Made by a program: the position numbers and the translations under genes
The notes under the pieces: generated by a model
Databases searched by the model: none
What the model saw: the letters and a program-made list of their open reading frames with translations, nothing else
Told to the model about the DNA's origin: nothing
Assembly: GCA_020056225.1 (NCBI GenBank)
Contig: JAGVIE010000023.1
Span: 62,001-126,000, forward strand
Origin: Bacteroidota bacterium
Lineage (GTDB): Bacteria > Bacteroidota > Ignavibacteria > UBA10030 > SZUA-254
Length of the DNA: 64,000 bases
Direction of reading: 5' to 3'
Shown: piece by piece, positions 1-64,000 of the stretch
Layout of the letters: each line of letters opens with the position of its first letter
Position numbering within the stretch: position 1 is the stretch's first letter

Positions 1-420
1 GAGCGTTTGCGGGAGATGCTGCCAGCCCGTATCTCCGTTTACACTGAAAGTATAACCACTGCCTGTCTGTACGCTTCCGCCGCTGATTTCTGTATTGTAG
101 CCTGTCGAAACCCATACTGTTTCCCGGTTGGCGGCTATCGCGAATATACCTTCATCTGCAAATGCGGGATCAGTGCGGTAACTTGTCCACGTGCGACCTC
201 CGTTAGCACTTCTTGCAAATCCTCTGCCTGTGCCGATGTATAGCACGGAATCGGATACTGCAATATGTGAAATACTGTTGCTTGGCGGAAGTGCCAGTTG
301 TGCACTGGAAGAAGGGATTGAAAATTCTTTTAGATATTTCGATTGTGCATTCATTATAGATGGAATTCCGACTGCAACTGCAAGCATCAGAAAGATATAT
401 GTATTCAATTGTTTGATCAT
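1..420 (-). CDS. Secreted Ycf48/BNR-repeat-like protein, 5' part only
   Basis: The first 140 codons of a minus-strand gene whose remainder lies beyond base 1. The N-terminus (MIKQLNTYIFLMLAVAVG...SIMNAQS) is a clear Sec signal peptide. It is followed by beta-propeller-like sequence with the phrase NGGRTWTSY, which is typical of Ycf48/BNR or VPS10-like repeats and similar in style to the 1456-residue protein at 20302-24672. The ATG at 420-418 overlaps the TGA of the upstream lipoprotein (417-419) in an ATGA arrangement, so the two are probably translationally coupled. An extracellular or surface role is inferred. A type IX sorting domain would be expected at the missing C-terminus but cannot be seen. 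Confidence 0.75.
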   Translation of the reverse strand, partial: MIKQLNTYIFLMLAVAVGIPSIMNAQSKYLKEFSIPSSSAQLALPPSNSISHIAVSDSVLYIGTGRGFARSANGGRTWTSYRTDPAFADEGIFAIAANRETVWVSTGYNTEISGGSVQTGSGYTFSVNGDTGWQHLPQTL

Positions 421-1256
421 TGCGCTATAATCGTGATTGTGTGATCAAGAGAATCTCCGAGGAAACCCGACTTATCGATTGCATAGAACCGTAATAATTT
501 TGAGCCTAATGTGTTTGATGAATCTACTTGCAGTAGAGTCGAATATCTTCCATCCCCCGCAACTGAATCTCCATCCGAAGAGAAATTGCCGTCATCGTAC
601 AATGGATTCTTGGTGCTGGAATTTACAGAACTGAGATTTCGGAAATAAACCTGATCTATATCCGCAAGACCATCAGGGTCACTCGCAGATATACGGAAAT
701 AAACGAGTGTCCTGCCGTGAAGCGGACGAATAAATGTATCTTGAGCAGAAAGGTTCCAGATGTGCGGAGGTCCGCTGTTCTTCGCAATCAGTAAACCCAG
801 CTGAATCGAATTACTGATAGAATTTCCCTGACCTTGCGCAAACATTTCGATTATGTAAATACCGGTCGATGAACGCTCCATTGTGAACGATGCGTTAGTG
901 TTATAAACAGCTTCGTCCGGCAATGTACTATCCGGCAAAAAGGACAGATTCCCCCTTTGAATGACATCATGCGATACGGGTGAATAAATTCTGTAAGATA
1001 CTTGCTTAATGTCGTCGATTCCATTAGCATCCTCGACATGTGCAGTTATCGTGAAATTTATCTTATATTTTCCATCTGTCAGATGAGTAACCGCACCTGA
1101 GCTTGTTGTATCTATGTGAAGATAATATGTATTCAATATCGCTGTAGTAACATAGGGCGGTACTCCTTGTGTGTCGATTAGCCCGCTACGATCTTTCTCG
1201 CACGAAAGAGCAGTCAGGATAAAGATAATGAAGATGATGATTAAAGGATTTTTCAT
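417..1256 (-). CDS. Putative lipoprotein with calcium-site-like DxDG motifs
   Basis: 279 residues. The N-terminus MKNPLIIIFIIFILTALSCEK is a lipoprotein signal with lipobox LSC, so the mature protein should be lipid-anchored at a Cys near residue 19. The body is beta-rich, with repeated short acidic loops (VEDANGIDDIKQVSY, ASDPDGLADIDQVYF, FSSDGDSVAGDGRYS) that resemble tandem cadherin/choice-of-anchor-like immunoglobulin domains or calcium loops. No enzyme motif is visible. Its stop overlaps the start of the next secreted gene, so the pair is probably an operon for surface proteins. Function unknown. Confidence 0.8.
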   Translation of the reverse strand: MKNPLIIIFIIFILTALSCEKDRSGLIDTQGVPPYVTTAILNTYYLHIDTTSSGAVTHLTDGKYKINFTITAHVEDANGIDDIKQVSYRIYSPVSHDVIQRGNLSFLPDSTLPDEAVYNTNASFTMERSSTGIYIIEMFAQGQGNSISNSIQLGLLIAKNSGPPHIWNLSAQDTFIRPLHGRTLVYFRISASDPDGLADIDQVYFRNLSSVNSSTKNPLYDDGNFSSDGDSVAGDGRYSTLLQVDSSNTLGSKLLRFYAIDKSGFLGDSLDHTITIIAQ

Positions 1257-1489
1257 TGGCTGATTTGAAATATAAAAAAGCCGAGTAGTCAGAACGTAAC
1301 ATAAAGACTCGCTCGGTGAGCTTTCTCCAAAAAGTTACCGTTGTTTAGTTAGTGACTTGGTAACAAAGAATCGTAAGTTTCCTGCTATAATTGAACAAGT
1401 TGAGGATTTAAACTACTAAAAACTAAGAAATCCTTTCCATAAAGTCAAATTTGAGTAATGTACTAGTTTCAGAAGGAAGAAGTCAACAG

Positions 1490-1723
1490 CAGACCTCACC
1501 TATAATCGTTCGACTGAGCTTCCGACGAAGTCCTCTCCTAAAAGGAGAGGATGAAATATCTATGCACTCGTATTTGCGCAGGCAATAACGGGGCTGTCTA
1601 AAAAGAATCAATTACTGTCAGCCTGAGCTTGTCGAAGGCTCAATGCCGCTCAATTTCACATTTCGACAAGCTCAATGTGACACACTCTCAGACTTATTAG
1701 ACATCCCCTACGGGTGAGGTCTG
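1490..1723. repeat. Nested inverted-repeat (MITE-like) intergenic element
   Basis: The 520-base gap 1257-1777 has no convincing gene but contains a nested palindromic structure. The outer 11-bp arms CAGACCTCACC (1490-1500) and GGTGAGGTCTG (1713-1723) are exact reverse complements. Inside lie GGGGCTGTCTA (1590-1600) against TAGACATCCCC (1698-1708), with one mismatch, and the 12-bp exact arms GAGCTTGTCGAA (1625-1636) and TTCGACAAGCTC (1662-1673). A short hairpin CCTCTCCTaaaaGGAGAGG lies near 1531-1550. This looks like a non-autonomous repeat or a composite of dispersed small repeats. No transposase is present. Confidence 0.6.
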
Positions 1724-1777
1724 TTCATCATTGATCGCTCTGAACATTTTTCAAACTGATACACCCCATAAATTTGC

Positions 1778-2713
1778 TTACACTCCAAAATCTATGAACG
1801 GCACCGGCGGAAAAGTGAGTATAAAGGTGATGAAAGCAAACCATCCCAAGAATTTTCTTGTTGGAGTCAGTACCGTATCATCGTTTATCTCAGGATGTTT
1901 TAACTTAATCAGGAAGTATAAAATTGCCGCCCATAGCAGCCATCCTATAGATCCAAGATACAGCTTGAATCCGAAGAACGGAATGAAGCTAAGCAATCCC
2001 ATGGCAATCAGCAGACCGAAAAAGATTTTTGCTATGATAGTTTGCCGCTTCCCGCCGATGAGCGCATACATAACATGACCCCCGTCCAATTGACCGACAG
2101 GCATTAAGTTGAGCGCTGTAACAAACAGACCGAACCAGCCGACACAAAGATATGGATAGTGGTAGATTTCATTCATTGGCGGAACGAAGCCGTTCCAGGT
2201 GAAAAGCTTCGTTATGCCGTAGAAGAAAATTGACTGACCGAATGAAAATCCGTTTGTTGGAATTTCGCCTGACGGTAAATATTCCGGATGGATTGAATAA
2301 ATAAATGATTTATCCGGGAGCGTGAGTAATCCATACACTAAAATAATAATAGTAACGATGAACCCTGCAATTGGTCCGGTTATGCCGATATCGAATAAAG
2401 ATTTCTTGGAAGAAAAACTTGAGCGGATGCGAATGACCGCGCCAAGTGTGCCGAACGGATTCACAAGAAACGGCGGCGCAGGGATGTAATACGGAAGTGT
2501 TGTGTTTAACTTATGGTACTTTGCAGCGAAGTAATGTCCAAACTCATGAGCCGATAACATCGCCAATATACTGATTGAATAGGGAAGACCATACCAGAAG
2601 TTAGCAAGCTCCAGCGGATCTTTGTTCAACCACTGCACTCCGGCGAGTGTTGTAGTGAAGAACGTGAGAACAAATAAACTAATGTTGAGTGTGTACGACC
2701 AGAATTTTTTCAA
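1778..2713 (-). CDS. Site-2-protease-like M50 membrane metalloprotease
   Basis: 311 residues, polytopic membrane protein. The zinc-binding motif HEFGH is at residues 56-60 and the second motif NLMPVGQLDGGH at about 202-213 supplies the third ligand, as in the S2P/M50 (EGY1/FtsEX-independent) family. There are hydrophobic segments around residues 10-25, 43-55, 108-130, 190-206 and several near the C-terminus. No PDZ domain is seen, so this is the compact form of the family. It should cleave substrates within the membrane, but the substrate is unknown. It stands alone: the gap after the previous gene holds a repeat element, and a 160-base gap with an inverted repeat lies upstream. Confidence 0.88.
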   Translation of the reverse strand: MKKFWSYTLNISLFVLTFFTTTLAGVQWLNKDPLELANFWYGLPYSISILAMLSAHEFGHYFAAKYHKLNTTLPYYIPAPPFLVNPFGTLGAVIRIRSSFSSKKSLFDIGITGPIAGFIVTIIILVYGLLTLPDKSFIYSIHPEYLPSGEIPTNGFSFGQSIFFYGITKLFTWNGFVPPMNEIYHYPYLCVGWFGLFVTALNLMPVGQLDGGHVMYALIGGKRQTIIAKIFFGLLIAMGLLSFIPFFGFKLYLGSIGWLLWAAILYFLIKLKHPEINDDTVLTPTRKFLGWFAFITFILTFPPVPFIDFGV

Positions 2714-2801
2714 AGATACTGTTTCCGAAATTATATAAAAGATAGATTAAGATACTGAAATATTATTTGATTTAAAATGATGTTTTGTAATTATTGAGGA
2801 A

Positions 2802-2848
2802 GTGCGACTCACTTCCAATGCTGACTCTACGCTGAAAGTGAGTCGCAC
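2802..2848. repeat. Perfect 13-bp inverted repeat
   Basis: GTGCGACTCACTT (2802-2814) and AAGTGAGTCGCAC (2836-2848) are exact reverse complements around a 21-base spacer. It lies between the M50 protease and the HicB-like gene, is AT-flanked, and has no T-run on either side that would make it an obvious terminator. It is most likely a small dispersed repeat. Confidence 0.6.
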
Positions 2849-2856
2849 ATTACTTC

Positions 2857-2873
2857 TCCCGCCTTCGGCGGGA
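2857..2873. repeat. Short GC-rich hairpin repeat (TCCCGCC/GGCGGGA)
   Basis: TCCCGCC-TTC-GGCGGGA is a perfect 7-bp stem with a 3-base loop, immediately after the stop of the HicB-like gene. A sister hairpin TCCCGC-TTCA-GCGGGA lies on the other side of the same gene (3099-3114). The pair therefore brackets the small gene; they read as members of a dispersed repeat family, and this copy could also end transcription. Confidence 0.5.
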
Positions 2874-2879
2874 TCAGAA

Positions 2880-3056
2880 TTACATGTTGGCATTTCCCGA
2901 TTGAGCTTCGAGCAGTTTCCTGCAAACGTCTCTGGCAATCTCAAGTGCTTCAGTTACCGTTCTACCCTGGGCAACAAGTCCTTGTACATCATCCGAAGTT
3001 GCGAGGTACAAATCTTCAGGAAGTTTTTCTATGTGGATTTTGATAATGCGTTCCAT
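2880..3056 (-). CDS. HicB/DUF1902-like small antitoxin-type protein
   Basis: 58 residues, starting MERIIKIHIEKLPEDLYLAT with the ATG at 3056-3054 and TAA at 2882-2880. The pattern of a short beta-strand, LYLATSDDVQGLVAQG, then TVTEALEIARDVCRKLLEA matches the partial RNase-H-like fold of HicB antitoxins (DUF1902 subtype, no added DNA-binding domain). No HicA-like toxin gene is visible next to it: downstream there are only short repeats and upstream about 450 bases of non-coding DNA. It is an orphan of a toxin-antitoxin family, either a relic or an antitoxin acting alone. Confidence 0.6.
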   Translation of the reverse strand: MERIIKIHIEKLPEDLYLATSDDVQGLVAQGRTVTEALEIARDVCRKLLEAQSGNANM

Positions 3057-3505
3057 GATTGATCCATTTTGTTCTATTATATAAAGTTGTCATGTTGATC
3101 CCGCTTCAGCGGGAGAAACATCTTCTTTTTCTTGCGTTTGAGACCCTTCGCTGCGCTCAGGGTGACAAAGGAAGCAATTTTTCAAAAGTCTCTATTGATA
3201 AATTTCCGAACTAATGTAAGAGAGATAAAAAGATAAACAAACAAACTTATATACGATTGCCAGTGATCTAATTTGTTTCAAACGCTAATAAAGATAATGA
3301 AATTACACGATATTTAAAATGATAAAAAGGTGGGATATTTTACGTTGATTCTCAATAAGAAATTGCTATATTTACTGAGCGATAAATTTGTAATAAAGAG
3401 GGTAGTGATATACCCTAAGAGATTAGTGCGGATAATTGGAATAGTAAATATGAGAGAGCTGTCGCAGAAAAAGTATTATATTATGACCAGTTTCATTTTA
3501 TTTCG
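3057..3505. other. Non-coding interval with dispersed short repeats
   Basis: No credible gene in these 449 bases. The right half (3180-3505) is very AT-rich. The left half has the hairpin TCCCGC-TTCA-GCGGGA at 3099-3114, then CCCTTCGCTGCGCTCAGGG at about 3144-3162, both of the style found dispersed in intergenic DNA of related genomes. The promoter of the following three-gene module must lie in the AT-rich part. A TATAAT occurs at 3520-3525 but no convincing -35 is paired with it. Confidence 0.5.
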
Positions 3506-4645
3506 ATGTATAATTCAGTTATAATAAGCGAGATCAATAATGTGAGCCCCGCGCCTAATGGGCAGGCAAAGCCGCTTGCTCAAAGTAGCCTAATTGAACT
3601 GTCTGAGTTTCCCACGACACGATATCAAGGCAGCAAGAGAAAACTCGTATACTGGATTTGGGAAGGCCTACGAGGGATTAAGTTTGACACCGCTCTTGAT
3701 GCTTTTGGAGGTACCGCCTCTGTGAGCTATCTGTTTAAGAGAATGGGAAAAGCAGTCACTTACAATGACAAGCTCCACTTTAATTACCTAGTAGGCAAGG
3801 CCATCATTGAGAATGACGAGGTGATTTTAACTGACGAAGATATTGATTGGCTAGTCCGGTCCCACGACAATGGATGCTACACGGACTTCATATCTGACCA
3901 TTTCCAAGGGATGTATTACATGGACCATGAGAACCGGTGGCTCGACATGGTCAATAGTAACATTCTCCAGATGGTGGAAACAGACAAAAAGGTGTTGCAA
4001 TACAAACAATCGTTGGCATATTATGCTTTGTTCCAAGCTTGTTTAGTTAAGCGTCCTTTTAATTTGTTTCATCGATCAAATCTGGGTTTGAGAACAAGCA
4101 ATGTCAAGCGAACCTTCGGAAACAAGGTAGCATGGGAAAAGCCTTTCGAAATCCTGTTCCGTCGATTTGTTCAGGAAGCAAACAGGCTGGTGATAAGCAC
4201 AGACGTGAGATGTTCCGCGCTTAACAGATCGGCTTTTGACATCGATCCTGATGGGTACGACGCGGTGTATCTTGATCCACCATATCTTAGGTCGACAGGG
4301 AGTAATGAAACGTCTGATTATTTCAGGTGCTACCACTTTCTGGAAGGCATGAGTCAATACTCCGATTGGGCAAGTCTACTGTGCGCGAGGAAACAAAACA
4401 CGGGATCGGATTTTACGCTTGGTAGTGCACATGGAATCTTTGAAGAATTGCTCGCGCGATTCCGCCATAGTGTACTCATTATCTCATATAAGCGAGGTGG
4501 GATACCTTCTATTGAATTTATAGTTACATGCCTAAAGAGGCTTGGCAAGAAAGTGAATACAAAGAGCGTGCACTATTCGTACGCTTTAAACCATCAGAAC
4601 GGTGATGCCAAAAAAAATCGAGAGGTTCTCATAATTGGTCAATAG
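3506..4645 (+). CDS. D12-class (Dam-like) N6-adenine DNA methyltransferase
   Basis: 379 residues. It has the features of the D12/alpha-group adenine methyltransferases: motif X TTRYQGSKRKL at 37-47, the S-adenosylmethionine motif DAFGGTASVS at 65-74, and the catalytic DPPY at 257-260 within YDAVYLDPPYLR. Between them lies the expected target-recognition region. It should methylate adenine in a specific DNA sequence. It is the first gene of a close three-gene set: the GHKL ATPase follows after 17 bases. No restriction endonuclease is fused to it. The N-terminal 30 residues are not part of the family core, and a GTG at codon 13 is an alternative start. Likely role: self-marking in a defence module (inference). 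Confidence 0.85.
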   Translation: MYNSVIISEINNVSPAPNGQAKPLAQSSLIELSEFPTTRYQGSKRKLVYWIWEGLRGIKFDTALDAFGGTASVSYLFKRMGKAVTYNDKLHFNYLVGKAIIENDEVILTDEDIDWLVRSHDNGCYTDFISDHFQGMYYMDHENRWLDMVNSNILQMVETDKKVLQYKQSLAYYALFQACLVKRPFNLFHRSNLGLRTSNVKRTFGNKVAWEKPFEILFRRFVQEANRLVISTDVRCSALNRSAFDIDPDGYDAVYLDPPYLRSTGSNETSDYFRCYHFLEGMSQYSDWASLLCARKQNTGSDFTLGSAHGIFEELLARFRHSVLIISYKRGGIPSIEFIVTCLKRLGKKVNTKSVHYSYALNHQNGDAKKNREVLIIGQ

Positions 4646-4662
4646 TAATTTACTAACTAAGC

Positions 4663-6225
4663 ATGCCTGATTTCGTCAAACAACTAACTGTCGACAAGCG
4701 GATCGTACCGCTACTGAGCAAGTCTGCCTATCAGAGGAGCTTTGCATACGCCGTCCGTGAAATGGTAAGCAACGCCTATGATGCAGACGCAACAACAGTC
4801 CACATAACGATCGATCTAAAGGATGATGAGATTGTAATCGAAGACAATGGTAACGGAATGACAGTTGAAGAGTTTGACCACTACCTGAGAATTGCTGGTC
4901 AGAAGAGAGGTAGAAGAGAGAGCCCGAAGTTTGGCAGAAAGCGGATCGGGCAGTTTGGAGTGGGATTCCTCGCTGTTTTCCCCTTCTGCGAAACGCTTGA
5001 AATCACATCAACGGCTGAGAATTCGGATCAGTTGTTTACAGCAAAAGTGCCAGCATCAAAATTTTTCCGGGAAACGAGCAAGACAGAAGAAGTTGGTGAG
5101 TTAGATATCCCGGGATATATCTCACAAGACAAGAATAAGCGGAGCGACCATTACACACGATTGAGACTGCGAGGGCTGACGGATAACGCCAAGAGGTACT
5201 TTGACAGTAAACCTACCAAAGCTGATCGCAATAGCGTTCTTTCCTGGAAAGGGCTTGAGAAACTCAAGTGGGAATTACAGGAAGATCTCCCAATATCGTT
5301 CCCAACTAACTCGAAGCTTGGTAAACTACTTCCTTATTCTGAACCGTATGCTATGGAAGTTTACCTTCAAGGAGAAAAGATTTATCGAAACGACTGGGAG
5401 GGTGACATACTCGACCATGGAGAAATAACAGCTAGTGGTATCAGGTTCAGATACGCGATCATAACGGCTTGGAAGCCAGTCAAACCCCATCAAATGAGGG
5501 CACTCAAGATTCGAGTGAATAATGTTGGGGTGGGTCCCCGAGATAACTTTGACGTGGAAAGAACCCGGCGTTACAGTCGCTTTCACTGGTTAACAGGAGA
5601 AATACAGGTGCTTGGTGGATTGGATGATGCACTAACATTAAGTCGAGATTCATTTGTCGTAAGCTCTGAATACGAAGAATTCCGTGAGAAGATAGTGTCA
5701 CTCCTTAGGAAGCAAGCGGATTACATTGAGTTGGTGGATGTGGCGGCGAAGGACATGACTAAGCAAGTACGTGGTGGCAAACAGACACGGGTGGCTTCCA
5801 AACGAGACATTGTAGAAAAGAACATAAAGAAGTTGGTCGAGAAGGGATTTACGGTTAAGACGGCGGAGGTTGGTACTTTACTTCTTAGCGAGCCAGTGAA
5901 GGTAGATAAGGGCAAGAAAGAGGTCATTGTTATTGAAGGACACCCGGGGTTGGAGGATTCGATTACTGTCTCAGGTCGGAAGAAAAAGGTAGTCTATACA
6001 TCGTGGGATCCAAAGGGAGACGTAAGGTTTTCAGCCTGTAGAATAAATGATGTGGGGCAGATTGAAGTAAATACGCAGTACCCTCTGTTCAAATCAAAGA
6101 GATATGGAGAAGTATTCTTGAAAGTACACATACTAGCACTATTAGCCGCAGATGAATGCTTATCAGCAAAGCAAATGCATGAATTCCTCGTTCAGAATTT
6201 GCTGAAGGAATTTCAGGAGTTTTAA
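4663..6225 (+). CDS. GHKL (Hsp90/MutL/MORC-like) ATPase
   Basis: 520 residues. The N-terminal ATP-binding Bergerat fold is clear: N-box AVREMVSNAYDADA with Glu33 and Asn37, G1 box EDNGNGM at 60-66, and the G2/lid GRKRIGQFGVGFLAVF at 91-106. The arrangement is closer to MORC and other S5-linked GHKL proteins than to histidine kinases, because no HisKA or receiver part is present. The remaining 350 residues contain a transducer-like region and an unassigned C-terminal domain. GHKL ATPases of this kind dimerise on ATP binding and act as DNA clamps in MutL and MORC proteins; members linked to restriction-modification gene neighbourhoods were described by Iyer, Abhiman and Aravind. Here it sits between a DNA methyltransferase and an AAA ATPase (34-base gap). 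Confidence 0.82.
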   Translation: MPDFVKQLTVDKRIVPLLSKSAYQRSFAYAVREMVSNAYDADATTVHITIDLKDDEIVIEDNGNGMTVEEFDHYLRIAGQKRGRRESPKFGRKRIGQFGVGFLAVFPFCETLEITSTAENSDQLFTAKVPASKFFRETSKTEEVGELDIPGYISQDKNKRSDHYTRLRLRGLTDNAKRYFDSKPTKADRNSVLSWKGLEKLKWELQEDLPISFPTNSKLGKLLPYSEPYAMEVYLQGEKIYRNDWEGDILDHGEITASGIRFRYAIITAWKPVKPHQMRALKIRVNNVGVGPRDNFDVERTRRYSRFHWLTGEIQVLGGLDDALTLSRDSFVVSSEYEEFREKIVSLLRKQADYIELVDVAAKDMTKQVRGGKQTRVASKRDIVEKNIKKLVEKGFTVKTAEVGTLLLSEPVKVDKGKKEVIVIEGHPGLEDSITVSGRKKKVVYTSWDPKGDVRFSACRINDVGQIEVNTQYPLFKSKRYGEVFLKVHILALLAADECLSAKQMHEFLVQNLLKEFQEF

Positions 6226-6259
6226 CATCAACGATTGAATAAGATAAAGGAGATCAAGG

Positions 6260-7381
6260 ATGTACATTTCGCATTTTGAGATTAATAACTATCGAAGCCT
6301 TAAGGGAGTGAAAATCAATGGACTGCTCTCGGTATGCATTTTTCATGGCTTAAACAATTCAGGTAAATCAAATATCCTATCAGCTCTTGAGATGATCTTC
6401 AAGAGAAAGCTCGAAGAGGGAACACCGAATAAATGGCGTCCTGTGAGGTTCTGGCGAGGACGTATTGAAAACTTTACCGACAACTTCTTTAAAAACGATA
6501 GAAAAGATATTACGTTTTCTGTTACCGTTTCTTTTGAACATGCGGAGGTCGAGCCCTTCATGGAAATCCTGAAAAAGCTGAAGACTCATTTGGAGAAGCC
6601 GTCATATAAGAAAGACTTAACATTGGTTGGGCGTATAAAATACATAGATGAGCACATCGCAAATGCAGAACTTGAATGCGTTACACTAAACACGGATTAC
6701 AAGATAATGACATCGTCCGTTGGTAAAGGATTAGAATTATTCCCCGGTCTGAAGGATGTGTCAAATGAAAAAAAACTCCAGACCTTTGAAAGGATAATGG
6801 ATTTGATGAACGATTCTTTCGTCGTAATACCATCTAACAGATTTCTCACGACAGAGGCGGAATCAGGCAAAAAAGACTTGCCTATGACACCAAATACTTT
6901 TAAGGCATGGCTGTTCAATCTTTCGCTCGACCGATCTAAGTATTATATGTTTCAACAAATAAAGGACATTTTCAATGGAGAACCTTTCAAATTTGGTGAG
7001 TTGAGCTTCACACGGAATGATAACGAAATTGAAATCATGGTTGATAAGGATGGTGTTCGGCTTCCAATAAATAGGATGGGCTCAGGATTACAACAAATAC
7101 TCTTTTTAGTTTCGAATCTGGTATTATTGAAAGGCAAAATGGTCGGTATTGAGGAACTTGAAATCAATCTTTCTCCTACTGCGCAAATGCAGATATTTGA
7201 AAAAATCAAATCATACTTAAAAAAGGATAACAAACTAATAAGCCAAGTGATTATCACAAGTCACAGTGATTACTTCGGTGGCCGAGGAGATGTTAGATGC
7301 TACGAAACAAGCCATGATGGAGAGAAAACAATCGTGTCTAATTGGACTAATGCTATGCGCCGTGCATTTTTCAAACACTAA
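6260..7381 (+). CDS. OLD-like AAA/ABC-type ATPase without TOPRIM
   Basis: 373 residues. It begins MYISHFEINNYRSLKG, the usual start of RecF/SMC/OLD-type ATPases, with Walker A GLNNSGKSN at 30-38, a Walker B-like MVGIEELE at 294-301 and the switch His in ITSHSD at about 332-337. The protein ends soon after, so it lacks the TOPRIM nuclease domain of true OLD proteins and any visible nuclease. A strong Shine-Dalgarno (AAAGGAG) lies 9 bases before the ATG. It is third in the methyltransferase-GHKL-ATPase set. In comparable systems such ATPases sense or remodel DNA and activate a partner; here the partner is presumably the GHKL protein (inference). Confidence 0.82.
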   Translation: MYISHFEINNYRSLKGVKINGLLSVCIFHGLNNSGKSNILSALEMIFKRKLEEGTPNKWRPVRFWRGRIENFTDNFFKNDRKDITFSVTVSFEHAEVEPFMEILKKLKTHLEKPSYKKDLTLVGRIKYIDEHIANAELECVTLNTDYKIMTSSVGKGLELFPGLKDVSNEKKLQTFERIMDLMNDSFVVIPSNRFLTTEAESGKKDLPMTPNTFKAWLFNLSLDRSKYYMFQQIKDIFNGEPFKFGELSFTRNDNEIEIMVDKDGVRLPINRMGSGLQQILFLVSNLVLLKGKMVGIEELEINLSPTAQMQIFEKIKSYLKKDNKLISQVIITSHSDYFGGRGDVRCYETSHDGEKTIVSNWTNAMRRAFFKH

Positions 7382-7475
7382 CATAGGTTATCCTACTCAG
7401 TCGTTATCGAATAATTTGTGTACATCGCGAGTGAACTTCATTCCATGAAACTTTAACAGGCTCACCCCCCAACAC

Positions 7476-7541
7476 AAATCTAAAGTCGATGCCCTCTGGG
7501 ACAAATTCTGGTCTGGAGGTATTGCAGGTGTAATATCTCAG
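7476..7541 (+). pseudogene. Probable relic of a type I restriction methylase (hsdM) N-terminus
   Basis: In the 354-base gap after the AAA ATPase one frame reads KSKVDALWDKFWSGGIAG, closely resembling the N-terminal segment of many HsdM proteins (pattern KVxxLWDxFWSGGIxNPL). There is no start codon: an in-frame TGA lies just upstream at 7446-7448. After VISQ the similarity stops and the frame runs into a REP-like repeat. It looks like a short remnant of a former type I restriction locus. Recognition is from memory of the family, without alignment. Confidence 0.45.
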
Positions 7542-7550
7542 GGTTCATTG

Positions 7551-7603
7551 GGACTAAAGTCCATATATTTTTTTGATTGCTTACCACGTGCTAAAGCTCG
7601 TGG
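7551..7603. repeat. REP-like double palindrome
   Basis: Two palindromes lie 21 bases apart: GGACT-AA-AGTCC (7551-7562) and CCACGTGCT-AA-AGCTCGTGG (7584-7603), the latter an 8-bp stem with one T-T mismatch. The pairing of a GGACTnnAGTCC unit with a CCACG...CGTGG unit is the arrangement of bacterial REP/BIME-type repeats, which are usually mobilised by IS200-like RAYT transposases. None is encoded in this window. Confidence 0.55.
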
Positions 7604-7735
7604 CAATTTTTCCAAAAGGATAATAAGAATCAACGCCTTTCCATCCAGGTAAAATACATCAAATCAAGTTCACTGTCCGAAACATCAAACAGTTTTAATC
7701 GTAATTGCTTAGTAGTTACTCAATTTTATAAGCAA

Positions 7736-9007
7736 ATGCGATCTCCAAATTTCTCATCCACAATCATGCATCTTCCAATAGAAGCGTTGAAATCAGACTC
7801 CTTGGATCTGTGGCACGGTGTTTCTGCCGTTTCTCCGACACTAAATAGCTGCTACACGATTGATGACCAAGTTCTGAAAGAGGCAGAGGTTGAACGGCTG
7901 ATGCGCGATGTGGATGCTTCCATAGACGAGTTAAAAGCATCCGGACGTGCTGTGCGGAGACGAGCCACCGGAATACGAAGTCGGATTCAGCGTTCCATCG
8001 TCCAGCTCCTCCACAGCTTCGACTGCGTTATCGACGTCGACATGGAGCAATCTTTTTCAAGAGTTACCGATGAATTCATCGAACAGGCGTACGAGTTCGA
8101 TCCACAAATCAGCGAGGAAGCCATCTATCAGGCATCGAGGAACCTCCTGATCATGAACACGTTTCAGATGCACCTTGGGAAGGAGATTACACTTGCGCCA
8201 TCGGTCTTTGCATACAGCATGCTTTACCCGTACACCGATAACTACTTAGATGCTGTTGAGATTTCCGCACATGCGAAGCACGAACGGAATGAATGGCTGC
8301 TGCTTCGTCTATCCGGGATTGTGGCAACACCGCGGAACCGCCAAGAGCGAACCATCGATCGGCTTGCTGAAATGATCGAAGCCGAGTACGATCGGCATGT
8401 GTATCCTAACGTGTACGAGAGTCTTCTCGCGATTCATAAAGCACAGACGAGAAGCGTGGCACAGCAGTGCGGCGATCTTTCAGTTGATGAGCTGCTCGAT
8501 ATAAGTGTAGAAAAAGGAGGGACATCCGTTCTCGCGGATGGATACCTTGTGGCAGGGGAGCTATCGGCGGCTGACGCAGAGTTCTTCTTTCGGTTCGGAG
8601 TCTTGCTGCAGCTTATCGACGATCTGCAAGATCTTCAGGAAGATAGCTCTCTTCAACATCGAACGCTCGCGAACTGTGCAGTAGAAAAAGGAAAAATGGA
8701 AAATTTCACAGATAGGCTGCTGTCGTATGCCGATGTAGTTTTAAAATCCGCCCTTTCTCACCAACAGAAATTACGAACGTTGATCGAACGCAGTTGCCGG
8801 CTGTTGATCTTGGAGGCAATCGCATCCAATCACAACTACTACAGCGACCAGTACCTTCTAACTATGGAGCGGTGTGCACCGGTACGGTTCGAATATCTAA
8901 GAAGCGTGCAGCGACGATTTAAGGAAAGATACGATACTCATCAAGTCGAGGAGTTACGAAAGTATCGACGTTTTGGGATGCGGGCGAAAAAAGGAATTTT
9001 TGTATGA
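7736..9007 (+). CDS. Class I isoprenoid-synthase-fold enzyme (prenyl or terpene synthase-like)
   Basis: 423 residues, almost entirely helical. The C-terminal half contains VLLQLIDDLQDLQED, with D295-D296-x-x-D299 matching the Asp-rich metal-binding motif of class I prenyltransferases and terpene synthases. Before it, KGGTSVLADGYLVAGELS resembles the KGT region of trans-prenyltransferases. A candidate first acidic motif is TDNYLD at 167-172. The family as a whole is divergent, and the substrate (short-chain diphosphate, cyclisation or head-to-head condensation) cannot be told. No neighbouring gene belongs to an isoprenoid pathway. Codons look somewhat more GC-rich than in the surrounding genes, suggesting transfer. 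There is no good Shine-Dalgarno; Met11 is an alternative start. Confidence 0.6.
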   Translation: MRSPNFSSTIMHLPIEALKSDSLDLWHGVSAVSPTLNSCYTIDDQVLKEAEVERLMRDVDASIDELKASGRAVRRRATGIRSRIQRSIVQLLHSFDCVIDVDMEQSFSRVTDEFIEQAYEFDPQISEEAIYQASRNLLIMNTFQMHLGKEITLAPSVFAYSMLYPYTDNYLDAVEISAHAKHERNEWLLLRLSGIVATPRNRQERTIDRLAEMIEAEYDRHVYPNVYESLLAIHKAQTRSVAQQCGDLSVDELLDISVEKGGTSVLADGYLVAGELSAADAEFFFRFGVLLQLIDDLQDLQEDSSLQHRTLANCAVEKGKMENFTDRLLSYADVVLKSALSHQQKLRTLIERSCRLLILEAIASNHNYYSDQYLLTMERCAPVRFEYLRSVQRRFKERYDTHQVEELRKYRRFGMRAKKGIFV

Positions 9008-9030
9008 GGTAATTGGAGGGGTTTGAGCAC

Positions 9031-9069
9031 TACTTTTCCCCACGAGGAGGTGAAAATACAAAAGGGGTT
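9031..9069. repeat. Direct repeat, left copy, flanking DUF559 gene
   Basis: 39 bases beginning TACTTTTCCCC and ending AATACAAAAGGGGTT. It matches 9532-9570 at 36 of 39 positions by eye. The core is an inverted repeat (TTTTCCCC around CGAGGAGG), imperfect in this copy. It lies 11 bases before the start of the DUF559 gene. Confidence 0.75.
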
Positions 9070-9080
9070 GAAACGATTAT

Positions 9081-9476
9081 ATGACTGAAATATTCAATAA
9101 AAAAGAAATGAAGGAGAGACGACAGTCTCTTCGCAATCAAGCGACAGATACAGAAATACTTTTATGGGAACGCATCCGTAAAAAACAAGTGCTTGGTGTT
9201 CGCTTTCGTAGGCAATTCAGTATCGGTCACTATATCGTTGATTTCTATTCTCCTAAGATTAAACTTGCTATAGAGATAGATGGTAAAAGCCATGATCGAG
9301 AATCAAAACGAGAATATGATTCAACTCGCGAGGAAGAAATCAAGCAGCTTGGCATCAACATGCTCAGGTTTAGAAACCACGAAGTCCTCGAAGATATGGA
9401 TGGAGTCGTACGGAAAATTGAGACTGCGGTAAAAACATTAACCGTTAGCAAGGACGAACCGGCAAAAGTTCTTTGA
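9081..9476 (+). CDS. DUF559 (Vsr/PD-(D/E)XK-like) endonuclease-domain protein
   Basis: 131 residues. It has the DUF559 signature: ATDTEILLWERIRKKQVLGVRFRRQ (family pattern TxxExxLWxxLR...GxxFRRQ) at 21-45, followed by YIVDFYSP with Asp54 and AIEIDGKSH with Glu65, Asp67 and His71, the likely metal-binding residues of a very-short-patch-repair-like nuclease core. The family is widespread, and its members are often solitary with unknown targets. The gene sits alone between two copies of a 39-bp direct repeat, and a strong hairpin follows its stop. A repeat-associated mobile or selfish unit is inferred. Confidence 0.85.
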   Translation: MTEIFNKKEMKERRQSLRNQATDTEILLWERIRKKQVLGVRFRRQFSIGHYIVDFYSPKIKLAIEIDGKSHDRESKREYDSTREEEIKQLGINMLRFRNHEVLEDMDGVVRKIETAVKTLTVSKDEPAKVL

Positions 9477-9485
9477 CCCCCTGTA

Positions 9486-9506
9486 GTCCCCCTTCGTAAG
9501 GGGGAC
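9486..9506. terminator. Strong 9-bp hairpin after DUF559 gene
   Basis: GTCCCCCTT-CGT-AAGGGGGAC is a perfect 9-bp stem with a three-base loop, starting 9 bases after the DUF559 stop. It has no T-run, so it may be a structural part of the repeat unit rather than a classical terminator. Confidence 0.45.
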
Positions 9507-9531
9507 GGTTTCACAATGCTATGTGCGCCAA

Positions 9532-9570
9532 TACTTTTCCCCTCGAGGAGGGGAAAATACAAAAGGGGTC
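9532..9570. repeat. Direct repeat, right copy, flanking DUF559 gene
   Basis: 39 bases matching 9031-9069 at 36 of 39 positions. In this copy the inverted core is perfect: TTTTCCCCTC-GAG-GAGGGGAAAA (10-bp arms). It ends 24 bases before the pepA stop codon. Confidence 0.75.
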
Positions 9571-9594
9571 AGATAAGGCAAGGTATGAACTAGT

Positions 9595-11088
9595 TTATTT
9601 CCAATTCTTCAAAAACTCCACAAGCAACCTGACGCCAACACCTGAGCCGCCTTTGGGTGCGTACGGGTGTTGCTCTTCGAGCATCGCAGTGCCGGCGATA
9701 TCGAGATGAACCCACTTGTAATCGCCTATAAATTTCTTCAGGAAAAATCCTGCGGTGATTGCACCTGCCCATTTGCCGCCAACATTCTTTACATCGGCAA
9801 TGTCGCTCTTGATTTGTTTTTCGTATTCATCGAAGAGCGGTAACTGCCAAACCCGCTCAAAAGTTTTATCGCCTGCGGTTTTCAACTTTGCCATCAATTC
9901 TTCATCGTTACCCATCATACCGGTTGCGTGCATACCAAGAGCTACAACACAGGCACCCGTGAGTGTCGCAAGATCGATGACGGCTTTTGGTTTATATGTT
10001 GCCGCATACGCTAATGCATCAGCAAGTATGAGCCGACCTTCAGCATCGGTATTATCAACTTCAGATGTCTTGCCGCCGTAATGTTTGATGATGTCGCCGG
10101 GTTTCATTGCCGAGCCGCTCGGTAGATTTTCTGTCGCTGGAATTAAGCCAACAAGGTGAACTGGCAATTTCAATCGCACTGCCGCTTCCATTGTTCCGAT
10201 AACAGCCGCCGCACCCGACATATCCATCTTCATCTCTGCCATACCGCTTGATGGTTTGATGGAGATACCACCGCTGTCGAAGGTGACACCTTTTCCAACC
10301 AACACAATAGTATCGAGGTCTTTCTTGTTAGAATTGTGCTCAAGGATGATAAAGCGTGGAGGTTTTGTACTGCCTGCGTTCACAGCGAGGAGGCCGCCGA
10401 ATTCTTCCCTCTCAATTTTCTTTTTATCCCAGATCGTTATGTTGTATCCGTATTGCTCGGCAGATTTCTTAGCTGTATCTGCCAATGTCTCGGGATAAAT
10501 CTCGCAGGCAGGGGCGTTCGCAAGGTCTCTTGCTAAAGTTGTCGCTTCACAAATTATGCGGACATCGTTTAGTTCTTTCTTTACATCTTTGACGGTTGAC
10601 TCGGCAGGATCGAAAATTGTAATTTCGGTAATTCTGCTCTGCTCGTCTTTCTTTTTCGTCTGGTATTTATCGAATTTGTAGAGCGAGAGGTAAGCACCTT
10701 CGGCAATAGCATGAGAGATTTTACCGGTCTCGGTTTGACCAAAAGCCGGAAGATTAAACGCAAGATGTTTAATGCGTGATGCTTGTGCCTGTCTTGCAAC
10801 GGCGGCAGATGCACGGCGGTAGCTTTCATGAGAAAGTTTTTTCTCTTCACCGAGTCCGGCAAGATATAATCGTGGAGCGGTTAATTTCTTTTCCGTCAGG
10901 ATGGAAAGAACCTCAGCTACCTTTCCTTTAAAGTTTTCAAGCGAGATGATAGTATCGATTCTCTTTCCCAGAATCTTCCTTAGATAGGCAATATCCTGTT
11001 GGAAAAGTTTTTTATCTTCCCGGATAAAAACCGTGACGGCATCTGCCTTTACCTGTCGTAATGTCGATTTCTGTGCTGTTAATCTCAT
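9595..11088 (-). CDS. pepA: Leucyl aminopeptidase (M17)
   Basis: 497 residues, the usual length of the family. The catalytic C-terminal domain carries VGKGVTFDSGGISIKPSSGM at about 263-282 (metal-binding Lys and Asp) and NTDAEGRLILADAL at about 345-358 (Asp and Glu ligands plus the bicarbonate-site Arg). The N-terminal domain is more divergent. The enzyme is a cytosolic two-metal exopeptidase that removes N-terminal residues in peptide turnover. It lies 122 bases downstream of nrnA on the same strand and may share its transcript. No terminator with a T-run was seen beyond the stop. Confidence 0.93.
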   Translation of the reverse strand: MRLTAQKSTLRQVKADAVTVFIREDKKLFQQDIAYLRKILGKRIDTIISLENFKGKVAEVLSILTEKKLTAPRLYLAGLGEEKKLSHESYRRASAAVARQAQASRIKHLAFNLPAFGQTETGKISHAIAEGAYLSLYKFDKYQTKKKDEQSRITEITIFDPAESTVKDVKKELNDVRIICEATTLARDLANAPACEIYPETLADTAKKSAEQYGYNITIWDKKKIEREEFGGLLAVNAGSTKPPRFIILEHNSNKKDLDTIVLVGKGVTFDSGGISIKPSSGMAEMKMDMSGAAAVIGTMEAAVRLKLPVHLVGLIPATENLPSGSAMKPGDIIKHYGGKTSEVDNTDAEGRLILADALAYAATYKPKAVIDLATLTGACVVALGMHATGMMGNDEELMAKLKTAGDKTFERVWQLPLFDEYEKQIKSDIADVKNVGGKWAGAITAGFFLKKFIGDYKWVHLDIAGTAMLEEQHPYAPKGGSGVGVRLLVEFLKNWK

Positions 11089-11210
11089 ATTAATAATCCT
11101 TATATTTACGATTCAAGTTTCATGTTTCACGTCTCAAAATGCAGGTTATGTCAAAACAATAATCCGTCAATCCATCAATTATTCCACCACTCCAATACTC
11201 ATCTACTCAA

Positions 11211-12203
11211 CTACTCTGTACTCATATACTTTCCTGCTTTCTCAAGGATAAGCGGAATAACCTCATCGAGCTTCTTATCGAAAATTCTGGCTCCTGCGGC
11301 GTTAAGGTGCCCATTGCCGTTAAATTCTTTTGCCAACTCGTTGATAGGAATATTTCCTTTTGAGCGGAAACTGATCTTAACCCCGTTATGAAGCTCGTTG
11401 ATAAGAACACCAACAACTACGCCTTTAATGCTCATCGGATAAATTGTGAAATTATCTGTATCAACTTCTGTCGTGTTTGTTGCCTGAAACATTTTTTGCG
11501 TGCAGATCATGTAAGCGAGTTTGCCGTCGTACTCGGTCTTGAGTGTATCAAGGGCTTCACCGAGAAGACGCATCCGTCCTTGAGTCCAATTCTCATAAAC
11601 GTTGACGAAAATTTCGGTTGGATCCGCGCCCGCCTCAATGAGCTGTGCGATTGCATTGTGAGTTTCGGCATCGGTTCGCGGATATCGAAACGATCCTGTG
11701 TCGGTCATTATCGCTGTATATAGCGCGGTGGCAATTTCTTTATCGATAGTGACTTCACTCATCTCTTTAAGCATCTTATAAATTATTTCTCCGGTAGATG
11801 TAGCATCATTATCGATGAGATAATAATCGCCGAATGGGTGCGGCTCGAGATGATGATCGATTACAATCTTTATCGCCTTGGATTGCTTTACAAACGGTTC
11901 GAGACTTCGTAACCGATCCGGTTGATTGACATCGAGAATGAAAATAATATCGGCGTTAAGGATATGATCGCGATGCTGCTCAGGTATGAATTGCAGGATT
12001 TTCTTTTCCAGGTCGAGCCACAAATAGTTATCGGGTGTGGTATTATGGTTGATGATGACAGCGTTTTTCCCGAGTTGTGTGAGAACTGCTCTCATTGCGA
12101 GTTCACAGCCGAGCGCATCCCCGTCGGGATTGACGTGGGTTGTTATGACGAAGTTCTGGTGCTGGCTAATTAGGGATTCGATCTGTTTTAAATCTGAAAT
12201 CAT
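11211..12203 (-). CDS. nrnA: DHH/DHHA1 phosphoesterase, nanoRNase/pAp phosphatase
   Basis: 330 residues counted from the ATG at 12203 (MISDLKQIESLISQHQ). A longer frame upstream begins with residues not found in the family. Motifs: HVNPDGDALGCELA (DHH motif I), DVNQPDR, DHHLEP (the DHH itself), and the C-terminal GNGHLNAAGARI that corresponds to GGGHxxAAG of DHHA1. The family degrades 2-5 nt RNA and dephosphorylates 3'-phosphoadenosine 5'-phosphate, or hydrolyses pApA from c-di-AMP. The last is relevant here because a diadenylate cyclase (cdaA) is encoded at 40945-41760. The exact substrate is not decided by sequence. Confidence 0.88.
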   Translation of the reverse strand: MISDLKQIESLISQHQNFVITTHVNPDGDALGCELAMRAVLTQLGKNAVIINHNTTPDNYLWLDLEKKILQFIPEQHRDHILNADIIFILDVNQPDRLRSLEPFVKQSKAIKIVIDHHLEPHPFGDYYLIDNDATSTGEIIYKMLKEMSEVTIDKEIATALYTAIMTDTGSFRYPRTDAETHNAIAQLIEAGADPTEIFVNVYENWTQGRMRLLGEALDTLKTEYDGKLAYMICTQKMFQATNTTEVDTDNFTIYPMSIKGVVVGVLINELHNGVKISFRSKGNIPINELAKEFNGNGHLNAAGARIFDKKLDEVIPLILEKAGKYMSTE

Positions 12204-12263
12204 TGAGCAATATAATAAAAAAAAGTCAGAATTATGATAATAATTATCTCCTCTTGTTCTATG

Positions 12264-12289
12264 AAAAAGGCGAGAATCTCTTCTCGCCT
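12264..12289 (-). terminator. Rho-independent terminator after korB
   Basis: Stem AGGCGAGA (12268-12275) pairs with TCTCGCCT (12282-12289) over a 6-base loop. On the minus strand it is followed by TTTTT. It lies between the korB stop and the nrnA start, so it should end the ccdA-korA-korB transcript. Confidence 0.75.
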
Positions 12290-12324
12290 GCATTGACGTG
12301 TGTATTTAACACCCTGTCATGATA

Positions 12325-13374
12325 TTATTTAATCGTCCAGGTCTCGCCGTGTTTTAATAATTTTTCTAAATCCCCGATGCCTTGTTTTGCAATCGCCTTG
12401 TCTATTTGTTCAGTTACCACGTCATCATAAAGCGGTCTGGCAACCGCATATATGATTCCGATCGGTTGCGGGAGTTCCGGGATATTCGACATACGGGCGA
12501 GAATGAAAGAGAGCATTGTATCTTTTTCGTTATGGATGATCAAATCGCTGACGGAATATTTTCCATCCTTCAGAGATACTACTGTTGGTGTGAAACCTTC
12601 GAGTTTGATTCCTTTATCTTTTTCTTTTCCGAATATCATCGGTTTGTTATGTTCGAGGTAGACGATGTTATCGTCTTTTGTTTCTTTCTCGGTCAATGTG
12701 GAAAAGGCGCCGTCGTTAAACACATTGCAGTTTTGATATATTTCCACAAAGGAAGTCCCTTGATGTTCCGCCGCTCGTTTGATGATTGTTTGTAAATGTT
12801 TCGGATCGCGATCGAGTGAACGTGCGACAAAAGACGCTTCTGCGCCGAGCGCAACTAGAAGGGGATTGAAAGGATGATCGGGAGCGCCATACGGACTCGA
12901 TTTGGTGATTTTACCGAACTCCGAAGTAGGAGAGTATTGTCCTTTGGTAAGTCCGTAAATTTGATTGTTGAAGAGGAGAATCTTTACGTTAATATTTCGC
13001 CTACAAATGTGTATGAAATGATTTCCGCCTATACTTAGTCCGTCACCGTCCCCGGTAGCAACCCATACAGAGAGATCAGGGCGCGCAACTTTTAAACCGC
13101 TTGCAATCGCCGCCGCTCTTCCGTGTATACCGTGGAATCCATAAGTATCTAAATAATACGGGAATCGACTTGAACACCCTATACCAGATACGAAAACAAG
13201 ATTGTGTTTCGGAATATTAAGTTCAGGCAGAACGCGCTGTACCTGTGCGAGAATGGAATAATCGCCGCAGCCGGGGCACCAGCGAACATCCTGATCTGAC
13301 TGGAAATCTTTTGCAATGTATTTCTTTGTCGGAATAGCCGGCGCATCTTTGAGTATTTTATCTACTAATTTCAT
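12325..13374 (-). CDS. korB: 2-oxoacid:ferredoxin oxidoreductase, beta subunit
   Basis: 349 residues. The thiamine diphosphate-binding subunit: RWCPGCGDYS at 31-40 (Cys33 and Cys36), GIGCSSRFPYY, and the ThDP motif running from GDGDG (108-112) to FNN (135-137). It pairs with the adjacent alpha/gamma subunit to oxidise 2-oxoglutarate (or a similar 2-oxoacid) and CoA to acyl-CoA, CO2 and reduced ferredoxin. Length and sequence fit the KorB group. It follows korA by 9 bases. Whether it runs oxidatively in the TCA cycle or reductively is not shown here. Confidence 0.92.
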   Translation of the reverse strand: MKLVDKILKDAPAIPTKKYIAKDFQSDQDVRWCPGCGDYSILAQVQRVLPELNIPKHNLVFVSGIGCSSRFPYYLDTYGFHGIHGRAAAIASGLKVARPDLSVWVATGDGDGLSIGGNHFIHICRRNINVKILLFNNQIYGLTKGQYSPTSEFGKITKSSPYGAPDHPFNPLLVALGAEASFVARSLDRDPKHLQTIIKRAAEHQGTSFVEIYQNCNVFNDGAFSTLTEKETKDDNIVYLEHNKPMIFGKEKDKGIKLEGFTPTVVSLKDGKYSVSDLIIHNEKDTMLSFILARMSNIPELPQPIGIIYAVARPLYDDVVTEQIDKAIAKQGIGDLEKLLKHGETWTIK

Positions 13375-13383
13375 CGTAATCGC

Positions 13384-15213
13384 TCACTTCAGAATTTCAT
13401 CTATCTTCTGTTCAATTTCAATTGCTCTAAATGGGAGTCCCTGAACTTTATTAAGTTTAATTACAGGAATCAAATATTTGGCTTGAAGAAGTAACGCAAG
13501 TTGTCCTAGGTTCAGTTCGGGGACTAATATTTTCTTATAGTTCTTGAGTATATCTCCAATGTTTTTCTGGAATGGATAAACATACTTCAAGTGTAAATGT
13601 GAAACAGATTTACCTTGCCGGCGTTTTTCCTCTACGGCAGTCTTAATTGCCCCGTACGTTCCACCCCAACCAACAACGAGTAAATCACCTTTCTCATCGC
13701 CATCGACTTTTGCCAGCGGAAGGTAATTCGCAATGCGGTCGACTTTTTCCTGTCGAATTTTAACCATCAACTCATGATTCTCAGCATCGTAGCTTACGTT
13801 GCCGGTGATGTTTTCTTTTTCCAATCCGCCGATTCTGTGTTCGAGTCCGGGAGTTCCGGGAATAGCCCACGGTCGTGCGAGTGTTTTTTCATCCCGCATG
13901 TAAGGGAAAAAGCCATTCGGATCCGTTCGGAATTTTGCTGAAATATCCGGTAATGATTTTACGGGTGGTATTAACCAAGGCTCGGCTCCGTTGGCAATGT
14001 AACCATCGGTGAGTAGAATTACCGGTGTCATATGTTCTATTGCCAATTTAACAGCTTCGAAAGCGGCATCGAAACAGCCTGCTGGAGTGCATGCGGCAAG
14101 AACCGGAATTGGAGCCTCACTGTTTCTGCCGTGAACAGCTTGAAGAAGATCCGCTTGTTCAGTTTTGGTAGGCAAGCCTGTGCTTGGTCCGCCGCGCTGT
14201 ACATCGACGATCACGAGAGGCAATTCCAGCATTACCGCGAGTCCCATGGCTTCAGTTTTTAGTGCCATACCCGGACCGCTTGTAGTTGTAACGCCGATAG
14301 CCCCGCCATATGATGCGCCGATAGCGGAACTGATTCCGGCAATTTCATCTTCAGCTTGAAAAGTTTTAACACGAAAATTTTTGTGTTTAGCTAGCTCATG
14401 AAGAATTTCACTTGCCGGCGTTATTGGATAGCTGCCGAGGAATAAATCTAATTCAGATTTGACTGAAGCCGCAATCAATCCCCAAGCAACAGCTTCATTG
14501 CCCGTTACACTACGGTATGTACCCGGTTTTAAAGCGGCGGCTTCAACTTCGTAGTGAGCATGGAAGATTTCGGTCGTTTCGCCGAATGCATATCCAGCTT
14601 TCAGAACTCGGATGTTGGCTTCTACCAATTCAGGTGTTTTACTGAATTTTTCTTGAATCCACCTGACAGTGGATTCCACCGGACGCGTGTACATCCAGTA
14701 CATCATGCCGAGAGCGAAGAAATTTTTACTACGTTCTGCAATTTTTGTTGATAGCCCAAGATCAAGAACGGCGTTCGTGGTTAATTTTGTTATGTCTACA
14801 GCATGAACCTGATATTTTTCCAACGATCCGTCATCCAAAGGATTTTTTTCATATCCCGCGAGTTTAAGATTCTTATCATTAAAGCCATCCCTGTTAGCGA
14901 CAATGACACCGCCATCTATCAGACTGTGTAAGTTAACTTTAAGAGCCGCAGGATTCATCGCAACCAACACATCGCATGTATCCCCGGGAGTGCTTATTTC
15001 TTTTTTACCGAAATGAATTTGGAATCCGCTCACGCCGAAGAGTGTTCCGGCAGGCGCGCGTATCTCGGCAGGATAATCCGGCAGAGTACTCAGGTCATTG
15101 CCAAGTAAAGCCGTAGTACTTGTGAATTGGGAGCCGGTGAGTTGCATTCCGTCGCCGGAATCTCCTGCAAAACGAATCGTTACTTCATCTAATTTTTTTA
15201 ATTCTTTTGTCAT
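13384..15213 (-). CDS. korA: 2-oxoacid:ferredoxin oxidoreductase, fused gamma-alpha subunit
   Basis: 609 residues. The N-terminal 190 residues are the gamma domain (VTIRFAGDSGDGMQLTGSQF, DYPAEIRAPAG), followed by the alpha domain with GNEAVAWGLIAA, FQAEDEIAGISSAIGASYGG, TTTSGPGMALKTEAMGLA and VDVQRGGPSTGLPTKTEQADL. The gamma-alpha fusion is the usual form of KorA in the Bacteroidota and Chlorobiota. It provides the CoA- and 2-oxoacid-binding half of the heterotetramer with KorB. Its ATG directly abuts the stop of ccdA (15214), so ccdA, korA and korB form one transcription unit. Confidence 0.93.
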   Translation of the reverse strand: MTKELKKLDEVTIRFAGDSGDGMQLTGSQFTSTTALLGNDLSTLPDYPAEIRAPAGTLFGVSGFQIHFGKKEISTPGDTCDVLVAMNPAALKVNLHSLIDGGVIVANRDGFNDKNLKLAGYEKNPLDDGSLEKYQVHAVDITKLTTNAVLDLGLSTKIAERSKNFFALGMMYWMYTRPVESTVRWIQEKFSKTPELVEANIRVLKAGYAFGETTEIFHAHYEVEAAALKPGTYRSVTGNEAVAWGLIAASVKSELDLFLGSYPITPASEILHELAKHKNFRVKTFQAEDEIAGISSAIGASYGGAIGVTTTSGPGMALKTEAMGLAVMLELPLVIVDVQRGGPSTGLPTKTEQADLLQAVHGRNSEAPIPVLAACTPAGCFDAAFEAVKLAIEHMTPVILLTDGYIANGAEPWLIPPVKSLPDISAKFRTDPNGFFPYMRDEKTLARPWAIPGTPGLEHRIGGLEKENITGNVSYDAENHELMVKIRQEKVDRIANYLPLAKVDGDEKGDLLVVGWGGTYGAIKTAVEEKRRQGKSVSHLHLKYVYPFQKNIGDILKNYKKILVPELNLGQLALLLQAKYLIPVIKLNKVQGLPFRAIEIEQKIDEILK

Positions 15214-15948
15214 CTATCCTAACTCACTTAAAAAAGGAAACCATTTAGCAAAATATCCGGACAGTAGTGTCAGGTAATTCGTCATAATTAGAACACCAAT
15301 TAAGATCAATAAGATTCCACCTACGATTTCGACTTTATGGAGGTGCCGCTTGAATTTGTTAAATACATTAAAGAATGCTGACAGACTCAGAGCAGTAAGA
15401 AAGAATGGTATTGCCAGTCCTAAAGAGTAAGAAGTTAGTAATATTATCCCCTGTCCGATTGTTTCCTGGCGGCTTGCGAGCACAAGAATGCCTGCAAGAA
15501 TCGGTCCGATGCAGGGAGTCCAGCCAAACGCGAAGGCAAAGCCGACTAAGAAAGCGCCGAGAAGACTAATCTTTTTTCCCTTAGTATGAAATCTCTTTTC
15601 ATAATTCAGAAATGGAATTTTGAAAATTCCCGTCATGTGAATTCCGAATATTATTATCAGACCACCGGCAATTTTACTGATTAAGTTCTGTTGTTCATGA
15701 AGAAATTGTCCGATGGCAGTCGCTGATGCGCCCAGACCGATGAAAACCAGAGAAAAGCCGAGGATGAAGAAAAGTGCATTCAGTATAATTCGTTTTCGGA
15801 TCGCAGATCTGTTGTTGGTGTTCTGCATCTCTTCAAATGAAACACCTGAAATGAAGGAGAGGTATCCCGGGACTATCGGGAGGACGCAGGGGGAGATGAA
15901 TGAGATTAACCCGAATACAAAAGCAGTGAGTATGCCTACATTTTCCAC
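15214..15948 (-). CDS. ccdA: CcdA-type thiol-disulfide transporter (cytochrome c biogenesis)
   Basis: 244 residues, six predicted membrane segments. The two redox cysteines are seen: SPCVLPIVPGYLSF (Cys21) and GWTPCIGPILAG (Cys146), the signature of CcdA/DsbD-beta proteins. It carries reducing equivalents from cytosolic thioredoxin across the membrane for cytochrome c maturation or thiol repair. The start is GTG at 15948-15946, with AGGA spaced six bases upstream. It stands at the head of the korAB operon, an unexpected partner. A link to redox balance is possible but not shown. Confidence 0.88.
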   Translation of the reverse strand: MENVGILTAFVFGLISFISPCVLPIVPGYLSFISGVSFEEMQNTNNRSAIRKRIILNALFFILGFSLVFIGLGASATAIGQFLHEQQNLISKIAGGLIIIFGIHMTGIFKIPFLNYEKRFHTKGKKISLLGAFLVGFAFAFGWTPCIGPILAGILVLASRQETIGQGIILLTSYSLGLAIPFFLTALSLSAFFNVFNKFKRHLHKVEIVGGILLILIGVLIMTNYLTLLSGYFAKWFPFLSELG

Positions 15949-16076
15949 TTTAAATCCTATCTATTACTGAAGATCAAATGATTGAAATATAATTCAAATA
16001 GGAGGCTGATAATAGTCAACTCTCCTAATCTCTTAGATGCAGATTGGATGAAAAAGATTTCACTCCCGGGTATTAA

Positions 16077-16100
16077 GTTCGAGAGTAATTACTCTCGAAC
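16077..16100. other. Perfect 24-nt palindrome overlapping the rplI stop
   Basis: Arms GTTCGAGAGTAA (16077-16088) and TTACTCTCGAAC (16089-16100) are exact reverse complements with no loop, and the second arm contains the rplI stop codon. No T-run follows on the minus strand. It probably forms the 3'-end stem-loop of the ribosomal operon transcript. Confidence 0.55.
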
Positions 16101-16532
16101 CACCCAGATTTTGACCTTTCCGGCAACATCGGTATGCAGTTTAATGTTTACTGTATATATGCCAAGCGCTTTGATCGGTTCATCGAGTTCGATAATCCGC
16201 TTGTCAATGGTTAATCCTTTTTCTATGAGCGCGTCAGCGATCATCTGAGACGTAACCGATCCGAAAAGTTTTTCATCTTCACCCACTTTTACTTTTAATG
16301 TAACCGAAATTTTTTCCAGTTCCGATGCCATCTTCTTAGCATGCTGTAATGCACGTGTTTGATTGGTCGTATGCTGTTTTTTCTCCTCATCTAACTTGCG
16401 AAGATTACCTGCATTAGCTAGAAAACCGATTTTTCTTGGGATTAGGTAGTTGCGGGCATAACCATCTTTAACTTCGACGACATCCCCGATTTTTCCTAAT
16501 TTTTCATAATCTTGTCGTAATATGATTTTCAT
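16089..16532 (-). CDS. rplI: Ribosomal protein bL9
   Basis: 147 residues, standard length. The N-terminal signature MKIILRQDYEKLGKIGDVVEVKDGYARNYLIP contains the conserved G-D-VV-VK-GYARN-LIP pattern. The long central helix and the C-terminal domain (KLFGSVTSQMIADAL) follow. It binds 23S rRNA in the large subunit near the L1 stalk. It is the last gene of the prs-rplY-pth-rpsF-ssb-rpsR-rplI series, and a perfect palindrome spans its stop codon. Confidence 0.96.
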   Translation of the reverse strand: MKIILRQDYEKLGKIGDVVEVKDGYARNYLIPRKIGFLANAGNLRKLDEEKKQHTTNQTRALQHAKKMASELEKISVTLKVKVGEDEKLFGSVTSQMIADALIEKGLTIDKRIIELDEPIKALGIYTVNIKLHTDVAGKVKIWVVRE

Positions 16533-16555
16533 AATGTTCCTTTTATGGTCGTAGT

Positions 16556-16795
16556 TTATCTAATTGTTTCTGAGACGTAAGGGATTAATGCGAGGTGGCG
16601 CGCGCGTTTAATCGCCTGAACGAGCTGGCGCTGATGCTTTGCGCAGGTTCCGGTAATTCGCTTCGGGATAATCTTTCCCTGCTCAGAGATGAACTTCACT
16701 AAACGCTTATCGTCTCGATAATCGATATAGATTTCTTTATTCTCACAAAATCGACAAGGTCGATATTTTTTTATTTGTTGCTCTTGTTTTGCCAT
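16556..16795 (-). CDS. rpsR: Ribosomal protein bS18
   Basis: 79 residues, normal length. It contains [62 protein letters not shown], the full bS18 signature. Two Cys pairs are retained (CRFC and the single Cys in TGTCAKHQ), so this is a C+ or partial zinc-type variant. It forms a pair with bS6 in the platform of the small subunit, encoded three genes upstream. The gap to ssb is six bases. Confidence 0.96.
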
Positions 16796-16801
16796 AATAT
16801 T

Positions 16802-17299
16802 TTATCCTTGGGGTAATGCTGTTGGTTGTTCTTTTAAAAGTTGTGATTCTTCACTAGTTAAGAATTTATCGAAGGAATCGTCTTCAACACTAGAAGGCTC
16901 TTCCTCGTTATGATTGCATTGACTGTTGTTATGTAACGGTTCCGAGGAGATTGTTCTCTTGTTCAGAAATTGTATCCGACGCGCTTTAATCTCAACGACG
17001 CTTCGATTCTGACCTTCGTCGTTTTTGAATAAATGACTTTGTAATTCACCGTCTATCAAAACTGCGCTTCCTTTTTTTAATCGATTATTACAACTATCGG
17101 CTAACTTATTCCATGCGACGATACCGATATAACAAACATCTTCCTGCCACTGGTTTGCTGCGTCCCGATACTTACGGTTCGACGCGATACAAAAATTTAC
17201 AACAGGAGTACCGCTTATCGTTCTGTGGAATACAGGGTCCCTCGTTAAATTACCTGCAATAACAACGCTGTTAATCTCAGGCATTTTTAGATCAGCCAT
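16802..17299 (-). CDS. ssb: Single-stranded DNA-binding protein
   Basis: 165 residues. The OB-fold occupies about residues 8-115 (NSVVIAGNLTRDPVFHRTISGTPVVNFCIASNRKY ... AVLIDGELQSHLF). The C-terminal tail is short, acidic and low in complexity (EEPSSVEDDSFDKFLTSEE) but does not end in the usual D-D-D-I-P-F tip; it ends TALPQG. Partner-binding through the tip may therefore differ, or another SSB may be the main copy in this genome. It lies between rpsF and rpsR, the classical position. Confidence 0.93.
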   Translation of the reverse strand: MADLKMPEINSVVIAGNLTRDPVFHRTISGTPVVNFCIASNRKYRDAANQWQEDVCYIGIVAWNKLADSCNNRLKKGSAVLIDGELQSHLFKNDEGQNRSVVEIKARRIQFLNKRTISSEPLHNNSQCNHNEEEPSSVEDDSFDKFLTSEESQLLKEQPTALPQG

Positions 17300-17345
17300 G
17301 GTTATTCCTCATGTTTCAACGATTGCTAATTATCGATTGAGCCGT

Positions 17346-17768
17346 TTACTTGATTTCCGGAGGAACAACCACATCTTCTTCATCTTCGAAAAGTGGTTCC
17401 GGGATAATAGGTATCGGTTCAACCATGCTTTCGAGGATTGGAGGGGGCTGCTTGCGGGCATCTAGCGCTCTCTGATCAAGTTGAATAGACAAAAATCGGA
17501 TGACGTTCTCATCTAACGTTAGCATGCGTTCAAGTTGAGGAATTAAGGCTCCTGCCGCAACGAATTCTATATTCGCATAGTAACCGTTGTTCTTCTTCTG
17601 GATAGTGTAGGCGAGCCGTTTTCTTCCCCATTTGTTTACCGCGGTGATTTCACCGCCATTCCTGGTTATCAACTCTGTCACCTGAGTTATGAATGTTTCG
17701 ATCTGAGTATCTTCAAGTGACGCGTTGATGATGAAGGTGATTTCGTAAGGTTTTTTTACTTGTTCCAT
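17346..17768 (-). CDS. rpsF: Ribosomal protein bS6
   Basis: 140 residues. The conserved core is YEITFIINASLEDTQIETFITQV near residues 8-30, followed by NKWGRKRLAYTIQKKNNGYYANIEFVA. A 30-residue acidic, proline-rich tail (PIIPEPLFEDEEDVVVPPEIK) is added after the core, as in several related phyla. It binds 16S rRNA helix 23 together with bS18. It starts the rpsF-ssb-rpsR-rplI part of the operon, 80 bases downstream of pth. Confidence 0.95.
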   Translation of the reverse strand: MEQVKKPYEITFIINASLEDTQIETFITQVTELITRNGGEITAVNKWGRKRLAYTIQKKNNGYYANIEFVAAGALIPQLERMLTLDENVIRFLSIQLDQRALDARKQPPPILESMVEPIPIIPEPLFEDEEDVVVPPEIK

Positions 17769-17848
17769 ATATGTTCCCTTCGGACGTTTATAATTGATCT
17801 CGAAATAATTATCCCTGATGATAGCGATAAATTCCGAGACAGGGTGAA

Positions 17849-18439
17849 TTAAACTTGTATGTTATTATAGCGATTACTTGCTGTCTTGAAACCTTCTGTT
17901 ACTGCGGTCAATACTACTTCTTGTGCCGCCAGAACAAGCCTTTGCACGATTTTCATCTCATTTGATGTGAAACATGAGAGAACAAAATCTGACGCTTTGC
18001 TTTTTTCTTCAAGCACCGGTTCGACACCGATTCCGCACCTGAGCCGGGGGAATTCCTCTGTGCTCAAGTGATATATGATAGAATATAAACCGTTGTGTCC
18101 GCCGGAACTTCCGCGTTTACGAAGTCTAATCTTACCGAGCGGAAGATTGAAATCATCCGTTATAACAAGCAACTGGCATAAGTTTATATCGAGAGATTCT
18201 GTAATTTCTCTTACGGCAGTACCTGAGTTATTCATATACGTCAAAGGTTTGACGAGCGTAATCTTTTTACTGCCTATCATTCCCGAACCTATCATATACT
18301 CTCCTTTTCCTTCGGAGAGCGTAATATCTGTTCGATGCGCTACAGCGTCGACGACTGCGAAACCGATATTGTGCCGGGTGTTTTCGTATGAAGATCCCGG
18401 ATTCCCCAGTCCAACGATGACCAGTAGATTATCGGTCGT
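17849..18439 (-). CDS. pth: Peptidyl-tRNA hydrolase with a non-standard start codon
   Basis: The family core VIVGLGNPG-SSYENTRHNIG is encoded at about 18420-18370, upstream of the first ATG (18295), so the gene must start earlier. The upstream in-frame stop is the TAA at 18454-18452 that also ends rplY, and no ATG, GTG or TTG lies between. A ribosome-binding sequence AAAAAGGA is placed six bases before an in-frame ACG (18439-18437); a CTG at 18424 is the other option. From the ACG the protein is about 196 residues, the normal length, and includes the catalytic His of RHN and motifs TYMNNSG and SSGGHNGL. It recycles peptidyl-tRNA. The start is either truly unusual or hides a sequencing error. 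Confidence 0.85.
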   Translation of the reverse strand, partial: TTDNLLVIVGLGNPGSSYENTRHNIGFAVVDAVAHRTDITLSEGKGEYMIGSGMIGSKKITLVKPLTYMNNSGTAVREITESLDINLCQLLVITDDFNLPLGKIRLRKRGSSGGHNGLYSIIYHLSTEEFPRLRCGIGVEPVLEEKSKASDFVLSCFTSNEMKIVQRLVLAAQEVVLTAVTEGFKTASNRYNNIQV

Positions 18440-18451
18440 ATAAAATCCTTT

Positions 18452-19165
18452 TTACTTCTTCTCTTCTTTTGCAGAGGCAGTGGGTTTTGCAGGGGCTTCA
18501 GCTTTTTTATCTGCGGCACCTTCGGTTTCGGCTCCTTCTTCAACCTTCTTGCCTTTTCCGATGACCTCAGGTTCAGCTGGCGCTTCGGCAACCACTTCGG
18601 GCGTGGGTTCTTTCTCAACTGTCGGAGGCATGATGCCGACGATCGAATTATTCTCGTTTTCAAGAATGGTTACATTCTCAACCTTAAGATCGGAAACGTG
18701 AACGAAATTATTGATCTTTAAATTTTCAACGTTCACTTCAATATGTTCAGGAATAAATTTTGGCAAGCAGGCAATCTTAAGCCTGTGAATAATTTGCTGG
18801 AGTACACCGCCTTCGCGTACGCCTAACGGAATACCGCCTGTAATAACAATCGGAACTTCCAACGTAATCTTTTCATCTTCCCTTAAACCCTGAAGATCAA
18901 AATGGATGGGCTTGTCGGTTACAGCATCGAATTGTATATCCCGGAGGATGCAATTTTTGTCAACGCCGCTGTTCAATTTCAGATTAATAATGTGAGTTTC
19001 TAAAGTATGGATCAGCGGTCTCAAACTTTTTTCCGGGACCATGATGGGTATATTATCTTCACCATGAATATAATACACTCCGGGAATATTTCCCTGACGG
19101 CGGAGACTATTCACCTGTTTGCCGATCAGTGTTCGAACTTCTGCAGTTAATGTTAATTCGCGCAT
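18452..19165 (-). CDS. rplY: Ribosomal protein bL25, CTC type
   Basis: 237 residues. N-terminal L25 domain (LTAEVRTLIGKQVNSLRRQGNIPGVYYIHG) followed by the TL5/CTC beta domain (ITLEVPIVITGGIPLGVREGGVLQQI, FIPEHIEVNVENLKI). A C-terminal tail rich in Ala, Glu, Lys and Pro follows (from about residue 190). It binds 5S rRNA. It lies 14 bases after prs and is followed by pth, the standard order. Confidence 0.95.
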   Translation of the reverse strand: MRELTLTAEVRTLIGKQVNSLRRQGNIPGVYYIHGEDNIPIMVPEKSLRPLIHTLETHIINLKLNSGVDKNCILRDIQFDAVTDKPIHFDLQGLREDEKITLEVPIVITGGIPLGVREGGVLQQIIHRLKIACLPKFIPEHIEVNVENLKINNFVHVSDLKVENVTILENENNSIVGIMPPTVEKEPTPEVVAEAPAEPEVIGKGKKVEEGAETEGAADKKAEAPAKPTASAKEEKK

Positions 19166-19179
19166 TCTTTTTCCTTTTC

Positions 19180-20127
19180 TTATCCTTTGTCTATATCAAA
19201 TAATGAGCTTATCGATTCATTTCGGTAAGCCCGTAAAATTGCTTCACCAAATAATTCTGAGACAGAGAGAATTTCTATTTTTTGCATTGCAGCCGCCTGC
19301 TGACTGAGCGGTATAGAATCGGTAACAAAAACTTTCGATACTTCAGACTCCGCAATACGGGCGAGTGAATCTCCGGAAAATATCGGATGAGTACACGCGC
19401 CAAATATTGATTTTGCTCCTGATGCCATAAGCGCTTTGGCAGCGCTTGTGAATGTTCCGCCTGTATCGATTAAATCATCCACAATAATAATATTCCGATC
19501 TTCCGCATTACCGATAATGTTCATAACTTCCGATTGATTAGGCTTGGGCCGCCTCTTATCGATTAGAAGTAGATCGGCGTCTAATCGTTTTGCAAAGGCG
19601 CGTGCCATTTTGATTCCACCGACATCCGGTGAAACAAGCGTAAGGTTCGGAATCTTTTTGTTAGCAAAGAACGTTATATAAACCGCAGATGAATAAAGAT
19701 GATCGACCGGTATATCAAAAAAACCTTGAATCTGTGGTGCATGTAAATCCATCGTAATAACGCGATCAGCGCCAGCGGTTGCGATCAAATTTGCAACGAG
19801 TTTTGCCGTTATCGAAACTCTCGGTTGATCTTTTCTATCCTGACGAGCATAGCCAAAATACGGTATTACTGCCGTTACCTTTCGCGCAGATGCGCGCTTA
19901 GCGGCATCAATCATAATCAGCAATTCCATCAAATTCGTTGCCGGTGGATTTGTTGATTGCAATATGAAGACATCGGTGCCGCGGATGTTCTCATTGAATT
20001 TTACCCAAATCTCGCCGTCACTGAAATTTGTTACGTCACATTTGCCGATCGGGATACCGATTTTCGCGGCTACTTTCTCAGCGAGTTCGGGATTTGACCT
20101 GCCAGTAAATAATTTAAGTTCAGACAT
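19180..20127 (-). CDS. prs: Ribose-phosphate pyrophosphokinase
   Basis: 315 residues, full length. Signatures: FTGRSNPELAEKVAAKIGIPIGKCDVTNFSDGEIWV, the ATP site YFGYARQDRKDQPR, and the PRPP-binding loop IIVDDLIDTGGTFTSAAKAL. It makes 5-phosphoribosyl 1-diphosphate for nucleotide, His and Trp synthesis. It is the first gene of the prs-rplY-pth operon. The 174-base gap upstream (20128-20301) separates it from a secreted protein gene on the same strand and should contain the operon promoter, which I could not pin down. Confidence 0.96.
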   Translation of the reverse strand: MSELKLFTGRSNPELAEKVAAKIGIPIGKCDVTNFSDGEIWVKFNENIRGTDVFILQSTNPPATNLMELLIMIDAAKRASARKVTAVIPYFGYARQDRKDQPRVSITAKLVANLIATAGADRVITMDLHAPQIQGFFDIPVDHLYSSAVYITFFANKKIPNLTLVSPDVGGIKMARAFAKRLDADLLLIDKRRPKPNQSEVMNIIGNAEDRNIIIVDDLIDTGGTFTSAAKALMASGAKSIFGACTHPIFSGDSLARIAESEVSKVFVTDSIPLSQQAAAMQKIEILSVSELFGEAILRAYRNESISSLFDIDKG

Positions 20128-20301
20128 TCAAGAAATATTGATAGGCAGAAATCATTAATTTATTAGCCGGATAGCATAAAAACGATGCTTTTGCAATAAA
20201 ATCCGTTCTAAATATACGTAAAATCTGAAAATCTTGCAAGAAGTTTCTCAAATGAGATGTTCGAATCGCAGATTAGGAAATTTTGCAGAACCTACATATT
20301 G

Positions 20302-23300
20302 TTATTTTAATAAAAGCATCTTTCTTACTTCAACATAATTTTTCTGAGTGCTCTTTGCCGAGATGCGATAAAAATATAAACCTGAACTGTTGGCATTGCC
20401 GTTTCTCAAACTGCCCGAATCGAATTCGATCTGATGATTTCCTGCATCCATCCCTATGTCGTTGATAAGTGTCGATACCTCCTGTCCAAGCAGGTTGTAT
20501 ACTTTTAGGCTTACAACGGCGTTGCTTGGCAATGCAAACTCGATCACAGTCGATGGATTGAATGGATTCGGGTAATTTTGTTTCAAAGAAAAATCTTTCG
20601 GGATAAGTTTTGAAATATCAGCATTGAACGCGATGGATCGGATCGATGGATTTGATATTTGAACGCTGCCGGCGCGTGAACCGTTCGATTGATTCAAACA
20701 TCTACCGGACGAAATATCTATCAGACTCACTGATTGGATCGATGATTGTTTAATATCCCAGCTAATGGTAACAGGATATGCTTCAGTTTGGAAATCAATA
20801 GTCAGTCGTCGCAATCGATCCGAGATAAATTCTACTGCCTGCTGAGAAGAGAATCGTGCATCGAAGATTCCATTCGGCGGCAGAGGCGGGAGTTCGTATC
20901 CGCCTTCCGATGCCGGTGAATTCCCTTTCTCCCCGAAGTATAAAGTTTGTTTGCCGCCATTTTTATCGGCGATGGTAATAGTGTTTAACTGGTGAAGCAT
21001 ATCTGCATCATACCTGTTATTCTCTTTAGAATAAACCGTGCCGGACTTGGTAAGAATGAGGTCACCGGGCAGGTTAGTTTTGACCCAGTACGCCTTAGAT
21101 GGTTTTATTGAATCGCTGGGATCATAGGAAGTAGTAAAAGAATAATAGTCGCTCAGTACCATATTGGAAGGAAGTCGCTGAATAGTTGATATAGGTACCG
21201 GTGACGATATTGAACCTATCATATTCCATCCCTCGTTCAGATGGAAAGTATCGGTTGTAAGTTCTGTACCGTCGATTGGCACAAGTTCGGGTGCCATAAA
21301 TTTTAACCAATATCCGTATCTGTTTGCCAGAGTGTCGGTGCTATAATATTGGTTGGTGAATCCGAATGCGCTTGATATCGCAGTGGGGAAGATTGTCGTC
21401 TTATAATTATCGCCTCTTAAATTGACAGGAATGGAAACCATGTTCCATCCTTGATTGAATAAGTAATAAGAAGGCGCATTGTAAACAATCTCAAATGAAG
21501 TAACGGTTGGGTCGGTTATGATAAATGAATTCTGATTTCTCATATCAACAGAAAATTTTACACCATGAGTTGTGCCGTCTCTTAGAATAATATTTCCGAA
21601 AGGGAAGATAGTATTATCCCAATTGAGCGTGAAAGGATACCCGGCGGACCCCGGCTGGAATGAACATGTATAAGTTATTTGCTGGTGTGTATAACTTAGG
21701 ATGTTACGGATATCGGTGTCGGTTCCGTTTGTTGCAGGTATCGACCATCGTGCATCAAAAAAGCCTAATGATGGTTTCGGTGCGAGTTGTACTTCCTGCC
21801 AATAGGGATCGATGCCGTCTGTCGCACCGGGTGCGGCACCAAAAATTAACATCGTAGTTCCGGATCCATTGTCCGATATAGTTAAGCTATCAATGAACTG
21901 TTGAGGGTGTTTCCAATAATATTCGCTTCTGCCGATATACCAGGTGGAGAATTTAGAAACTGAATCAAGACTAATTGAAACAATATCACTATCGAGATAA
22001 TTGCTGACCCCCATATTGAAAATAATACCGCTTGAATCTCTGAATAAGCCCAGATAATCGATCGGAATGGAAGTTTCGGATGTATCATATCGCAGTGATA
22101 ATTGGGAAAGATAATTACTTCCACCGATTGCCGAAATCGAATAATACCGTTTTACAAAAACAGTATCTGATAAACCTGGACCTAATGTATTCGGATAACT
22201 TGTCATCAAGACGGTATCAGGAAGCGTGCCGACAGGATGAAATATTACATATGTTAACTGGCTCTCGAATCTATATTCATATGATGTGCCTTGATTGATC
22301 GCACGTTTGATAGTTCCACCGTTTATGAATCCAGCACCTTGAAACCCCTGTGGATCAGGATTCTGAATTGTCAGTGTGTCAAATTGCCGAAGAGAGATAT
22401 TTGTCTGTAGAGTTAAATTATTTTTTATTGTAATATTACCGAGAGATTGAACGACAGCATTATTAGTGATAAACATGTTGAAGAATGATCCGCGCAACTG
22501 AGCATTATTGGAGATAATGAAAGTTGATTTTGCGGGATTCAAACTGCCGTTTGTTCCGAATGCAAGGTTGTCTCCCGTAATTATCTCCAGCGACGATGTC
22601 GGTTCGATATCGAGTGTACCATCGATCTTTAAGGTTCCGCTTACCGCAAGCTGGGCAAGACCTCCTCCGATCGTTAATTTTGCTCCGGCATCTATTCGTA
22701 AGCCTCCAATGTTAATTTGCTGTAAAAGACTGCGCAGAACAGGTCTGTTAACTGTTACCGGTATATAGACACTATCGCCTTTTTCCGGCACACCAACAGG
22801 TATCCAATTAGCAGGAGATGTCCAAAGAGAATCCACAGAGCCGGTCCATCTGCGAATCGGAAGCGGAGAGATGGCAGAACATATCAAGGTTCCGCCTTGT
22901 CCAGCGGCGAAGAGTGTACCTCCGCCGGAAGCAGATTTTACAAGAACTATATCCCAGAGAGTATTTTGTGTCCCGCTGTTTTGGACAGACCAAGTTGCGC
23001 CCATATCAGTGGTCTTTACTACAGTTCCGTCATCACCGACTGCCCAGCCGGTTGTTCGGTCTATGAATGTTATCCCATATAAACTCGCCCATCCATCAAC
23101 AGTTGCCGGAGTCCATATGTTTCCGCCGTCAGTTGTTGAAACGACAGATCCAAAATCACCTGATGCATATACGGTATTCTCATCGACGATATCGATTCCA
23201 TATAAAGTCTGACTTGTATTGCTGACTTGAGAAATCCAATTATGACCGCCATCGACTGTTTTTAGTATTTCGCCGCCATAACCAACTGCCCAACCAATAT

Positions 23301-24672
23301 TTGCGTTATAAAATTTTATGCGCATCAACGGCGCTGAAACATTAGATGTTTCCGGTTTCCAGATGAGTCCACCATTAATTGTGTTAAGGATAGTTCCGAA
23401 ATCACCGACAGCCCAACCAGTTGTAGGAGAGATAAAGAATACCGAATATAATGACAGATCTGAGTGACTGTTCTGTTCAGTCCATGAGCCGCCGCCGGTA
23501 GTTGTTCTAATGATAACGGCACTATCACCGACCGCCCATCCGGTAGTACTGTTGATCATGTGAACTCCATAAAGAGTTTGGATCACTCCGCTTGTCTGTT
23601 GTGCCCACGAGGTTCCCCCGTCTTGCGACAATACCACAGTGCCTTCTTCACCAACAGCGATGCCGAATGACTGACCTGAAAAAGAGATCGCGTCTAAAAT
23701 GCTTTTGGTCCCGCTCGACTGAGAAATCCAATTTATACCCCCATCGGTTGTGGCTACTATCGTACCGAAGTCACCGGTTGCCCAACCGGTTGTTGAAGAT
23801 GAAAAACTTATTCCGTAAAGATCATTATATGTGTTACTCGTTTGCTCGAACCAAGAAAAGCCTCCATTGGTAGTCTTGATCATAACACCAAAACTGCCGG
23901 TTGCATAACCGATGAGAGGTGAAGTAAATTGGAGTCCATATAAACTATAATCGATTCCACTTGCCAGCGGAACCCATGTGTTGCCTCCGTTCGTCGATTT
24001 GATGATCATTCCGAATGTGCCGACAGCATAACCTACAGATGAAGAAATGAATTGGACATTGTACAAATTTTGGACCGTGTTTGTTGTTTTAGTGACCCAA
24101 GTGTTCCCGCCATCGGTAGTCGCGATTAATTTACCTTCTGTCCCAACTGCCCAGCCCATAGTGGGTGTCAGAAAATACATTCCGTAAATAGTTACTGTTA
24201 TACCGCTATTTTGCTCTGTCCATGATGTGCCGCCGTCAGTTGTTTTATAGATCATCCCTTGAGCGCCTGCAATCCAGCCTGTGCTTTCTGAAATAAAATC
24301 GGATGTAAAAATATCTTTTATTGTAGAGATATACTGTATAAACCAAGTATTGCCAGCATCAGTTGTTTTAAGAATTTTTCCATATTCTCCAACTGCCCAC
24401 CCAACCGATTTGGAAACGAATTGCGTACTATAAAATGCTTCCGTAACTCCGGCGGCTGTTGGCGTCACTTGCCATGTCTTTCCACCGTTAGTTGTTTTAA
24501 TTATTGTTCCGTTGTTGGCGATTGCAAAAGCAGTATCTTGACTAATCGCGGTAACGCCGTTGATGGCATTGCCCTGCGGTAAAGGATTAACCCATTGCCA
24601 CGATGTTTGTTGTGACCGGAGGATTTGTTGAGTTCCGAGAAACAGGGCGAGAAACAGAAATATGTGTTTCAT
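20302..24672 (-). CDS. Giant secreted Ycf48/BNR-repeat protein with T9SS sorting domain
   Basis: 1456 residues. Signal peptide MKHIFLFLALFLGTQQILRS. Residues about 25-640 are over a dozen repeats of the form GWAVGDFGTIxxTTDGGxxW, each about 43 residues, as in Ycf48-like/BNR beta-propellers. Next come a beta-helix-like stretch, then two copies of the module GWNMVSIPV/GWNMIGSI, and the phrase ELPPLPPNGIFDARF before the C-terminus. The end is a type A sorting domain (NYPNPFNPSTVIEFALP ... YNLLGQEV), which should direct secretion and surface anchoring by the type IX system. The protein shares its C-terminal module with the carboxypeptidase encoded immediately upstream (21-base gap), suggesting one operon. 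The ligand is unknown. Confidence 0.9.
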   Translation of the reverse strand: MKHIFLFLALFLGTQQILRSQQTSWQWVNPLPQGNAINGVTAISQDTAFAIANNGTIIKTTNGGKTWQVTPTAAGVTEAFYSTQFVSKSVGWAVGEYGKILKTTDAGNTWFIQYISTIKDIFTSDFISESTGWIAGAQGMIYKTTDGGTSWTEQNSGITVTIYGMYFLTPTMGWAVGTEGKLIATTDGGNTWVTKTTNTVQNLYNVQFISSSVGYAVGTFGMIIKSTNGGNTWVPLASGIDYSLYGLQFTSPLIGYATGSFGVMIKTTNGGFSWFEQTSNTYNDLYGISFSSSTTGWATGDFGTIVATTDGGINWISQSSGTKSILDAISFSGQSFGIAVGEEGTVVLSQDGGTSWAQQTSGVIQTLYGVHMINSTTGWAVGDSAVIIRTTTGGGSWTEQNSHSDLSLYSVFFISPTTGWAVGDFGTILNTINGGLIWKPETSNVSAPLMRIKFYNANIGWAVGYGGEILKTVDGGHNWISQVSNTSQTLYGIDIVDENTVYASGDFGSVVSTTDGGNIWTPATVDGWASLYGITFIDRTTGWAVGDDGTVVKTTDMGATWSVQNSGTQNTLWDIVLVKSASGGGTLFAAGQGGTLICSAISPLPIRRWTGSVDSLWTSPANWIPVGVPEKGDSVYIPVTVNRPVLRSLLQQINIGGLRIDAGAKLTIGGGLAQLAVSGTLKIDGTLDIEPTSSLEIITGDNLAFGTNGSLNPAKSTFIISNNAQLRGSFFNMFITNNAVVQSLGNITIKNNLTLQTNISLRQFDTLTIQNPDPQGFQGAGFINGGTIKRAINQGTSYEYRFESQLTYVIFHPVGTLPDTVLMTSYPNTLGPGLSDTVFVKRYYSISAIGGSNYLSQLSLRYDTSETSIPIDYLGLFRDSSGIIFNMGVSNYLDSDIVSISLDSVSKFSTWYIGRSEYYWKHPQQFIDSLTISDNGSGTTMLIFGAAPGATDGIDPYWQEVQLAPKPSLGFFDARWSIPATNGTDTDIRNILSYTHQQITYTCSFQPGSAGYPFTLNWDNTIFPFGNIILRDGTTHGVKFSVDMRNQNSFIITDPTVTSFEIVYNAPSYYLFNQGWNMVSIPVNLRGDNYKTTIFPTAISSAFGFTNQYYSTDTLANRYGYWLKFMAPELVPIDGTELTTDTFHLNEGWNMIGSISSPVPISTIQRLPSNMVLSDYYSFTTSYDPSDSIKPSKAYWVKTNLPGDLILTKSGTVYSKENNRYDADMLHQLNTITIADKNGGKQTLYFGEKGNSPASEGGYELPPLPPNGIFDARFSSQQAVEFISDRLRRLTIDFQTEAYPVTISWDIKQSSIQSVSLIDISSGRCLNQSNGSRAGSVQISNPSIRSIAFNADISKLIPKDFSLKQNYPNPFNPSTVIEFALPSNAVVSLKVYNLLGQEVSTLINDIGMDAGNHQIEFDSGSLRNGNANSSGLYFYRISAKSTQKNYVEVRKMLLLK

Positions 24673-24692
24673 TTATGATTACCTTTGTGATG

Positions 24693-27600
24693 TTATTTTA
24701 CGAGAAGCATCTTATCCATTAATTGAACTATAGGATTACCATTAAGCGGTTGAGCTATTAGGCGATAAAAATAAACTCCGGATGAATGTTTACTTCCATC
24801 GAAATTAAAATAGTATCTGCCGCCGGCATAAGCCTGATTCGATATCAGTGATTCTACCTGTTGCCCGACTACATTGAATACGTTAAGCGTAATAACCGAG
24901 CGAGCCGGCAAATCGAATTGTATTGTTGTAGAAGGATTAAAGGGATTTGGGTAGTTACGAAACAGAGAAAATTTTACCGGTATAAATTCGGTTGTTATTT
25001 TTTTAAGAGTAACCGACTTGACATCAGGGTTCGATATCAACATTGATCCTTCATTTACTATAGATTGTATTCCAATATGACCGTTTGCATCAGTCAATTC
25101 AAATTGTTCGGTTCCGGTATTGTGAACATTCCAGTCGACCTTTATTGGATAAGAAGACGATTGTATCAGAATCGTCGCGTCTAATGTTTTATTCGTTTGT
25201 AAGGGAAACAGTTCTAACATTCTTTGCGATGCAAATCTGACGTCGAAAGATCCCTCCGGTGGAACCGGCGGCAATTCATAATCAGTAAGCGAAACATTTC
25301 CATCATTATCCAATCCAAAATAAAGTTTAGTACTCCTTCCGGAGTTGTCCGATATCGTAATGGTATTGAATAATTGAAGTATTTCATTAGAATTGATTTT
25401 ATACTCTAATGCTTCTGATGGCTTTATACATGAAATTATTAGATTCCGAGGACCCTTAATCCAGAAACCCTCTCCGGGAGTGAATAACTCAGGTTCGTAA
25501 TACGAGCCATTGTACCCGAAAAGCCGACAAGGTGGAGGATCACACTGCATTTGTGAGACTAATGTCGGACATCCTAAACCGCCAATCATCGACCATCCCG
25601 TCGGTAATTGGATCGTGTCGTGAGTGATCGGTGTTCCTGCGTATTGTATCGTGTCGGCATTTGAATATTTAATCCAATATGACTTTCCATATTCGAGTGT
25701 GTCTTTTGCTACATAACTTCCTTCATACGCAAACGCATCCGAAACAGCATTAGCATATAATTGGGATTTTGTCCGGTTATCAGTCATCATCGGTACGGAT
25801 ACCATCGACCATCCTGAGAGAATAGGGAACACTATGGTATCAAGCATAGTGTGTGTTATCTCTATACAGTTAATAGCGTCATTCGCGATTATGACTCCTG
25901 TATCAGCTAACATATTGATATTCAATAATGTTCCATGAGTAGTTCCATCACGCATGTGCCATCCACCTCTTGAGAATGATTGTGGATTCCATTTGAGCGT
26001 GAATGGGTATCCATCCGGACCCGGCTGAAATTCGGCTATGTACAGATTAGATGAATTGTCCATGCTTAGAGTATCGCGCAGGTCGAGGATTGTTCCGTAT
26101 GTTTCTGAAATTCTCCATCGGGCATCAAACGTGCCGGGCGATGGTTTCAGATGCAATTCTCTTTCTCCTAATAATGAATCAATTCCATCAGTACAATGTG
26201 TAAGTTCACCGAAAATGAGCGAATCTATTCCTGCTCCATTATCACTCAATCGAAGAATTGGTAGTGCTGGTCGATATGCCGTGATGCGGATATCATCGAG
26301 GTACCAGCCATCGCGATTATCACTTCCATCGGATATGAGCGAGAATCGGAGTGATATCAGTTGATCGCTGAATTGTGATAAATCAATTTCTTGTTCAACC
26401 CAATCGAGACCGGGAGTATAACCATCGTATCCCCAAGTACCTGAGTATTGTATTCCATATCCGGACCCCGTGCGTGAGAGTTTACTGCGTAAACTTTTCC
26501 ATGTACTGCCGTTGTTGGTCGAAACTTCAATCTTGGCAAAGTCAGTTGTAGGTTCAATAGCCCATTTTGTCCAGAATTTCAAAGTGCAAAAATCATAATT
26601 GGTCAAATCTAATGAGTTGCTTAATGTCAGAAAATTATAAGCTGATCCACTATAATATCCCGAAGGACTATCCGTGAATGAATAGGGAGGTGTGTGTGAA
26701 GTGGATGTTATACCCCATGTGCCTTCAATATTCCAGTTACCTGTTCCTGCGTTTGCGCTATCATCGATGAGAGTGATAGGTGATCCTATAATCGTTGAGG
26801 CAGTATCGCGGTGAAAATATCCATCGGTCGATGTAAATGTGAAGTAAAAGTTTATCGCTGAGGTCATCGGGCAATCTGGTTTTACCATACCACTGAAATT
26901 CACGGTTGAATCGCTGCGAGCAAGCATCGATGATAGAGTGACTGAATTTATGCTGAACGCAATTCCCGGCAGACTCGAGGAAACCGCCACGGTTAAATTT
27001 TCAGCATCCTTCAGACCCTTATTCCTGATTGTAGTCGAGAGAGTAAATTCTTCACCGGAAGTCAACTGACCGTCATTATCCGGATCTTTTATTTCGATTC
27101 GTTTTAAGATAGTGTATTGACCGGAGACATATGACAAATATTTATTAGCGGACAAATTTTTAATAGCTAAAGGCAGAATTTCATTAGTGGGGGGCCAGAA
27201 ACCGGATGTTCCTACTTCGGGTGTCATGGCATAGGTTTTTGTCATTGTACCGCTATACATATAATCGTCGGAGTTTCCCCGCGTGGAGTAATTTACAGTT
27301 TGCTGGTCCGTTCCGGTTGTATACCGATTTTCACTCACCATATCGAAAGCGAACTCTCTGAAATTCAGCGAGTCATCGGTTTCCGTCGTAAGATAACCCC
27401 ACGGGAATATGAGGTAGTTTCCATATGTGTGATAGTTTAGGCAAGTCTGTATATTGTGTGACCACATGAACTCATCGATTGCAAATGTTTCAGGCTCTGA
27501 GAAAGGTGAAGGACCTCGATAGGTGTCGTCACCCGGATTAGTGCTCGATCCCCCATTAGGTCCGTTCCACATTTCGTAAGTTCCATAATTTCTATTTAAA

Positions 27601-28382
27601 TCGACTCCGTAACTTCCGCTATTATTTCTTCTGTTTTTTCTCCAGTAACCGAAATAAACAGGCGGTCCCGGACGGTACAACGATTCATTATAACAATATC
27701 CATCAGGATTAACGACCGGAATAAACCACATCTGTCTGTTATCGACAAGATATGTTGCATCGGAATCGGTTCCATAATTCTGGAGTAACCACCACATGTA
27801 ATATATTACAGTCATCATTCCTTCGGGTTCGCGCGCATGATGCAGTGCGGTATAAAGCGCTTCCGGTTCATTATCTTCTGCGACGCTTGGATTATCAGAT
27901 ATTTTTACAGTCCAAATTGCTCGTCCCTCATGTGTGTGTCCAATACTATCCCGCGTTGTGATTAAGTTGGGGAAGAGAATTCTCATTGAGTCGAGTTGTT
28001 TGAGAACTTCGCTATAGGTATAAAATCCTGACATACTTCCGGAACCAAATCCAAGTGCGTCAACTGGACCTGAGATATAGCCCGCCTCTGATTGAAGACT
28101 AATATCATCCTTAATTACCTCGTATTGAATACCGTCAGTAGTCAGTCTCTGACGTTCAAGTAGATTTGTCGTGAATTCCATCCAGCCGCCTATCTTCCCG
28201 CGTGAACCTTCGAAATCGATTCCTGTTTTCCAGATGCGGTCGAGTGTTGTTCGATCAGGAACCAACACTTTAATCTGAGAATACTGCTCAACTGATTCAG
28301 CAATCAGAATTGCAGGCATTAGTAAAATAATAAAACAGATCGTAGATAGTTTCACGTCAGAGGGCTTGGATGTTGGTTTCAT
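24693..28382 (-). CDS. Secreted M14 zinc carboxypeptidase with T9SS sorting domain
   Basis: 1229 residues with an N-terminal signal sequence. The M14 catalytic domain spans about residues 110-420: HHAREPEG near 180 (zinc His and Glu), VVNPDGYCYNE, GVDLNRNYG, the third zinc His in NYHTYGNYLIFPWG, and the general-base Glu in MTPEVGTSGFWPP. After it come a CARDB-like domain, a MAM/jelly-roll-like domain (FCTLKFWTKWAIEP ... GWYLDDIRI) and the same GWSMVSVPM/GWSMIGGL modules seen in the neighbouring giant protein. It ends in a type A sorting domain (NYPNPFNPSTTIQFDLP). It is probably a surface or released exopeptidase for peptide scavenging. The next gene follows after 20 bases. Confidence 0.92.
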   Translation of the reverse strand: MKPTSKPSDVKLSTICFIILLMPAILIAESVEQYSQIKVLVPDRTTLDRIWKTGIDFEGSRGKIGGWMEFTTNLLERQRLTTDGIQYEVIKDDISLQSEAGYISGPVDALGFGSGSMSGFYTYSEVLKQLDSMRILFPNLITTRDSIGHTHEGRAIWTVKISDNPSVAEDNEPEALYTALHHAREPEGMMTVIYYMWWLLQNYGTDSDATYLVDNRQMWFIPVVNPDGYCYNESLYRPGPPVYFGYWRKNRRNNSGSYGVDLNRNYGTYEMWNGPNGGSSTNPGDDTYRGPSPFSEPETFAIDEFMWSHNIQTCLNYHTYGNYLIFPWGYLTTETDDSLNFREFAFDMVSENRYTTGTDQQTVNYSTRGNSDDYMYSGTMTKTYAMTPEVGTSGFWPPTNEILPLAIKNLSANKYLSYVSGQYTILKRIEIKDPDNDGQLTSGEEFTLSTTIRNKGLKDAENLTVAVSSSLPGIAFSINSVTLSSMLARSDSTVNFSGMVKPDCPMTSAINFYFTFTSTDGYFHRDTASTIIGSPITLIDDSANAGTGNWNIEGTWGITSTSHTPPYSFTDSPSGYYSGSAYNFLTLSNSLDLTNYDFCTLKFWTKWAIEPTTDFAKIEVSTNNGSTWKSLRSKLSRTGSGYGIQYSGTWGYDGYTPGLDWVEQEIDLSQFSDQLISLRFSLISDGSDNRDGWYLDDIRITAYRPALPILRLSDNGAGIDSLIFGELTHCTDGIDSLLGERELHLKPSPGTFDARWRISETYGTILDLRDTLSMDNSSNLYIAEFQPGPDGYPFTLKWNPQSFSRGGWHMRDGTTHGTLLNINMLADTGVIIANDAINCIEITHTMLDTIVFPILSGWSMVSVPMMTDNRTKSQLYANAVSDAFAYEGSYVAKDTLEYGKSYWIKYSNADTIQYAGTPITHDTIQLPTGWSMIGGLGCPTLVSQMQCDPPPCRLFGYNGSYYEPELFTPGEGFWIKGPRNLIISCIKPSEALEYKINSNEILQLFNTITISDNSGRSTKLYFGLDNDGNVSLTDYELPPVPPEGSFDVRFASQRMLELFPLQTNKTLDATILIQSSSYPIKVDWNVHNTGTEQFELTDANGHIGIQSIVNEGSMLISNPDVKSVTLKKITTEFIPVKFSLFRNYPNPFNPSTTIQFDLPARSVITLNVFNVVGQQVESLISNQAYAGGRYYFNFDGSKHSSGVYFYRLIAQPLNGNPIVQLMDKMLLVK

Positions 28383-28481
28383 GAATTAACTCTAATATAG
28401 AGATTGTCTAATTGAACTTCAAGAGTATAAGATTGAATACTCCTATATTGCCGTTTTTACTTAAAATTACAGGGGAATAAC

Positions 28482-28508
28482 AAAAAAGTCGGTTCATCAC
28501 CGACCTTT
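28482..28508 (-). terminator. Rho-independent terminator after the SUF/SOD operon
   Basis: Stem GTCGGT (28488-28493) pairs with ACCGAC (28499-28504) around TCATC. On the minus strand it is followed by six T residues. It lies downstream of the superoxide dismutase stop and should end the rrf2-suf-sod transcript. Confidence 0.8.
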
Positions 28509-28533
28509 TGCCGACCACTATAGATAATTATTA

Positions 28534-29277
28534 CTACTGATGGCCCATTACGAATTTTTTATAGCGTTGGTTGATTCGTTCCCAATGCAAATTCGTAAAG
28601 TAATTGTCGATGTATGCGGCTCGTTTCGCACCATCCTTGTGATAGTATGCATGTTCGAAAACGTCGAGTGAGATGAGCGGAACTCCACCCCAGATTGCGC
28701 CGTACTGATGCTCATCGACAAGAACGTTGAGTAAACGGCCTGAGTACAAGCGATCGAAAACAAGTAAGCCCCAGCCGCTTAACTTAGCAGAGACCGCTGT
28801 AGCTTTGAAATCTTCCTTCCATTTATCGAACGATCCGAATTCTTTCTCAATCGCCGCTAGAATATCCGGTCCTTTTTTAGGATCACCATCACCGCCTAAT
28901 ACTTCCCAATATACATCGTGAAGCAATGCGCCTGAGTGATTCCAGGTAAAACGGCGTTTCAATTCACCGACCTCGCTGTAGTTACCGTTTGCCTTAGAGC
29001 GATCTGCCGTTTCCAATCCTTTCTCGATTGTGTTCAGGGCAGTAACGTAACCTTTGTGGTGTGTGTTATAATGCCAATCCGTAGTCTCAATAGAAACAAC
29101 ATTTTTTAATAGTGACTTAGCTTCATCATCAGAGTACGGACGCGGTTTGAATTTCCATTCGTATGACATATATATTCCTTCCTTTATTGTTTGTTGTTGT
29201 TTGAAAAATAAATTCTTATCTGCTAAGGATATCATTCCACCGAGTATTGATGCCTTTATAAATTTGCGGCGTTTCAT
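28534..29277 (-). CDS. Fe/Mn superoxide dismutase with an optional Tat-like leader
   Basis: 247 residues. The core (from residue 37, MSYEWKFKPRPYSDDEAKSLL) is an iron/manganese superoxide dismutase: metal-ligand His in THHKGYV, the second His in FTWNHSGALLHD, and Asp and His in ISLDVFEHAYY. The first 36 residues contain MKRRKFIKASILGG, a twin-arginine-like leader. The internal Met37 (29169) is preceded by an excellent Shine-Dalgarno (GGAAGGAA, six-base spacing), whereas the first ATG has none. Two products, one exported and one cytosolic, are therefore possible. Being last in the SUF operon fits a role in protecting Fe-S assembly from superoxide. Confidence 0.9.
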   Translation of the reverse strand: MKRRKFIKASILGGMISLADKNLFFKQQQTIKEGIYMSYEWKFKPRPYSDDEAKSLLKNVVSIETTDWHYNTHHKGYVTALNTIEKGLETADRSKANGNYSEVGELKRRFTWNHSGALLHDVYWEVLGGDGDPKKGPDILAAIEKEFGSFDKWKEDFKATAVSAKLSGWGLLVFDRLYSGRLLNVLVDEHQYGAIWGGVPLISLDVFEHAYYHKDGAKRAAYIDNYFTNLHWERINQRYKKFVMGHQ

Positions 29278-29291
29278 TTGATCTTGTAATG

Positions 29292-29627
29292 TTACATAAA
29301 ACCAAGTTCTAATTTAGCGGCTTCAGTCATTCTGCTCGGATCCCAAGGCGGATCCCAAACAACTTTTACATGTGCAGCGGCTACCCCGGAAACAGTTTGG
29401 ATTTTCTGTTCAATCTCTCCCGGAAGTGATTGAATTGCCGGGCATGACGGAGATGTCAATGTCATCTTTACTGTTACTTCGCCTTGGTCGTTAATATCGA
29501 TATTGTACACAAGTCCGAGTTCGTAAACATTCACCGGGATTTCAGGATCGTAACAGGTTCTGAGTGCTTCGACAACCTGAGCCTCCATTACGGTTTTTTC
29601 AATCGAACTTAATATTTTGTTTTCCAT
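29292..29627 (-). CDS. sufT: SufT-like MIP18/DUF59 Fe-S maturation factor
   Basis: 111 residues. The DUF59 signature is present: LRTCYDPEIPVNVYELGLVYNIDI and TLTSPSCPAIQSLPGEIEQKI, with the reactive Cys in SPSCPA, and a C-terminal VWDPPWDPSRMTEAAKLELGF that is typical of SufT proteins. It helps mature Fe-S proteins. It is translated just after sufU (3-base gap). Confidence 0.88.
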   Translation of the reverse strand: MENKILSSIEKTVMEAQVVEALRTCYDPEIPVNVYELGLVYNIDINDQGEVTVKMTLTSPSCPAIQSLPGEIEQKIQTVSGVAAAHVKVVWDPPWDPSRMTEAAKLELGFM

Positions 29628-29630
29628 TTG

Positions 29631-30083
29631 CTATTCTGTTGATACGCGAAATTCTTTTGATGTCAGCGCTGAATGTAATGTATGCCATGCGAGCGTAGCG
29701 CATTTTACCCGAGCCGGATATTCCGACACGCCTGAGAAGGCGGCAAGTTTTCCGAATGTTTCAAAATCTTCGAGCGGGTCAGCTTCGCCTTTTACCAGTG
29801 AATGAAATTTCTTAAAAAGTTTTTCAGCCTCTTCGATTGTTTTTCCTTTTACTGCCGCGCTCATAACCGATGCCGATGCTTTAGAGATTGCGCATCCCGC
29901 GCCATCGAAGCTGATATCGACAATTATACCTTTATCGATTTTTACAAAAAGTGTAAAATGATCTCCGCAAAGCGGGTTATAGCCGTCGATTTTCCTGTCC
30001 GCATCTTCCATACGTCGATAGTTGCGCGGACTTTTGTTATGGTCGAGTATGACCTCTTGATATAATTCTCGCAGAGCTGTCAT
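29631..30083 (-). CDS. sufU: SufU zinc-dependent sulfurtransferase/scaffold
   Basis: 150 residues. Three conserved Cys are present: NPLCGDHF, GAGCAISKASASVM and VKCATLAWHTL, with the Asp in CGD, as in SufU. The 20-residue insertion typical of SufU rather than IscU is present between the second and third Cys. It accepts sulfur from the cysteine desulfurase SufS encoded directly upstream; the sufS stop and sufU start overlap by one base (TAATG). Confidence 0.92.
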   Translation of the reverse strand: MTALRELYQEVILDHNKSPRNYRRMEDADRKIDGYNPLCGDHFTLFVKIDKGIIVDISFDGAGCAISKASASVMSAAVKGKTIEEAEKLFKKFHSLVKGEADPLEDFETFGKLAAFSGVSEYPARVKCATLAWHTLHSALTSKEFRVSTE

Positions 30084-31345
30084 TAACTAAACACCTCGAT
30101 GACTCTATAAATTCCTTTGATGAGTGCATCGACCTCTTCTTTAGTGTTGTACATCGCAAACGATGCCCGTGCTGTTGCGGGTACTTCGAAACACTTCATT
30201 AGCGGTTGTGCACAGTGATGTCCGGTGCGGATCGCGATCCCGTCATCATCCAGTATCGTCCCAATATCGTGAGGATGAATATTTTCGATAACGAATGATA
30301 TTACGCTCGATTTTTCTTTAGCTGTTCCAATCAGTCTCAAGCCTCTGATGCCCAGTAATTTTTGGGTCGCATATTCCAATATATCATGCTCGTGCTTCAA
30401 TACAGCATCGAAATCGATTTGGCTGATGTAATCGATCGTTGCACCCATTCCAACACCGCCGACTATGTTCGGAGTTCCCGCTTCGAACTTATGCGGAAGG
30501 TCGTTATAAATAGTTTTTTCGAATGAAACTGATTTGATCATATCGCCGCCGCTTTGGTAAGGAGGCATCGCTTCGAGAAGAGTTTCTTTTCCGAATAGAA
30601 CTCCAACCCCGGTAGGTCCATACATCTTGTGACCTGAGAATGCATAAAAATCACAGTCAAGCTCCTGTACATCAACTTTTAAATGCTGAATTGCCTGAGC
30701 GCCATCTATTAGAACCGGCACTCCGAATTGGTGCGCGATGTCAACCATCCGTTTAACAGGATTGATTGTTCCGAGGACGTTGGAAACGTGAACGACTGCT
30801 GCCATTTTTGTCCGGCTATTGAACATTTTTTCGTATTTATAAATGAACAACTCGCCTTTATCGTTAATCGGTATAATCCGTAACACGATTCCTTTTTCAT
30901 CGCGAAGAATTTGCCAGGGCACAATATTAGAATGATGTTCCATGGCTGAAATGATAACCTCATCGCCTTCCTTAAAATTAAATCTTCCGTAACTTTGAGC
31001 GACCAAGTTTATTGCTTCTGTTGTACCCCGGACAAAAATTATTTCATGTGCGTGCGCGGCATTGATGTGCTTTTGAATTTTGATTCTTCCGGCTTCATAC
31101 GATTGTGTAGCCTTATCACTTAGGAAGTGAACGCCTCTGTGAATGTTTGAATTTTCCTCGGTATAGTATCTGGTCATCGCATCTATCACCGACTGCGGTT
31201 TTTGACTTGTTGCTGCGTTATCCAGATAGATGAGCGGTTTTTCGTTTACCATTTGCCTGAGGATTGGGAAATCTTCTCTGATATTATCAACATCGAATGA
31301 TCTCTTGATGATGCCGGTCTGGTCTATGTCTGGTGCAGGTTTCAT
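30083..31345 (-). CDS. sufS: Cysteine desulfurase SufS (group II)
   Basis: 420 residues. Pyridoxal phosphate-binding Lys in FSGHKMYGPTGVGVLFG, with the group II active-site Cys in RTGHHCAQPLMK. The N-terminal DNAATSQKPQSVIDAM is also diagnostic. It removes sulfur from cysteine for the SufBCD scaffold, using SufU as acceptor. Its start abuts the sufD stop. It is the second cysteine desulfurase in this operon: an IscS/NifS-type enzyme is encoded at 35262-36455. Confidence 0.95.
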   Translation of the reverse strand: MKPAPDIDQTGIIKRSFDVDNIREDFPILRQMVNEKPLIYLDNAATSQKPQSVIDAMTRYYTEENSNIHRGVHFLSDKATQSYEAGRIKIQKHINAAHAHEIIFVRGTTEAINLVAQSYGRFNFKEGDEVIISAMEHHSNIVPWQILRDEKGIVLRIIPINDKGELFIYKYEKMFNSRTKMAAVVHVSNVLGTINPVKRMVDIAHQFGVPVLIDGAQAIQHLKVDVQELDCDFYAFSGHKMYGPTGVGVLFGKETLLEAMPPYQSGGDMIKSVSFEKTIYNDLPHKFEAGTPNIVGGVGMGATIDYISQIDFDAVLKHEHDILEYATQKLLGIRGLRLIGTAKEKSSVISFVIENIHPHDIGTILDDDGIAIRTGHHCAQPLMKCFEVPATARASFAMYNTKEEVDALIKGIYRVIEVFS

Positions 31346-32707
31346 TTATATGTTTTCTAATAGTCGCCCTTGTTTGAGCCGTGTGTATAAAATTCGATTC
31401 GTGAATTCCCGGATCGGTTCAATCGAGATTCTATTTATTACATCATTGGCAAACGCGTATGTTAGAATATCTCTCGCGATAGATTCCTCGATACCGCGGG
31501 ATCGTAAATAAAAAATGGCATCGGCATCGAGGTACCCGATAGTTGCACCATGTGTGCATTTAACATCATCGGCAAAGATTTCAAGTTGCGGCTTTGCGTT
31601 CATAGTCGCATTGTCTGAAAGGAGAAGCGTTTTGTTTGTTTGCTTGGCATCGGTTTTTTGGGCATCCTGTCTGACAAATATTTTACCGTTAAACACACCC
31701 TTTGATTTCCCGTCGAGTATTGCCTTGTATAACTCGTGGCTTGCGCAATTAGGTTTCGCATGATCGATGGCAGTATGATTGTCGATCAATTGCTCACCTG
31801 TGGCAAGCGATAATCCATTCAGCGAACTTTCAATGTATTCCCCGTCGAGCGTAACAAAAATACTATTGCGCGCAACCGCACCGCCGATCATAATAGTATT
31901 TGAGGTTAAATTACTGCCCGATTGCTGATGGATGTATGTTGAACCTATATGGTATGACTTCGAGCTTTCTGTTTGTAACTTTGTATGTGAGACCACAGCT
32001 TTGTCAGCAACAACTAGTTCTGTTACGGCATTAGTGAAATATGTATTTTCGGCGAGGCTTATATAATGCTCAACTACCGATACACGGCTATTTTCCCCGA
32101 CAATAATAAGCGTCCTTGGATGTATTGCAAATGGAGAGTCGATTTCAGTTGATATGTAAACAACATATATCGGATCATTTATTACAGTATTTGCCGGAAT
32201 AAGAACAACAGCTCCATCATCAACGAAACCCGTGTTCAATGCAGTGAATGTGCTTTGTTTAAACGATGCATATTTCCCCAAGGACTGTTCAATAAGATCA
32301 GGTTCTGATTTTAACAAATCACTTAGGTTCCCTATTTTTAATTGCTCTGAATGTATGCTGATATTCGAATGCTGTTCTGAGTAACGGCCGTTTAGGAACA
32401 CGAGGCTTGTTCCACTGATGCTATTTAAGAATACCTTATTCAATTTCTCGTTCGATACATTGACTTTTCCCGGATTAATGAGTTGTGTGAATTTCATTCG
32501 TGCAATCGGTGTGATGTTGGTAAATCGCCACTCTTCATCGTGAGTTGTTGGAAATCCCAGTTCACTGAAATATTCCATTGCTGAACGTCTCATAGAATGG
32601 ATAGGAGATTTCGAATTGCCGTTAAGGTTTTTCTCGAACAGTTCAAAGTCAGTCAAAAAGAATTTTCTATAATCTCCCGCAGGAGCTGCTTGTTCATTCT
32701 TATGCAT
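31346..32707 (-). CDS. sufD: SUF scaffold subunit SufD
   Basis: 453 residues from the ATG at 32707 (MHKNEQAAPAGDYRK). A longer frame adds residues that overlap sufC heavily and is unlikely. The C-terminal SufB/SufD beta-helix core is seen in VFNGKIFVRQDAQKTDAKQ, LLSDNATMNAKPQLEIFADDVKCTHGATIG and FYLRSRGI. It partners with SufB and the ATPase SufC. Its start lies inside the last codons of sufC (8-base overlap). Confidence 0.93.
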   Translation of the reverse strand: MHKNEQAAPAGDYRKFFLTDFELFEKNLNGNSKSPIHSMRRSAMEYFSELGFPTTHDEEWRFTNITPIARMKFTQLINPGKVNVSNEKLNKVFLNSISGTSLVFLNGRYSEQHSNISIHSEQLKIGNLSDLLKSEPDLIEQSLGKYASFKQSTFTALNTGFVDDGAVVLIPANTVINDPIYVVYISTEIDSPFAIHPRTLIIVGENSRVSVVEHYISLAENTYFTNAVTELVVADKAVVSHTKLQTESSKSYHIGSTYIHQQSGSNLTSNTIMIGGAVARNSIFVTLDGEYIESSLNGLSLATGEQLIDNHTAIDHAKPNCASHELYKAILDGKSKGVFNGKIFVRQDAQKTDAKQTNKTLLLSDNATMNAKPQLEIFADDVKCTHGATIGYLDADAIFYLRSRGIEESIARDILTYAFANDVINRISIEPIREFTNRILYTRLKQGRLLENI

Positions 32708-33458
32708 TAACTTCTGTTTCCTCTTTAATCCAGTCGTAACCTTTTTCTTCAAGTTCCAGAGCAAGTTCTTTACCTCCGGATTTTACAATTCGACCCTCTT
32801 TGAGTACATGAACAAACTCGGGGATAATGTAATTTAGAAGGCGCTGGTAGTGAGTCACTACAATTGTGGAATTATCCGCTCGGCGTAATTTATTTACGCC
32901 ATCTGCAACGATTCTGAGAGCATCAATATCAAGGCCCGAATCGGTTTCATCAAGTATAGCGAGTTTGGGTTCAAGAACCGCCATCTGGAAAATTTCATTT
33001 CGTTTTTTCTCGCCGCCTGAAAATCCCTCATTTACAGGACGGTTGAGTAAGTCTTGCTCGATTTCGACCAATTTCATTTTCTTCTTCATGTGTACTAGAA
33101 AATCAACCGCGTCCATCGTGTCCAATCCGTTGTATTTCCTGATAGCATTGAGCGCTGCCTTAAGAAAATATGTATTGCTCACGCCTGGAATTTCTATCGG
33201 ATACTGGAATGCTAAGAATATTCCTTCACGTGCACGATCTTCAGGAGCCATTGTTAAAAGATTTTTTTTGTTGTAAAGAACTTCGCCCTGAGTGACTTGA
33301 TAAGTCTCCCTGCCGGCAAGGACTTGAGCAAGTGTGCTTTTACCCGAACCGTTAGGTCCCATTATGGCGTGCACTTCACCGGCATTTACTTTCAGATTTA
33401 TTCCTCTTAAAATTTCATTCCCGTTTATTGACGCATGTAGATTTTTAATTTCCAACAT
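32700..33458 (-). CDS. sufC: SUF ATPase SufC
   Basis: 252 residues, full length. ABC ATPase motifs: Walker A MGPNGSGKSTLAQ, Q-loop AFQYPIEIPG, signature FSGGEKKRNEIFQ, Walker B LAILDETDSGLDIDAL, and the switch His in VVTHYQR. It drives conformational change of SufBD during cluster assembly and works in the cytosol, not in transport. It lies 29 bases after sufB and overlaps sufD. Confidence 0.96.
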   Translation of the reverse strand: MLEIKNLHASINGNEILRGINLKVNAGEVHAIMGPNGSGKSTLAQVLAGRETYQVTQGEVLYNKKNLLTMAPEDRAREGIFLAFQYPIEIPGVSNTYFLKAALNAIRKYNGLDTMDAVDFLVHMKKKMKLVEIEQDLLNRPVNEGFSGGEKKRNEIFQMAVLEPKLAILDETDSGLDIDALRIVADGVNKLRRADNSTIVVTHYQRLLNYIIPEFVHVLKEGRIVKSGGKELALELEEKGYDWIKEETEVNA

Positions 33459-33487
33459 TTCTTGTTTTATCCTTTTAGATTAATTTA

Positions 33488-34933
33488 CTATCCGACACTT
33501 CCCTCAAGACTGACCCCGAGTAATTTTTGAGCTTCAACTGCAAATTCCATCGGCAATTCGCGAAAGACTTCTTTGCAAAAACCGTTGACGATCAGATTAA
33601 CAGCATCCTCCACCGATAGCCCGCGCTGTTTACAGTAAAAGATTTGGTCTTCGCCTATTTTTGAAGTCGATGCCTCATGCTCAACTTTGGATGATGTATT
33701 TTTCACTTCGATGTATGGAAATGTATGCGCGCCGCATTTGTCACCGAGCAGGAGGGAGTCGCACTGGGAAAAATTTCTAGCATTTGTAGCGCCTTTTTGA
33801 ATTTTTACCAAGCCGCGATAGGAATTCTGTCCAAACTTACCGGATATCCCTTTTGAAACGATTGTGCTTTTTGTATTCTTCCCAATATGGATCATCTTTG
33901 TTCCGGTATCTGCTTGCTGGTAATTAGTTGTAACAGCGACGGAATAGAACTCTCCGACTGAATTATCTCCCTGCAAGATGCAGCTTGGATACTTCCATGT
34001 AATCGCTGATCCGGTCTCAACCTGCGTCCATGAAATTTTTGAATTCGCACCGGCGCATTTACCGCGTTTAGTGACGAAGTTATAAATTCCTCCTTTGCCG
34101 TCCTTGTCTCCGGGATACCAGTTTTGAACCGTTGAATATTTTATCTGCGCGTTACCAAGTGCAAGAAGTTCAACCACTGCCGCGTGTAATTGATTCTCAT
34201 CGCGCATCGGCGCCGTGCATCCTTCGAGGTAACTCACGTAGGCACCGTCTTCAGCTATGATCAAAGTTCTTTCAAATTGTCCGGTCTGTGCGGCATTTAT
34301 TCTAAAATATGTCGATAGTTCCATCGGACATCGCACCCCTTTTGGAATGTAGCAGAAAGAACCATCAGTGAAGACTGCCGAATTTAGAGTTGCAAAAAAA
34401 TTATCGTTGTATGGTACAACTGAGCCAAGATATTTTTTTACAAGATCCGGATGTTCTTGAACTGCCTCTGAAAACGAACAGAAAATAATGCCCGCCTCGG
34501 CAAGTTTCCCTTTGAAAGTTGTTGCAACTGATACACTGTCGAAAACTGCATCCACGGCTACGCCGGCGAATTGTTTTTGTTCTTCCAAAGGTATTCCAAG
34601 TTTTTCGTATGCTTTTATCAGTTCGGGGTCTACTTCATCTATACTTTGAAGCTTCTTTTTTTGCTTCGGCGCAGAATAATAAATAATATCCTGATAATCG
34701 ATCGGTGGATACTTTACATTTTCCCACTTGGGTTCGGTCATAGTCAGCCAATGACGGTATGCTTTCAATCGCCAATCGAGAAGCCATTGCGGCTCTTTCT
34801 TTTTAGCGGAGATAAACCGTATTATATCTTCGTTCAAACCGCGTGGAGCTGTATCAGATTCGATGTCTGTTATGAATCCCCATTTGTATTCGCTGTTTGC
34901 TAATTTTTCAATAGTATCTGGTCTGTCGATCAT
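33488..34933 (-). CDS. sufB: SUF scaffold subunit SufB
   Basis: 481 residues from the ATG at 34933 ([20 protein letters not shown]). This start fits the family; an in-frame start 20 codons upstream is not needed. Core motifs: [39 protein letters not shown] with the conserved Cys, and [16 protein letters not shown]. It builds Fe-S clusters with SufC and SufD. A small unknown gene ends 25 bases before it. Confidence 0.95.
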
Positions 34934-34958
34934 AAAAATATTAATCTTCTGAAATTTA

Positions 34959-35252
34959 TTACGCCGTTTTCTTATCTTGTCGAGGGAGTGCAAAGTCAGG
35001 GTAATTGACTACCCATGATTGATGATCGATCCGCTTCAAGATTCCATTTGTCTCAAATGCTAAGCTTGTTTCCCTCGCAATAATCTCGGAGAGCTGATAT
35101 GTATTTTTCATATTATGTTCTTTCAGAAAAGCCATGATACCATAATGGAAATCCCTGAAGAAGAAATTTGAATTATGGATAATGGTAAACCTTGACTTCA
35201 AGAATATAAGGAAATCAGTTTTATTGTTCAGTATGAATTCAGTCTCTTTCAT
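34959..35252 (-). CDS. Unknown small protein inside the SUF operon
   Basis: 97 residues ([20 protein letters not shown]). No known motif, no cysteine, no signal peptide. It is predicted to be mixed alpha-beta with aromatic clusters ([18 protein letters not shown]) and a C-terminal [14 protein letters not shown]. It sits between the IscS-type desulfurase (9-base gap) and sufB (25-base gap), so it is almost certainly co-transcribed with Fe-S assembly genes. A winged-helix-like or adaptor role is possible, but I do not recognise the family. Confidence 0.7.
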
Positions 35253-35261
35253 GGAACCTCA

Positions 35262-36455
35262 TTATTGTTGTTGAACTATTTCTCTTGATCTCGAAAATGA
35301 TGGGGATTGGCTTCTGAGTTTATCAACGGTTTCGATTACTCGATTGATCACATAATCAACTTCTTCTTCTGTTGTGAAGCGACCCAGTCCGAAACGGATT
35401 GCGGAGTGCAGCCGTTCCTGAGGAAGATGCAATGCCTTTAAAACATGAGATGGTTCCGGATCTGCTGTACTGCAAGCTGATCCTATTGATAGAGCAATAT
35501 CTTTCAAGCTCATCATAAGTGCGTTGTCTTCTACACCGAGGAAACTGATATTTAAATTGTTTGGAAGCCGTTCTATTGGATGTCCGTTAAGCTGAACCTT
35601 CTCGATACGAGTTATAAAAGCGTTGTACATCTTATCCCGATATCGTTTAATGCGTTCAGTCTCATCAGCTATCGAAAGTATTGAGATTTCCAGTGCTTTT
35701 GCTAAACCAACGATTCCGGGAACATTTAAAGTTCCTGAGCGAATGCCTCGTTCATGCCCACCGCCATCCATCTGCATAGTTAGTTTTACTTTCGGGTTAG
35801 CACTTCTAACATATAAAACGCCGACACCCTTTGGTCCGTACATTTTATGCGCTGAAAAAGAAAGCAAATCGATATTCATTGAAGTAACGTCGATAGGAAT
35901 TTTGCCAACTGCCTGTGTGGCATCTGAATGGAAGAATACGCCTTTTGTATGGCAAATATTACCTATATCTGCAATATTTTGTATCGTACCGATTTCGTTA
36001 TTCGCCGCCATGATAGAAACCAGTATCGTTTTCGGTGTGATCGATTCGCTTAGCTTATCGAGGTTGATCTGTCCGAATTGGTCCACACCCAAATACGTAA
36101 TTCTGATACCAAGTTTTTCTAATTTTTTGCATGTATCTAACACCGACCTATGTTCTGTCGCGGCAGTGATGATATGATCACCATTCTGCTTTGATGATTC
36201 AACAACGCCTTTAATAGATAAGTTATTCGATTCGGTAGCTCCGCTTGTGAAAATGATTTCACGTGGCTCGGCTCTTATATGTTTAGCAATTGTTCCCCGA
36301 GCGGAAGTAACTGCTTCTTCCGATATCCAACCGAATTGATGCTGGCGGCTTGCCGGGTTGCCAAACTTATCCGAAAAGAATGGCATCATTGCATCCAGCA
36401 CTCGCGGATCGACAGGAGTAGTAGCGTGATAATCCATGTAAATCGGTAGTTTCAT
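35262..36455 (-). CDS. IscS/NifS-type cysteine desulfurase (group I)
   Basis: 397 residues from the ATG at 36455. Opens with MKLPIYMDYHATTPVDPRVLDAM, pyridoxal phosphate Lys in LLSFSAHKMYGPKG, and the mobile-loop Cys in SIGSACSTADPEPSHVL, which defines group I. Its ATG shares one base with the TGA of rrf2 (TGATG), so expression is probably coupled. It provides sulfur for Fe-S clusters or tRNA thiolation, in addition to SufS later in the same operon. Confidence 0.93.
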   Translation of the reverse strand: MKLPIYMDYHATTPVDPRVLDAMMPFFSDKFGNPASRQHQFGWISEEAVTSARGTIAKHIRAEPREIIFTSGATESNNLSIKGVVESSKQNGDHIITAATEHRSVLDTCKKLEKLGIRITYLGVDQFGQINLDKLSESITPKTILVSIMAANNEIGTIQNIADIGNICHTKGVFFHSDATQAVGKIPIDVTSMNIDLLSFSAHKMYGPKGVGVLYVRSANPKVKLTMQMDGGGHERGIRSGTLNVPGIVGLAKALEISILSIADETERIKRYRDKMYNAFITRIEKVQLNGHPIERLPNNLNISFLGVEDNALMMSLKDIALSIGSACSTADPEPSHVLKALHLPQERLHSAIRFGLGRFTTEEEVDYVINRVIETVDKLRSQSPSFSRSREIVQQQ

Positions 36456-36862
36456 CAAAACATTTCCATAACAGTCAATTCATCGATAACTTTATTAATG
36501 TTGCTTTGCAATTTCACGAGAGGATTTTTTATCGTACAGGTTGTATGGATACTGCAGTTCTCAGGTGTTTCAGATTCACATTGTACTATAGTGACTGACG
36601 GCTTGCCTTCAATAGCATAGATTATTTCTGAGACTTTCAATTCTACCGGATTGCGAGACAATATGTAACCGCCATTCACTCCTTGATATGATTCGATAAT
36701 CCTGTGTTTGGAAAGTTTCTGCATAAGCTTGGCGAGCAGATCGTAGGGCAACTGATATTTATCTGATATTTCTTTTGTAGTGAACAATTGCCCACGACGT
36801 CCGTAAGCCATGTGTTTGATAGCGATCAGGGCGTATTCAATTTTTTTTGATAATTGGAACAT
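36455..36862 (-). CDS. Rrf2-family Fe-S sensing regulator of the SUF operon
   Basis: 135 residues. Winged-helix DNA-binding domain at the N-terminus (MFQLSKKIEYALIAIKHMAYG ... GGYILSRNPVELKVSEIIYAIEG). Three cysteines (CESETPENCSIHTTC) follow at about residues 99-113, the usual cluster-binding positions of IscR/SufR-like proteins. It is the first gene of the operon and presumably represses it when its cluster is present. No operator was identified. Confidence 0.92.
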   Translation of the reverse strand: MFQLSKKIEYALIAIKHMAYGRRGQLFTTKEISDKYQLPYDLLAKLMQKLSKHRIIESYQGVNGGYILSRNPVELKVSEIIYAIEGKPSVTIVQCESETPENCSIHTTCTIKNPLVKLQSNINKVIDELTVMEMF

Positions 36863-36908
36863 TTTTATGTTGAAATATAAGTACGACTAACTAAGTCCGA
36901 TTTCAATG

Positions 36909-36935
36909 CAAAAAAAGATTCCGTTGCCGGAATCT
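36909..36935 (-). terminator. Rho-independent terminator upstream of rrf2
   Basis: AGATTCCG (36916-36923) pairs with CGGAATCT (36928-36935) over TTGC and is followed on the minus strand by a T-run. It should end the transcript of the small zinc-ribbon gene just upstream, separating it from the SUF operon. Confidence 0.78.
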
Positions 36936-36958
36936 CGTGACGTTAAATTCTTCGATTA

Positions 36959-37156
36959 TCAGTTGACACTAATCTTGACCCTGCGATTCTCTGTCGTGGG
37001 TCCATGAAGACTTACTTCAACTTTATCAAGGTCAATGTGTACAACTTCTTCGCAGTATGCACAAATTTTTGTAACCTGCCGATCAAAATTAATTGGGTTT
37101 CCACAACAAGGGCAACTTGTAATAACCAAGCCAATCACCTTTGCTTTTTGTTTCAC
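36959..37156 (-). CDS. Small zinc-ribbon protein
   Basis: 65 residues if started at the GTG at 37156 (MKQKAKVIGLVITSC); a TTG six codons earlier is the other option. Two knuckles, CPCCGNPI and CAYCEEV, form a zinc ribbon of the kind found in small transcription or RNA-binding proteins. A strong terminator follows its stop, which supports a real transcript. Function unknown. Confidence 0.6.
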   Translation of the reverse strand: MKQKAKVIGLVITSCPCCGNPINFDRQVTKICAYCEEVVHIDLDKVEVSLHGPTTENRRVKISVN

Positions 37157-37330
37157 TATGCTAATACCTTTCAAAATGTACTAAATTTGAATAATTTTCG
37201 GGGATTTGAGTTTTTGCATTTATAATATAAACAAAAAATTTAGAAAAACAATCCCCGTGGGAATTAAAATTTTTTAAAGTATGTTAACTCACATTAGACT
37301 CTACTTTTAAACGGTTGGTTTACTTGAAAG

Positions 37331-37358
37331 TTACAAATTCCGTATGGCATCCTATAAT
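37331..37358 (+). promoter_or_regulatory. Possible sigma70-type promoter for bshA
   Basis: TTACAA (37331-37336), a 16-base spacer and TATAAT (37353-37358) lie 47 bases before the bshA start, in AT-rich DNA. The -10 is perfect and the -35 is weak. No other candidate was clearer. Confidence 0.4.
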
Positions 37359-37404
37359 ATCTTGCCATTCGCTAGTTTTATAGTTAACTTTGGTACGGAG
37401 TACG

Positions 37405-38526
37405 ATGAATATAGGAATAGCTTGTTATCCCACATATGGTGGCAGTGGTGTTGTTGCTGCCGAATTAGGTAAGGCGTTGGCTGAACGAGGCCATCGTATT
37501 CACTTTATCAGTTATGCAATGCCTTTCCGGCTTGATAGTTTTAGCGATAATATCGTCTATCATGAAGTCGAGATTTCTAACTATCCCTTATTCGATTATC
37601 CTCTCTACACACCTGCACTTGCGAGTAAAATTGTCGAGGTTGCCCAGTTCGAAAAACTTGATATCATTCATGCCCATTATGCGATTCCACATGCAATTAG
37701 TGCCTATCTGGCAAAACAAATTATAGGGAAAAATCAACTAAAAATTGTAACCACTCTTCACGGCACCGATATTACTCTCGTTGGTCTTGAACCGAGCTAC
37801 CTATCTGTAATGAAGTTTAGCATCGAACAGAGCGATGGTGTTACTGCTGTTTCCCGATTCCTTAAAGAAAAGACTCTTATTAATTACAAGATAGAGAAAG
37901 ATATTCAGGTTATTCCTAACTTTGTTGATATCGATAAATATCAACGCGTAGATTCACCTGAGATACACAAGCGTCTTGCATCTCAAGGGGAAAAAATTCT
38001 AATTCATGTCTCCAATTTCAGACCTCTGAAAAGAGTCCATGACGTAATTAAAATATTTCAAATAGTTCGACAGAGAATCCCGTCCAAATTAATCCTTGTC
38101 GGCGATGGTCCAGATCGTTCGAGTTGCGAACAGCTTGCGCGCGATTTGAAAGTATTTGATGATGTCAAATTCCTTGGGAAACAGATTGAACTTGTTCCTC
38201 TTCTTTCTACCGCAAATCTTTTTCTGATTCCAAGTCAGTCCGAAAGTTTCGGACTTTCAGCACTGGAAGCGATGGCATGTGAATTACCCGTCATAGCTTC
38301 GAGCGTCGGCGGCTTACCCGAACTTATTGTGCACGGAGAAACAGGATATATTGCGGAGATTGGTGATATTGAGCGCATGGCTAAATATACCGTTGACCTA
38401 TTGACGAATGAAACTAAATATAAAATCTTTGCTGCTTCATGCAGGAAGCGGGCTGTGGAGGAATTCAATAAAAACAAAATCGTTGATATGTACGAGGAAC
38501 ATTACAATCGTGTTCTTGCTAAATGA
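37405..38526 (+). CDS. bshA: BshA N-acetylglucosaminyl-malate synthase (bacillithiol pathway)
   Basis: 373 residues from the ATG at 37405, with GGAG seven bases upstream. The N-terminus MNIGIACYPTYGGSGVVAAELGKALAERGH is diagnostic for BshA within the GT4 glycosyltransferases, and the C-terminal donor site QSESFGLSALEAMACELPVIAS is complete. It joins UDP-GlcNAc and L-malate in the first step of bacillithiol synthesis. The remaining bsh genes are not in this window. Confidence 0.93.
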   Translation: MNIGIACYPTYGGSGVVAAELGKALAERGHRIHFISYAMPFRLDSFSDNIVYHEVEISNYPLFDYPLYTPALASKIVEVAQFEKLDIIHAHYAIPHAISAYLAKQIIGKNQLKIVTTLHGTDITLVGLEPSYLSVMKFSIEQSDGVTAVSRFLKEKTLINYKIEKDIQVIPNFVDIDKYQRVDSPEIHKRLASQGEKILIHVSNFRPLKRVHDVIKIFQIVRQRIPSKLILVGDGPDRSSCEQLARDLKVFDDVKFLGKQIELVPLLSTANLFLIPSQSESFGLSALEAMACELPVIASSVGGLPELIVHGETGYIAEIGDIERMAKYTVDLLTNETKYKIFAASCRKRAVEEFNKNKIVDMYEEHYNRVLAK

Positions 38527-38636
38527 TTATGTCCCGTTTATGAATTTTATATCACGTTGTAACGCACTAATAATCATGTCAAAACTATAGACAATAATCT
38601 TTCACCCGGACCGCACAGCATCACCATTATTTTCTT

Positions 38637-39794
38637 ATGAAACCTATTTTCGTCATCGGATTCTATATTTTCTTTTTTGCCCTATACGGATTATTAAACT
38701 ATTATATATTCATCAGGGGTTTTCAGGCTATACCTCACACGGCGCCATACCGTATCCATTATATTATCACTTTTATCGTTGTAGCGCTGTCTTTCTTTTT
38801 AGGCAGGATATTAGAAAACTATTGGTTATCACCTGTTAGTAAAACATTTGTGTGGATAGGTTCCTTCTGGCTGGCATCGATGCTGTATTTTTTTATCGCA
38901 GTTGTATTGCTTGATGCTGGTCGGCTGCTGAATTCTTTCATGCCGGTATTCCCTAAATACATAATTAATAATTATCAGCAGACGAAGCAGATATTGTTAT
39001 TTTCCGTGTTGATTGTAGTTGTTACTTCGCTTATCGCCGGGCATATCAATGCAAGAAATCCTATCATCAAGAAAATAAACCTAGCAGTTTCAAAAAAAGG
39101 GCGCGGCATGCAATCCTTGAATATAGTTACCGCTTCAGATATACATCTTGGTTCGATTATTGGAAAAAGCAGATTTGACGATATAGTCTCCATCATAAAT
39201 AGTTTAAATCCGGATATCGTTCTTCTTCCCGGTGATATAGTCGATGAAGACCTCAATCCGGTCGTCAAAGAAAATTTAGGCGAGAGTCTTAGAAACATTA
39301 AATCGAAGTTTGGTGTTTTCGCGGTAACAGGAAATCATGAATATATCGGCGGTGTGGAAGATGCGGTAGCATATCTTACAGAGAACGGTGTTCGTTTCCT
39401 CAGAGACGAAACTGTCCTGCTCAACCACACTGCTTATCTTGTGGGTCGGGAGGATCGAAGCATCAACCGATTTGGAAACAAGGATCGAAAAAGTTTAAAA
39501 GAGTTGATATCCGGTGTGGATGAGACTTATCCTATTATCATGATGGATCATCAACCGTTTCAATTGGCAACTGCGAATGAAAATGGTATCGATTTACAAT
39601 TGTCTGGTCACACGCATGGCGGACAGTTATGGCCCCTCAATTTCATAACCGATGCTGTTTACGAATTAAGTTACGGGTATAAGAAAATTGGAGGAACTAA
39701 CATTTATGTTTCGTGCGGAATCGGGACGTGGGGTCCGCCTGTACGATTGGGCAATCGTCCTGAGATAGTAAACATTAGATTGAATTTTGAATAG
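38637..39794 (+). CDS. Membrane-anchored metallophosphoesterase (YkuE/YaeI-like)
   Basis: 385 residues. Four hydrophobic segments in the first 145 residues anchor it in the membrane. The calcineurin-like catalytic domain follows: ASDIHLG, LPGDIVDED, GNHEYIGG, MDHQPFQ and SGHTHGGQLWP, which form the complete two-metal site. Similar proteins act on UDP-2,3-diacylglucosamine or phosphodiester substrates. The substrate here is unknown. Confidence 0.88.
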   Translation: MKPIFVIGFYIFFFALYGLLNYYIFIRGFQAIPHTAPYRIHYIITFIVVALSFFLGRILENYWLSPVSKTFVWIGSFWLASMLYFFIAVVLLDAGRLLNSFMPVFPKYIINNYQQTKQILLFSVLIVVVTSLIAGHINARNPIIKKINLAVSKKGRGMQSLNIVTASDIHLGSIIGKSRFDDIVSIINSLNPDIVLLPGDIVDEDLNPVVKENLGESLRNIKSKFGVFAVTGNHEYIGGVEDAVAYLTENGVRFLRDETVLLNHTAYLVGREDRSINRFGNKDRKSLKELISGVDETYPIIMMDHQPFQLATANENGIDLQLSGHTHGGQLWPLNFITDAVYELSYGYKKIGGTNIYVSCGIGTWGPPVRLGNRPEIVNIRLNFE

Positions 39795-39896
39795 TCTAAG
39801 ATAACCAATTGCGCATAAATCCCTTGCTTTATATGAGAAAAACTTGTATTTTCTTCAAGCGGAATTATTTTACAAACACTTTGCAAAGGAATTGTT

Positions 39897-40001
39897 GTGA
39901 ATAAGAAACAAAAGAATGCGAGTAAAAAACACAGAAAAAACGTCCAAAGAGTTAAAGCGAAACAGAAGATATCAAGGGCAGCGGCGAAAAAACCGCAATA
40001 G
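39897..40001 (+). CDS. 34-residue very basic protein
   Basis: A GTG start at 39897 is preceded by AAAGGA with six-base spacing. The product MNKKQKNASKKHRKNVQRVK... is about half Lys, Arg and Gln, with no acidic residue visible. It stops at TAG (40001), and a strong rho-independent terminator starts six bases later, so it has all the signals of a single-gene unit. It resembles tiny basic ribosome-associated proteins in composition; I cannot name the family. It is too short for routine gene prediction. Confidence 0.6.
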   Translation: MNKKQKNASKKHRKNVQRVKAKQKISRAAAKKPQ

Positions 40002-40006
40002 ATTCT

Positions 40007-40036
40007 AAGGGTATCCTGAGTGATACCCTTTTTTTT
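40007..40036 (+). terminator. Rho-independent terminator after the small basic gene
   Basis: AAGGGTATC (40007-40015) pairs with GATACCCTT (40022-40030) and continues into a run of eight T. A near-ideal bacterial terminator. Confidence 0.9.
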
Positions 40037-40073
40037 CTCTCACGATAAATATTGATAATCGATAGTAGGTATT

Positions 40074-40907
40074 GTGACATCGATATATAAATTTGGTGCT
40101 GTAGAGTACGATCTGAAGTCTCGAACTCATATTATGGGAGTTCTAAACGTCACACCGGATTCATTTTCAGATGGTGGGAAGTTTTATGATACCCATTCAG
40201 CCGTGGATAGAGGACTTGAGATGATAGAACAGGGAGCCGATTTTATTGATGTAGGTGGAGAATCTACACGTCCGGGCGCGGAATCCGTACCTGCATCGGA
40301 AGAGTTGAAAAGGGTTTTACCTGTAATCGAAAGACTTGTCAACAGCACGAAAACACCGATCTCAATCGACACTTATAAATCAGTCGTAGCAGAGCGAGCG
40401 CTCGGAGCAGGCGCTGTGATTGTAAATGATATCTCCGGCTCGCATATGGACCCACGTATTTCGGAAGTAGCAGCTTCATACAATGCTTCTGTTATCCTCA
40501 TGCACATAAAAGGAATTCCAAGAACAATGCAAGCGGATCCTGTGTATGATAATCTGATCGAAGAAATTTGTTCATACATATATGAAGGCATCCGAGTTGC
40601 AAAGAGCAACGGTATAAAACAAATCATAATCGATCCGGGAATTGGTTTTGGCAAGACAGTAGAACATAATTTACAAATTCTCAAAAACCTTCGAATGTTC
40701 GAGAAATTTGAATATCCAATTATGATCGGTCCTTCCCGAAAATCATTTATCGGGAAAATATTGGATCTACCGATCAATCAAAGATTGGAAGGTACTGCCG
40801 CTGCCTCTGCTGTTGCCATTATGAATGGTACCAATATACTCCGTGTTCATGATGTGAAAGAAATAAAACGTGTTTCACAAATCGTAGATGCTATCGCCCA
40901 TGCTTAA
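40074..40907 (+). CDS. folP: Dihydropteroate synthase
   Basis: 277 residues with a GTG start at 40074. Signatures: IMGVLNVTPDSFSDGGKF near residues 20-37, DVGGESTRPGAE, PISIDTYKS and ILRVHDVKE. It condenses 4-aminobenzoate with dihydropterin diphosphate in folate synthesis. cdaA follows after 37 bases, so the two may be co-transcribed, as in many bacteria with folP-cdaA linkage. Confidence 0.95.
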   Translation: MTSIYKFGAVEYDLKSRTHIMGVLNVTPDSFSDGGKFYDTHSAVDRGLEMIEQGADFIDVGGESTRPGAESVPASEELKRVLPVIERLVNSTKTPISIDTYKSVVAERALGAGAVIVNDISGSHMDPRISEVAASYNASVILMHIKGIPRTMQADPVYDNLIEEICSYIYEGIRVAKSNGIKQIIIDPGIGFGKTVEHNLQILKNLRMFEKFEYPIMIGPSRKSFIGKILDLPINQRLEGTAAASAVAIMNGTNILRVHDVKEIKRVSQIVDAIAHA

Positions 40908-40944
40908 CTTTTATCATGTCGTATTGCTGTATTTGATCTGATTT

Positions 40945-41760
40945 ATGGAACTCTTCAAAATAGGATTCCTTACGGTCACTATCGTGGATATCTTCGATAT
41001 CCTTCTTGTATCGTTCATCTTTTACAGATTGTATCTAGTTATACGAGGAACGGTAGCCGCTCAGATATTTGTCGGGCTTCTTCTGATACTTGCATTTTCT
41101 TTCATCGCCGAAGCCACAAACCTGAAAGCGATGAACTGGATATTGAGAACGCTTACCGATATCTGGGTGATTGCGTTCATCATTCTATTCCAACCGGAAC
41201 TGAGAAGATTATTAGTGCTTCTCGGTCGAACGAGAATAATACGATCTTTTTTTAAGATTGATGTAGAAGAATCAATCGAAGAAATTATCAGTGCGGCATC
41301 CGAATTAGCGCGGAAACATCACGGCATGCTTGTAGTGATAGTTCGTTCGACAACCCTCAGAACGTTCGTTGATACCGGAACACCTTTGCAGGCAAGAATA
41401 AGCAAAGCGCTCCTTGTCTCTATATTCAATCCGCGCTCACCACTACACGATGGTGCCGTAATAGTACATGACAGAATAATTGAAGCGGCGCGCGTTACAC
41501 TGCCGCTTTCGCAAACTTCAAATATCGGTGACACAGTACTTGGTATGCGGCATCGGGCGGCATTAGGTATTTCGGAACAAGCGGATGTGGTTGCTATTAT
41601 GGTTTCAGAAGAAACCGGTAAGATATCGATAGCCGATAATGGTATTCTTGTGCGTGGACTGACGATCCAGGAATTGCGGCACGAACTTTATACTCGTCTC
41701 TCTATCATGCCGGGTAAATCAGCTAAATCGGAGATGAGATTCTTGAAAGTACATAATTAA
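40945..41760 (+). CDS. cdaA: Diadenylate cyclase CdaA (c-di-AMP synthase)
   Basis: 271 residues. Three membrane helices at the N-terminus (about 10-32, 38-58, 72-85). The DAC domain has the two catalytic motifs: SPLHDGAVIVHD with D169-G170-A171, and GMRHRAALG with R202-H203-R204. It makes c-di-AMP from two ATP. The NrnA-type phosphoesterase at 11211-12203 is a possible partner in its breakdown. pcm starts 4 bases after its stop. Confidence 0.95.
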   Translation: MELFKIGFLTVTIVDIFDILLVSFIFYRLYLVIRGTVAAQIFVGLLLILAFSFIAEATNLKAMNWILRTLTDIWVIAFIILFQPELRRLLVLLGRTRIIRSFFKIDVEESIEEIISAASELARKHHGMLVVIVRSTTLRTFVDTGTPLQARISKALLVSIFNPRSPLHDGAVIVHDRIIEAARVTLPLSQTSNIGDTVLGMRHRAALGISEQADVVAIMVSEETGKISIADNGILVRGLTIQELRHELYTRLSIMPGKSAKSEMRFLKVHN

Positions 41761-41764
41761 CAAA

Positions 41765-42427
41765 ATGATAATTAATTCAAAACGAAAATCCGCCCCCCGC
41801 TTTAATTTCGAGCGCGATGAGATGATAGAACTCATCCGGCAAAGGGGCATAAGTGATGAGCGATTGTTGAAGGCGATGTCTCTTGTCGATAGAAGGGGTT
41901 TCGTTCAGCAAGCATTACTGAATCGCGCTTACGATGATTGTGCATTGCCCATCGGTCATTCGCAAACAATCTCACAGCCGTACACAGTCGCTTTTATGAC
42001 AGAAATGTTAGCAGTGAAGCCTGGTGATAAAGTACTCGAGATCGGAACCGGCTCAGGTTATCAAGCAGCGATACTTGCTGAAATGGGTGCCCGCGTTTAC
42101 ACGGTTGAACGTAATATGGATTTGCTGAATGTGTCAAGAAAACGTTTCGAATCGCTTGGTTACCAGATCGTGTCTAAATGTGGCGACGGAACAATAGGAT
42201 GGAAGGATTTTGCACCATACGACAGTATCATCGTCACAGCAGGTGCTCCTGAAACTCCCCAACCACTTCTCGACCAACTGAAGGACGGTGGAATATTAGT
42301 AATTCCCATTGGTGACATGGATATTCAAAACATCCACATTATCCGTCGTATTAAAAATGAATTCGAAACCAAAGAAGCTCACGGTTTCAAATTTGTTCCG
42401 CTCATTGGCAAAAAGGGATGGAAATGA
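41765..42427 (+). CDS. pcm: Protein-L-isoaspartate O-methyltransferase
   Basis: 220 residues. Motifs: ALPIGHSQTISQPYTVAFMTE (substrate-binding), VLEIGTGSGYQAAILAEMG (S-adenosylmethionine site) and GGILVIPIGD. It repairs isoaspartyl residues in aged proteins. It starts 4 bases after cdaA and is followed by miaA; the three genes form an operon. Confidence 0.95.
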   Translation: MIINSKRKSAPRFNFERDEMIELIRQRGISDERLLKAMSLVDRRGFVQQALLNRAYDDCALPIGHSQTISQPYTVAFMTEMLAVKPGDKVLEIGTGSGYQAAILAEMGARVYTVERNMDLLNVSRKRFESLGYQIVSKCGDGTIGWKDFAPYDSIIVTAGAPETPQPLLDQLKDGGILVIPIGDMDIQNIHIIRRIKNEFETKEAHGFKFVPLIGKKGWK

Positions 42428-42440
42428 AAATATATATTCG

Positions 42441-43400
42441 ATGGTCGCATTAAATATCAGACAGCAAATACCTGAATCCGAATCTCCCAAAGTGCTTGTC
42501 CTTGTCGGTCCTACTGCATCAGGAAAAACTCCGCTATCTTTGCTTATAGCCGAACGCCTCAATGCAGAAATAATCTCAGCCGATTCGCGCCAGATTTATA
42601 AACTGATGGATATCGGAACGGCAAAACCGAATAATGAGGATCGTCAAAAGATCAAACATTATTTTGTCGATGAATTACTTCCTGATCAGGAATTTAATGC
42701 CGCGGAATTCGGAAAGCAAGGTCGTCTTATCATCGATGATATTCTACTGCGTAAGAAAGTTCCAATGGTTGTTGGCGGTTCAGGTTTGTACGTCCGATCT
42801 CTGATCGATGGATTCTTCGAAGGGTCACCTCCAGACTCCGAGATACGAAAGCATTTATATGATCGTTTGAATCGGGAGGGAGCGGAGAAACTCCTGGAGG
42901 AATTAAGAGTTGTCGATCCGGAAGCCGCTTCGAAAATGCTTCCAACAAATACGAGGAGGATTGTCAGGGCGCTGGAAGTGTACTCATTAACAGGGGTTCC
43001 CATCTCACAACTTCAGAAGTCGAAAATTGAAATCAGTTTCATGCCTGTTTTTGCGGGCATCAGTTGGAAGAGAAATATTTTATATGATCGGATTAATAGG
43101 CGTGTAGACATGATGATTGAATACGGCCTTCTCGAAGAAGTACAACGATTGAAGGAGTTAGGTTACCCGCCTGCATTGAACGCTCTCCAGACAGTCGGAT
43201 ATAAAGAAGTTTTTGAATATTTTGACGGAAAGATAGATTATAAGAAGATGATCGAATCGATCAAACAAAATTCCAGAAGGTATGCGAAGCGGCAGTTAAC
43301 ATGGTTTCGACATGATAAAAGAATAAAATGGTTTGATGCCCTCAGCGAAGAAGATTTCGTGGATGTTGCTTCGGAGGTAACAAAATATTATGTTTCGTAA
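42441..43400 (+). CDS. miaA: tRNA dimethylallyltransferase
   Basis: 319 residues from the ATG at 42441 (MVALNIRQQIPESESPK). A longer frame would overlap pcm by over 100 bases and is not supported. P-loop GPTASGKTPLS, then SADSRQIYKLMDIGTAKP, VGGSGLYVRSLIDG and QTVGYKEVFEY. It adds the isopentenyl group to A37 of tRNAs reading UNN codons. It ends at the edge of a tRNA-like remnant. Confidence 0.95.
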   Translation: MVALNIRQQIPESESPKVLVLVGPTASGKTPLSLLIAERLNAEIISADSRQIYKLMDIGTAKPNNEDRQKIKHYFVDELLPDQEFNAAEFGKQGRLIIDDILLRKKVPMVVGGSGLYVRSLIDGFFEGSPPDSEIRKHLYDRLNREGAEKLLEELRVVDPEAASKMLPTNTRRIVRALEVYSLTGVPISQLQKSKIEISFMPVFAGISWKRNILYDRINRRVDMMIEYGLLEEVQRLKELGYPPALNALQTVGYKEVFEYFDGKIDYKKMIESIKQNSRRYAKRQLTWFRHDKRIKWFDALSEEDFVDVASEVTKYYVS

Positions 43401-43442
43401 GTCGGGGCCGACCTTGGCGCCAAAGGCGCCACGCTCTAGCCG
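43401..43442 (-). pseudogene. Degenerate tRNA-Pro-like fragment
   Basis: This stretch shares blocks with the tRNA-Pro gene at 43702-43776 in the same order: GTCGGGGC, CGACC, TTGG and CGCTCTAGCCG. The parts between are deleted or replaced by a perfect hairpin (TGGCGCC-TTT-GGCGCCA on the minus strand). It lies directly after the miaA stop, and its edge contains the stop codon of the GIY-YIG gene. It looks like a partial tRNA copy left by an integration or duplication event. Confidence 0.45.
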
Positions 43443-43681
43443 TTGTCTAGATCAATAAGGAAACGATTTATTCCACGTTTCTTAATTTTAGATTCGAACT
43501 GGATGGCAAGTGAACGAGTAGGAAATGTATTATGAAAAATCAGGCGCCACGGTTTGCCGTGCCGGGTAGAAAGAGATTTGCCGTTGTTATGTTCAATGAG
43601 GCGTTTCGATAAATCCTGAGTTTGCCCGACATAATAACGATCAGTAATCAAACTCTGAATGATGTATACAGTGAAGGACAT
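43436..43681 (-). CDS. Small GIY-YIG nuclease-domain protein
   Basis: 81 residues from the ATG at 43681 (MSFTVYIIQSLITDRYYVGQ). The frame continues upstream into the tRNA, which is not coding. The GIY-YIG core is TVYIIQS...RYYVGQTQDLSKRLIEHNNG, with Arg28 in the KRLIEH helix and a Glu in FESKIKKR. Such short single-domain proteins (UPF0213-like) are common beside tRNA genes in Bacteroidota. Target unknown. It is enclosed by tRNA-Pro upstream and a tRNA-like remnant downstream. Confidence 0.85.
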   Translation of the reverse strand: MSFTVYIIQSLITDRYYVGQTQDLSKRLIEHNNGKSLSTRHGKPWRLIFHNTFPTRSLAIQFESKIKKRGINRFLIDLDNG

Positions 43682-43701
43682 AATAGTTGCATGGAAAAGA
43701 G

Positions 43702-43776
43702 TCGGGGCGGGCGGATTTGAACCGCCGACCTCTTGGTCCCGAACCAAGCGCTCTAGCCGGGCTGAGCCACGCCCCG
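43702..43776 (-). tRNA. tRNA-Pro (anticodon CGG)
   Basis: 75 nt on the minus strand. The acceptor stem CGGGGCG pairs with CGCCCCG, the discriminator base is A, and no CCA is encoded. Anticodon arm CTTGG-TTCGGGA-CCAAG gives anticodon CGG. The T-arm reads GGCGG-TTCAAAT-CCGCC. All arms fold well. Confidence 0.95.
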
Positions 43777-43829
43777 AGTATCACGCATCAAATTACGAAT
43801 AAATCACAAAATAAACAAACGGAAAATAA

Positions 43830-44237
43830 ATGTACATTCTTATCGTCGAAGATAATCTTTCACATCAGAAAATTACAGAGTATGTTCTGAAACAAAATAA
43901 AGTCCCGGCAAAGTTTTTAGTTGTCAGGGATGGACAGGAGGTTCTGGATTATCTATACAGGAGAGGGATATATTCCGATCACGAAAAATATCCGATGCCA
44001 AACTTGATTCTTCTCGATTTGAATCTTCCCAAGCGTGACGGGAGGGAAGTTCTGAGACTTTTAAAAGAAGATGTAAATCTTAAAGAAATTCCGATAGTTA
44101 TATTAAGTACATCGGACCGGGAAGAAGATATCACATTCGCTTCTCATTTGGGAGTTGTCGGATATATCAGCAAGTCTATAGGTTTCGATAGATACAGCGC
44201 CGAACTAAGTTCAGTAATCAAATATGCGCGCGAGTAA
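43830..44237 (+). CDS. Single-domain response regulator (Rcp1/CheY-like)
   Basis: 135 residues, receiver domain only. Acidic pocket Glu7/Asp8 (VEDN), phospho-acceptor Asp63 (LILLDLNLPKRDG), switch Ser/Thr in ILSTSD (about 92-96) and Lys115 (YISKS). The insertion YLYRRGIYSDHEKYPMPN is typical of Rcp1-type regulators that pair with phytochrome-like or PAS kinases. No output domain. Its kinase is not adjacent. It is transcribed away from the tRNA. Confidence 0.92.
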   Translation: MYILIVEDNLSHQKITEYVLKQNKVPAKFLVVRDGQEVLDYLYRRGIYSDHEKYPMPNLILLDLNLPKRDGREVLRLLKEDVNLKEIPIVILSTSDREEDITFASHLGVVGYISKSIGFDRYSAELSSVIKYARE

Positions 44238-44319
44238 TCTATGGCTCGCCAAGCAATGTCGGTTATCCATAAATTGAATCTGTGAACGGAAATTCGTATT
44301 ATGAATCGGAAAATATTAT

Positions 44320-45627
44320 ATGTCTAAAATACTTGCCATCATAGGCCGTCCAAACGTCGGCAAATCTACACTCTTTAACCGCATAGTCGGTGCGAGAGAC
44401 GCAATCGTACATGATGAACCCGGAGTGACGAGAGATCGCCATTATGCATCGGCAGATTGGGCGGGAAAATCATTCACGCTGATTGATACGGGCGGTTACG
44501 TTCCAAATTCGACAGACCTTTACGAGAAGGCGATTCGCGAGCAAGCTGAGATCGCTATCAATGAAGCCGATGCTGTTATCTTTATTGTCGATGCTACCGA
44601 AGGAGTCACGCAGCTTGATGAGGAAGTTGCATCGATCATCCGTAAATCCCAGAAAATAATTCATCTTGTCGTCAATAAGGTTGATAGCGATAAACGTGAA
44701 GCCGACGTAGCGCAATTTTACAAACTTGGTCTCGGTATACCGATTAATATATCAGCGCTTCTTGGCAGGAATATAGGCGATTTCCTCGATGAGGTTACCG
44801 AACAATTCTCAAGCGGATCGGCAGATGAAAAAGATGAACGCCTAAAGTTAGCCGTCGTCGGTAAACCGAATGTCGGGAAATCATCTTTAGTAAATGCGTT
44901 GTTGGGAAAATCGCGGCATATCGTAACGAATATACCAGGTACCACTCGCGATTCCATCGACTCTGTTTTGAAATACCAAAAAGAGGAAATAATTTTAATA
45001 GATACAGCCGGCTTGAGGCGAAAAAGCAGGATAAAAGAGAATGTGGAATTTTACAGCGCACTTCGCGCTATCAAAAGTATAGAGCGATGCAATGTTGCAG
45101 TTCTGATGGTCGATATTGAAGCAGGTATGGATAAACAGGACCTTAGGATCCTGGAGGATATCATCGAGCGGCGGCGTGGCGTTGTTCTTGCAGTCAATAA
45201 ATGGGATACAGTCGAGAAGGATGAATTGACTGCTATGCAGTTCGAAAAATCGATTAAGAAATTTTTAAGAGAACATGATTACATTCCGGTAATATTTATT
45301 TCAGCATTAGAAAAACAGAGAATTTTTAAACTGGTCGAGCTTGCAAAAGATGTCTTTGCTGAACAAACGAAGCGTATACCAACAAACAAACTGAACAATT
45401 TATTGCTGCACGATATCGAAGAGAAACCACCCGGCTCAAAATCGGGGAAGGAAATCAAAATAAAGTATATCACACAGGTAAAAACCAATCCGCCGGCATT
45501 CGGCTTCTTCGGAAATGAACCAAAGCTCATCGAAGAAAAATATAAACGATTTCTAGAGGGAAGGATCAGGAAACATTTCGGTTTTATCGGCGTTCCGATA
45601 TCACTTTATTTCAAAAAGAAGAATTGA
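44320..45627 (+). CDS. der: Ribosome assembly GTPase Der (EngA)
   Basis: 435 residues with two tandem GTPase domains: first P-loop GRPNVGKSTLFN (8-19) with DTGG and NKVDSDK, second P-loop GKPNVGKSSLVN with DTAGLRRKS and NKWDTVEKD. The C-terminal KH-like domain follows (FGFFGNEP ... RFLEGRIRKHFGFIGVPI). It is needed for 50S subunit assembly. The next gene starts seven bases later. Confidence 0.96.
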   Translation: MSKILAIIGRPNVGKSTLFNRIVGARDAIVHDEPGVTRDRHYASADWAGKSFTLIDTGGYVPNSTDLYEKAIREQAEIAINEADAVIFIVDATEGVTQLDEEVASIIRKSQKIIHLVVNKVDSDKREADVAQFYKLGLGIPINISALLGRNIGDFLDEVTEQFSSGSADEKDERLKLAVVGKPNVGKSSLVNALLGKSRHIVTNIPGTTRDSIDSVLKYQKEEIILIDTAGLRRKSRIKENVEFYSALRAIKSIERCNVAVLMVDIEAGMDKQDLRILEDIIERRRGVVLAVNKWDTVEKDELTAMQFEKSIKKFLREHDYIPVIFISALEKQRIFKLVELAKDVFAEQTKRIPTNKLNNLLLHDIEEKPPGSKSGKEIKIKYITQVKTNPPAFGFFGNEPKLIEEKYKRFLEGRIRKHFGFIGVPISLYFKKKN

Positions 45628-45634
45628 CTACGCG

Positions 45635-47023
45635 ATGGCGCTCAACCAGAAAAAAATATTGATAGTCGGCGGGCTTGCTGCCGGTCCGAGCGCCGCCGCC
45701 AAGGCAAAACGAACAAATCCTAATGCAGATATAACTCTTTTCGAAGCGACGGATACCGTCTCATATGCAATATGTGAGGCGCCGTTTGCGGTCGGAGGTG
45801 TAATAGAGGATGAAAAGAAATTGGTAATCTTTTCTCCTGAAAAATTGCAAGAAGAAAAAGGCATCACGGTAAAAACGCTTCACCACGTCGAAAAAATCCT
45901 CACGAGCGATCACAAAATAATTGTAAGGGATTTACGTTCACATCGAATGGTGGAGTTTGAATACGGCAAACTCATAATCGCTACAGGAGCCGCACCGCGG
46001 CGCCTAAATATCGGTGGTGAAAATGGAAGGAATGTCTTTTATATCAAAACCCGTGAAGATACTCTTAACATAATTGCATGTCTTCAAACCGAACAGCCTA
46101 AGCAAGCGGTAATTATAGGAGCAGGTTTCGTTGGATTGGAGATGGCTGAAGCTTTTCGTTCCCGCGGAATTGATGTTACCTTAATCGAGCGCATAAGTCA
46201 TCCGCTGGAAGGATTTGAACAGGAGACACGTGAGCAAGTTCTCCGGGAGTTACTCGATAACGATGTGCATTTTGTTCCATTCACCACGGTCGATGCATTC
46301 CAACAGGATAATACCGGAAAAGTTCGTCACGTCATCACGAATCGAGGATCGTTCGAATGTGACATTGTTATCTTATCACTCGATGTTGAACCGAATATTA
46401 ATCTGGCGAAGGAAGCAAAAATACGTATCGGCTCAACCGGTGCGATTGTTACCGATGAGCGCCAACAAACCAACATAGACGATATCTATGCGGCGGGTGA
46501 TTGTTGTGAAGTGAAGAATATAGTCTCCGGCAAACCGATGTATATTCCTATGGCTACTATTGCGAGCAGAACGGGATCGGTTGCCGGTGAGAATGCCGCG
46601 GGAGGAAGAGCGGTCTTTAAAGGTGCCATACGTGCTGGAGCCGTAAAATTGTTCGGTCTCGAGATTGCTCAAGTCGGATTAGGATCAGAAGAAGCGCGGC
46701 AGTATGGTTTTCAAGTTATTTCAGAGTTAGTTACCTCAACATCCAAGGTAAGTATGATGCCCGACAGCGAAAAAATCGTAATCAAGCTGATTGTAGATAG
46801 ACGCACACAAAAACTGCTTGGCGCTAATCTCTTCGGCGGAAACGGTTGTGTCTTGCGTGCGAACATACTCGGCGTAGCAATCCAGCATAATATGACGGTC
46901 GATGATATTTCACACTTCGATTTGATTTATTCTCCGCCGTTTTCACCATTGTGGGATCCGATCTTGCTGGCAGCAAACAAAGCCAAGAAAAATTTAAATC
47001 TTAATCCAAAATTAAAAATCTAA
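45635..47023 (+). CDS. FAD-dependent CoA-disulfide reductase/NADH oxidase-like protein
   Basis: 462 residues. FAD-binding ILIVGGLAAGPSAAAKAKR at 8-26, a single redox Cys48 in SYAICEAPFAVGG, NAD-binding VIIGAGFVGLEMAEAF, the second FAD motif TNIDDIYAAGDCCE and a dimerisation domain from about residue 340. The Cys position matches CoA-disulfide reductases (SYxxCGLPY), but the following Gly-Leu is Glu-Ala, so the substrate may be another disulfide, perhaps bacillithiol disulfide given bshA in the window (inference). Confidence 0.82.
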   Translation: MALNQKKILIVGGLAAGPSAAAKAKRTNPNADITLFEATDTVSYAICEAPFAVGGVIEDEKKLVIFSPEKLQEEKGITVKTLHHVEKILTSDHKIIVRDLRSHRMVEFEYGKLIIATGAAPRRLNIGGENGRNVFYIKTREDTLNIIACLQTEQPKQAVIIGAGFVGLEMAEAFRSRGIDVTLIERISHPLEGFEQETREQVLRELLDNDVHFVPFTTVDAFQQDNTGKVRHVITNRGSFECDIVILSLDVEPNINLAKEAKIRIGSTGAIVTDERQQTNIDDIYAAGDCCEVKNIVSGKPMYIPMATIASRTGSVAGENAAGGRAVFKGAIRAGAVKLFGLEIAQVGLGSEEARQYGFQVISELVTSTSKVSMMPDSEKIVIKLIVDRRTQKLLGANLFGGNGCVLRANILGVAIQHNMTVDDISHFDLIYSPPFSPLWDPILLAANKAKKNLNLNPKLKI

Positions 47024-47036
47024 AATTCCCGATCTA

Positions 47037-47666
47037 ATGAAAAACTTAATCGTACTTTCCCATCCGTTGGTAAAACGTGATCTTACAATCCTCCGTGACA
47101 GGGAAACAAAAAGTCACAGCTTCAGAGCGATCTTAAGACGCACTGCAAGTATTATGGCGTACGATGTGACGCAAGATTTAAACCTCAAACAAGTCACCGT
47201 GCAAACTCCATTGGAAAAAACAAAAGGACATATAGTTACCGATTCAATTATACTTGTTCCGATTCTCCGCGCGGGACTAGGACTTGTGGGCGGTTTTGTG
47301 GAGGTCTTGCCAAACGCACGTGTCGGGCATATCGGGATGTACCGCGATGAAGAGACTTTGACGCCGGTCGACTACTATCTCAAGCTGCCAAAGAATTTAA
47401 GCAAATCTCTTGTACTGATTCTGGATCCGATGCTCGCTACAGGAGGCAGTGCGGCTGCGGCTGTTACGGTGTTGAAAGAAAAGGGCGCCCGTAGAATTCG
47501 TTTCGTCAGTCTTGTTGCCGCGCCAGAGGGTGTTCGTGTTCTTTCAAAAGCTCATCCCGATGTGATAATTTATACCTGTGCCTTAGACAGAAAACTCAAC
47601 GAGAAAGGATACATCCTTCCAGGTCTTGGCGATGCAGGTGATAGAATTTTTGGAACGGCGGAGTAG
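47037..47666 (+). CDS. upp: Uracil phosphoribosyltransferase
   Basis: 209 residues, the family length. Signatures: VPILRAGLGLVGGFVEVLPNARVGHIGMYRDEETL and the PRPP loop LILDPMLATGGSAAAAV, plus the uracil-binding C-terminal YILPGLGDAGDRIFGT. It salvages uracil to UMP. It follows the flavoprotein by 13 bases. Confidence 0.95.
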   Translation: MKNLIVLSHPLVKRDLTILRDRETKSHSFRAILRRTASIMAYDVTQDLNLKQVTVQTPLEKTKGHIVTDSIILVPILRAGLGLVGGFVEVLPNARVGHIGMYRDEETLTPVDYYLKLPKNLSKSLVLILDPMLATGGSAAAAVTVLKEKGARRIRFVSLVAAPEGVRVLSKAHPDVIIYTCALDRKLNEKGYILPGLGDAGDRIFGTAE

Positions 47667-47758
47667 CAAATTTAGAGGCGGAGTGACTCCGGTTTTTGGT
47701 TGTTTTATTACCATAACGGTACATCATTATTTTCATTTCCTAAAATTCAAAATAACAC

Positions 47759-47787
47759 TTGACAAATGAAAAATATTATTGTATCTT
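47759..47787 (+). promoter_or_regulatory. Sigma70-type promoter for the secreted-protein cluster
   Basis: TTGACA (47759-47764), a 17-base spacer and TATCTT (47782-47787). Because transcription would start near 47794, an ATG at 47766 cannot be the start of the next gene. Confidence 0.55.
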
Positions 47788-47837
47788 CTCGGTACAATAA
47801 GTGGATAATTTGGGCATTCATAATTGGGATATGGACT

Positions 47838-49235
47838 ATGATTCTAATTTCTACACTTTACAGTTGTAAACGGATACTCTTACTTTCTTTCCTAATTTTG
47901 CTTTCTTCGGCAACACTTGTTGCACAAGTGAAGATCAAGGAGAAGATTGTTCTTGCGCCGAACAATGCAATCACAACTCACGCATACGATACATCGGGAA
48001 TAATAGGCACACGTAAAGTAAGAACCTTACCAACGCTACAATCGGTGACCGACACAAACGGGACAATTGTGACGGTAAAGTACTACTATCGTACTTGTGA
48101 GGGCTTCGGGATTGTTCGCATCACCGATAGCCCGTGCACTGCGTACCACGACAGTGCGGTGGGGAATACTGTAACCGATATTAACCAACAGGGTCTTGCA
48201 GAATTTTGGTTTAGGGCTTATGACCGGCTTGATCTTAAACCATATACCATTCGAGCGTTCCCACAATTTGGTCCTAATCAAGTGATAGGAACTTGTTTCG
48301 TTCTCAGCAATAACGACTCGATCGTCGTGACTGATAATCGTGGAACACACCTCCGCTCGGATCCCGGTTACACGCCGTATGTCCAGTACCAACCTCCCGC
48401 TGGGAGTATGTGTGTAGATAATAATCCCCAACCGCAAACGTTTGATCCAAACTCTGTTGAAAAGTACAGAGATGGAGAATATTTTTACCCCGGCGGAAAT
48501 AACCTCCCATATATCGTTACGGGGTGCCCGTTGCCATGGGATGACCCGCACAATAATACTCTCGGTGTGACGTTCATGATACGTTACATGCCAAATAACC
48601 TGCCTCCGAGACAGCAGACTTGGAATCCTGTCAACAACAACACGTTAAAAGTTTGCCTCGATCAAGCTCAAAACCGATGGCACGTCAAAGTCCAAGGATT
48701 GAGGATCCCCATTTTCTCTTCAAGTTGCATCCGCAATTACACTGATCTTGGTGATGGGTGTAATCCAGCAATTCTTTCAAGTCAGATAACGAGTATAGAC
48801 CTTTACAAAATGGCGTTGAGAGATATTAAATGGTGGTGGGAAGGACCATATTCTCACCCACAGGGATCGCATCCTGAGCGGTTTGCGTTCCGAGCGGGGA
48901 TTGAGTGGCATGAGGATTACCATTTTAGTAGAGACTTGGCGAGTGTTGTAGACTCAATGAGTGCTGCGTTTCAAAGAATCTATGATGCGCTGTTTCCATA
49001 TGCGCAATATCCTTGTGCAAAAAATACCATTGAAGGTGCGAGGAACACTGTGAATAGCGAGCTTACACAAGGATGGAATGCAGCAAACGGTAGATTCGGC
49101 AATAATCCTTGGGAGATAGCGAAAAATATAAGTCAAGAGGATAAAGATGCAGATAAAAACGCCAGGACTGAATATGATCGGATAAGAGTTTGCATCACAA
49201 TCTGGGCATCGACCCAATCATGGTATCAAAATTGA
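47838..49235 (+). CDS. Secreted protein of unknown family with an HExxH motif
   Basis: 465 residues from the ATG at 47838; an in-frame ATG at 47766 lies inside the promoter spacer. A signal peptide ends around SSATLVAQ. The body is rich in Tyr, Asn, Pro and aromatic residues with nine or more cysteines. Near the C-terminus H358-E359-D360-Y361-H362 in EWHEDYHF forms an HExxH motif as in zinc metallopeptidases, but the third ligand is not identified. A C-terminal helical region (AYNTIEGARNTV-like, NPWEIAKNISQEDKD) follows. No type IX sorting domain. First of three secreted-protein genes (22-base gap to the next). Confidence 0.7.
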   Translation: MILISTLYSCKRILLLSFLILLSSATLVAQVKIKEKIVLAPNNAITTHAYDTSGIIGTRKVRTLPTLQSVTDTNGTIVTVKYYYRTCEGFGIVRITDSPCTAYHDSAVGNTVTDINQQGLAEFWFRAYDRLDLKPYTIRAFPQFGPNQVIGTCFVLSNNDSIVVTDNRGTHLRSDPGYTPYVQYQPPAGSMCVDNNPQPQTFDPNSVEKYRDGEYFYPGGNNLPYIVTGCPLPWDDPHNNTLGVTFMIRYMPNNLPPRQQTWNPVNNNTLKVCLDQAQNRWHVKVQGLRIPIFSSSCIRNYTDLGDGCNPAILSSQITSIDLYKMALRDIKWWWEGPYSHPQGSHPERFAFRAGIEWHEDYHFSRDLASVVDSMSAAFQRIYDALFPYAQYPCAKNTIEGARNTVNSELTQGWNAANGRFGNNPWEIAKNISQEDKDADKNARTEYDRIRVCITIWASTQSWYQN

Positions 49236-49257
49236 ATATTGTCTTGAGGAAATTAAT

Positions 49258-52059
49258 ATGAAAAAAATACTTTTTGTACTGATACTATTACCGCTATTGT
49301 TTGATCAGTCAATGTCCCAATCTCTTTGGTATCTGGGTTACACTCCACAACATTCATGGGATGTTGCAGGCGATACCTCGGTAGCAAATTTGAAGAGCAT
49401 GCTAAATGATGAGACGTTAGCGGGTTTTGAATTTCCGAACCCTCACCCTTATTTCAGTGCAGCTCGTATTCTGGCGGTCAATAAGGGGACTGCGGAGAAA
49501 GACTTCATTCTCAGCAAGCTCAGTCGCTTCGCTAATTTTGGTTCTCCAAACTTCCAGTGGCTCTTTTACTTTGAGTACCAACGAATCAGGGGATTCTTGG
49601 GAGATAATGGAGCCATCGCTGGCATGGACTCTATCGTTCACTTCGCACCCGATTTGTGGCTGCGTCTAAAAGCAGTTGACCATCTGGCCGTTACCGGAAG
49701 ATTAGATCACTATGATATTGTCAAGCAAGCATTTCTTCAGGGGGGATGGGCTGATAAACAAGATGCGATTGGGCTTCTGGGTACTTACGGACAGGATCCG
49801 CGATACCGGACAGAAGCAGGTGATTTTCTGGCAGAAATCGCTGCAGATTCTTTAAGTGGGGCAGCAGTAAGTAGGGTTTCAGCGTTTTCGGGAGCATCAA
49901 ACCTCGCAAAGTTCGATAAACCTAGGGCTACACAGATAATCGATCAACGTTTTCGTTCTTCTACAGGGGAAGAACAGAGAGATTTTTTTTGGGATTTGCA
50001 ACACATAGATCCTGACGGGCAGCCGGAAAGAACGATCTACGCTGTTTCATTAGAGTCAACTGAACTTGGTCGAAGTCGCTACTTACCTATGTATGGCTCA
50101 ATAGTTAAAGGGTTAGAATCAAAGAGATATCTATTACCATTTTATATTAAATTTACAAAAGATATTTATTCTGTCGAAGCTTCAACAATAGTTCGATGGG
50201 ATTTGAAAGAATTTTTGAATGATTTCATACCACTCACACCTACGGAAAGTGTCTCAATCCTCATACAACTCGACACTCTCATCAGCTACAAAACACAAGT
50301 AGCAAGTTACGGTTGGGTAGGAGATAACGCGTTTGTTACGGAGCTTTCTAATTATCTCACTAATGCTCGCAGTGCATTTATTGCAGGTGATTCTACAACT
50401 TGTGCTCGACAGATATTTTTGTTCCAAAATAAAGTCGATGAAGAATACCGGGACTCGCTTGATGGAGACAACCGCACAATCACACTTGAGGGATGGAAGT
50501 TCCTCCACTACCAAGCACAATTTGTACTCGAGAGACTCTCGGCTATTACAACTCTCTCTTTACCCATCAATGAAAATTGGAATATGGTTAGTTCACCGCT
50601 TATTCTTTCAAATCCCAGAAAAGATTCAGTCTATCCTGAGGCGATTTCATCTGCATTTGCCTATGAAGCCGGCACTGGCTACATCGAAAAAGATACACTT
50701 AAAAATGGTGTCGGTTACTGGCTTAAATATCCGTATAGTAAAAATATAGATTATACAGGTTTGAAGATCGATACAGTATATGTTGCAGTAAATGCGGGCT
50801 GGAATATGATTGGCTCGGTGTCTCAACCGATACCCATCACAAAAATTGTTCATGACGAGAATGCCGTACCATTAAATTACTTTGGATTCGATGGTGCTTA
50901 CTTTGAACCTGATTCCCTTTTACCCGGGAAAGGGTACTGGGTTAAAGTCAGTGGTAGCGGTACGTTAATCATAGGAAAAGATGCATCGGCTCTAGGATCC
51001 CAGAATGTCATTGAGCCGCCGCCTGCACCGGATGCACCATCGAAACCTGTTCTCCAATTGCCCGCAGATGTCGCAACGGCACAGTCAACATCACCAACAT
51101 TATCCTGGTATGCTGTTGAGTACGCCAATACTTATCGTTTGCAGGCAGCCACGGATTCTAACTTTTATTTTGTTGTGATCGATCAAGAGAGTATCACCGA
51201 TTTATCCTACCAAGTCGGTCCATTATCATATAACACAAAATATTATTGGCATGTAAAAGCGTACAATGTAAATGGTTACAGTTACTGGTCAAATAAACGG
51301 AGTTTTACAACTCAAAGTCCGCCAAGTGCACCACCCACTCCATCGCTTGCTTCACCTGCGAACGGTGCTACAAATATCTCGACATCACCGACATTGAGCT
51401 GGTACTCATCGAGCGGCGCAACTTCATATCGATTGCAGGTATCAAGATATTCCAGTTTCTCTACTCTTGTTTTCGATAATGCAGCCATCACGGCAACATC
51501 GAAACAGGTTAGTGCGTTATCATATAGTACAATTTATTACTGGAGAGTTAATGCATCGAACAGCAATGGAACAAGTGCATGGTCAAGTGTTCGGTCGTTC
51601 ACAACACAAGGCGCACCGTCTTCCGATCCGTGTTTACCTGCTACATCGACTGCATCACTCGATGAATTAACAATAAGTGATGCAAACGGCAACCGACAAA
51701 ATCTTTTTGTTCACAACGGAGGAAGAGGTTTGCACTTAGGTCATCCCGATTATGATTTACCGCCTGAAACTCCCAAGGGTGCGTTTCATGCGCGATTCAA
51801 ATCGGGGAAATTTGTAGAGATAATTCCTCCCAACAAAACTGTTGTGAAAATTCCCATCAAAGTAAAGGATGTTGTACTCCCGATTACTCTGCAATGGAAG
51901 GTACAATCCGGGAACAAGGTACAGTATTGGTTGATTGATCAGAAGAAGAGCCAGAAAAGAATTCCGTTAACCGGTTTGGGGAAATACAGTATTGATAGTG
52001 CTGCCGATAATTTAATTTACATAGAAGCCCAGGCGTCTGAGCCATGCATTACGAATTGA
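49258..52059 (+). CDS. Secreted modular protein with HEAT-like region and two FnIII domains
   Basis: 933 residues with signal peptide MKKILFVLILLPLLFDQSMS. Residues about 25-420 are helical and repeat-like. Two GWNMVSSP/GWNMIGSV modules (about 440-580), as in the proteins at 20302 and 24693, come next. Two fibronectin type III-like domains (about 590-690 and 690-790, each with SPTLSWY and YYWxVxAxNxNG) follow, then the ISDANGNRQNLFV ... LPPETPKGAFHARF module that elsewhere precedes a sorting domain. The protein ends without a NPFNP-type domain; the next gene carries one. It probably acts outside the cell. Confidence 0.85.
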   Translation: MKKILFVLILLPLLFDQSMSQSLWYLGYTPQHSWDVAGDTSVANLKSMLNDETLAGFEFPNPHPYFSAARILAVNKGTAEKDFILSKLSRFANFGSPNFQWLFYFEYQRIRGFLGDNGAIAGMDSIVHFAPDLWLRLKAVDHLAVTGRLDHYDIVKQAFLQGGWADKQDAIGLLGTYGQDPRYRTEAGDFLAEIAADSLSGAAVSRVSAFSGASNLAKFDKPRATQIIDQRFRSSTGEEQRDFFWDLQHIDPDGQPERTIYAVSLESTELGRSRYLPMYGSIVKGLESKRYLLPFYIKFTKDIYSVEASTIVRWDLKEFLNDFIPLTPTESVSILIQLDTLISYKTQVASYGWVGDNAFVTELSNYLTNARSAFIAGDSTTCARQIFLFQNKVDEEYRDSLDGDNRTITLEGWKFLHYQAQFVLERLSAITTLSLPINENWNMVSSPLILSNPRKDSVYPEAISSAFAYEAGTGYIEKDTLKNGVGYWLKYPYSKNIDYTGLKIDTVYVAVNAGWNMIGSVSQPIPITKIVHDENAVPLNYFGFDGAYFEPDSLLPGKGYWVKVSGSGTLIIGKDASALGSQNVIEPPPAPDAPSKPVLQLPADVATAQSTSPTLSWYAVEYANTYRLQAATDSNFYFVVIDQESITDLSYQVGPLSYNTKYYWHVKAYNVNGYSYWSNKRSFTTQSPPSAPPTPSLASPANGATNISTSPTLSWYSSSGATSYRLQVSRYSSFSTLVFDNAAITATSKQVSALSYSTIYYWRVNASNSNGTSAWSSVRSFTTQGAPSSDPCLPATSTASLDELTISDANGNRQNLFVHNGGRGLHLGHPDYDLPPETPKGAFHARFKSGKFVEIIPPNKTVVKIPIKVKDVVLPITLQWKVQSGNKVQYWLIDQKKSQKRIPLTGLGKYSIDSAADNLIYIEAQASEPCITN

Positions 52060-52072
52060 AAAGGAGAAAATT

Positions 52073-52756
52073 ATGAGGATTCGATATTGCCATATTATTT
52101 TACTTCTTGTTGCAACCGTAATACTTGCCGCAAGTATATTTTCCCAGCAAGATATCGGGAAGAACAATTCAGCTAATATATATTATGTTTCATTTCTGTC
52201 GCAGAGTAACAGCATAGAGCTTTCGGTTGAAAATGGTTCATTAAGTCCAATATCTAATCTTTCCATCGAGCCGGAAGAATTGCCTAAGTGGATACACCTA
52301 TCCCCGAACAAGCATATCATCTCAAACTTAAAAGATGGGGAGGAGAAATCGGTACAATTTAATTTTTCAGTTGATAAGCAAGCACCTGTGAAGAAAGAGA
52401 AAATCCTATCGTTCAATATCGTTACGACTGATGGGAATCGTTGGAGAAAGGAAATAAAAATATCGGTCGAGCAGCCAAAGGAGTTTGAATTGTTTCAAAA
52501 CTTTCCCAACCCATTCAATCCGACAACAACTATCGGTTTTCAATTACCTCAAGATGGGAAAGTCAAACTGAATATTTTTAACCTATTAGGACAAGAAATT
52601 ACAACCCTCATCGAAGAAGATTTACCTGCCGGGTATCATGAGAAGATATGGAATGCAGAAGATAACGCCAGCGGAGTCTATATCTACCAAGTATCAATCA
52701 CGAATCAATCCGGGTATCACGCTGTTGATAGGAGGAAGATTATACTCATCAGATAA
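52073..52756 (+). CDS. Small secreted protein with a T9SS type A sorting domain
   Basis: 227 residues. Signal peptide MRIRYCHIILLLVATVILAAS, a central immunoglobulin-like domain (residues about 30-130), then a complete sorting domain at about 138-227: LFQNFPNPFNPTTTIGFQLP, FNLLGQEITTL and GVYIYQVSI. AAGGAG precedes the ATG. It follows the 933-residue protein by 13 bases and may partner with or anchor it (inference). Confidence 0.85.
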   Translation: MRIRYCHIILLLVATVILAASIFSQQDIGKNNSANIYYVSFLSQSNSIELSVENGSLSPISNLSIEPEELPKWIHLSPNKHIISNLKDGEEKSVQFNFSVDKQAPVKKEKILSFNIVTTDGNRWRKEIKISVEQPKEFELFQNFPNPFNPTTTIGFQLPQDGKVKLNIFNLLGQEITTLIEEDLPAGYHEKIWNAEDNASGVYIYQVSITNQSGYHAVDRRKIILIR

Positions 52757-52793
52757 TAAGTGATTTCACACAGAATCGCCCCCACTAGTTTTC

Positions 52794-52822
52794 TTGACAT
52801 TCACCCACCATCCAAGTATATT
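52794..52822 (+). promoter_or_regulatory. Strong sigma70-type promoter upstream of the first rel gene
   Basis: TTGACA (52794-52799), exactly 17 bases, TATATT (52817-52822). One of the best promoter matches in the window. Transcription from it would give a leader of about 65 bases before the rel start. Confidence 0.7.
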
Positions 52823-52856
52823 TCATTAGAACAAGTATTGAATTATAAAGGACTTG

Positions 52857-52882
52857 CAACCTTGCTAAGTTAGGTTGTTTTT
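52857..52882 (+). terminator. Terminator-like hairpin in the rel leader
   Basis: CAACCT (52857-52862) pairs with AGGTTG (52872-52877) and is followed by TTTTT (52878-52882), ending 11 bases before the rel ATG. It lies downstream of the strong promoter, so it could act as an attenuator or hide the ribosome-binding region. No Shine-Dalgarno is visible before the ATG. Confidence 0.5.
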
Positions 52883-52893
52883 GCTTTCAATCT

Positions 52894-55089
52894 ATGAGAG
52901 ATGGTTTATATAAAAAGAAGTTAGAAGATTTACTGGCTGTTTGCCGGAAAAATCTTCGCACCGTTAACGAGGATTTGATTCGTCGGGCGTTTGAGTTTAG
53001 TCTTGAAGCTCATAAGAACGACATTCGCGCATCGGGCGATCCTTTCTTCAATCATCCATACGAAGTAGCTATGGTGGTTGCAAAAGAAATTCCATTGGAT
53101 GATGTTTCTGTTGCAAGCGCTCTCATGCACGATGTTGCCGAAGATACAGAGTTTACAATCAAAGATATTCGTCATGAGTTCGGTGATACTATCGCCGAAA
53201 TTGTAGATGGCGCAACGAAAATATCGGACATCTTCCGGAGTCATGAAGTCACCCAAGCAGAAAGCTACCGTAAGATGCTGCTTTCGATGGTGAACGACAT
53301 CCGCGTAATGCTCCTCAAGTTTGCCGACCGGCTTCACAACATGCGCACGCTGGAATATCTTCCCAAAGAAAAGCAAGTCCGTTTAGCAAAAGAAACTCTC
53401 GATATCTACGCACCATTTGCTCATCGTTTTGGTCTTGCTAAAATTCGTTGGGAATTGGAAGACTTAGCGTTCAAATATCTCCATGCACAAGAATACGAAG
53501 ATATATCCCACAAACTTAGAGCGAAGCGTCGGGAGCGTGAAACCTACATAAAGAAATTTGTCCAGCCCATCGAAAAGAGATTGAAGGAGGAGGAGATGAA
53601 TTGTGACATTGAAGGGCGCCCCAAACATTTCTACAGCATCTATAACAAAATAGTCAACCGTAACAAACCGTTGGAAGAGATTTACGACCTGTTCGCTGTA
53701 CGAATCGTGCTTGATACTAAAAACAATAATGATTGCTTTACTGTTTATGGTATTTTGACTTCCATCTACATGCCGATACCGGAGCGATTCAAAAATTATA
53801 TATCGGTGCCGAAGAAAAATGGTTATCAATCCATACATGCTACTGTAGTTGGTCCGGATGGACGAATGGTTGAAGTGCAAATTCGCACACGATCGATGCA
53901 CGAGATTGCAGAGAAGGGCGTAGCCGCACACTGGAGGTATAAAGAAAATCTGACGACACTCGATGAGGAAATAGAGAACTGGATTACGTGGGTGCGCGAA
54001 ATATTCGAGCATGCCGATGATGAAGCCCCCGCTAAACAATTGATGGAAAGTTTTAAACTAAATCTATATCAGGATGAAATATATCTGTTCACTCCAAAAG
54101 GTGAATTGAAGATATTACCGAAAGGCGCGACCCCCGTGGATTTTGCGTACGCAGTGCATAGTAATATCGGCGATCATTGTTTGAGTGCGAAAGTGAATGG
54201 CAGAATCGTCCAGCTTGATTCACAGCTTCACAGCGGTGATCAGGTTGAAATTATCACGTCGAAAAACCAAACTCCGAATACAGGCTGGGAACAATTTGTC
54301 GTAACACACAAAGCAAAATCTCATATTCGTAAATGGATCAAGGATGAAGAGCGTAAGAGTCTAAACATCGGGCGTGAAATATGGGAGAAGCGCACTAAGA
54401 AGCTGAAATTGCATCTAAACGATGACGATCTGATAAAATATCTTCATGATTATAAAGTCTCCGACCTGAACGGATTCTATCTAAAACTCCAGCGCGAGGA
54501 AATCAATCCGGATAGTCTCATTCATGAGATTGAATTGAAGCTCAAACATCCTCAGAAAGAATTCCAGAATGATCAAAAGGGCAATGGCATTTTCAATAGA
54601 TTTCTTACAACCGCTCGGAATATTACAGGCGGCATTACATTATTCGGCACAAAAGAAAATTTCATGCACAGTTATGCAAAGTGCTGTAATCCGATCCCGG
54701 GAGATGAGATCATGGGATATGTAACGAAGGGCGAAGGAATAAAGATTCATCTGAAATCATGCCACAATTTTGTGCTGATGGCAGCATCCGACCCACAACG
54801 GGTTGTTGAGGTTGCCTGGCCCTCCACCGAGGGAGGTGAATATGTTGCCGCAATTTATATCACCGGTGAAGACAGGCCCGGTTTGCTGAACGATATTACC
54901 CATTCAATATCGACGTACGAGGATACTAACATCCGAAGCGTAAAGATCGACACCAAGGATTCGATGTTCGAGGGTTCGATCATTATCAACGTGAAGAACA
55001 AAGAACACCTCGAAGAAATAATAGATAGACTACGGAAATTAAAAGGCATTATTTCTGTAAGAAGATCGATTGAGGAAGGTCAGATGTAA
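52894..55089 (+). CDS. rel: Bifunctional (p)ppGpp synthetase/hydrolase (long RSH)
   Basis: 731 residues. N-terminal HD hydrolase domain with all key residues: His54 (HPYEVA), His79-Asp80 (LMHD), Glu83-Asp84 (VAEDT) and FADRLHNMRT. Synthetase domain: YDLFAVRIVLD, RFKN at 298-301 before YISVPKKNGYQSIH (the RxKD motif of bifunctional enzymes with D replaced by N), and VEVQIRT. TGS domain (IYLFTPKGELKILPKGATPVDFAYAVH), helical and zinc-finger-like regions with KCCNPIPGD, and a C-terminal ACT domain follow. It makes and degrades (p)ppGpp during starvation. It is followed by a membrane protein and a second RSH. Confidence 0.93.
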   Translation: MRDGLYKKKLEDLLAVCRKNLRTVNEDLIRRAFEFSLEAHKNDIRASGDPFFNHPYEVAMVVAKEIPLDDVSVASALMHDVAEDTEFTIKDIRHEFGDTIAEIVDGATKISDIFRSHEVTQAESYRKMLLSMVNDIRVMLLKFADRLHNMRTLEYLPKEKQVRLAKETLDIYAPFAHRFGLAKIRWELEDLAFKYLHAQEYEDISHKLRAKRRERETYIKKFVQPIEKRLKEEEMNCDIEGRPKHFYSIYNKIVNRNKPLEEIYDLFAVRIVLDTKNNNDCFTVYGILTSIYMPIPERFKNYISVPKKNGYQSIHATVVGPDGRMVEVQIRTRSMHEIAEKGVAAHWRYKENLTTLDEEIENWITWVREIFEHADDEAPAKQLMESFKLNLYQDEIYLFTPKGELKILPKGATPVDFAYAVHSNIGDHCLSAKVNGRIVQLDSQLHSGDQVEIITSKNQTPNTGWEQFVVTHKAKSHIRKWIKDEERKSLNIGREIWEKRTKKLKLHLNDDDLIKYLHDYKVSDLNGFYLKLQREEINPDSLIHEIELKLKHPQKEFQNDQKGNGIFNRFLTTARNITGGITLFGTKENFMHSYAKCCNPIPGDEIMGYVTKGEGIKIHLKSCHNFVLMAASDPQRVVEVAWPSTEGGEYVAAIYITGEDRPGLLNDITHSISTYEDTNIRSVKIDTKDSMFEGSIIINVKNKEHLEEIIDRLRKLKGIISVRRSIEEGQM
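54238..54914 (+). repeat. High-identity tract, copy 1 (gene conversion between rel paralogues)
   Basis: 677 bases aligned without gaps to 57318-57994. By hand count 43 mismatches in the 660 bases from 54241. Identity begins abruptly in the TGS region and extends to the ACT domain, whereas the preceding 200 bases have clearly diverged. Confidence 0.85.
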
Positions 55090-55142
55090 CGTGGGAACAA
55101 TTACAAAATAATAACTATCAGACCAATAATAGGGGAAATAAA

Positions 55143-55949
55143 ATGTCGGAAAAACAGGAAAAGATATTCTATGGTGTGTTAGTAGTGTTTTTTATCAGTT
55201 CACTCATTGCGTGGCTCCAAGTTGTAGATCAACCTCGATCTTTGCAATGGTGGATATTCTTGGTGTTAATGTTAGGCAGTTTTGCAGTATCTATTGTGGC
55301 TTTTTTCTATAATCGACTTCTATCCAAATGGTTGAGCAGGAAGAAACTAGGGATCGTAAAAATAATAGACAATAGAAAAGAGTGTGAGGATTTGATCAGA
55401 AGAGGGTACAGCGGAACTCGAAATGCGAAAATATTTATTCTAAGGGGCATGAGTGATTTTGTATCGGAGAATTCCTTGTTTGAATCACTCAGCACTGATG
55501 AGAAGGATTCAGTTATTCTGAAACAATCACCCCATGGGGAAATAAAGGTTCTTATATGTTCACCACGTTCCAAATTCATTTCCGCAGAACGTTATGAGTC
55601 TATAACAAGCGCAGGAAAACAAAAGAAGAAGGATCCGACTGATACTTCAATTGATATAGAAACCGTCGAAAGACAGTTGAAAAGAATCGGAGGTTCGATA
55701 AACCTAAAATACAGATTTTACAGGGATGGCTTCCTGGGCAAGTTTTATCTATTCGATGATACAGGCTTTGTCATTTTCAACGATCGTATTACGAGACTCG
55801 ATCAAAACTCTCCAGCCATTCAGATCAAACCAGTTCAAACAAAAGCGGAAGGTAGTAATGCTGTTGGAATATTATCAATTGGTTTGTACTCATGTCTGGA
55901 AAGATATTTTGATTTTCTTTGGGAATTTCAGTCAACTGATCACTACTGA
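55143..55949 (+). CDS. Membrane protein of unknown function between two RSH genes
   Basis: 268 residues. Two membrane helices at about 8-26 and 35-57, then a cytosolic domain. That domain contains IRRGYSGTRNAKIFILRGMSDF, GEIKVLICSPRSKF and YRFYRDGFLGKFYLFDDTGFVIFNDR, which resemble the beta-strand pattern of phospholipase D-like or DUF5919-like sensor domains, but the HKD catalytic motif is absent. The two RSH genes lie 53 and 3 bases away, so it is almost certainly in the same transcript. I do not recognise the family. Confidence 0.75.
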   Translation: MSEKQEKIFYGVLVVFFISSLIAWLQVVDQPRSLQWWIFLVLMLGSFAVSIVAFFYNRLLSKWLSRKKLGIVKIIDNRKECEDLIRRGYSGTRNAKIFILRGMSDFVSENSLFESLSTDEKDSVILKQSPHGEIKVLICSPRSKFISAERYESITSAGKQKKKDPTDTSIDIETVERQLKRIGGSINLKYRFYRDGFLGKFYLFDDTGFVIFNDRITRLDQNSPAIQIKPVQTKAEGSNAVGILSIGLYSCLERYFDFLWEFQSTDHY

Positions 55950-55952
55950 AAT

Positions 55953-58157
55953 ATGCAAAAGAACGGATCATTAAGAAAAGATTTCAACGATCTGCTTACA
56001 TCGTGTAGGATGAATCTGAGCAGCGTAGATGAAGAATTTCTTCGACATGCTTTCAACTTCGCCTATCAGGCATACGGGCTCGTAGGTCATGAAACCGAGA
56101 AGAGCTATGAAGTTGTGAAAAAAGTGTTTGACCATTCCATGAAAGTTGCACGGGTTCTTGCAACGGATATTCCGTTTGATGACAAGACCGTGGCGAGTGC
56201 TCTCTTGCACGAGCTTGTGGAGAACTCCACTTTTCAAATAAAAGATATTCGAGCAGAGTTTGGAGACAGTGTCGCTGATATTGTCGATGGCGCGATGAGG
56301 ATATCCAATATTCTTGAGACTCGTGATATTGTAGGAGCTGAAAACCATCGTAAAATGCTTCTATCAATGATTAATGACATCCGAGTGATGATGCTGAAGT
56401 TTGCAGATTGTGTTGAGAATATGCGATTGATAAGCGCACTTCCAGAGAACAGGCGAGAAAAACTGGCGAAAGCCGCGCTTGACATCTACTCACCACTTGC
56501 ACATCGGTTTGGTCTATCGAAAATCCAAGAAAACCTAGGAAACCAAGCATTCAACTATCTTTATCCACAACAGCATCAATACATTCTTCATGAGACAAAA
56601 ATCACCCGGAAAGAGAGGGGTACGTATATCAAGAGATTTCTTCAACCTATCGAAGAATCCTTGAAGACTACAGGGCTTCAGTTCAATATCGAAGCTAGGG
56701 TTAAACAGCCGTACAGTATATACAACAAGCTCATGAAGCAAAATACCCCCATCGATAAGATCAATGATTTGTTTGCCGTCCGGATAATCCTGGACACACC
56801 TAATAGCAACGATTGCTTTACGGTCGAGGGGATAATTTCCTCAATCTATGACATTAACTCGAAAACTTCCAAGAACTATATTTCTAGCCCTAAAGCGAAC
56901 GGTTATCAATCTCTTCATGTAACAGTGAAGAACTGGGACAATAAGATGGTTGAAGTGCAAATTCGTACACGATCGATGCACGAGATTGCTGAGAAAGGTA
57001 TCGCTGCTCATTGGAAGTATAAAGAGAATTTGATGAATCTTGATAAGAATTCAGAGAACTGGATGTCATGGATTCGTGAATTGGTTGAACGCGCTAACGA
57101 AAGAAGCTTGCTGAACCCAAGTGCAGATAGTTATAGAGTGCAAATATTTCAGGACGAAATCTATCTTTTCACGCCGAAGGGTGAGTTGAAGATACTACCG
57201 CTGGGTGCTACGCCAATCGACTTCGCCTATGCCGTCCATTCAGACGTCGGTTTCCACTGTCTCAGCGCAAAAGTCAATGGAAGAATTGTTCCACTTGATT
57301 CCCATCTTCATAGCGGCGATCAGGTTGAAATTATCACGTCGAAAAACCAAACCCCGAATACAGGCTGGGAACAATTTGTCGTAACACATAAAGCAAAATC
57401 TCATATTCGTAAATGGATCAAGGATGAAGAGCGTAAGAGTTTAAACATCGGGCGTGAAATATGGGAGAAGCGCACTAAGAAGTTGAAATTGCATCTAAAC
57501 GATGACGATCTGTTAAAATATCTTCATGATTATAAAGTCTCCGACCTGAACGGATTCTATCTAAAACTCCAGCGCGAGGAAATCAATCCGGATACTCTCA
57601 TACACGAAATTGAATTGAGGCTCAAACATCCGCAGCCGGAATCCACGAATGATCAAAAAGGCGAGGGCATTTTCAATAGATTCCTTACCACTGCTCGGAA
57701 CATCACAGGCGGCATTACATTATTCGGCACCAAAGAAAATTTCATGCACAGTTACGCAAAATGCTGTAATCCTATCCCAGGAGATGAGATCATGGGGTAT
57801 GTGACTAAGGGTGAAGGAATAAAGATTCATCTGAAATCATGCCACAATTTTGTTTTGATGGCAGCATCCGACCCGCAGCGGGTTGTCGAGGTTGCCTGGC
57901 CCTCCACTGAGGGAGGTGAATATGTTGCCGCAATTTATATTACCGGTGAAGACAGGCCCGGCTTGCTGAACGATATTACTCATTCAATATCGACCTATCA
58001 GAGCACTAATATTCGCGCGGTGAAGATCGATGTACGGGATTCCGTTTTCGAAGGAACGATTATGCTTAATGTCAAAGATAAAACTCACCTTGAACGTATT
58101 ACAGAGCGTCTCAATAAAGTTAAGGGTGTTTCAAAAGCAAAACGAATGGGTGATTAA
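55953..58157 (+). CDS. Second long RSH homologue with a degenerate hydrolase domain
   Basis: 734 residues, same domain order as the 52894 gene. In the HD domain the catalytic pair HD is His86-Glu87 (LLHE), the following ED is Glu90-Asn91, and FADRLHNMRT has become FADCVENMRL, so hydrolysis of (p)ppGpp is probably lost. The synthetase core keeps NDLFAVRIILD, PKANGYQSLH and VEVQIRT, but the RxKD position reads TSKN (305-308). TGS, helical, KCCNPIPGD and ACT regions are nearly identical to the first copy. It may be a synthetase-only paralogue or a regulatory partner. The start is 3 bases after the membrane protein. Confidence 0.9.
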   Translation: MQKNGSLRKDFNDLLTSCRMNLSSVDEEFLRHAFNFAYQAYGLVGHETEKSYEVVKKVFDHSMKVARVLATDIPFDDKTVASALLHELVENSTFQIKDIRAEFGDSVADIVDGAMRISNILETRDIVGAENHRKMLLSMINDIRVMMLKFADCVENMRLISALPENRREKLAKAALDIYSPLAHRFGLSKIQENLGNQAFNYLYPQQHQYILHETKITRKERGTYIKRFLQPIEESLKTTGLQFNIEARVKQPYSIYNKLMKQNTPIDKINDLFAVRIILDTPNSNDCFTVEGIISSIYDINSKTSKNYISSPKANGYQSLHVTVKNWDNKMVEVQIRTRSMHEIAEKGIAAHWKYKENLMNLDKNSENWMSWIRELVERANERSLLNPSADSYRVQIFQDEIYLFTPKGELKILPLGATPIDFAYAVHSDVGFHCLSAKVNGRIVPLDSHLHSGDQVEIITSKNQTPNTGWEQFVVTHKAKSHIRKWIKDEERKSLNIGREIWEKRTKKLKLHLNDDDLLKYLHDYKVSDLNGFYLKLQREEINPDTLIHEIELRLKHPQPESTNDQKGEGIFNRFLTTARNITGGITLFGTKENFMHSYAKCCNPIPGDEIMGYVTKGEGIKIHLKSCHNFVLMAASDPQRVVEVAWPSTEGGEYVAAIYITGEDRPGLLNDITHSISTYQSTNIRAVKIDVRDSVFEGTIMLNVKDKTHLERITERLNKVKGVSKAKRMGD
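57318..57994 (+). repeat. High-identity tract, copy 2 (gene conversion between rel paralogues)
   Basis: Partner of 54238-54914 at a constant offset of 3080 bases, with no insertions or deletions. It covers the coding sequence from the end of the TGS domain to the start of the ACT domain. Confidence 0.85.
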
Positions 58158-58169
58158 ATCGAGGAAATT

Positions 58170-58547
58170 ATGACTGCACACAATCATAAAACAAAAACTT
58201 ATACAAAGCGGGATATCGTAAAACGCGTTGCATCTGCATGTGATGAAGATATTTCGATTTCAACAAAATTAGTTAATGGGGTCTTCACTGCGATCAGGGA
58301 AATATTAATGACCGCGAATCCCTCTGTTCGTATTGAAGTTAGAGATTTTGGCGTGATAGAAGTTAAACCGACAAAATCAAAACCAAAGGCGCGAAATCCT
58401 AAATCCGGTGAATTAATTTATGTACCTGCGCGGCGTAAAACACATTTTAAACCGAGTAAACTGCTGAAGAAATTTCTCTCCAAACCACTGGATGAAGAAT
58501 CCGACTCCATACTAACGGCAAAAAAATCATCGATCATAAATAATTAG
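58170..58547 (+). CDS. HU/IHF-family DNA-binding protein
   Basis: 125 residues, longer than the usual 90. The HU fold is at residues 10-100: TKRDIVKRVASACDEDISISTKLVNGVFTAIREIL, VEIEVRDFGVIEV-type strands, and the arm KSKPKARNPKSGELIYVPARRKTHFKPSKLL. A 25-residue tail is added (KFLSKPLDEESDSILTAKKSS). GAGGA precedes the start. It bends DNA in the nucleoid. It follows the second RSH by 12 bases. Confidence 0.9.
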   Translation: MTAHNHKTKTYTKRDIVKRVASACDEDISISTKLVNGVFTAIREILMTANPSVRIEVRDFGVIEVKPTKSKPKARNPKSGELIYVPARRKTHFKPSKLLKKFLSKPLDEESDSILTAKKSSIINN

Positions 58548-58552
58548 CAGAT

Positions 58553-58972
58553 ATGTCGCAGTTGTATAGAATTCTCGGTATCGATTATGGAACGAAACGG
58601 ATTGGAATAGCAATATCCGACCCGCTCCGTATCATTGCAAAGGGGATCACGGTTATAAGCAACACTCCTGCGGTAATTACCGATTTGAAAAAATTGGTTC
58701 GTGAGTATGAGCCGGTTAAAATAATTATCGGTATGCCTTTTAATCTTAAAGGCGAAAAAGGTTTGAAAGCCGAGGAGGTCGAAAATTTTATCAAACTGAT
58801 CGAGAATGAAATAAAGATCGAAGTAGTACGGTTCGACGAACGCTTTACATCTAAAATCGCTCAACAGACACAGCGTGATATGAATGTGAAAAAGAAAGCG
58901 CGGCAAATCAAAGAGACTATCGATTCCATGGCAGCCGCTTTAATTCTTCAAGGTTATCTTGACGCACAATGA
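58553..58972 (+). CDS. ruvX: RuvX/YqgF Holliday-junction-resolvase-like nuclease
   Basis: 139 residues. RNase-H-like fold with LGIDYGTKRIGIAISDP at the start, IIIGMPFNLKGEKG in the middle and RFDERFTSKIAQQTQRDMNVKKKARQIKETIDSMAAALILQGYLD at the end, giving the conserved Asp, Glu and Asp. Members act in pre-16S rRNA processing and possibly on branched DNA. It starts 5 bases after HU. Confidence 0.93.
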   Translation: MSQLYRILGIDYGTKRIGIAISDPLRIIAKGITVISNTPAVITDLKKLVREYEPVKIIIGMPFNLKGEKGLKAEEVENFIKLIENEIKIEVVRFDERFTSKIAQQTQRDMNVKKKARQIKETIDSMAAALILQGYLDAQ

Positions 58973-58975
58973 TCG

Positions 58976-59752
58976 ATGATAATACGAGATAGAATATCGA
59001 CTGCAAATATTGAAAGACTATCGCGGGCCAGATCTATCTTTCGGTCGGTAGGTATCTGGGTCAGAAAGAACAAACTTCTTACCTTCGTCATCTTAGTTGT
59101 GTTGATAATCGCACTTGAATATTTTTCATTGCCGAACCGTAGCGAAATCGTCCAGCTTCGCAGAATGAATCCGCGGGTAACAGCTTTGATGGATCAACGG
59201 AAAGACGAAGCGCGTGATAAAGGGAAAAAATATTTTATCAAACAGGTTTGGATTCCGTTATCCCAAATGAATGAGAATATCAAACACGCAGTAATCACAG
59301 CGGAAGACGGTACTTTCTATGAGCACGAAGGTATCGATTGGTTCGAATTGAAGGAATCTATAAAAAAAGATATTCGGAAAGGGAAATTTGTTAGGGGCGC
59401 AAGTACAATCACTCAGCAACTGGCGAAAAATTTATTTCTCTCGACCTCAAAAGATCCGGTTCGAAAATTGAAAGAGATAATTATCGCTACGGCTTTGGAA
59501 GATGAATTATCGAAAAGCAGAATATTGGAGTTATATCTTAATATTGTTGAATGGGGGGATGGCATCTTCGGTGTAGAAGCTGCATCGCTGGCATTCTTCG
59601 GCAAACATGCGTCAGACCTTAGCCGCGAAGAGGCATCGCGGCTGGCAGCCGTTTTACCAAGCCCACTGCGGCATAAACCGAACGATAACAATCGCTACGT
59701 AACATACCGGAAAAAAATAATCATGGCACGTTTGGATGCGCGCGGATGGTAA
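58976..59752 (+). CDS. mtgA: Monofunctional peptidoglycan glycosyltransferase
   Basis: 258 residues. One membrane helix at about 34-51, then the GT51 domain: ITAEDGTFYEHEGIDW with catalytic Glu110 and Asp111, GASTITQQLAKNLFLS, RKLKEIIIATALE and ILELYLNIVEWGDGIFGVEAA. It polymerises lipid II into glycan strands on the outer face of the membrane. It starts 3 bases after ruvX. Confidence 0.93.
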   Translation: MIIRDRISTANIERLSRARSIFRSVGIWVRKNKLLTFVILVVLIIALEYFSLPNRSEIVQLRRMNPRVTALMDQRKDEARDKGKKYFIKQVWIPLSQMNENIKHAVITAEDGTFYEHEGIDWFELKESIKKDIRKGKFVRGASTITQQLAKNLFLSTSKDPVRKLKEIIIATALEDELSKSRILELYLNIVEWGDGIFGVEAASLAFFGKHASDLSREEASRLAAVLPSPLRHKPNDNNRYVTYRKKIIMARLDARGW

Positions 59753-59791
59753 CAATATTATGTTTATGTCTGGAGAAGGGCGCTACCTTAA

Positions 59792-60457
59792 ATGAATTTT
59801 CATGATGTTAATCTTATTATCGAGCAGGGGGAGGGATTCAACATTGAATTTAAGCGGCGTATTTCATCGGCAGAAAAAATTGCACGAACGCTTATTTCGT
59901 TCGCGAATACAAAGGGCGGCACCATACTATTCGGTGTGGATGACAATGGATCTATAGTAGGCGTGGAGAGTGAAAAATCAGAGATTGAATTAATTGAAAC
60001 AGCAGGCAGTGAACTAAGTGATCCACCGATTCGGACTGAGATCGATATTGTACCTTTTAACGGTAAAGATGTTATCGTCTGTAGTATAGCGGAAAGCCGG
60101 ACGAAACCTCATTATTTCCTCGGACCTCAGGACCGATTGGATAGTGAGAATACACGTGTATATATTCGGGTTAACGATAAAACTGTCATGGCAAGTAAAG
60201 AGGTTGTGAAGATTCTTCAAGATGAGAATCCGAATGCACCGCCGCTGACAGTGGCAATCGGTGAAAATGAACGTCGGCTATTTCAGCAGCTCGAACAGCA
60301 TGATAGAATTACTGTGCGTGAATTTGGCAGGATGGTCAATATTAGCGATCGCCGGGCTTCGAGAATTTTAGTAAGACTTGTGCGAGCCGGAGTGGTCAGG
60401 ATACATACGCATGAGAAAGAAGAATTTTTTACATTAGCTTATGAAGTCAAGCATTAG
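59792..60457 (+). CDS. AlbA_2/Schlafen-like DNA-binding regulator
   Basis: 221 residues. AlbA_2 (AAA_4) domain at residues 10-140: GEGFNIEFKRRISSAEKIARTLISFANTKGGTILFGVDDNGSIVGV, then PHYFLGPQDR and NTRVYIRVNDKTVMASKEVV. A winged-helix domain follows (TVREFGRMVNISDRRASRILVRLVRAGVVRIHTHEKEEFFTL). Probably a transcription regulator; its ligand and target are unknown. Confidence 0.85.
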   Translation: MNFHDVNLIIEQGEGFNIEFKRRISSAEKIARTLISFANTKGGTILFGVDDNGSIVGVESEKSEIELIETAGSELSDPPIRTEIDIVPFNGKDVIVCSIAESRTKPHYFLGPQDRLDSENTRVYIRVNDKTVMASKEVVKILQDENPNAPPLTVAIGENERRLFQQLEQHDRITVREFGRMVNISDRRASRILVRLVRAGVVRIHTHEKEEFFTLAYEVKH

Positions 60458-60530
60458 AGAAGAATACGTCAACACAGAAATCCTGATTGAGGATATTGGC
60501 AGATAGAATTTAATCGAAGGTGTGATAAAT

Positions 60531-63500
60531 ATGGTAAAAACTTTAAAACAAGCTGAAGAAGTTCTCAGAGTTATTTCCGAGAATGTTAACGATCTGATAG
60601 TTGTAACAGATTTAAAAGGCAGTCGAATCTCATCGAATTCCGCTTATGATAAGCTGATCGGTAACCCGGAAACTTTAACCGGAACAGATTATACGACAGA
60701 AGTTCATTCTGATGATTTGACGTTAGTCAAATCCGGTATTCGATCTGCGGCGGATGGCAATTCACCTGTGAACTTTACTCATCGCTTATCTCTTTCCGGT
60801 GGCAACGTCCGTATTCTTGAATCAAAAATAATTCGCCTAATCGATGATAAAGATAGGCCGATGAACCTTATTATTTTCTCGTGTGATATTACCGAAGCGA
60901 CAGAATCCCAGAGAGAACTCAGGCTTCTTGCGCACGCAATCGGGTGCACCAAGGACGCATTTCTTTTAACGGATATGAATAACAAACTCATCTTCGTGAA
61001 TCCGGCGACACGGGAAATGTACGGTTTTTCAGAAAAAGAGTTGTTGGGCAAAGATATCAGCGTACTTCGTTCCAAAAATAATCCCGCGGAAATACTGAAG
61101 CAGATGGAAAAAGCAACGCTTGAGCGCGGTTGGAATGGTGAGTTGCTCAATAGCCGCAAGGATGGCTCGGAATTTCCAATCGAATTGTGGACTTCAACAG
61201 TGCATGATGAGTTGAATAAGCCGGTGGCTTTAGTTGGTATCGCGCGGGATATAACCAATCGCAAGCAATCCGAGGAACGATACAGAAGTACTGCCGCTCA
61301 ATTACAGCTCACGCTCGATAATTTGAATATAGTCTCTTTCGAGTTAGACAGCGAAGGCAATTTCCTTCTTTCACGTGGGAAAGGACTTGAGAAATTAGGT
61401 TTGAAGCCTGATCAAATTGTCGGACTTTCTATCTATGAAGTATATAAGAACAATCCGGAAATATTAAAGATGGTTGAAAAAGCTTATGCCGGAGAGTGGG
61501 GCGAAGCTGACATTGAGGTAGCGGGAGTCATCTGGAGTACAAATTATATTCCTATTAAAAATAGTGAAGGAAAAGTTGAACATATTTTCGGCACTGCGAT
61601 AGATATTACCGACCGCAAACATGCTGAAGAAGCATTGAGCTACGAGACAGATCTCTGGCATACATTGATGGACAGCATTCCCGATACGATTTATTTCAAA
61701 GACATCAGTTCGCGGTTCACGCGTATCAACAAAGCGCAGTGTAATATTCTCGGGATTCAGAATTCTGAGGAAGCAGTTGGTAAATCCGACGCTGACTATT
61801 TCACGAAGGAACATGCCGCCAGCGCGCTTAATGACGAGAAAAAAGTAATTACAACCGGAGAGCCGCTGCTCGGCAAGATCGAAAAAGTAACTACAATCGA
61901 AGGCAGAACCCGATGGTTTTCGACAACAAAAGTTCCTATGAGAAATAAGCAGGGGAAAATTGTAGGCATTATCGGTAGTTCGCGCGATATCACGGAACTT
62001 AAACAGGCAGAGGAAATTGAATCTGCACTATACAGGATCGCTGAAGAAACGAGTTCAGCCGCTGATTTTCAGAAATTATTCAGCGCGATACATACCATAA
62101 TCAGCGGTTTAATGTATGCAAGGAATTTTTACATCGCGCTCTATGACAAAGAGAATGATTTATTGAGCTTTCCATACTTCGTCGATGAAGTCGATGTCCC
62201 TTTAGAGCCGGGTCCACCCGGAAAAGGATTAACTGCATACGTCCTTCGTACTGGAAAATCGCTTCTCTGTGATTTGAAAGTATCGGACGAATTGGAGAAA
62301 CGCGGCGAGGCAGTACTTGTCGGCGTCCCGAGTCCGATATGGCTAGGAGTCCCGCTTGTTGTCGAAGGTAAGACAATCGGAGCTATGGTTGTTCAACACT
62401 ATACCGATCCGACTGCGTATTCTGAGCGTGACAAACAAATTCTTGAGTTCGTTTCGACTCAGGTTGCTAAAGCTATTGAGCGTAAGCGTTCGGCAGATGC
62501 TCTTATTAAAAGTGAAGATCGTTATCGGGCATTCATCGAGCAAAGCTCTGAAGGGATATGGCGTTTTGAAACAGATGTACCGATTTCATTACTTCTGCCT
62601 GAAGATGAACAGATTCGGTTATTTTTCAAACATTATTATCTCGCTGAATGCAACAATGCAATGGCTCAGATGTACGGATACAATAATGCGGGTGAGATTA
62701 TCGGATTAAAACTTAGCGATATGCTTGTATCCGAAGATCCCCATAATTATGAAATTTTTAAAAACTTTATACGCTCCGGTTATCGAATGACACAAGCTGA
62801 AACGCGAGAGCGAGATCGTTATGGAAATTCTAAAATCTTCTTGAATAATTTTGTCGGTATTATTAAGGAAGATTCTCTATACGGGTGGTGGGGTACTCAG
62901 CTTGATGTTACAGAACGTCGCCAGGCTGAAGAACTGATAAAGCAGTCGGAAGAGAAATACAGAACATTATTCGAGGATTCACAAGATTGCATCATCCTGA
63001 CTACTCCGGAAGGGAATCTTATCGACATCAATCCGGCAGGAGTTGATATGTTCGGTTTTTCTTCTAAAGAAGAATTATTGAAGGTTGGCAACGCGCGGGA
63101 GTTGTACTTTAATCCTGTAGACAGAGAGTCATTCACTGATCACCTGGCTCAATATACATTCGTGAAGGATCTTGAGACTGCGATTAAACGTAAGCATGGT
63201 GAAAAGCGGGTAGTACTGGAAAATTCGTCCGCTATCAGGAATGCTGAAGGTAGTATTCTCGGATACAGATCTTTTCTCAGAGATATTACAGAAAGAAAAA
63301 ATCTCGAAGATCAACTTAGACAGGCACAAAAAATGGAGAGCATAGGCACCTTAGCCGGCGGCATTGCTCATGAATTTAATAATCTCCTTGGGATTATATT
63401 AGGATACGCATCGATACTTACTTCGGCAAAAAATGATGAGCAAAGACTTTCGCAAGGCGTAGAAACGATTAAGAAGGCTGTCCAGCGCGGCGCAGATCTC

Positions 63501-64000
63501 GTACGTCAGCTGCTAACCTTCGCAAGAAAAGGGGATACGACTTTCGGATCTGTCAATCTAAATGAATTGATAAATGAATTAATCGAGATGCTGAAGCAAA
63601 CGTTTCCGAAAACAATCAACATAACAAGCGATCTTATCAAAGATATTCCACTCATCACTGCTGATTCGAGCCAGGTTCACGTGGCGCTTTTGAATTTGTG
63701 TGTGAACGCTAGGGATGCTATGACGGAAAATAAACCCGGAAGTTCAGGCGGCGGCACTCTCAAAATATCCACAGGTATTATCAGAAAAGATGCGCTTCGG
63801 CAGAAATTCGCTGTCGCACAAGCTGATGGATATGTTTATGTAAGTGTTAGAGATACCGGTACAGGTATGGATGAAGAAACAAGGAACCGAATGTTCGAGC
63901 CATTTTTTACAACTAAAGAATTAGGAAAAGGAACAGGTCTAGGATTGGCAGTTGTTTACGGTGTTGTCAATAGCCATTATGGATATGTAGAGGTTGACAG
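60531..64000 (+). CDS. Multi-PAS/GAF hybrid-type sensor histidine kinase, 3' end missing
   Basis: At least 1156 codons from the ATG at 60531 ([20 protein letters not shown]); it runs off the window. I read four PAS domains (about 10-120, 128-250, 262-370, 372-490), a GAF domain (about 500-650), two more PAS domains (about 660-805, 808-930), then HisKA with phospho-acceptor His947 in [16 protein letters not shown], an N-box [14 protein letters not shown] and G boxes [39 protein letters not shown]. No membrane helix was seen, so it is probably a cytosolic sensor. The HEFNN H-box is typical of kinases that end in a receiver domain, but the end is not in view. Confidence 0.92.

Follow-up and report, generated by a model that had tools for sequence, protein, structure and literature searches.

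The locus described here raises the question of whether three adjoining genes, for a DNA methyltransferase and two ATPases, act as one unit and, if so, whether that unit tells self from viral DNA. The genes lie within the 64,000-nucleotide stretch of DNA that was analyzed (the window). Open reading frames on the + strand occupy positions 3506-4645, 4663-6225, and 6260-7381, with 17 bases between the methyltransferase and GHKL genes and 34 bases between the GHKL and ATPase genes, in exact agreement with a preliminary description of the locus. The catalytic motifs listed there as intact (DPPY; the GHKL N, G1, and G2 boxes; Walker A and B) are all present and are conserved in homologues as well. 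The features of the cassette and its immediate flank are as follows.

3506..4645, + strand: D12-class N6-adenine DNA methyltransferase, 379 aa (Pfam, PADLOC, homologue alignment)
4663..6225, + strand: GHKL (MutL/Hsp90/paraMORC-like) ATPase, 520 aa (Pfam, NCBIfam, homologues, structure model, fold match)
4663..5046, + strand: GHKL ATP-binding domain, aa 1-128 (Pfam and alignment)
5047..5658, + strand: GHKL middle (S5-like) domain, aa 129-332 (alignment, profile match)
5659..6222, + strand: GHKL C-terminal domain, aa 333-520 (model, conservation, profile search)
6260..7381, + strand: OLD-type ABC ATPase without TOPRIM, 373 aa (Pfam, alignment, model, fold match)
About 7461..7541, + strand: hsdM relic (N-terminus of a type I restriction-modification [R-M] methylase), flanking context outside the cassette

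The phylum and then the class were searched with the GHKL protein, and full-length matches were read in their gene context. The full three-gene order was found in the window and in four other genomes, at least five distantly related genomes in all, spread over two classes of Bacteroidota, and a sixth member has the GHKL and ATPase genes at a contig edge; the arrangement is thus more than chance, and the objection foreseen in the preliminary description, that the genes are not conserved together, fails. Wherever a full-length GHKL homologue was found, the ATPase gene follows it directly, and wherever upstream sequence is available, the methyltransferase gene directly precedes it. The three genes occupy 346-1488 (methyltransferase), 1492-3066 (GHKL), and 3074-4318 (ATPase) in G260 (locus L002). 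In G431 (a Candidatus Kryptoniota MAG, JAHECO010000022.1) the first two overlap by 8 bases and a 14-base gap follows; the gaps are 6 and 11 bases in G537 (an Ignavibacteria MAG, JADHVP010000024.1) and 4 and 12 bases in G1082, which belongs to the same class as G689 (a Flavobacteriaceae MAG, JAKITV010000033.1). The G689 contig starts inside the GHKL gene, and its ATPase start codon comes directly after the GHKL stop codon. Identity to the window proteins is 50-61% for the methyltransferases, 32-49% for the GHKL proteins, and 29-43% for the ATPases.

Dozens of other proteins found in the phylum and class searches share the ATP-binding domain alone with the GHKL protein. Full-length GHKL homologues were present in 4/391 genomes of the class, which are also the four that encode the closest methyltransferases. 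A scan of the genome collection returned 3 loci, two already known and the Flavobacteriaceae MAG, a count that is a lower bound because the scan rests on two short peptide patterns. Members are rare, and several of the six in the sample come from MAGs. The phage and plasmid collections held no full-length GHKL relative, and the ATPase had no plasmid match. Among viral contigs, the methylase, ATPase, and GHKL C-terminal queries gave no relative, and the full GHKL protein gave other GHKL families only.

The surroundings of the cassette differ from carrier to carrier. A transposase gene adjoins it in G431, where the start of hsdM lies 5.5 kb away, and an IS200-like transposase lies 2 kb away in G537; a HipA-like gene is found at 3.7 kb in G260, and type I hsdR and hsdS genes lie 0.6 kb and 6 kb downstream in G1082. 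In the window, the hsdM relic (24 residues, 62% identity to HsdM-type methylases) lies 80 bases past the ATPase stop codon. The nearest nuclease-like gene (DUF559, 9081-9476) is 1.7 kb from the cassette with another gene between, which bears out the earlier statement that no restriction enzyme is fused or adjacent. The downstream DUF559 gene and a gene for a 423-aa protein were considered as cassette parts and rejected, DUF559 being absent beside the other cassette copies. In an empty-site comparison, the window's downstream genes were not found within about 7 kb of the M50 gene in seven relatives; in composition the cassette is not distinct. The wider flanks otherwise hold housekeeping genes (M50 protease, leucyl aminopeptidase, oxoacid oxidoreductase), so the "defence island" of the preliminary description is too strong a term for the window, although the hsdM relic on which it drew is real and the DUF559 gene does lie further on. 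To judge from gene context, such changing neighbourhoods are behaviour typical of mobile defence cassettes. Recurrence near defence genes holds in part, with hsdR and hsdS in G1082, the relic in the window, and transposases near two copies; guilt by association for defence is nevertheless moderate, because a type I R-M locus lies right beside the cassette in one carrier only.

The methyltransferase matches Pfam MethyltransfD12 (PF02086; 2.4e-15), and in PADLOC the closest models are those for type II methylases (MTase_II models, to 7.6e-47); the DPPY motif at aa 257-260 is conserved in the homologue alignment. Its relatives keep varied company. Those on plasmids pair with DpnII-family or AlwI-family enzymes in type II R-M systems, one in G004 pairs with a PHP protein and an SMC-like ATPase, and those in G602 and two Rhizobium plasmids sit in a set of four to five genes that also encodes a GHMP-type protein and a Ham1-type NTP pyrophosphatase. 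Such variety would be expected if the methyltransferase were a marker gene with swappable effectors.

Because the three genes recur as a unit without a recognizable nuclease, they look like an undescribed means of discriminating self from viral DNA. The reading that we put forward, tentatively and at somewhat less than an even chance, is defence gated by methylation: the two ATPases would detect unmarked DNA and block it, either nuclease-free or by recruiting a nuclease. A short motif in host DNA would carry the adenine mark set by the D12 methyltransferase. Of the two ATPases, the GHKL protein would act as a dimeric clamp, gated by ATP and built like MutL, Hsp90, and paraMORC proteins, and the OLD-type ABC ATPase would form a dimer resembling Rad50/SMC heads; together, probably in a physical complex, they would make up a sensor/effector pair that engages incoming unmarked DNA and stops it. 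Since none of the three proteins contains a recognizable nuclease, the likely outcome would be a block to replication or transcription of that DNA by loading or clamping, BREX-like in its working; alternatively, a nuclease encoded elsewhere could be called in. In a strictly nuclease-free form, a DpnII/AlwI-related methylase would mark self while the MutL/Hsp90-type clamp and the Rad50/SMC-like ATPase load topologically and silence or stall unmarked DNA, by analogy a bacterial counterpart of methylation-driven MORC/SMC silencing. This form is unlikely, if far from negligible. The closeness of the GHKL N-terminus to the HgiDII/BbrUII enzymes, which do cut, counts against the methylation-gated reading as a whole.

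The GHKL protein (Pfam HATPase_c_3, 1.4e-21) carries an N box (E33..N37..D40..D42), a G1 box (DNGNGM), and a G2 box (GQFGVGFL), and its middle domain contains invariant R279-x-x-K282-x-R284 and N287-V-G-x-G-x-R. In profile comparison, the S5-like region shows weak similarity to its counterpart in other GHKL proteins that are linked to methylases, and a profile of aa 333-520 matched cassette members alone among the loci searched. Structure prediction, which the preliminary description had suggested for the C-terminal domain, gave a model that matches Hsp90/HtpG/TRAP1 folds, but at low confidence (mean pLDDT 63.6); in this low-confidence model the C-terminal domain appears as a long helix, then a beta-rich part, and then helices, with no match in the PDB.

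Because the model has low confidence, a diverged nuclease fold in that domain is possible, and the locus might then be an ordinary R-M system whose restriction enzyme is the GHKL protein, its C-terminal nuclease (HgiDII/BbrUII- or paraMORC3/Shedu-like) having diverged past recognition, with the ABC ATPase as regulator. The N-terminus (aa 28-178) is indeed most like the BbrUII/HgiDII model NF050001 (3.7e-24) and also matches PADLOC type II restriction models, the methyltransferase relatives belong in type II R-M systems, and GHKL and PD-(D/E)xK domains are combined in both paraMORC3 (PMC2292703) and VcSduA (PMC12137116). However, the BbrUII/HgiDII match reaches 85 bits against a cut-off of 550 and, in a model of 659 positions, ends near aa 180; beyond these N-terminal matches, neither the GHKL protein nor the ATPase gave an endonuclease hit in Pfam, PADLOC, or NCBIfam. 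The C-terminal region has no convincing Pfam match, D415 is the sole invariant acidic residue across aa 333-510 of the alignment (a region that excludes the extreme C-terminus), and neither a conserved acid-x-K nor a conserved His was found there. We regard an R-M system of this kind as a serious contender, if on balance an unlikely one. On cutting, the evidence is divided: the sequence disfavours a known nuclease, whereas the history of the family to which GHKL restriction proteins belong favours one.

The third protein (Pfam AAA_15, 4.8e-29) has a Walker A motif (GLNNSGKSN), a signature (GSGLQQ), a Walker B motif (IEELEINLSP), and an H-loop (TSHS), all conserved in homologues. The Walker B variant IEELExNLSP is shared by every member, apart from a single I-to-L substitution, and the ATPase subfamily bearing it was found in this cassette alone. 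The chain stops about 37 aa after the H-loop and a conserved DxD is absent, so the earlier reading of an ATPase lacking TOPRIM stands; across members, neither ATPase shows an acid-x-K, HxH, or TOPRIM motif that is conserved. The best PDB profile match is an OLD-family endonuclease (3e-12), and fold matching of the model gave Rad50, SMC, PtuA, and retron ATPases as neighbours. In all six members the ATPase also matches the AAA_15/AriA, AbiLi, PDC-M38A, and mad3 models. Such matches, like those to the PtuA and retron folds, would suit abortive, toxin-type defence on PARIS/AbiL logic, in which the ATPase senses a phage trigger and frees or activates a toxic GHKL protein while the methyltransferase only regulates or marks. 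This explanation is improbable. A known toxin domain is absent, and the AriA match is not AriA-specific, because in both length and match the model corresponds to the generic AAA_15; the label AriA was discounted for the same reason. AriB (DUF4435) was absent from the five carrier genomes searched (those of the window, G260, G431, G537, and G1082) under a positive control, and a split PARIS system was rejected for these five.

The GHKL and ATPase trees share a split that separates the window, G431, and G1082 from G260, G537, and G689 (support 100/100 and 96/99), and a window-G260 grouping is rejected by both. In the methyltransferase tree, by contrast, the window and G260 group together (95/95), and the grouping of the window, G431, and G1082 is rejected (p-AU 0.019); the topology tests were picked after the trees were seen. 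Given that the GHKL and ATPase trees agree on one split and the methyltransferase tree contradicts it, the two ATPases seem to descend together as a pair, the methyltransferase having been exchanged among cassettes. The pairing of the ATPases in the preliminary description thus gains support in the form of linked descent, separable from that of the methyltransferase.

The cassette could also serve lineage-specific DNA maintenance or repair, with MutL-like and RecF/Rad50-like ATPases and a methylase for strand discrimination. The nearest cellular relatives are MutL, Hsp90, RecF, and Rad50, and in some bacteria MutL works with methylation-guided strand choice. Patchy presence (4/391 class genomes), differing locations, and methyltransferase exchange argue for horizontal rather than housekeeping behaviour, and we consider a repair function very unlikely. 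Equally doubtful is a methyltransferase that is a passenger on a system consisting entirely of the GHKL protein and the ATPase: its tree disagrees with theirs and related methyltransferases pair with other effectors, but it is kept, in first place and at spacings between -8 and 17 bases, in 5/5 cassettes with known upstream sequence.

If the cassette is defensive, as methylation-gated defence would have it, MutL/MORC-type and Rad50/OLD-type ATP-driven DNA machines would be coupled to a methylation mark in just three genes. It would then offer a tractable model for BREX-like methylation-gated systems that stop DNA without obvious cutting and would bear on why MORC-type ATPases adjoin methylases. 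The exchangeable methylase also provides a case in which the swapping of a marker on a constant pair of effectors can be tested.

All parts of the cassette come from known superfamilies, and their three-part combination looks undescribed. As the preliminary description had supposed, a named system with this set is absent from PADLOC-DB 2023, NCBIfam 2026, and the literature searched; an earlier mention in an ABC-ATPase survey (10.1093/nar/gkaa726) is possible. Its relation to the restriction-system neighbourhoods in which paraMORC/MORC GHKL proteins occur (Iyer, Abhiman, and Aravind 2008, PMC2292703), also proposed earlier, is upheld: the cassette shares an N-terminal GHKL domain with an S5-like middle domain, an adjoining DNA methylase, mobility, and patchy distribution, and so the general features of paraMORCs. 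It lacks their superfamily II helicase and endonuclease gene and has an OLD-type ABC ATPase instead. The paraMORC3 E-D-ExK, paraMORC4 TIR, and paraMORC5 HxH are absent from the GHKL C-terminal domain, Pfam found no TIR domain in the protein, and a pattern search found the MORC S5 motif GhXhhpXXRhl in none of the six members. By sequence, the cassette GHKL protein is outside paraMORC2, 3, and 5 and MORC as defined by Iyer et al.

BbrUII/HgiDII (NF050001) has the closest GHKL N-terminus, but the cassette protein spans 520 residues against 659 positions without a match past aa 178, and the cassette has an extra ABC ATPase gene and a D12 adenine methylase. A DNA methyltransferase, as in type II R-M systems, is present; a cognate restriction endonuclease gene or domain was not found. 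VcSduA, an antiviral protein (PMC12137116), and other paraMORC3-type Shedu share a GHKL ATPase domain placed ahead of further domains; they are encoded by one gene, whereas the cassette has three and no PD-(D/E)xK/DUF4263 domain. PARIS (AriA/AriB), Gabija, AbiL, and the retron OLD/PtuA systems have the OLD-type ABC ATPase in common with the cassette, which differs in having no TOPRIM (C-terminal in OLD and Gabija), DUF4435 gene, helicase, or reverse transcriptase and in its IEELExNLSP Walker B. MADS is a multi-gene locus with a mad2 methylase and a mad3 ATPase. The cassette ATPase is mad3-like (3.9e-18 for the best member) and the methylase matches mad2 weakly (6.3e-5); none of the mad models matched the GHKL protein, and other mad genes were not seen beside the cassette. 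In BREX, defence depends on methylation to separate self from non-self; the methylase marks one strand only, marking and exclusion both require it, and defence also requires that the methylase itself bind its site (PMC11842806). None of the three cassette genes matches the PglZ, BrxC/PglY, BrxL, or PglX families. The likeness is that a methylase marks self while other ATPases act on unmarked DNA, as they would in the cassette, and in this sense BREX is the closest working analogy for the cassette rather than a homologue.

Downstream of the cassette of D12 methyltransferase, GHKL ATPase and OLD-type ABC ATPase, the window contains the following features:

7461-7541, short relic of an hsdM N terminus
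7736-9007, 423-aa ORF without a family match
9028-9068 and 9529-9569, 41-base direct repeat in two copies (93% identical)

The relic, which immediately follows the cassette, keeps its reading frame for ~27 codons, and the repeat copies lie on either side of the DUF559 gene (9081-9476). The 423-aa ORF had no matches in Pfam, NCBIfam or PADLOC; it contains a DDLQD motif that, judged by eye, is prenyl synthase-like.

Relatives of the cassette methyltransferase and other methylase-GHKL pairs were found in several further gene sets:

L067 (genome G004), 6596-10783, related methyltransferase, 906-aa protein, 349-aa unknown protein
L126 (genome G602), 7274-12178, D12 methyltransferase, 1-2 unknown proteins, GHMP/beta-RFAP-synthase-like protein, Ham1-type NTP pyrophosphatase
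L127 (genome G909), 3863-9168, N6_N4 methylase, 549-aa GHKL protein, 300-aa protein, 592-aa protein
L031 (Escherichia phage PhiR44_1), 4001-7049, gene deposited as paraMORC3, adjoining a Dcm gene
L032 and L037 (viral contigs), 4932-9038 and 3617-7765, Dcm-type methylase, 655-aa GHKL protein, 382-aa protein

The 906-aa protein of L067, encoded between the methyltransferase and the 349-aa protein, combines an N-terminal PHP domain with an SMC-like ATPase. The L126 gene set, headed by the D12 methyltransferase, recurs on Rhizobium plasmids (L057 and L058); common to two phyla, it is possibly a separate, undescribed operon for modification or defence.

L127 represents a further methylase-GHKL set, in which the middle domain of the GHKL protein is similar to that of the cassette GHKL protein (8e-10); its 300-aa protein lacks a Pfam match, and its 592-aa protein weakly matches DndB. 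In PhiR44_1, the paraMORC3-labelled gene and the Dcm gene are placed between the portal and replication genes of the phage. Gene order is identical on the two viral contigs, whose set, by resemblance, is perhaps the HEF_HK/Response_reg_2 set of PMC8011034.
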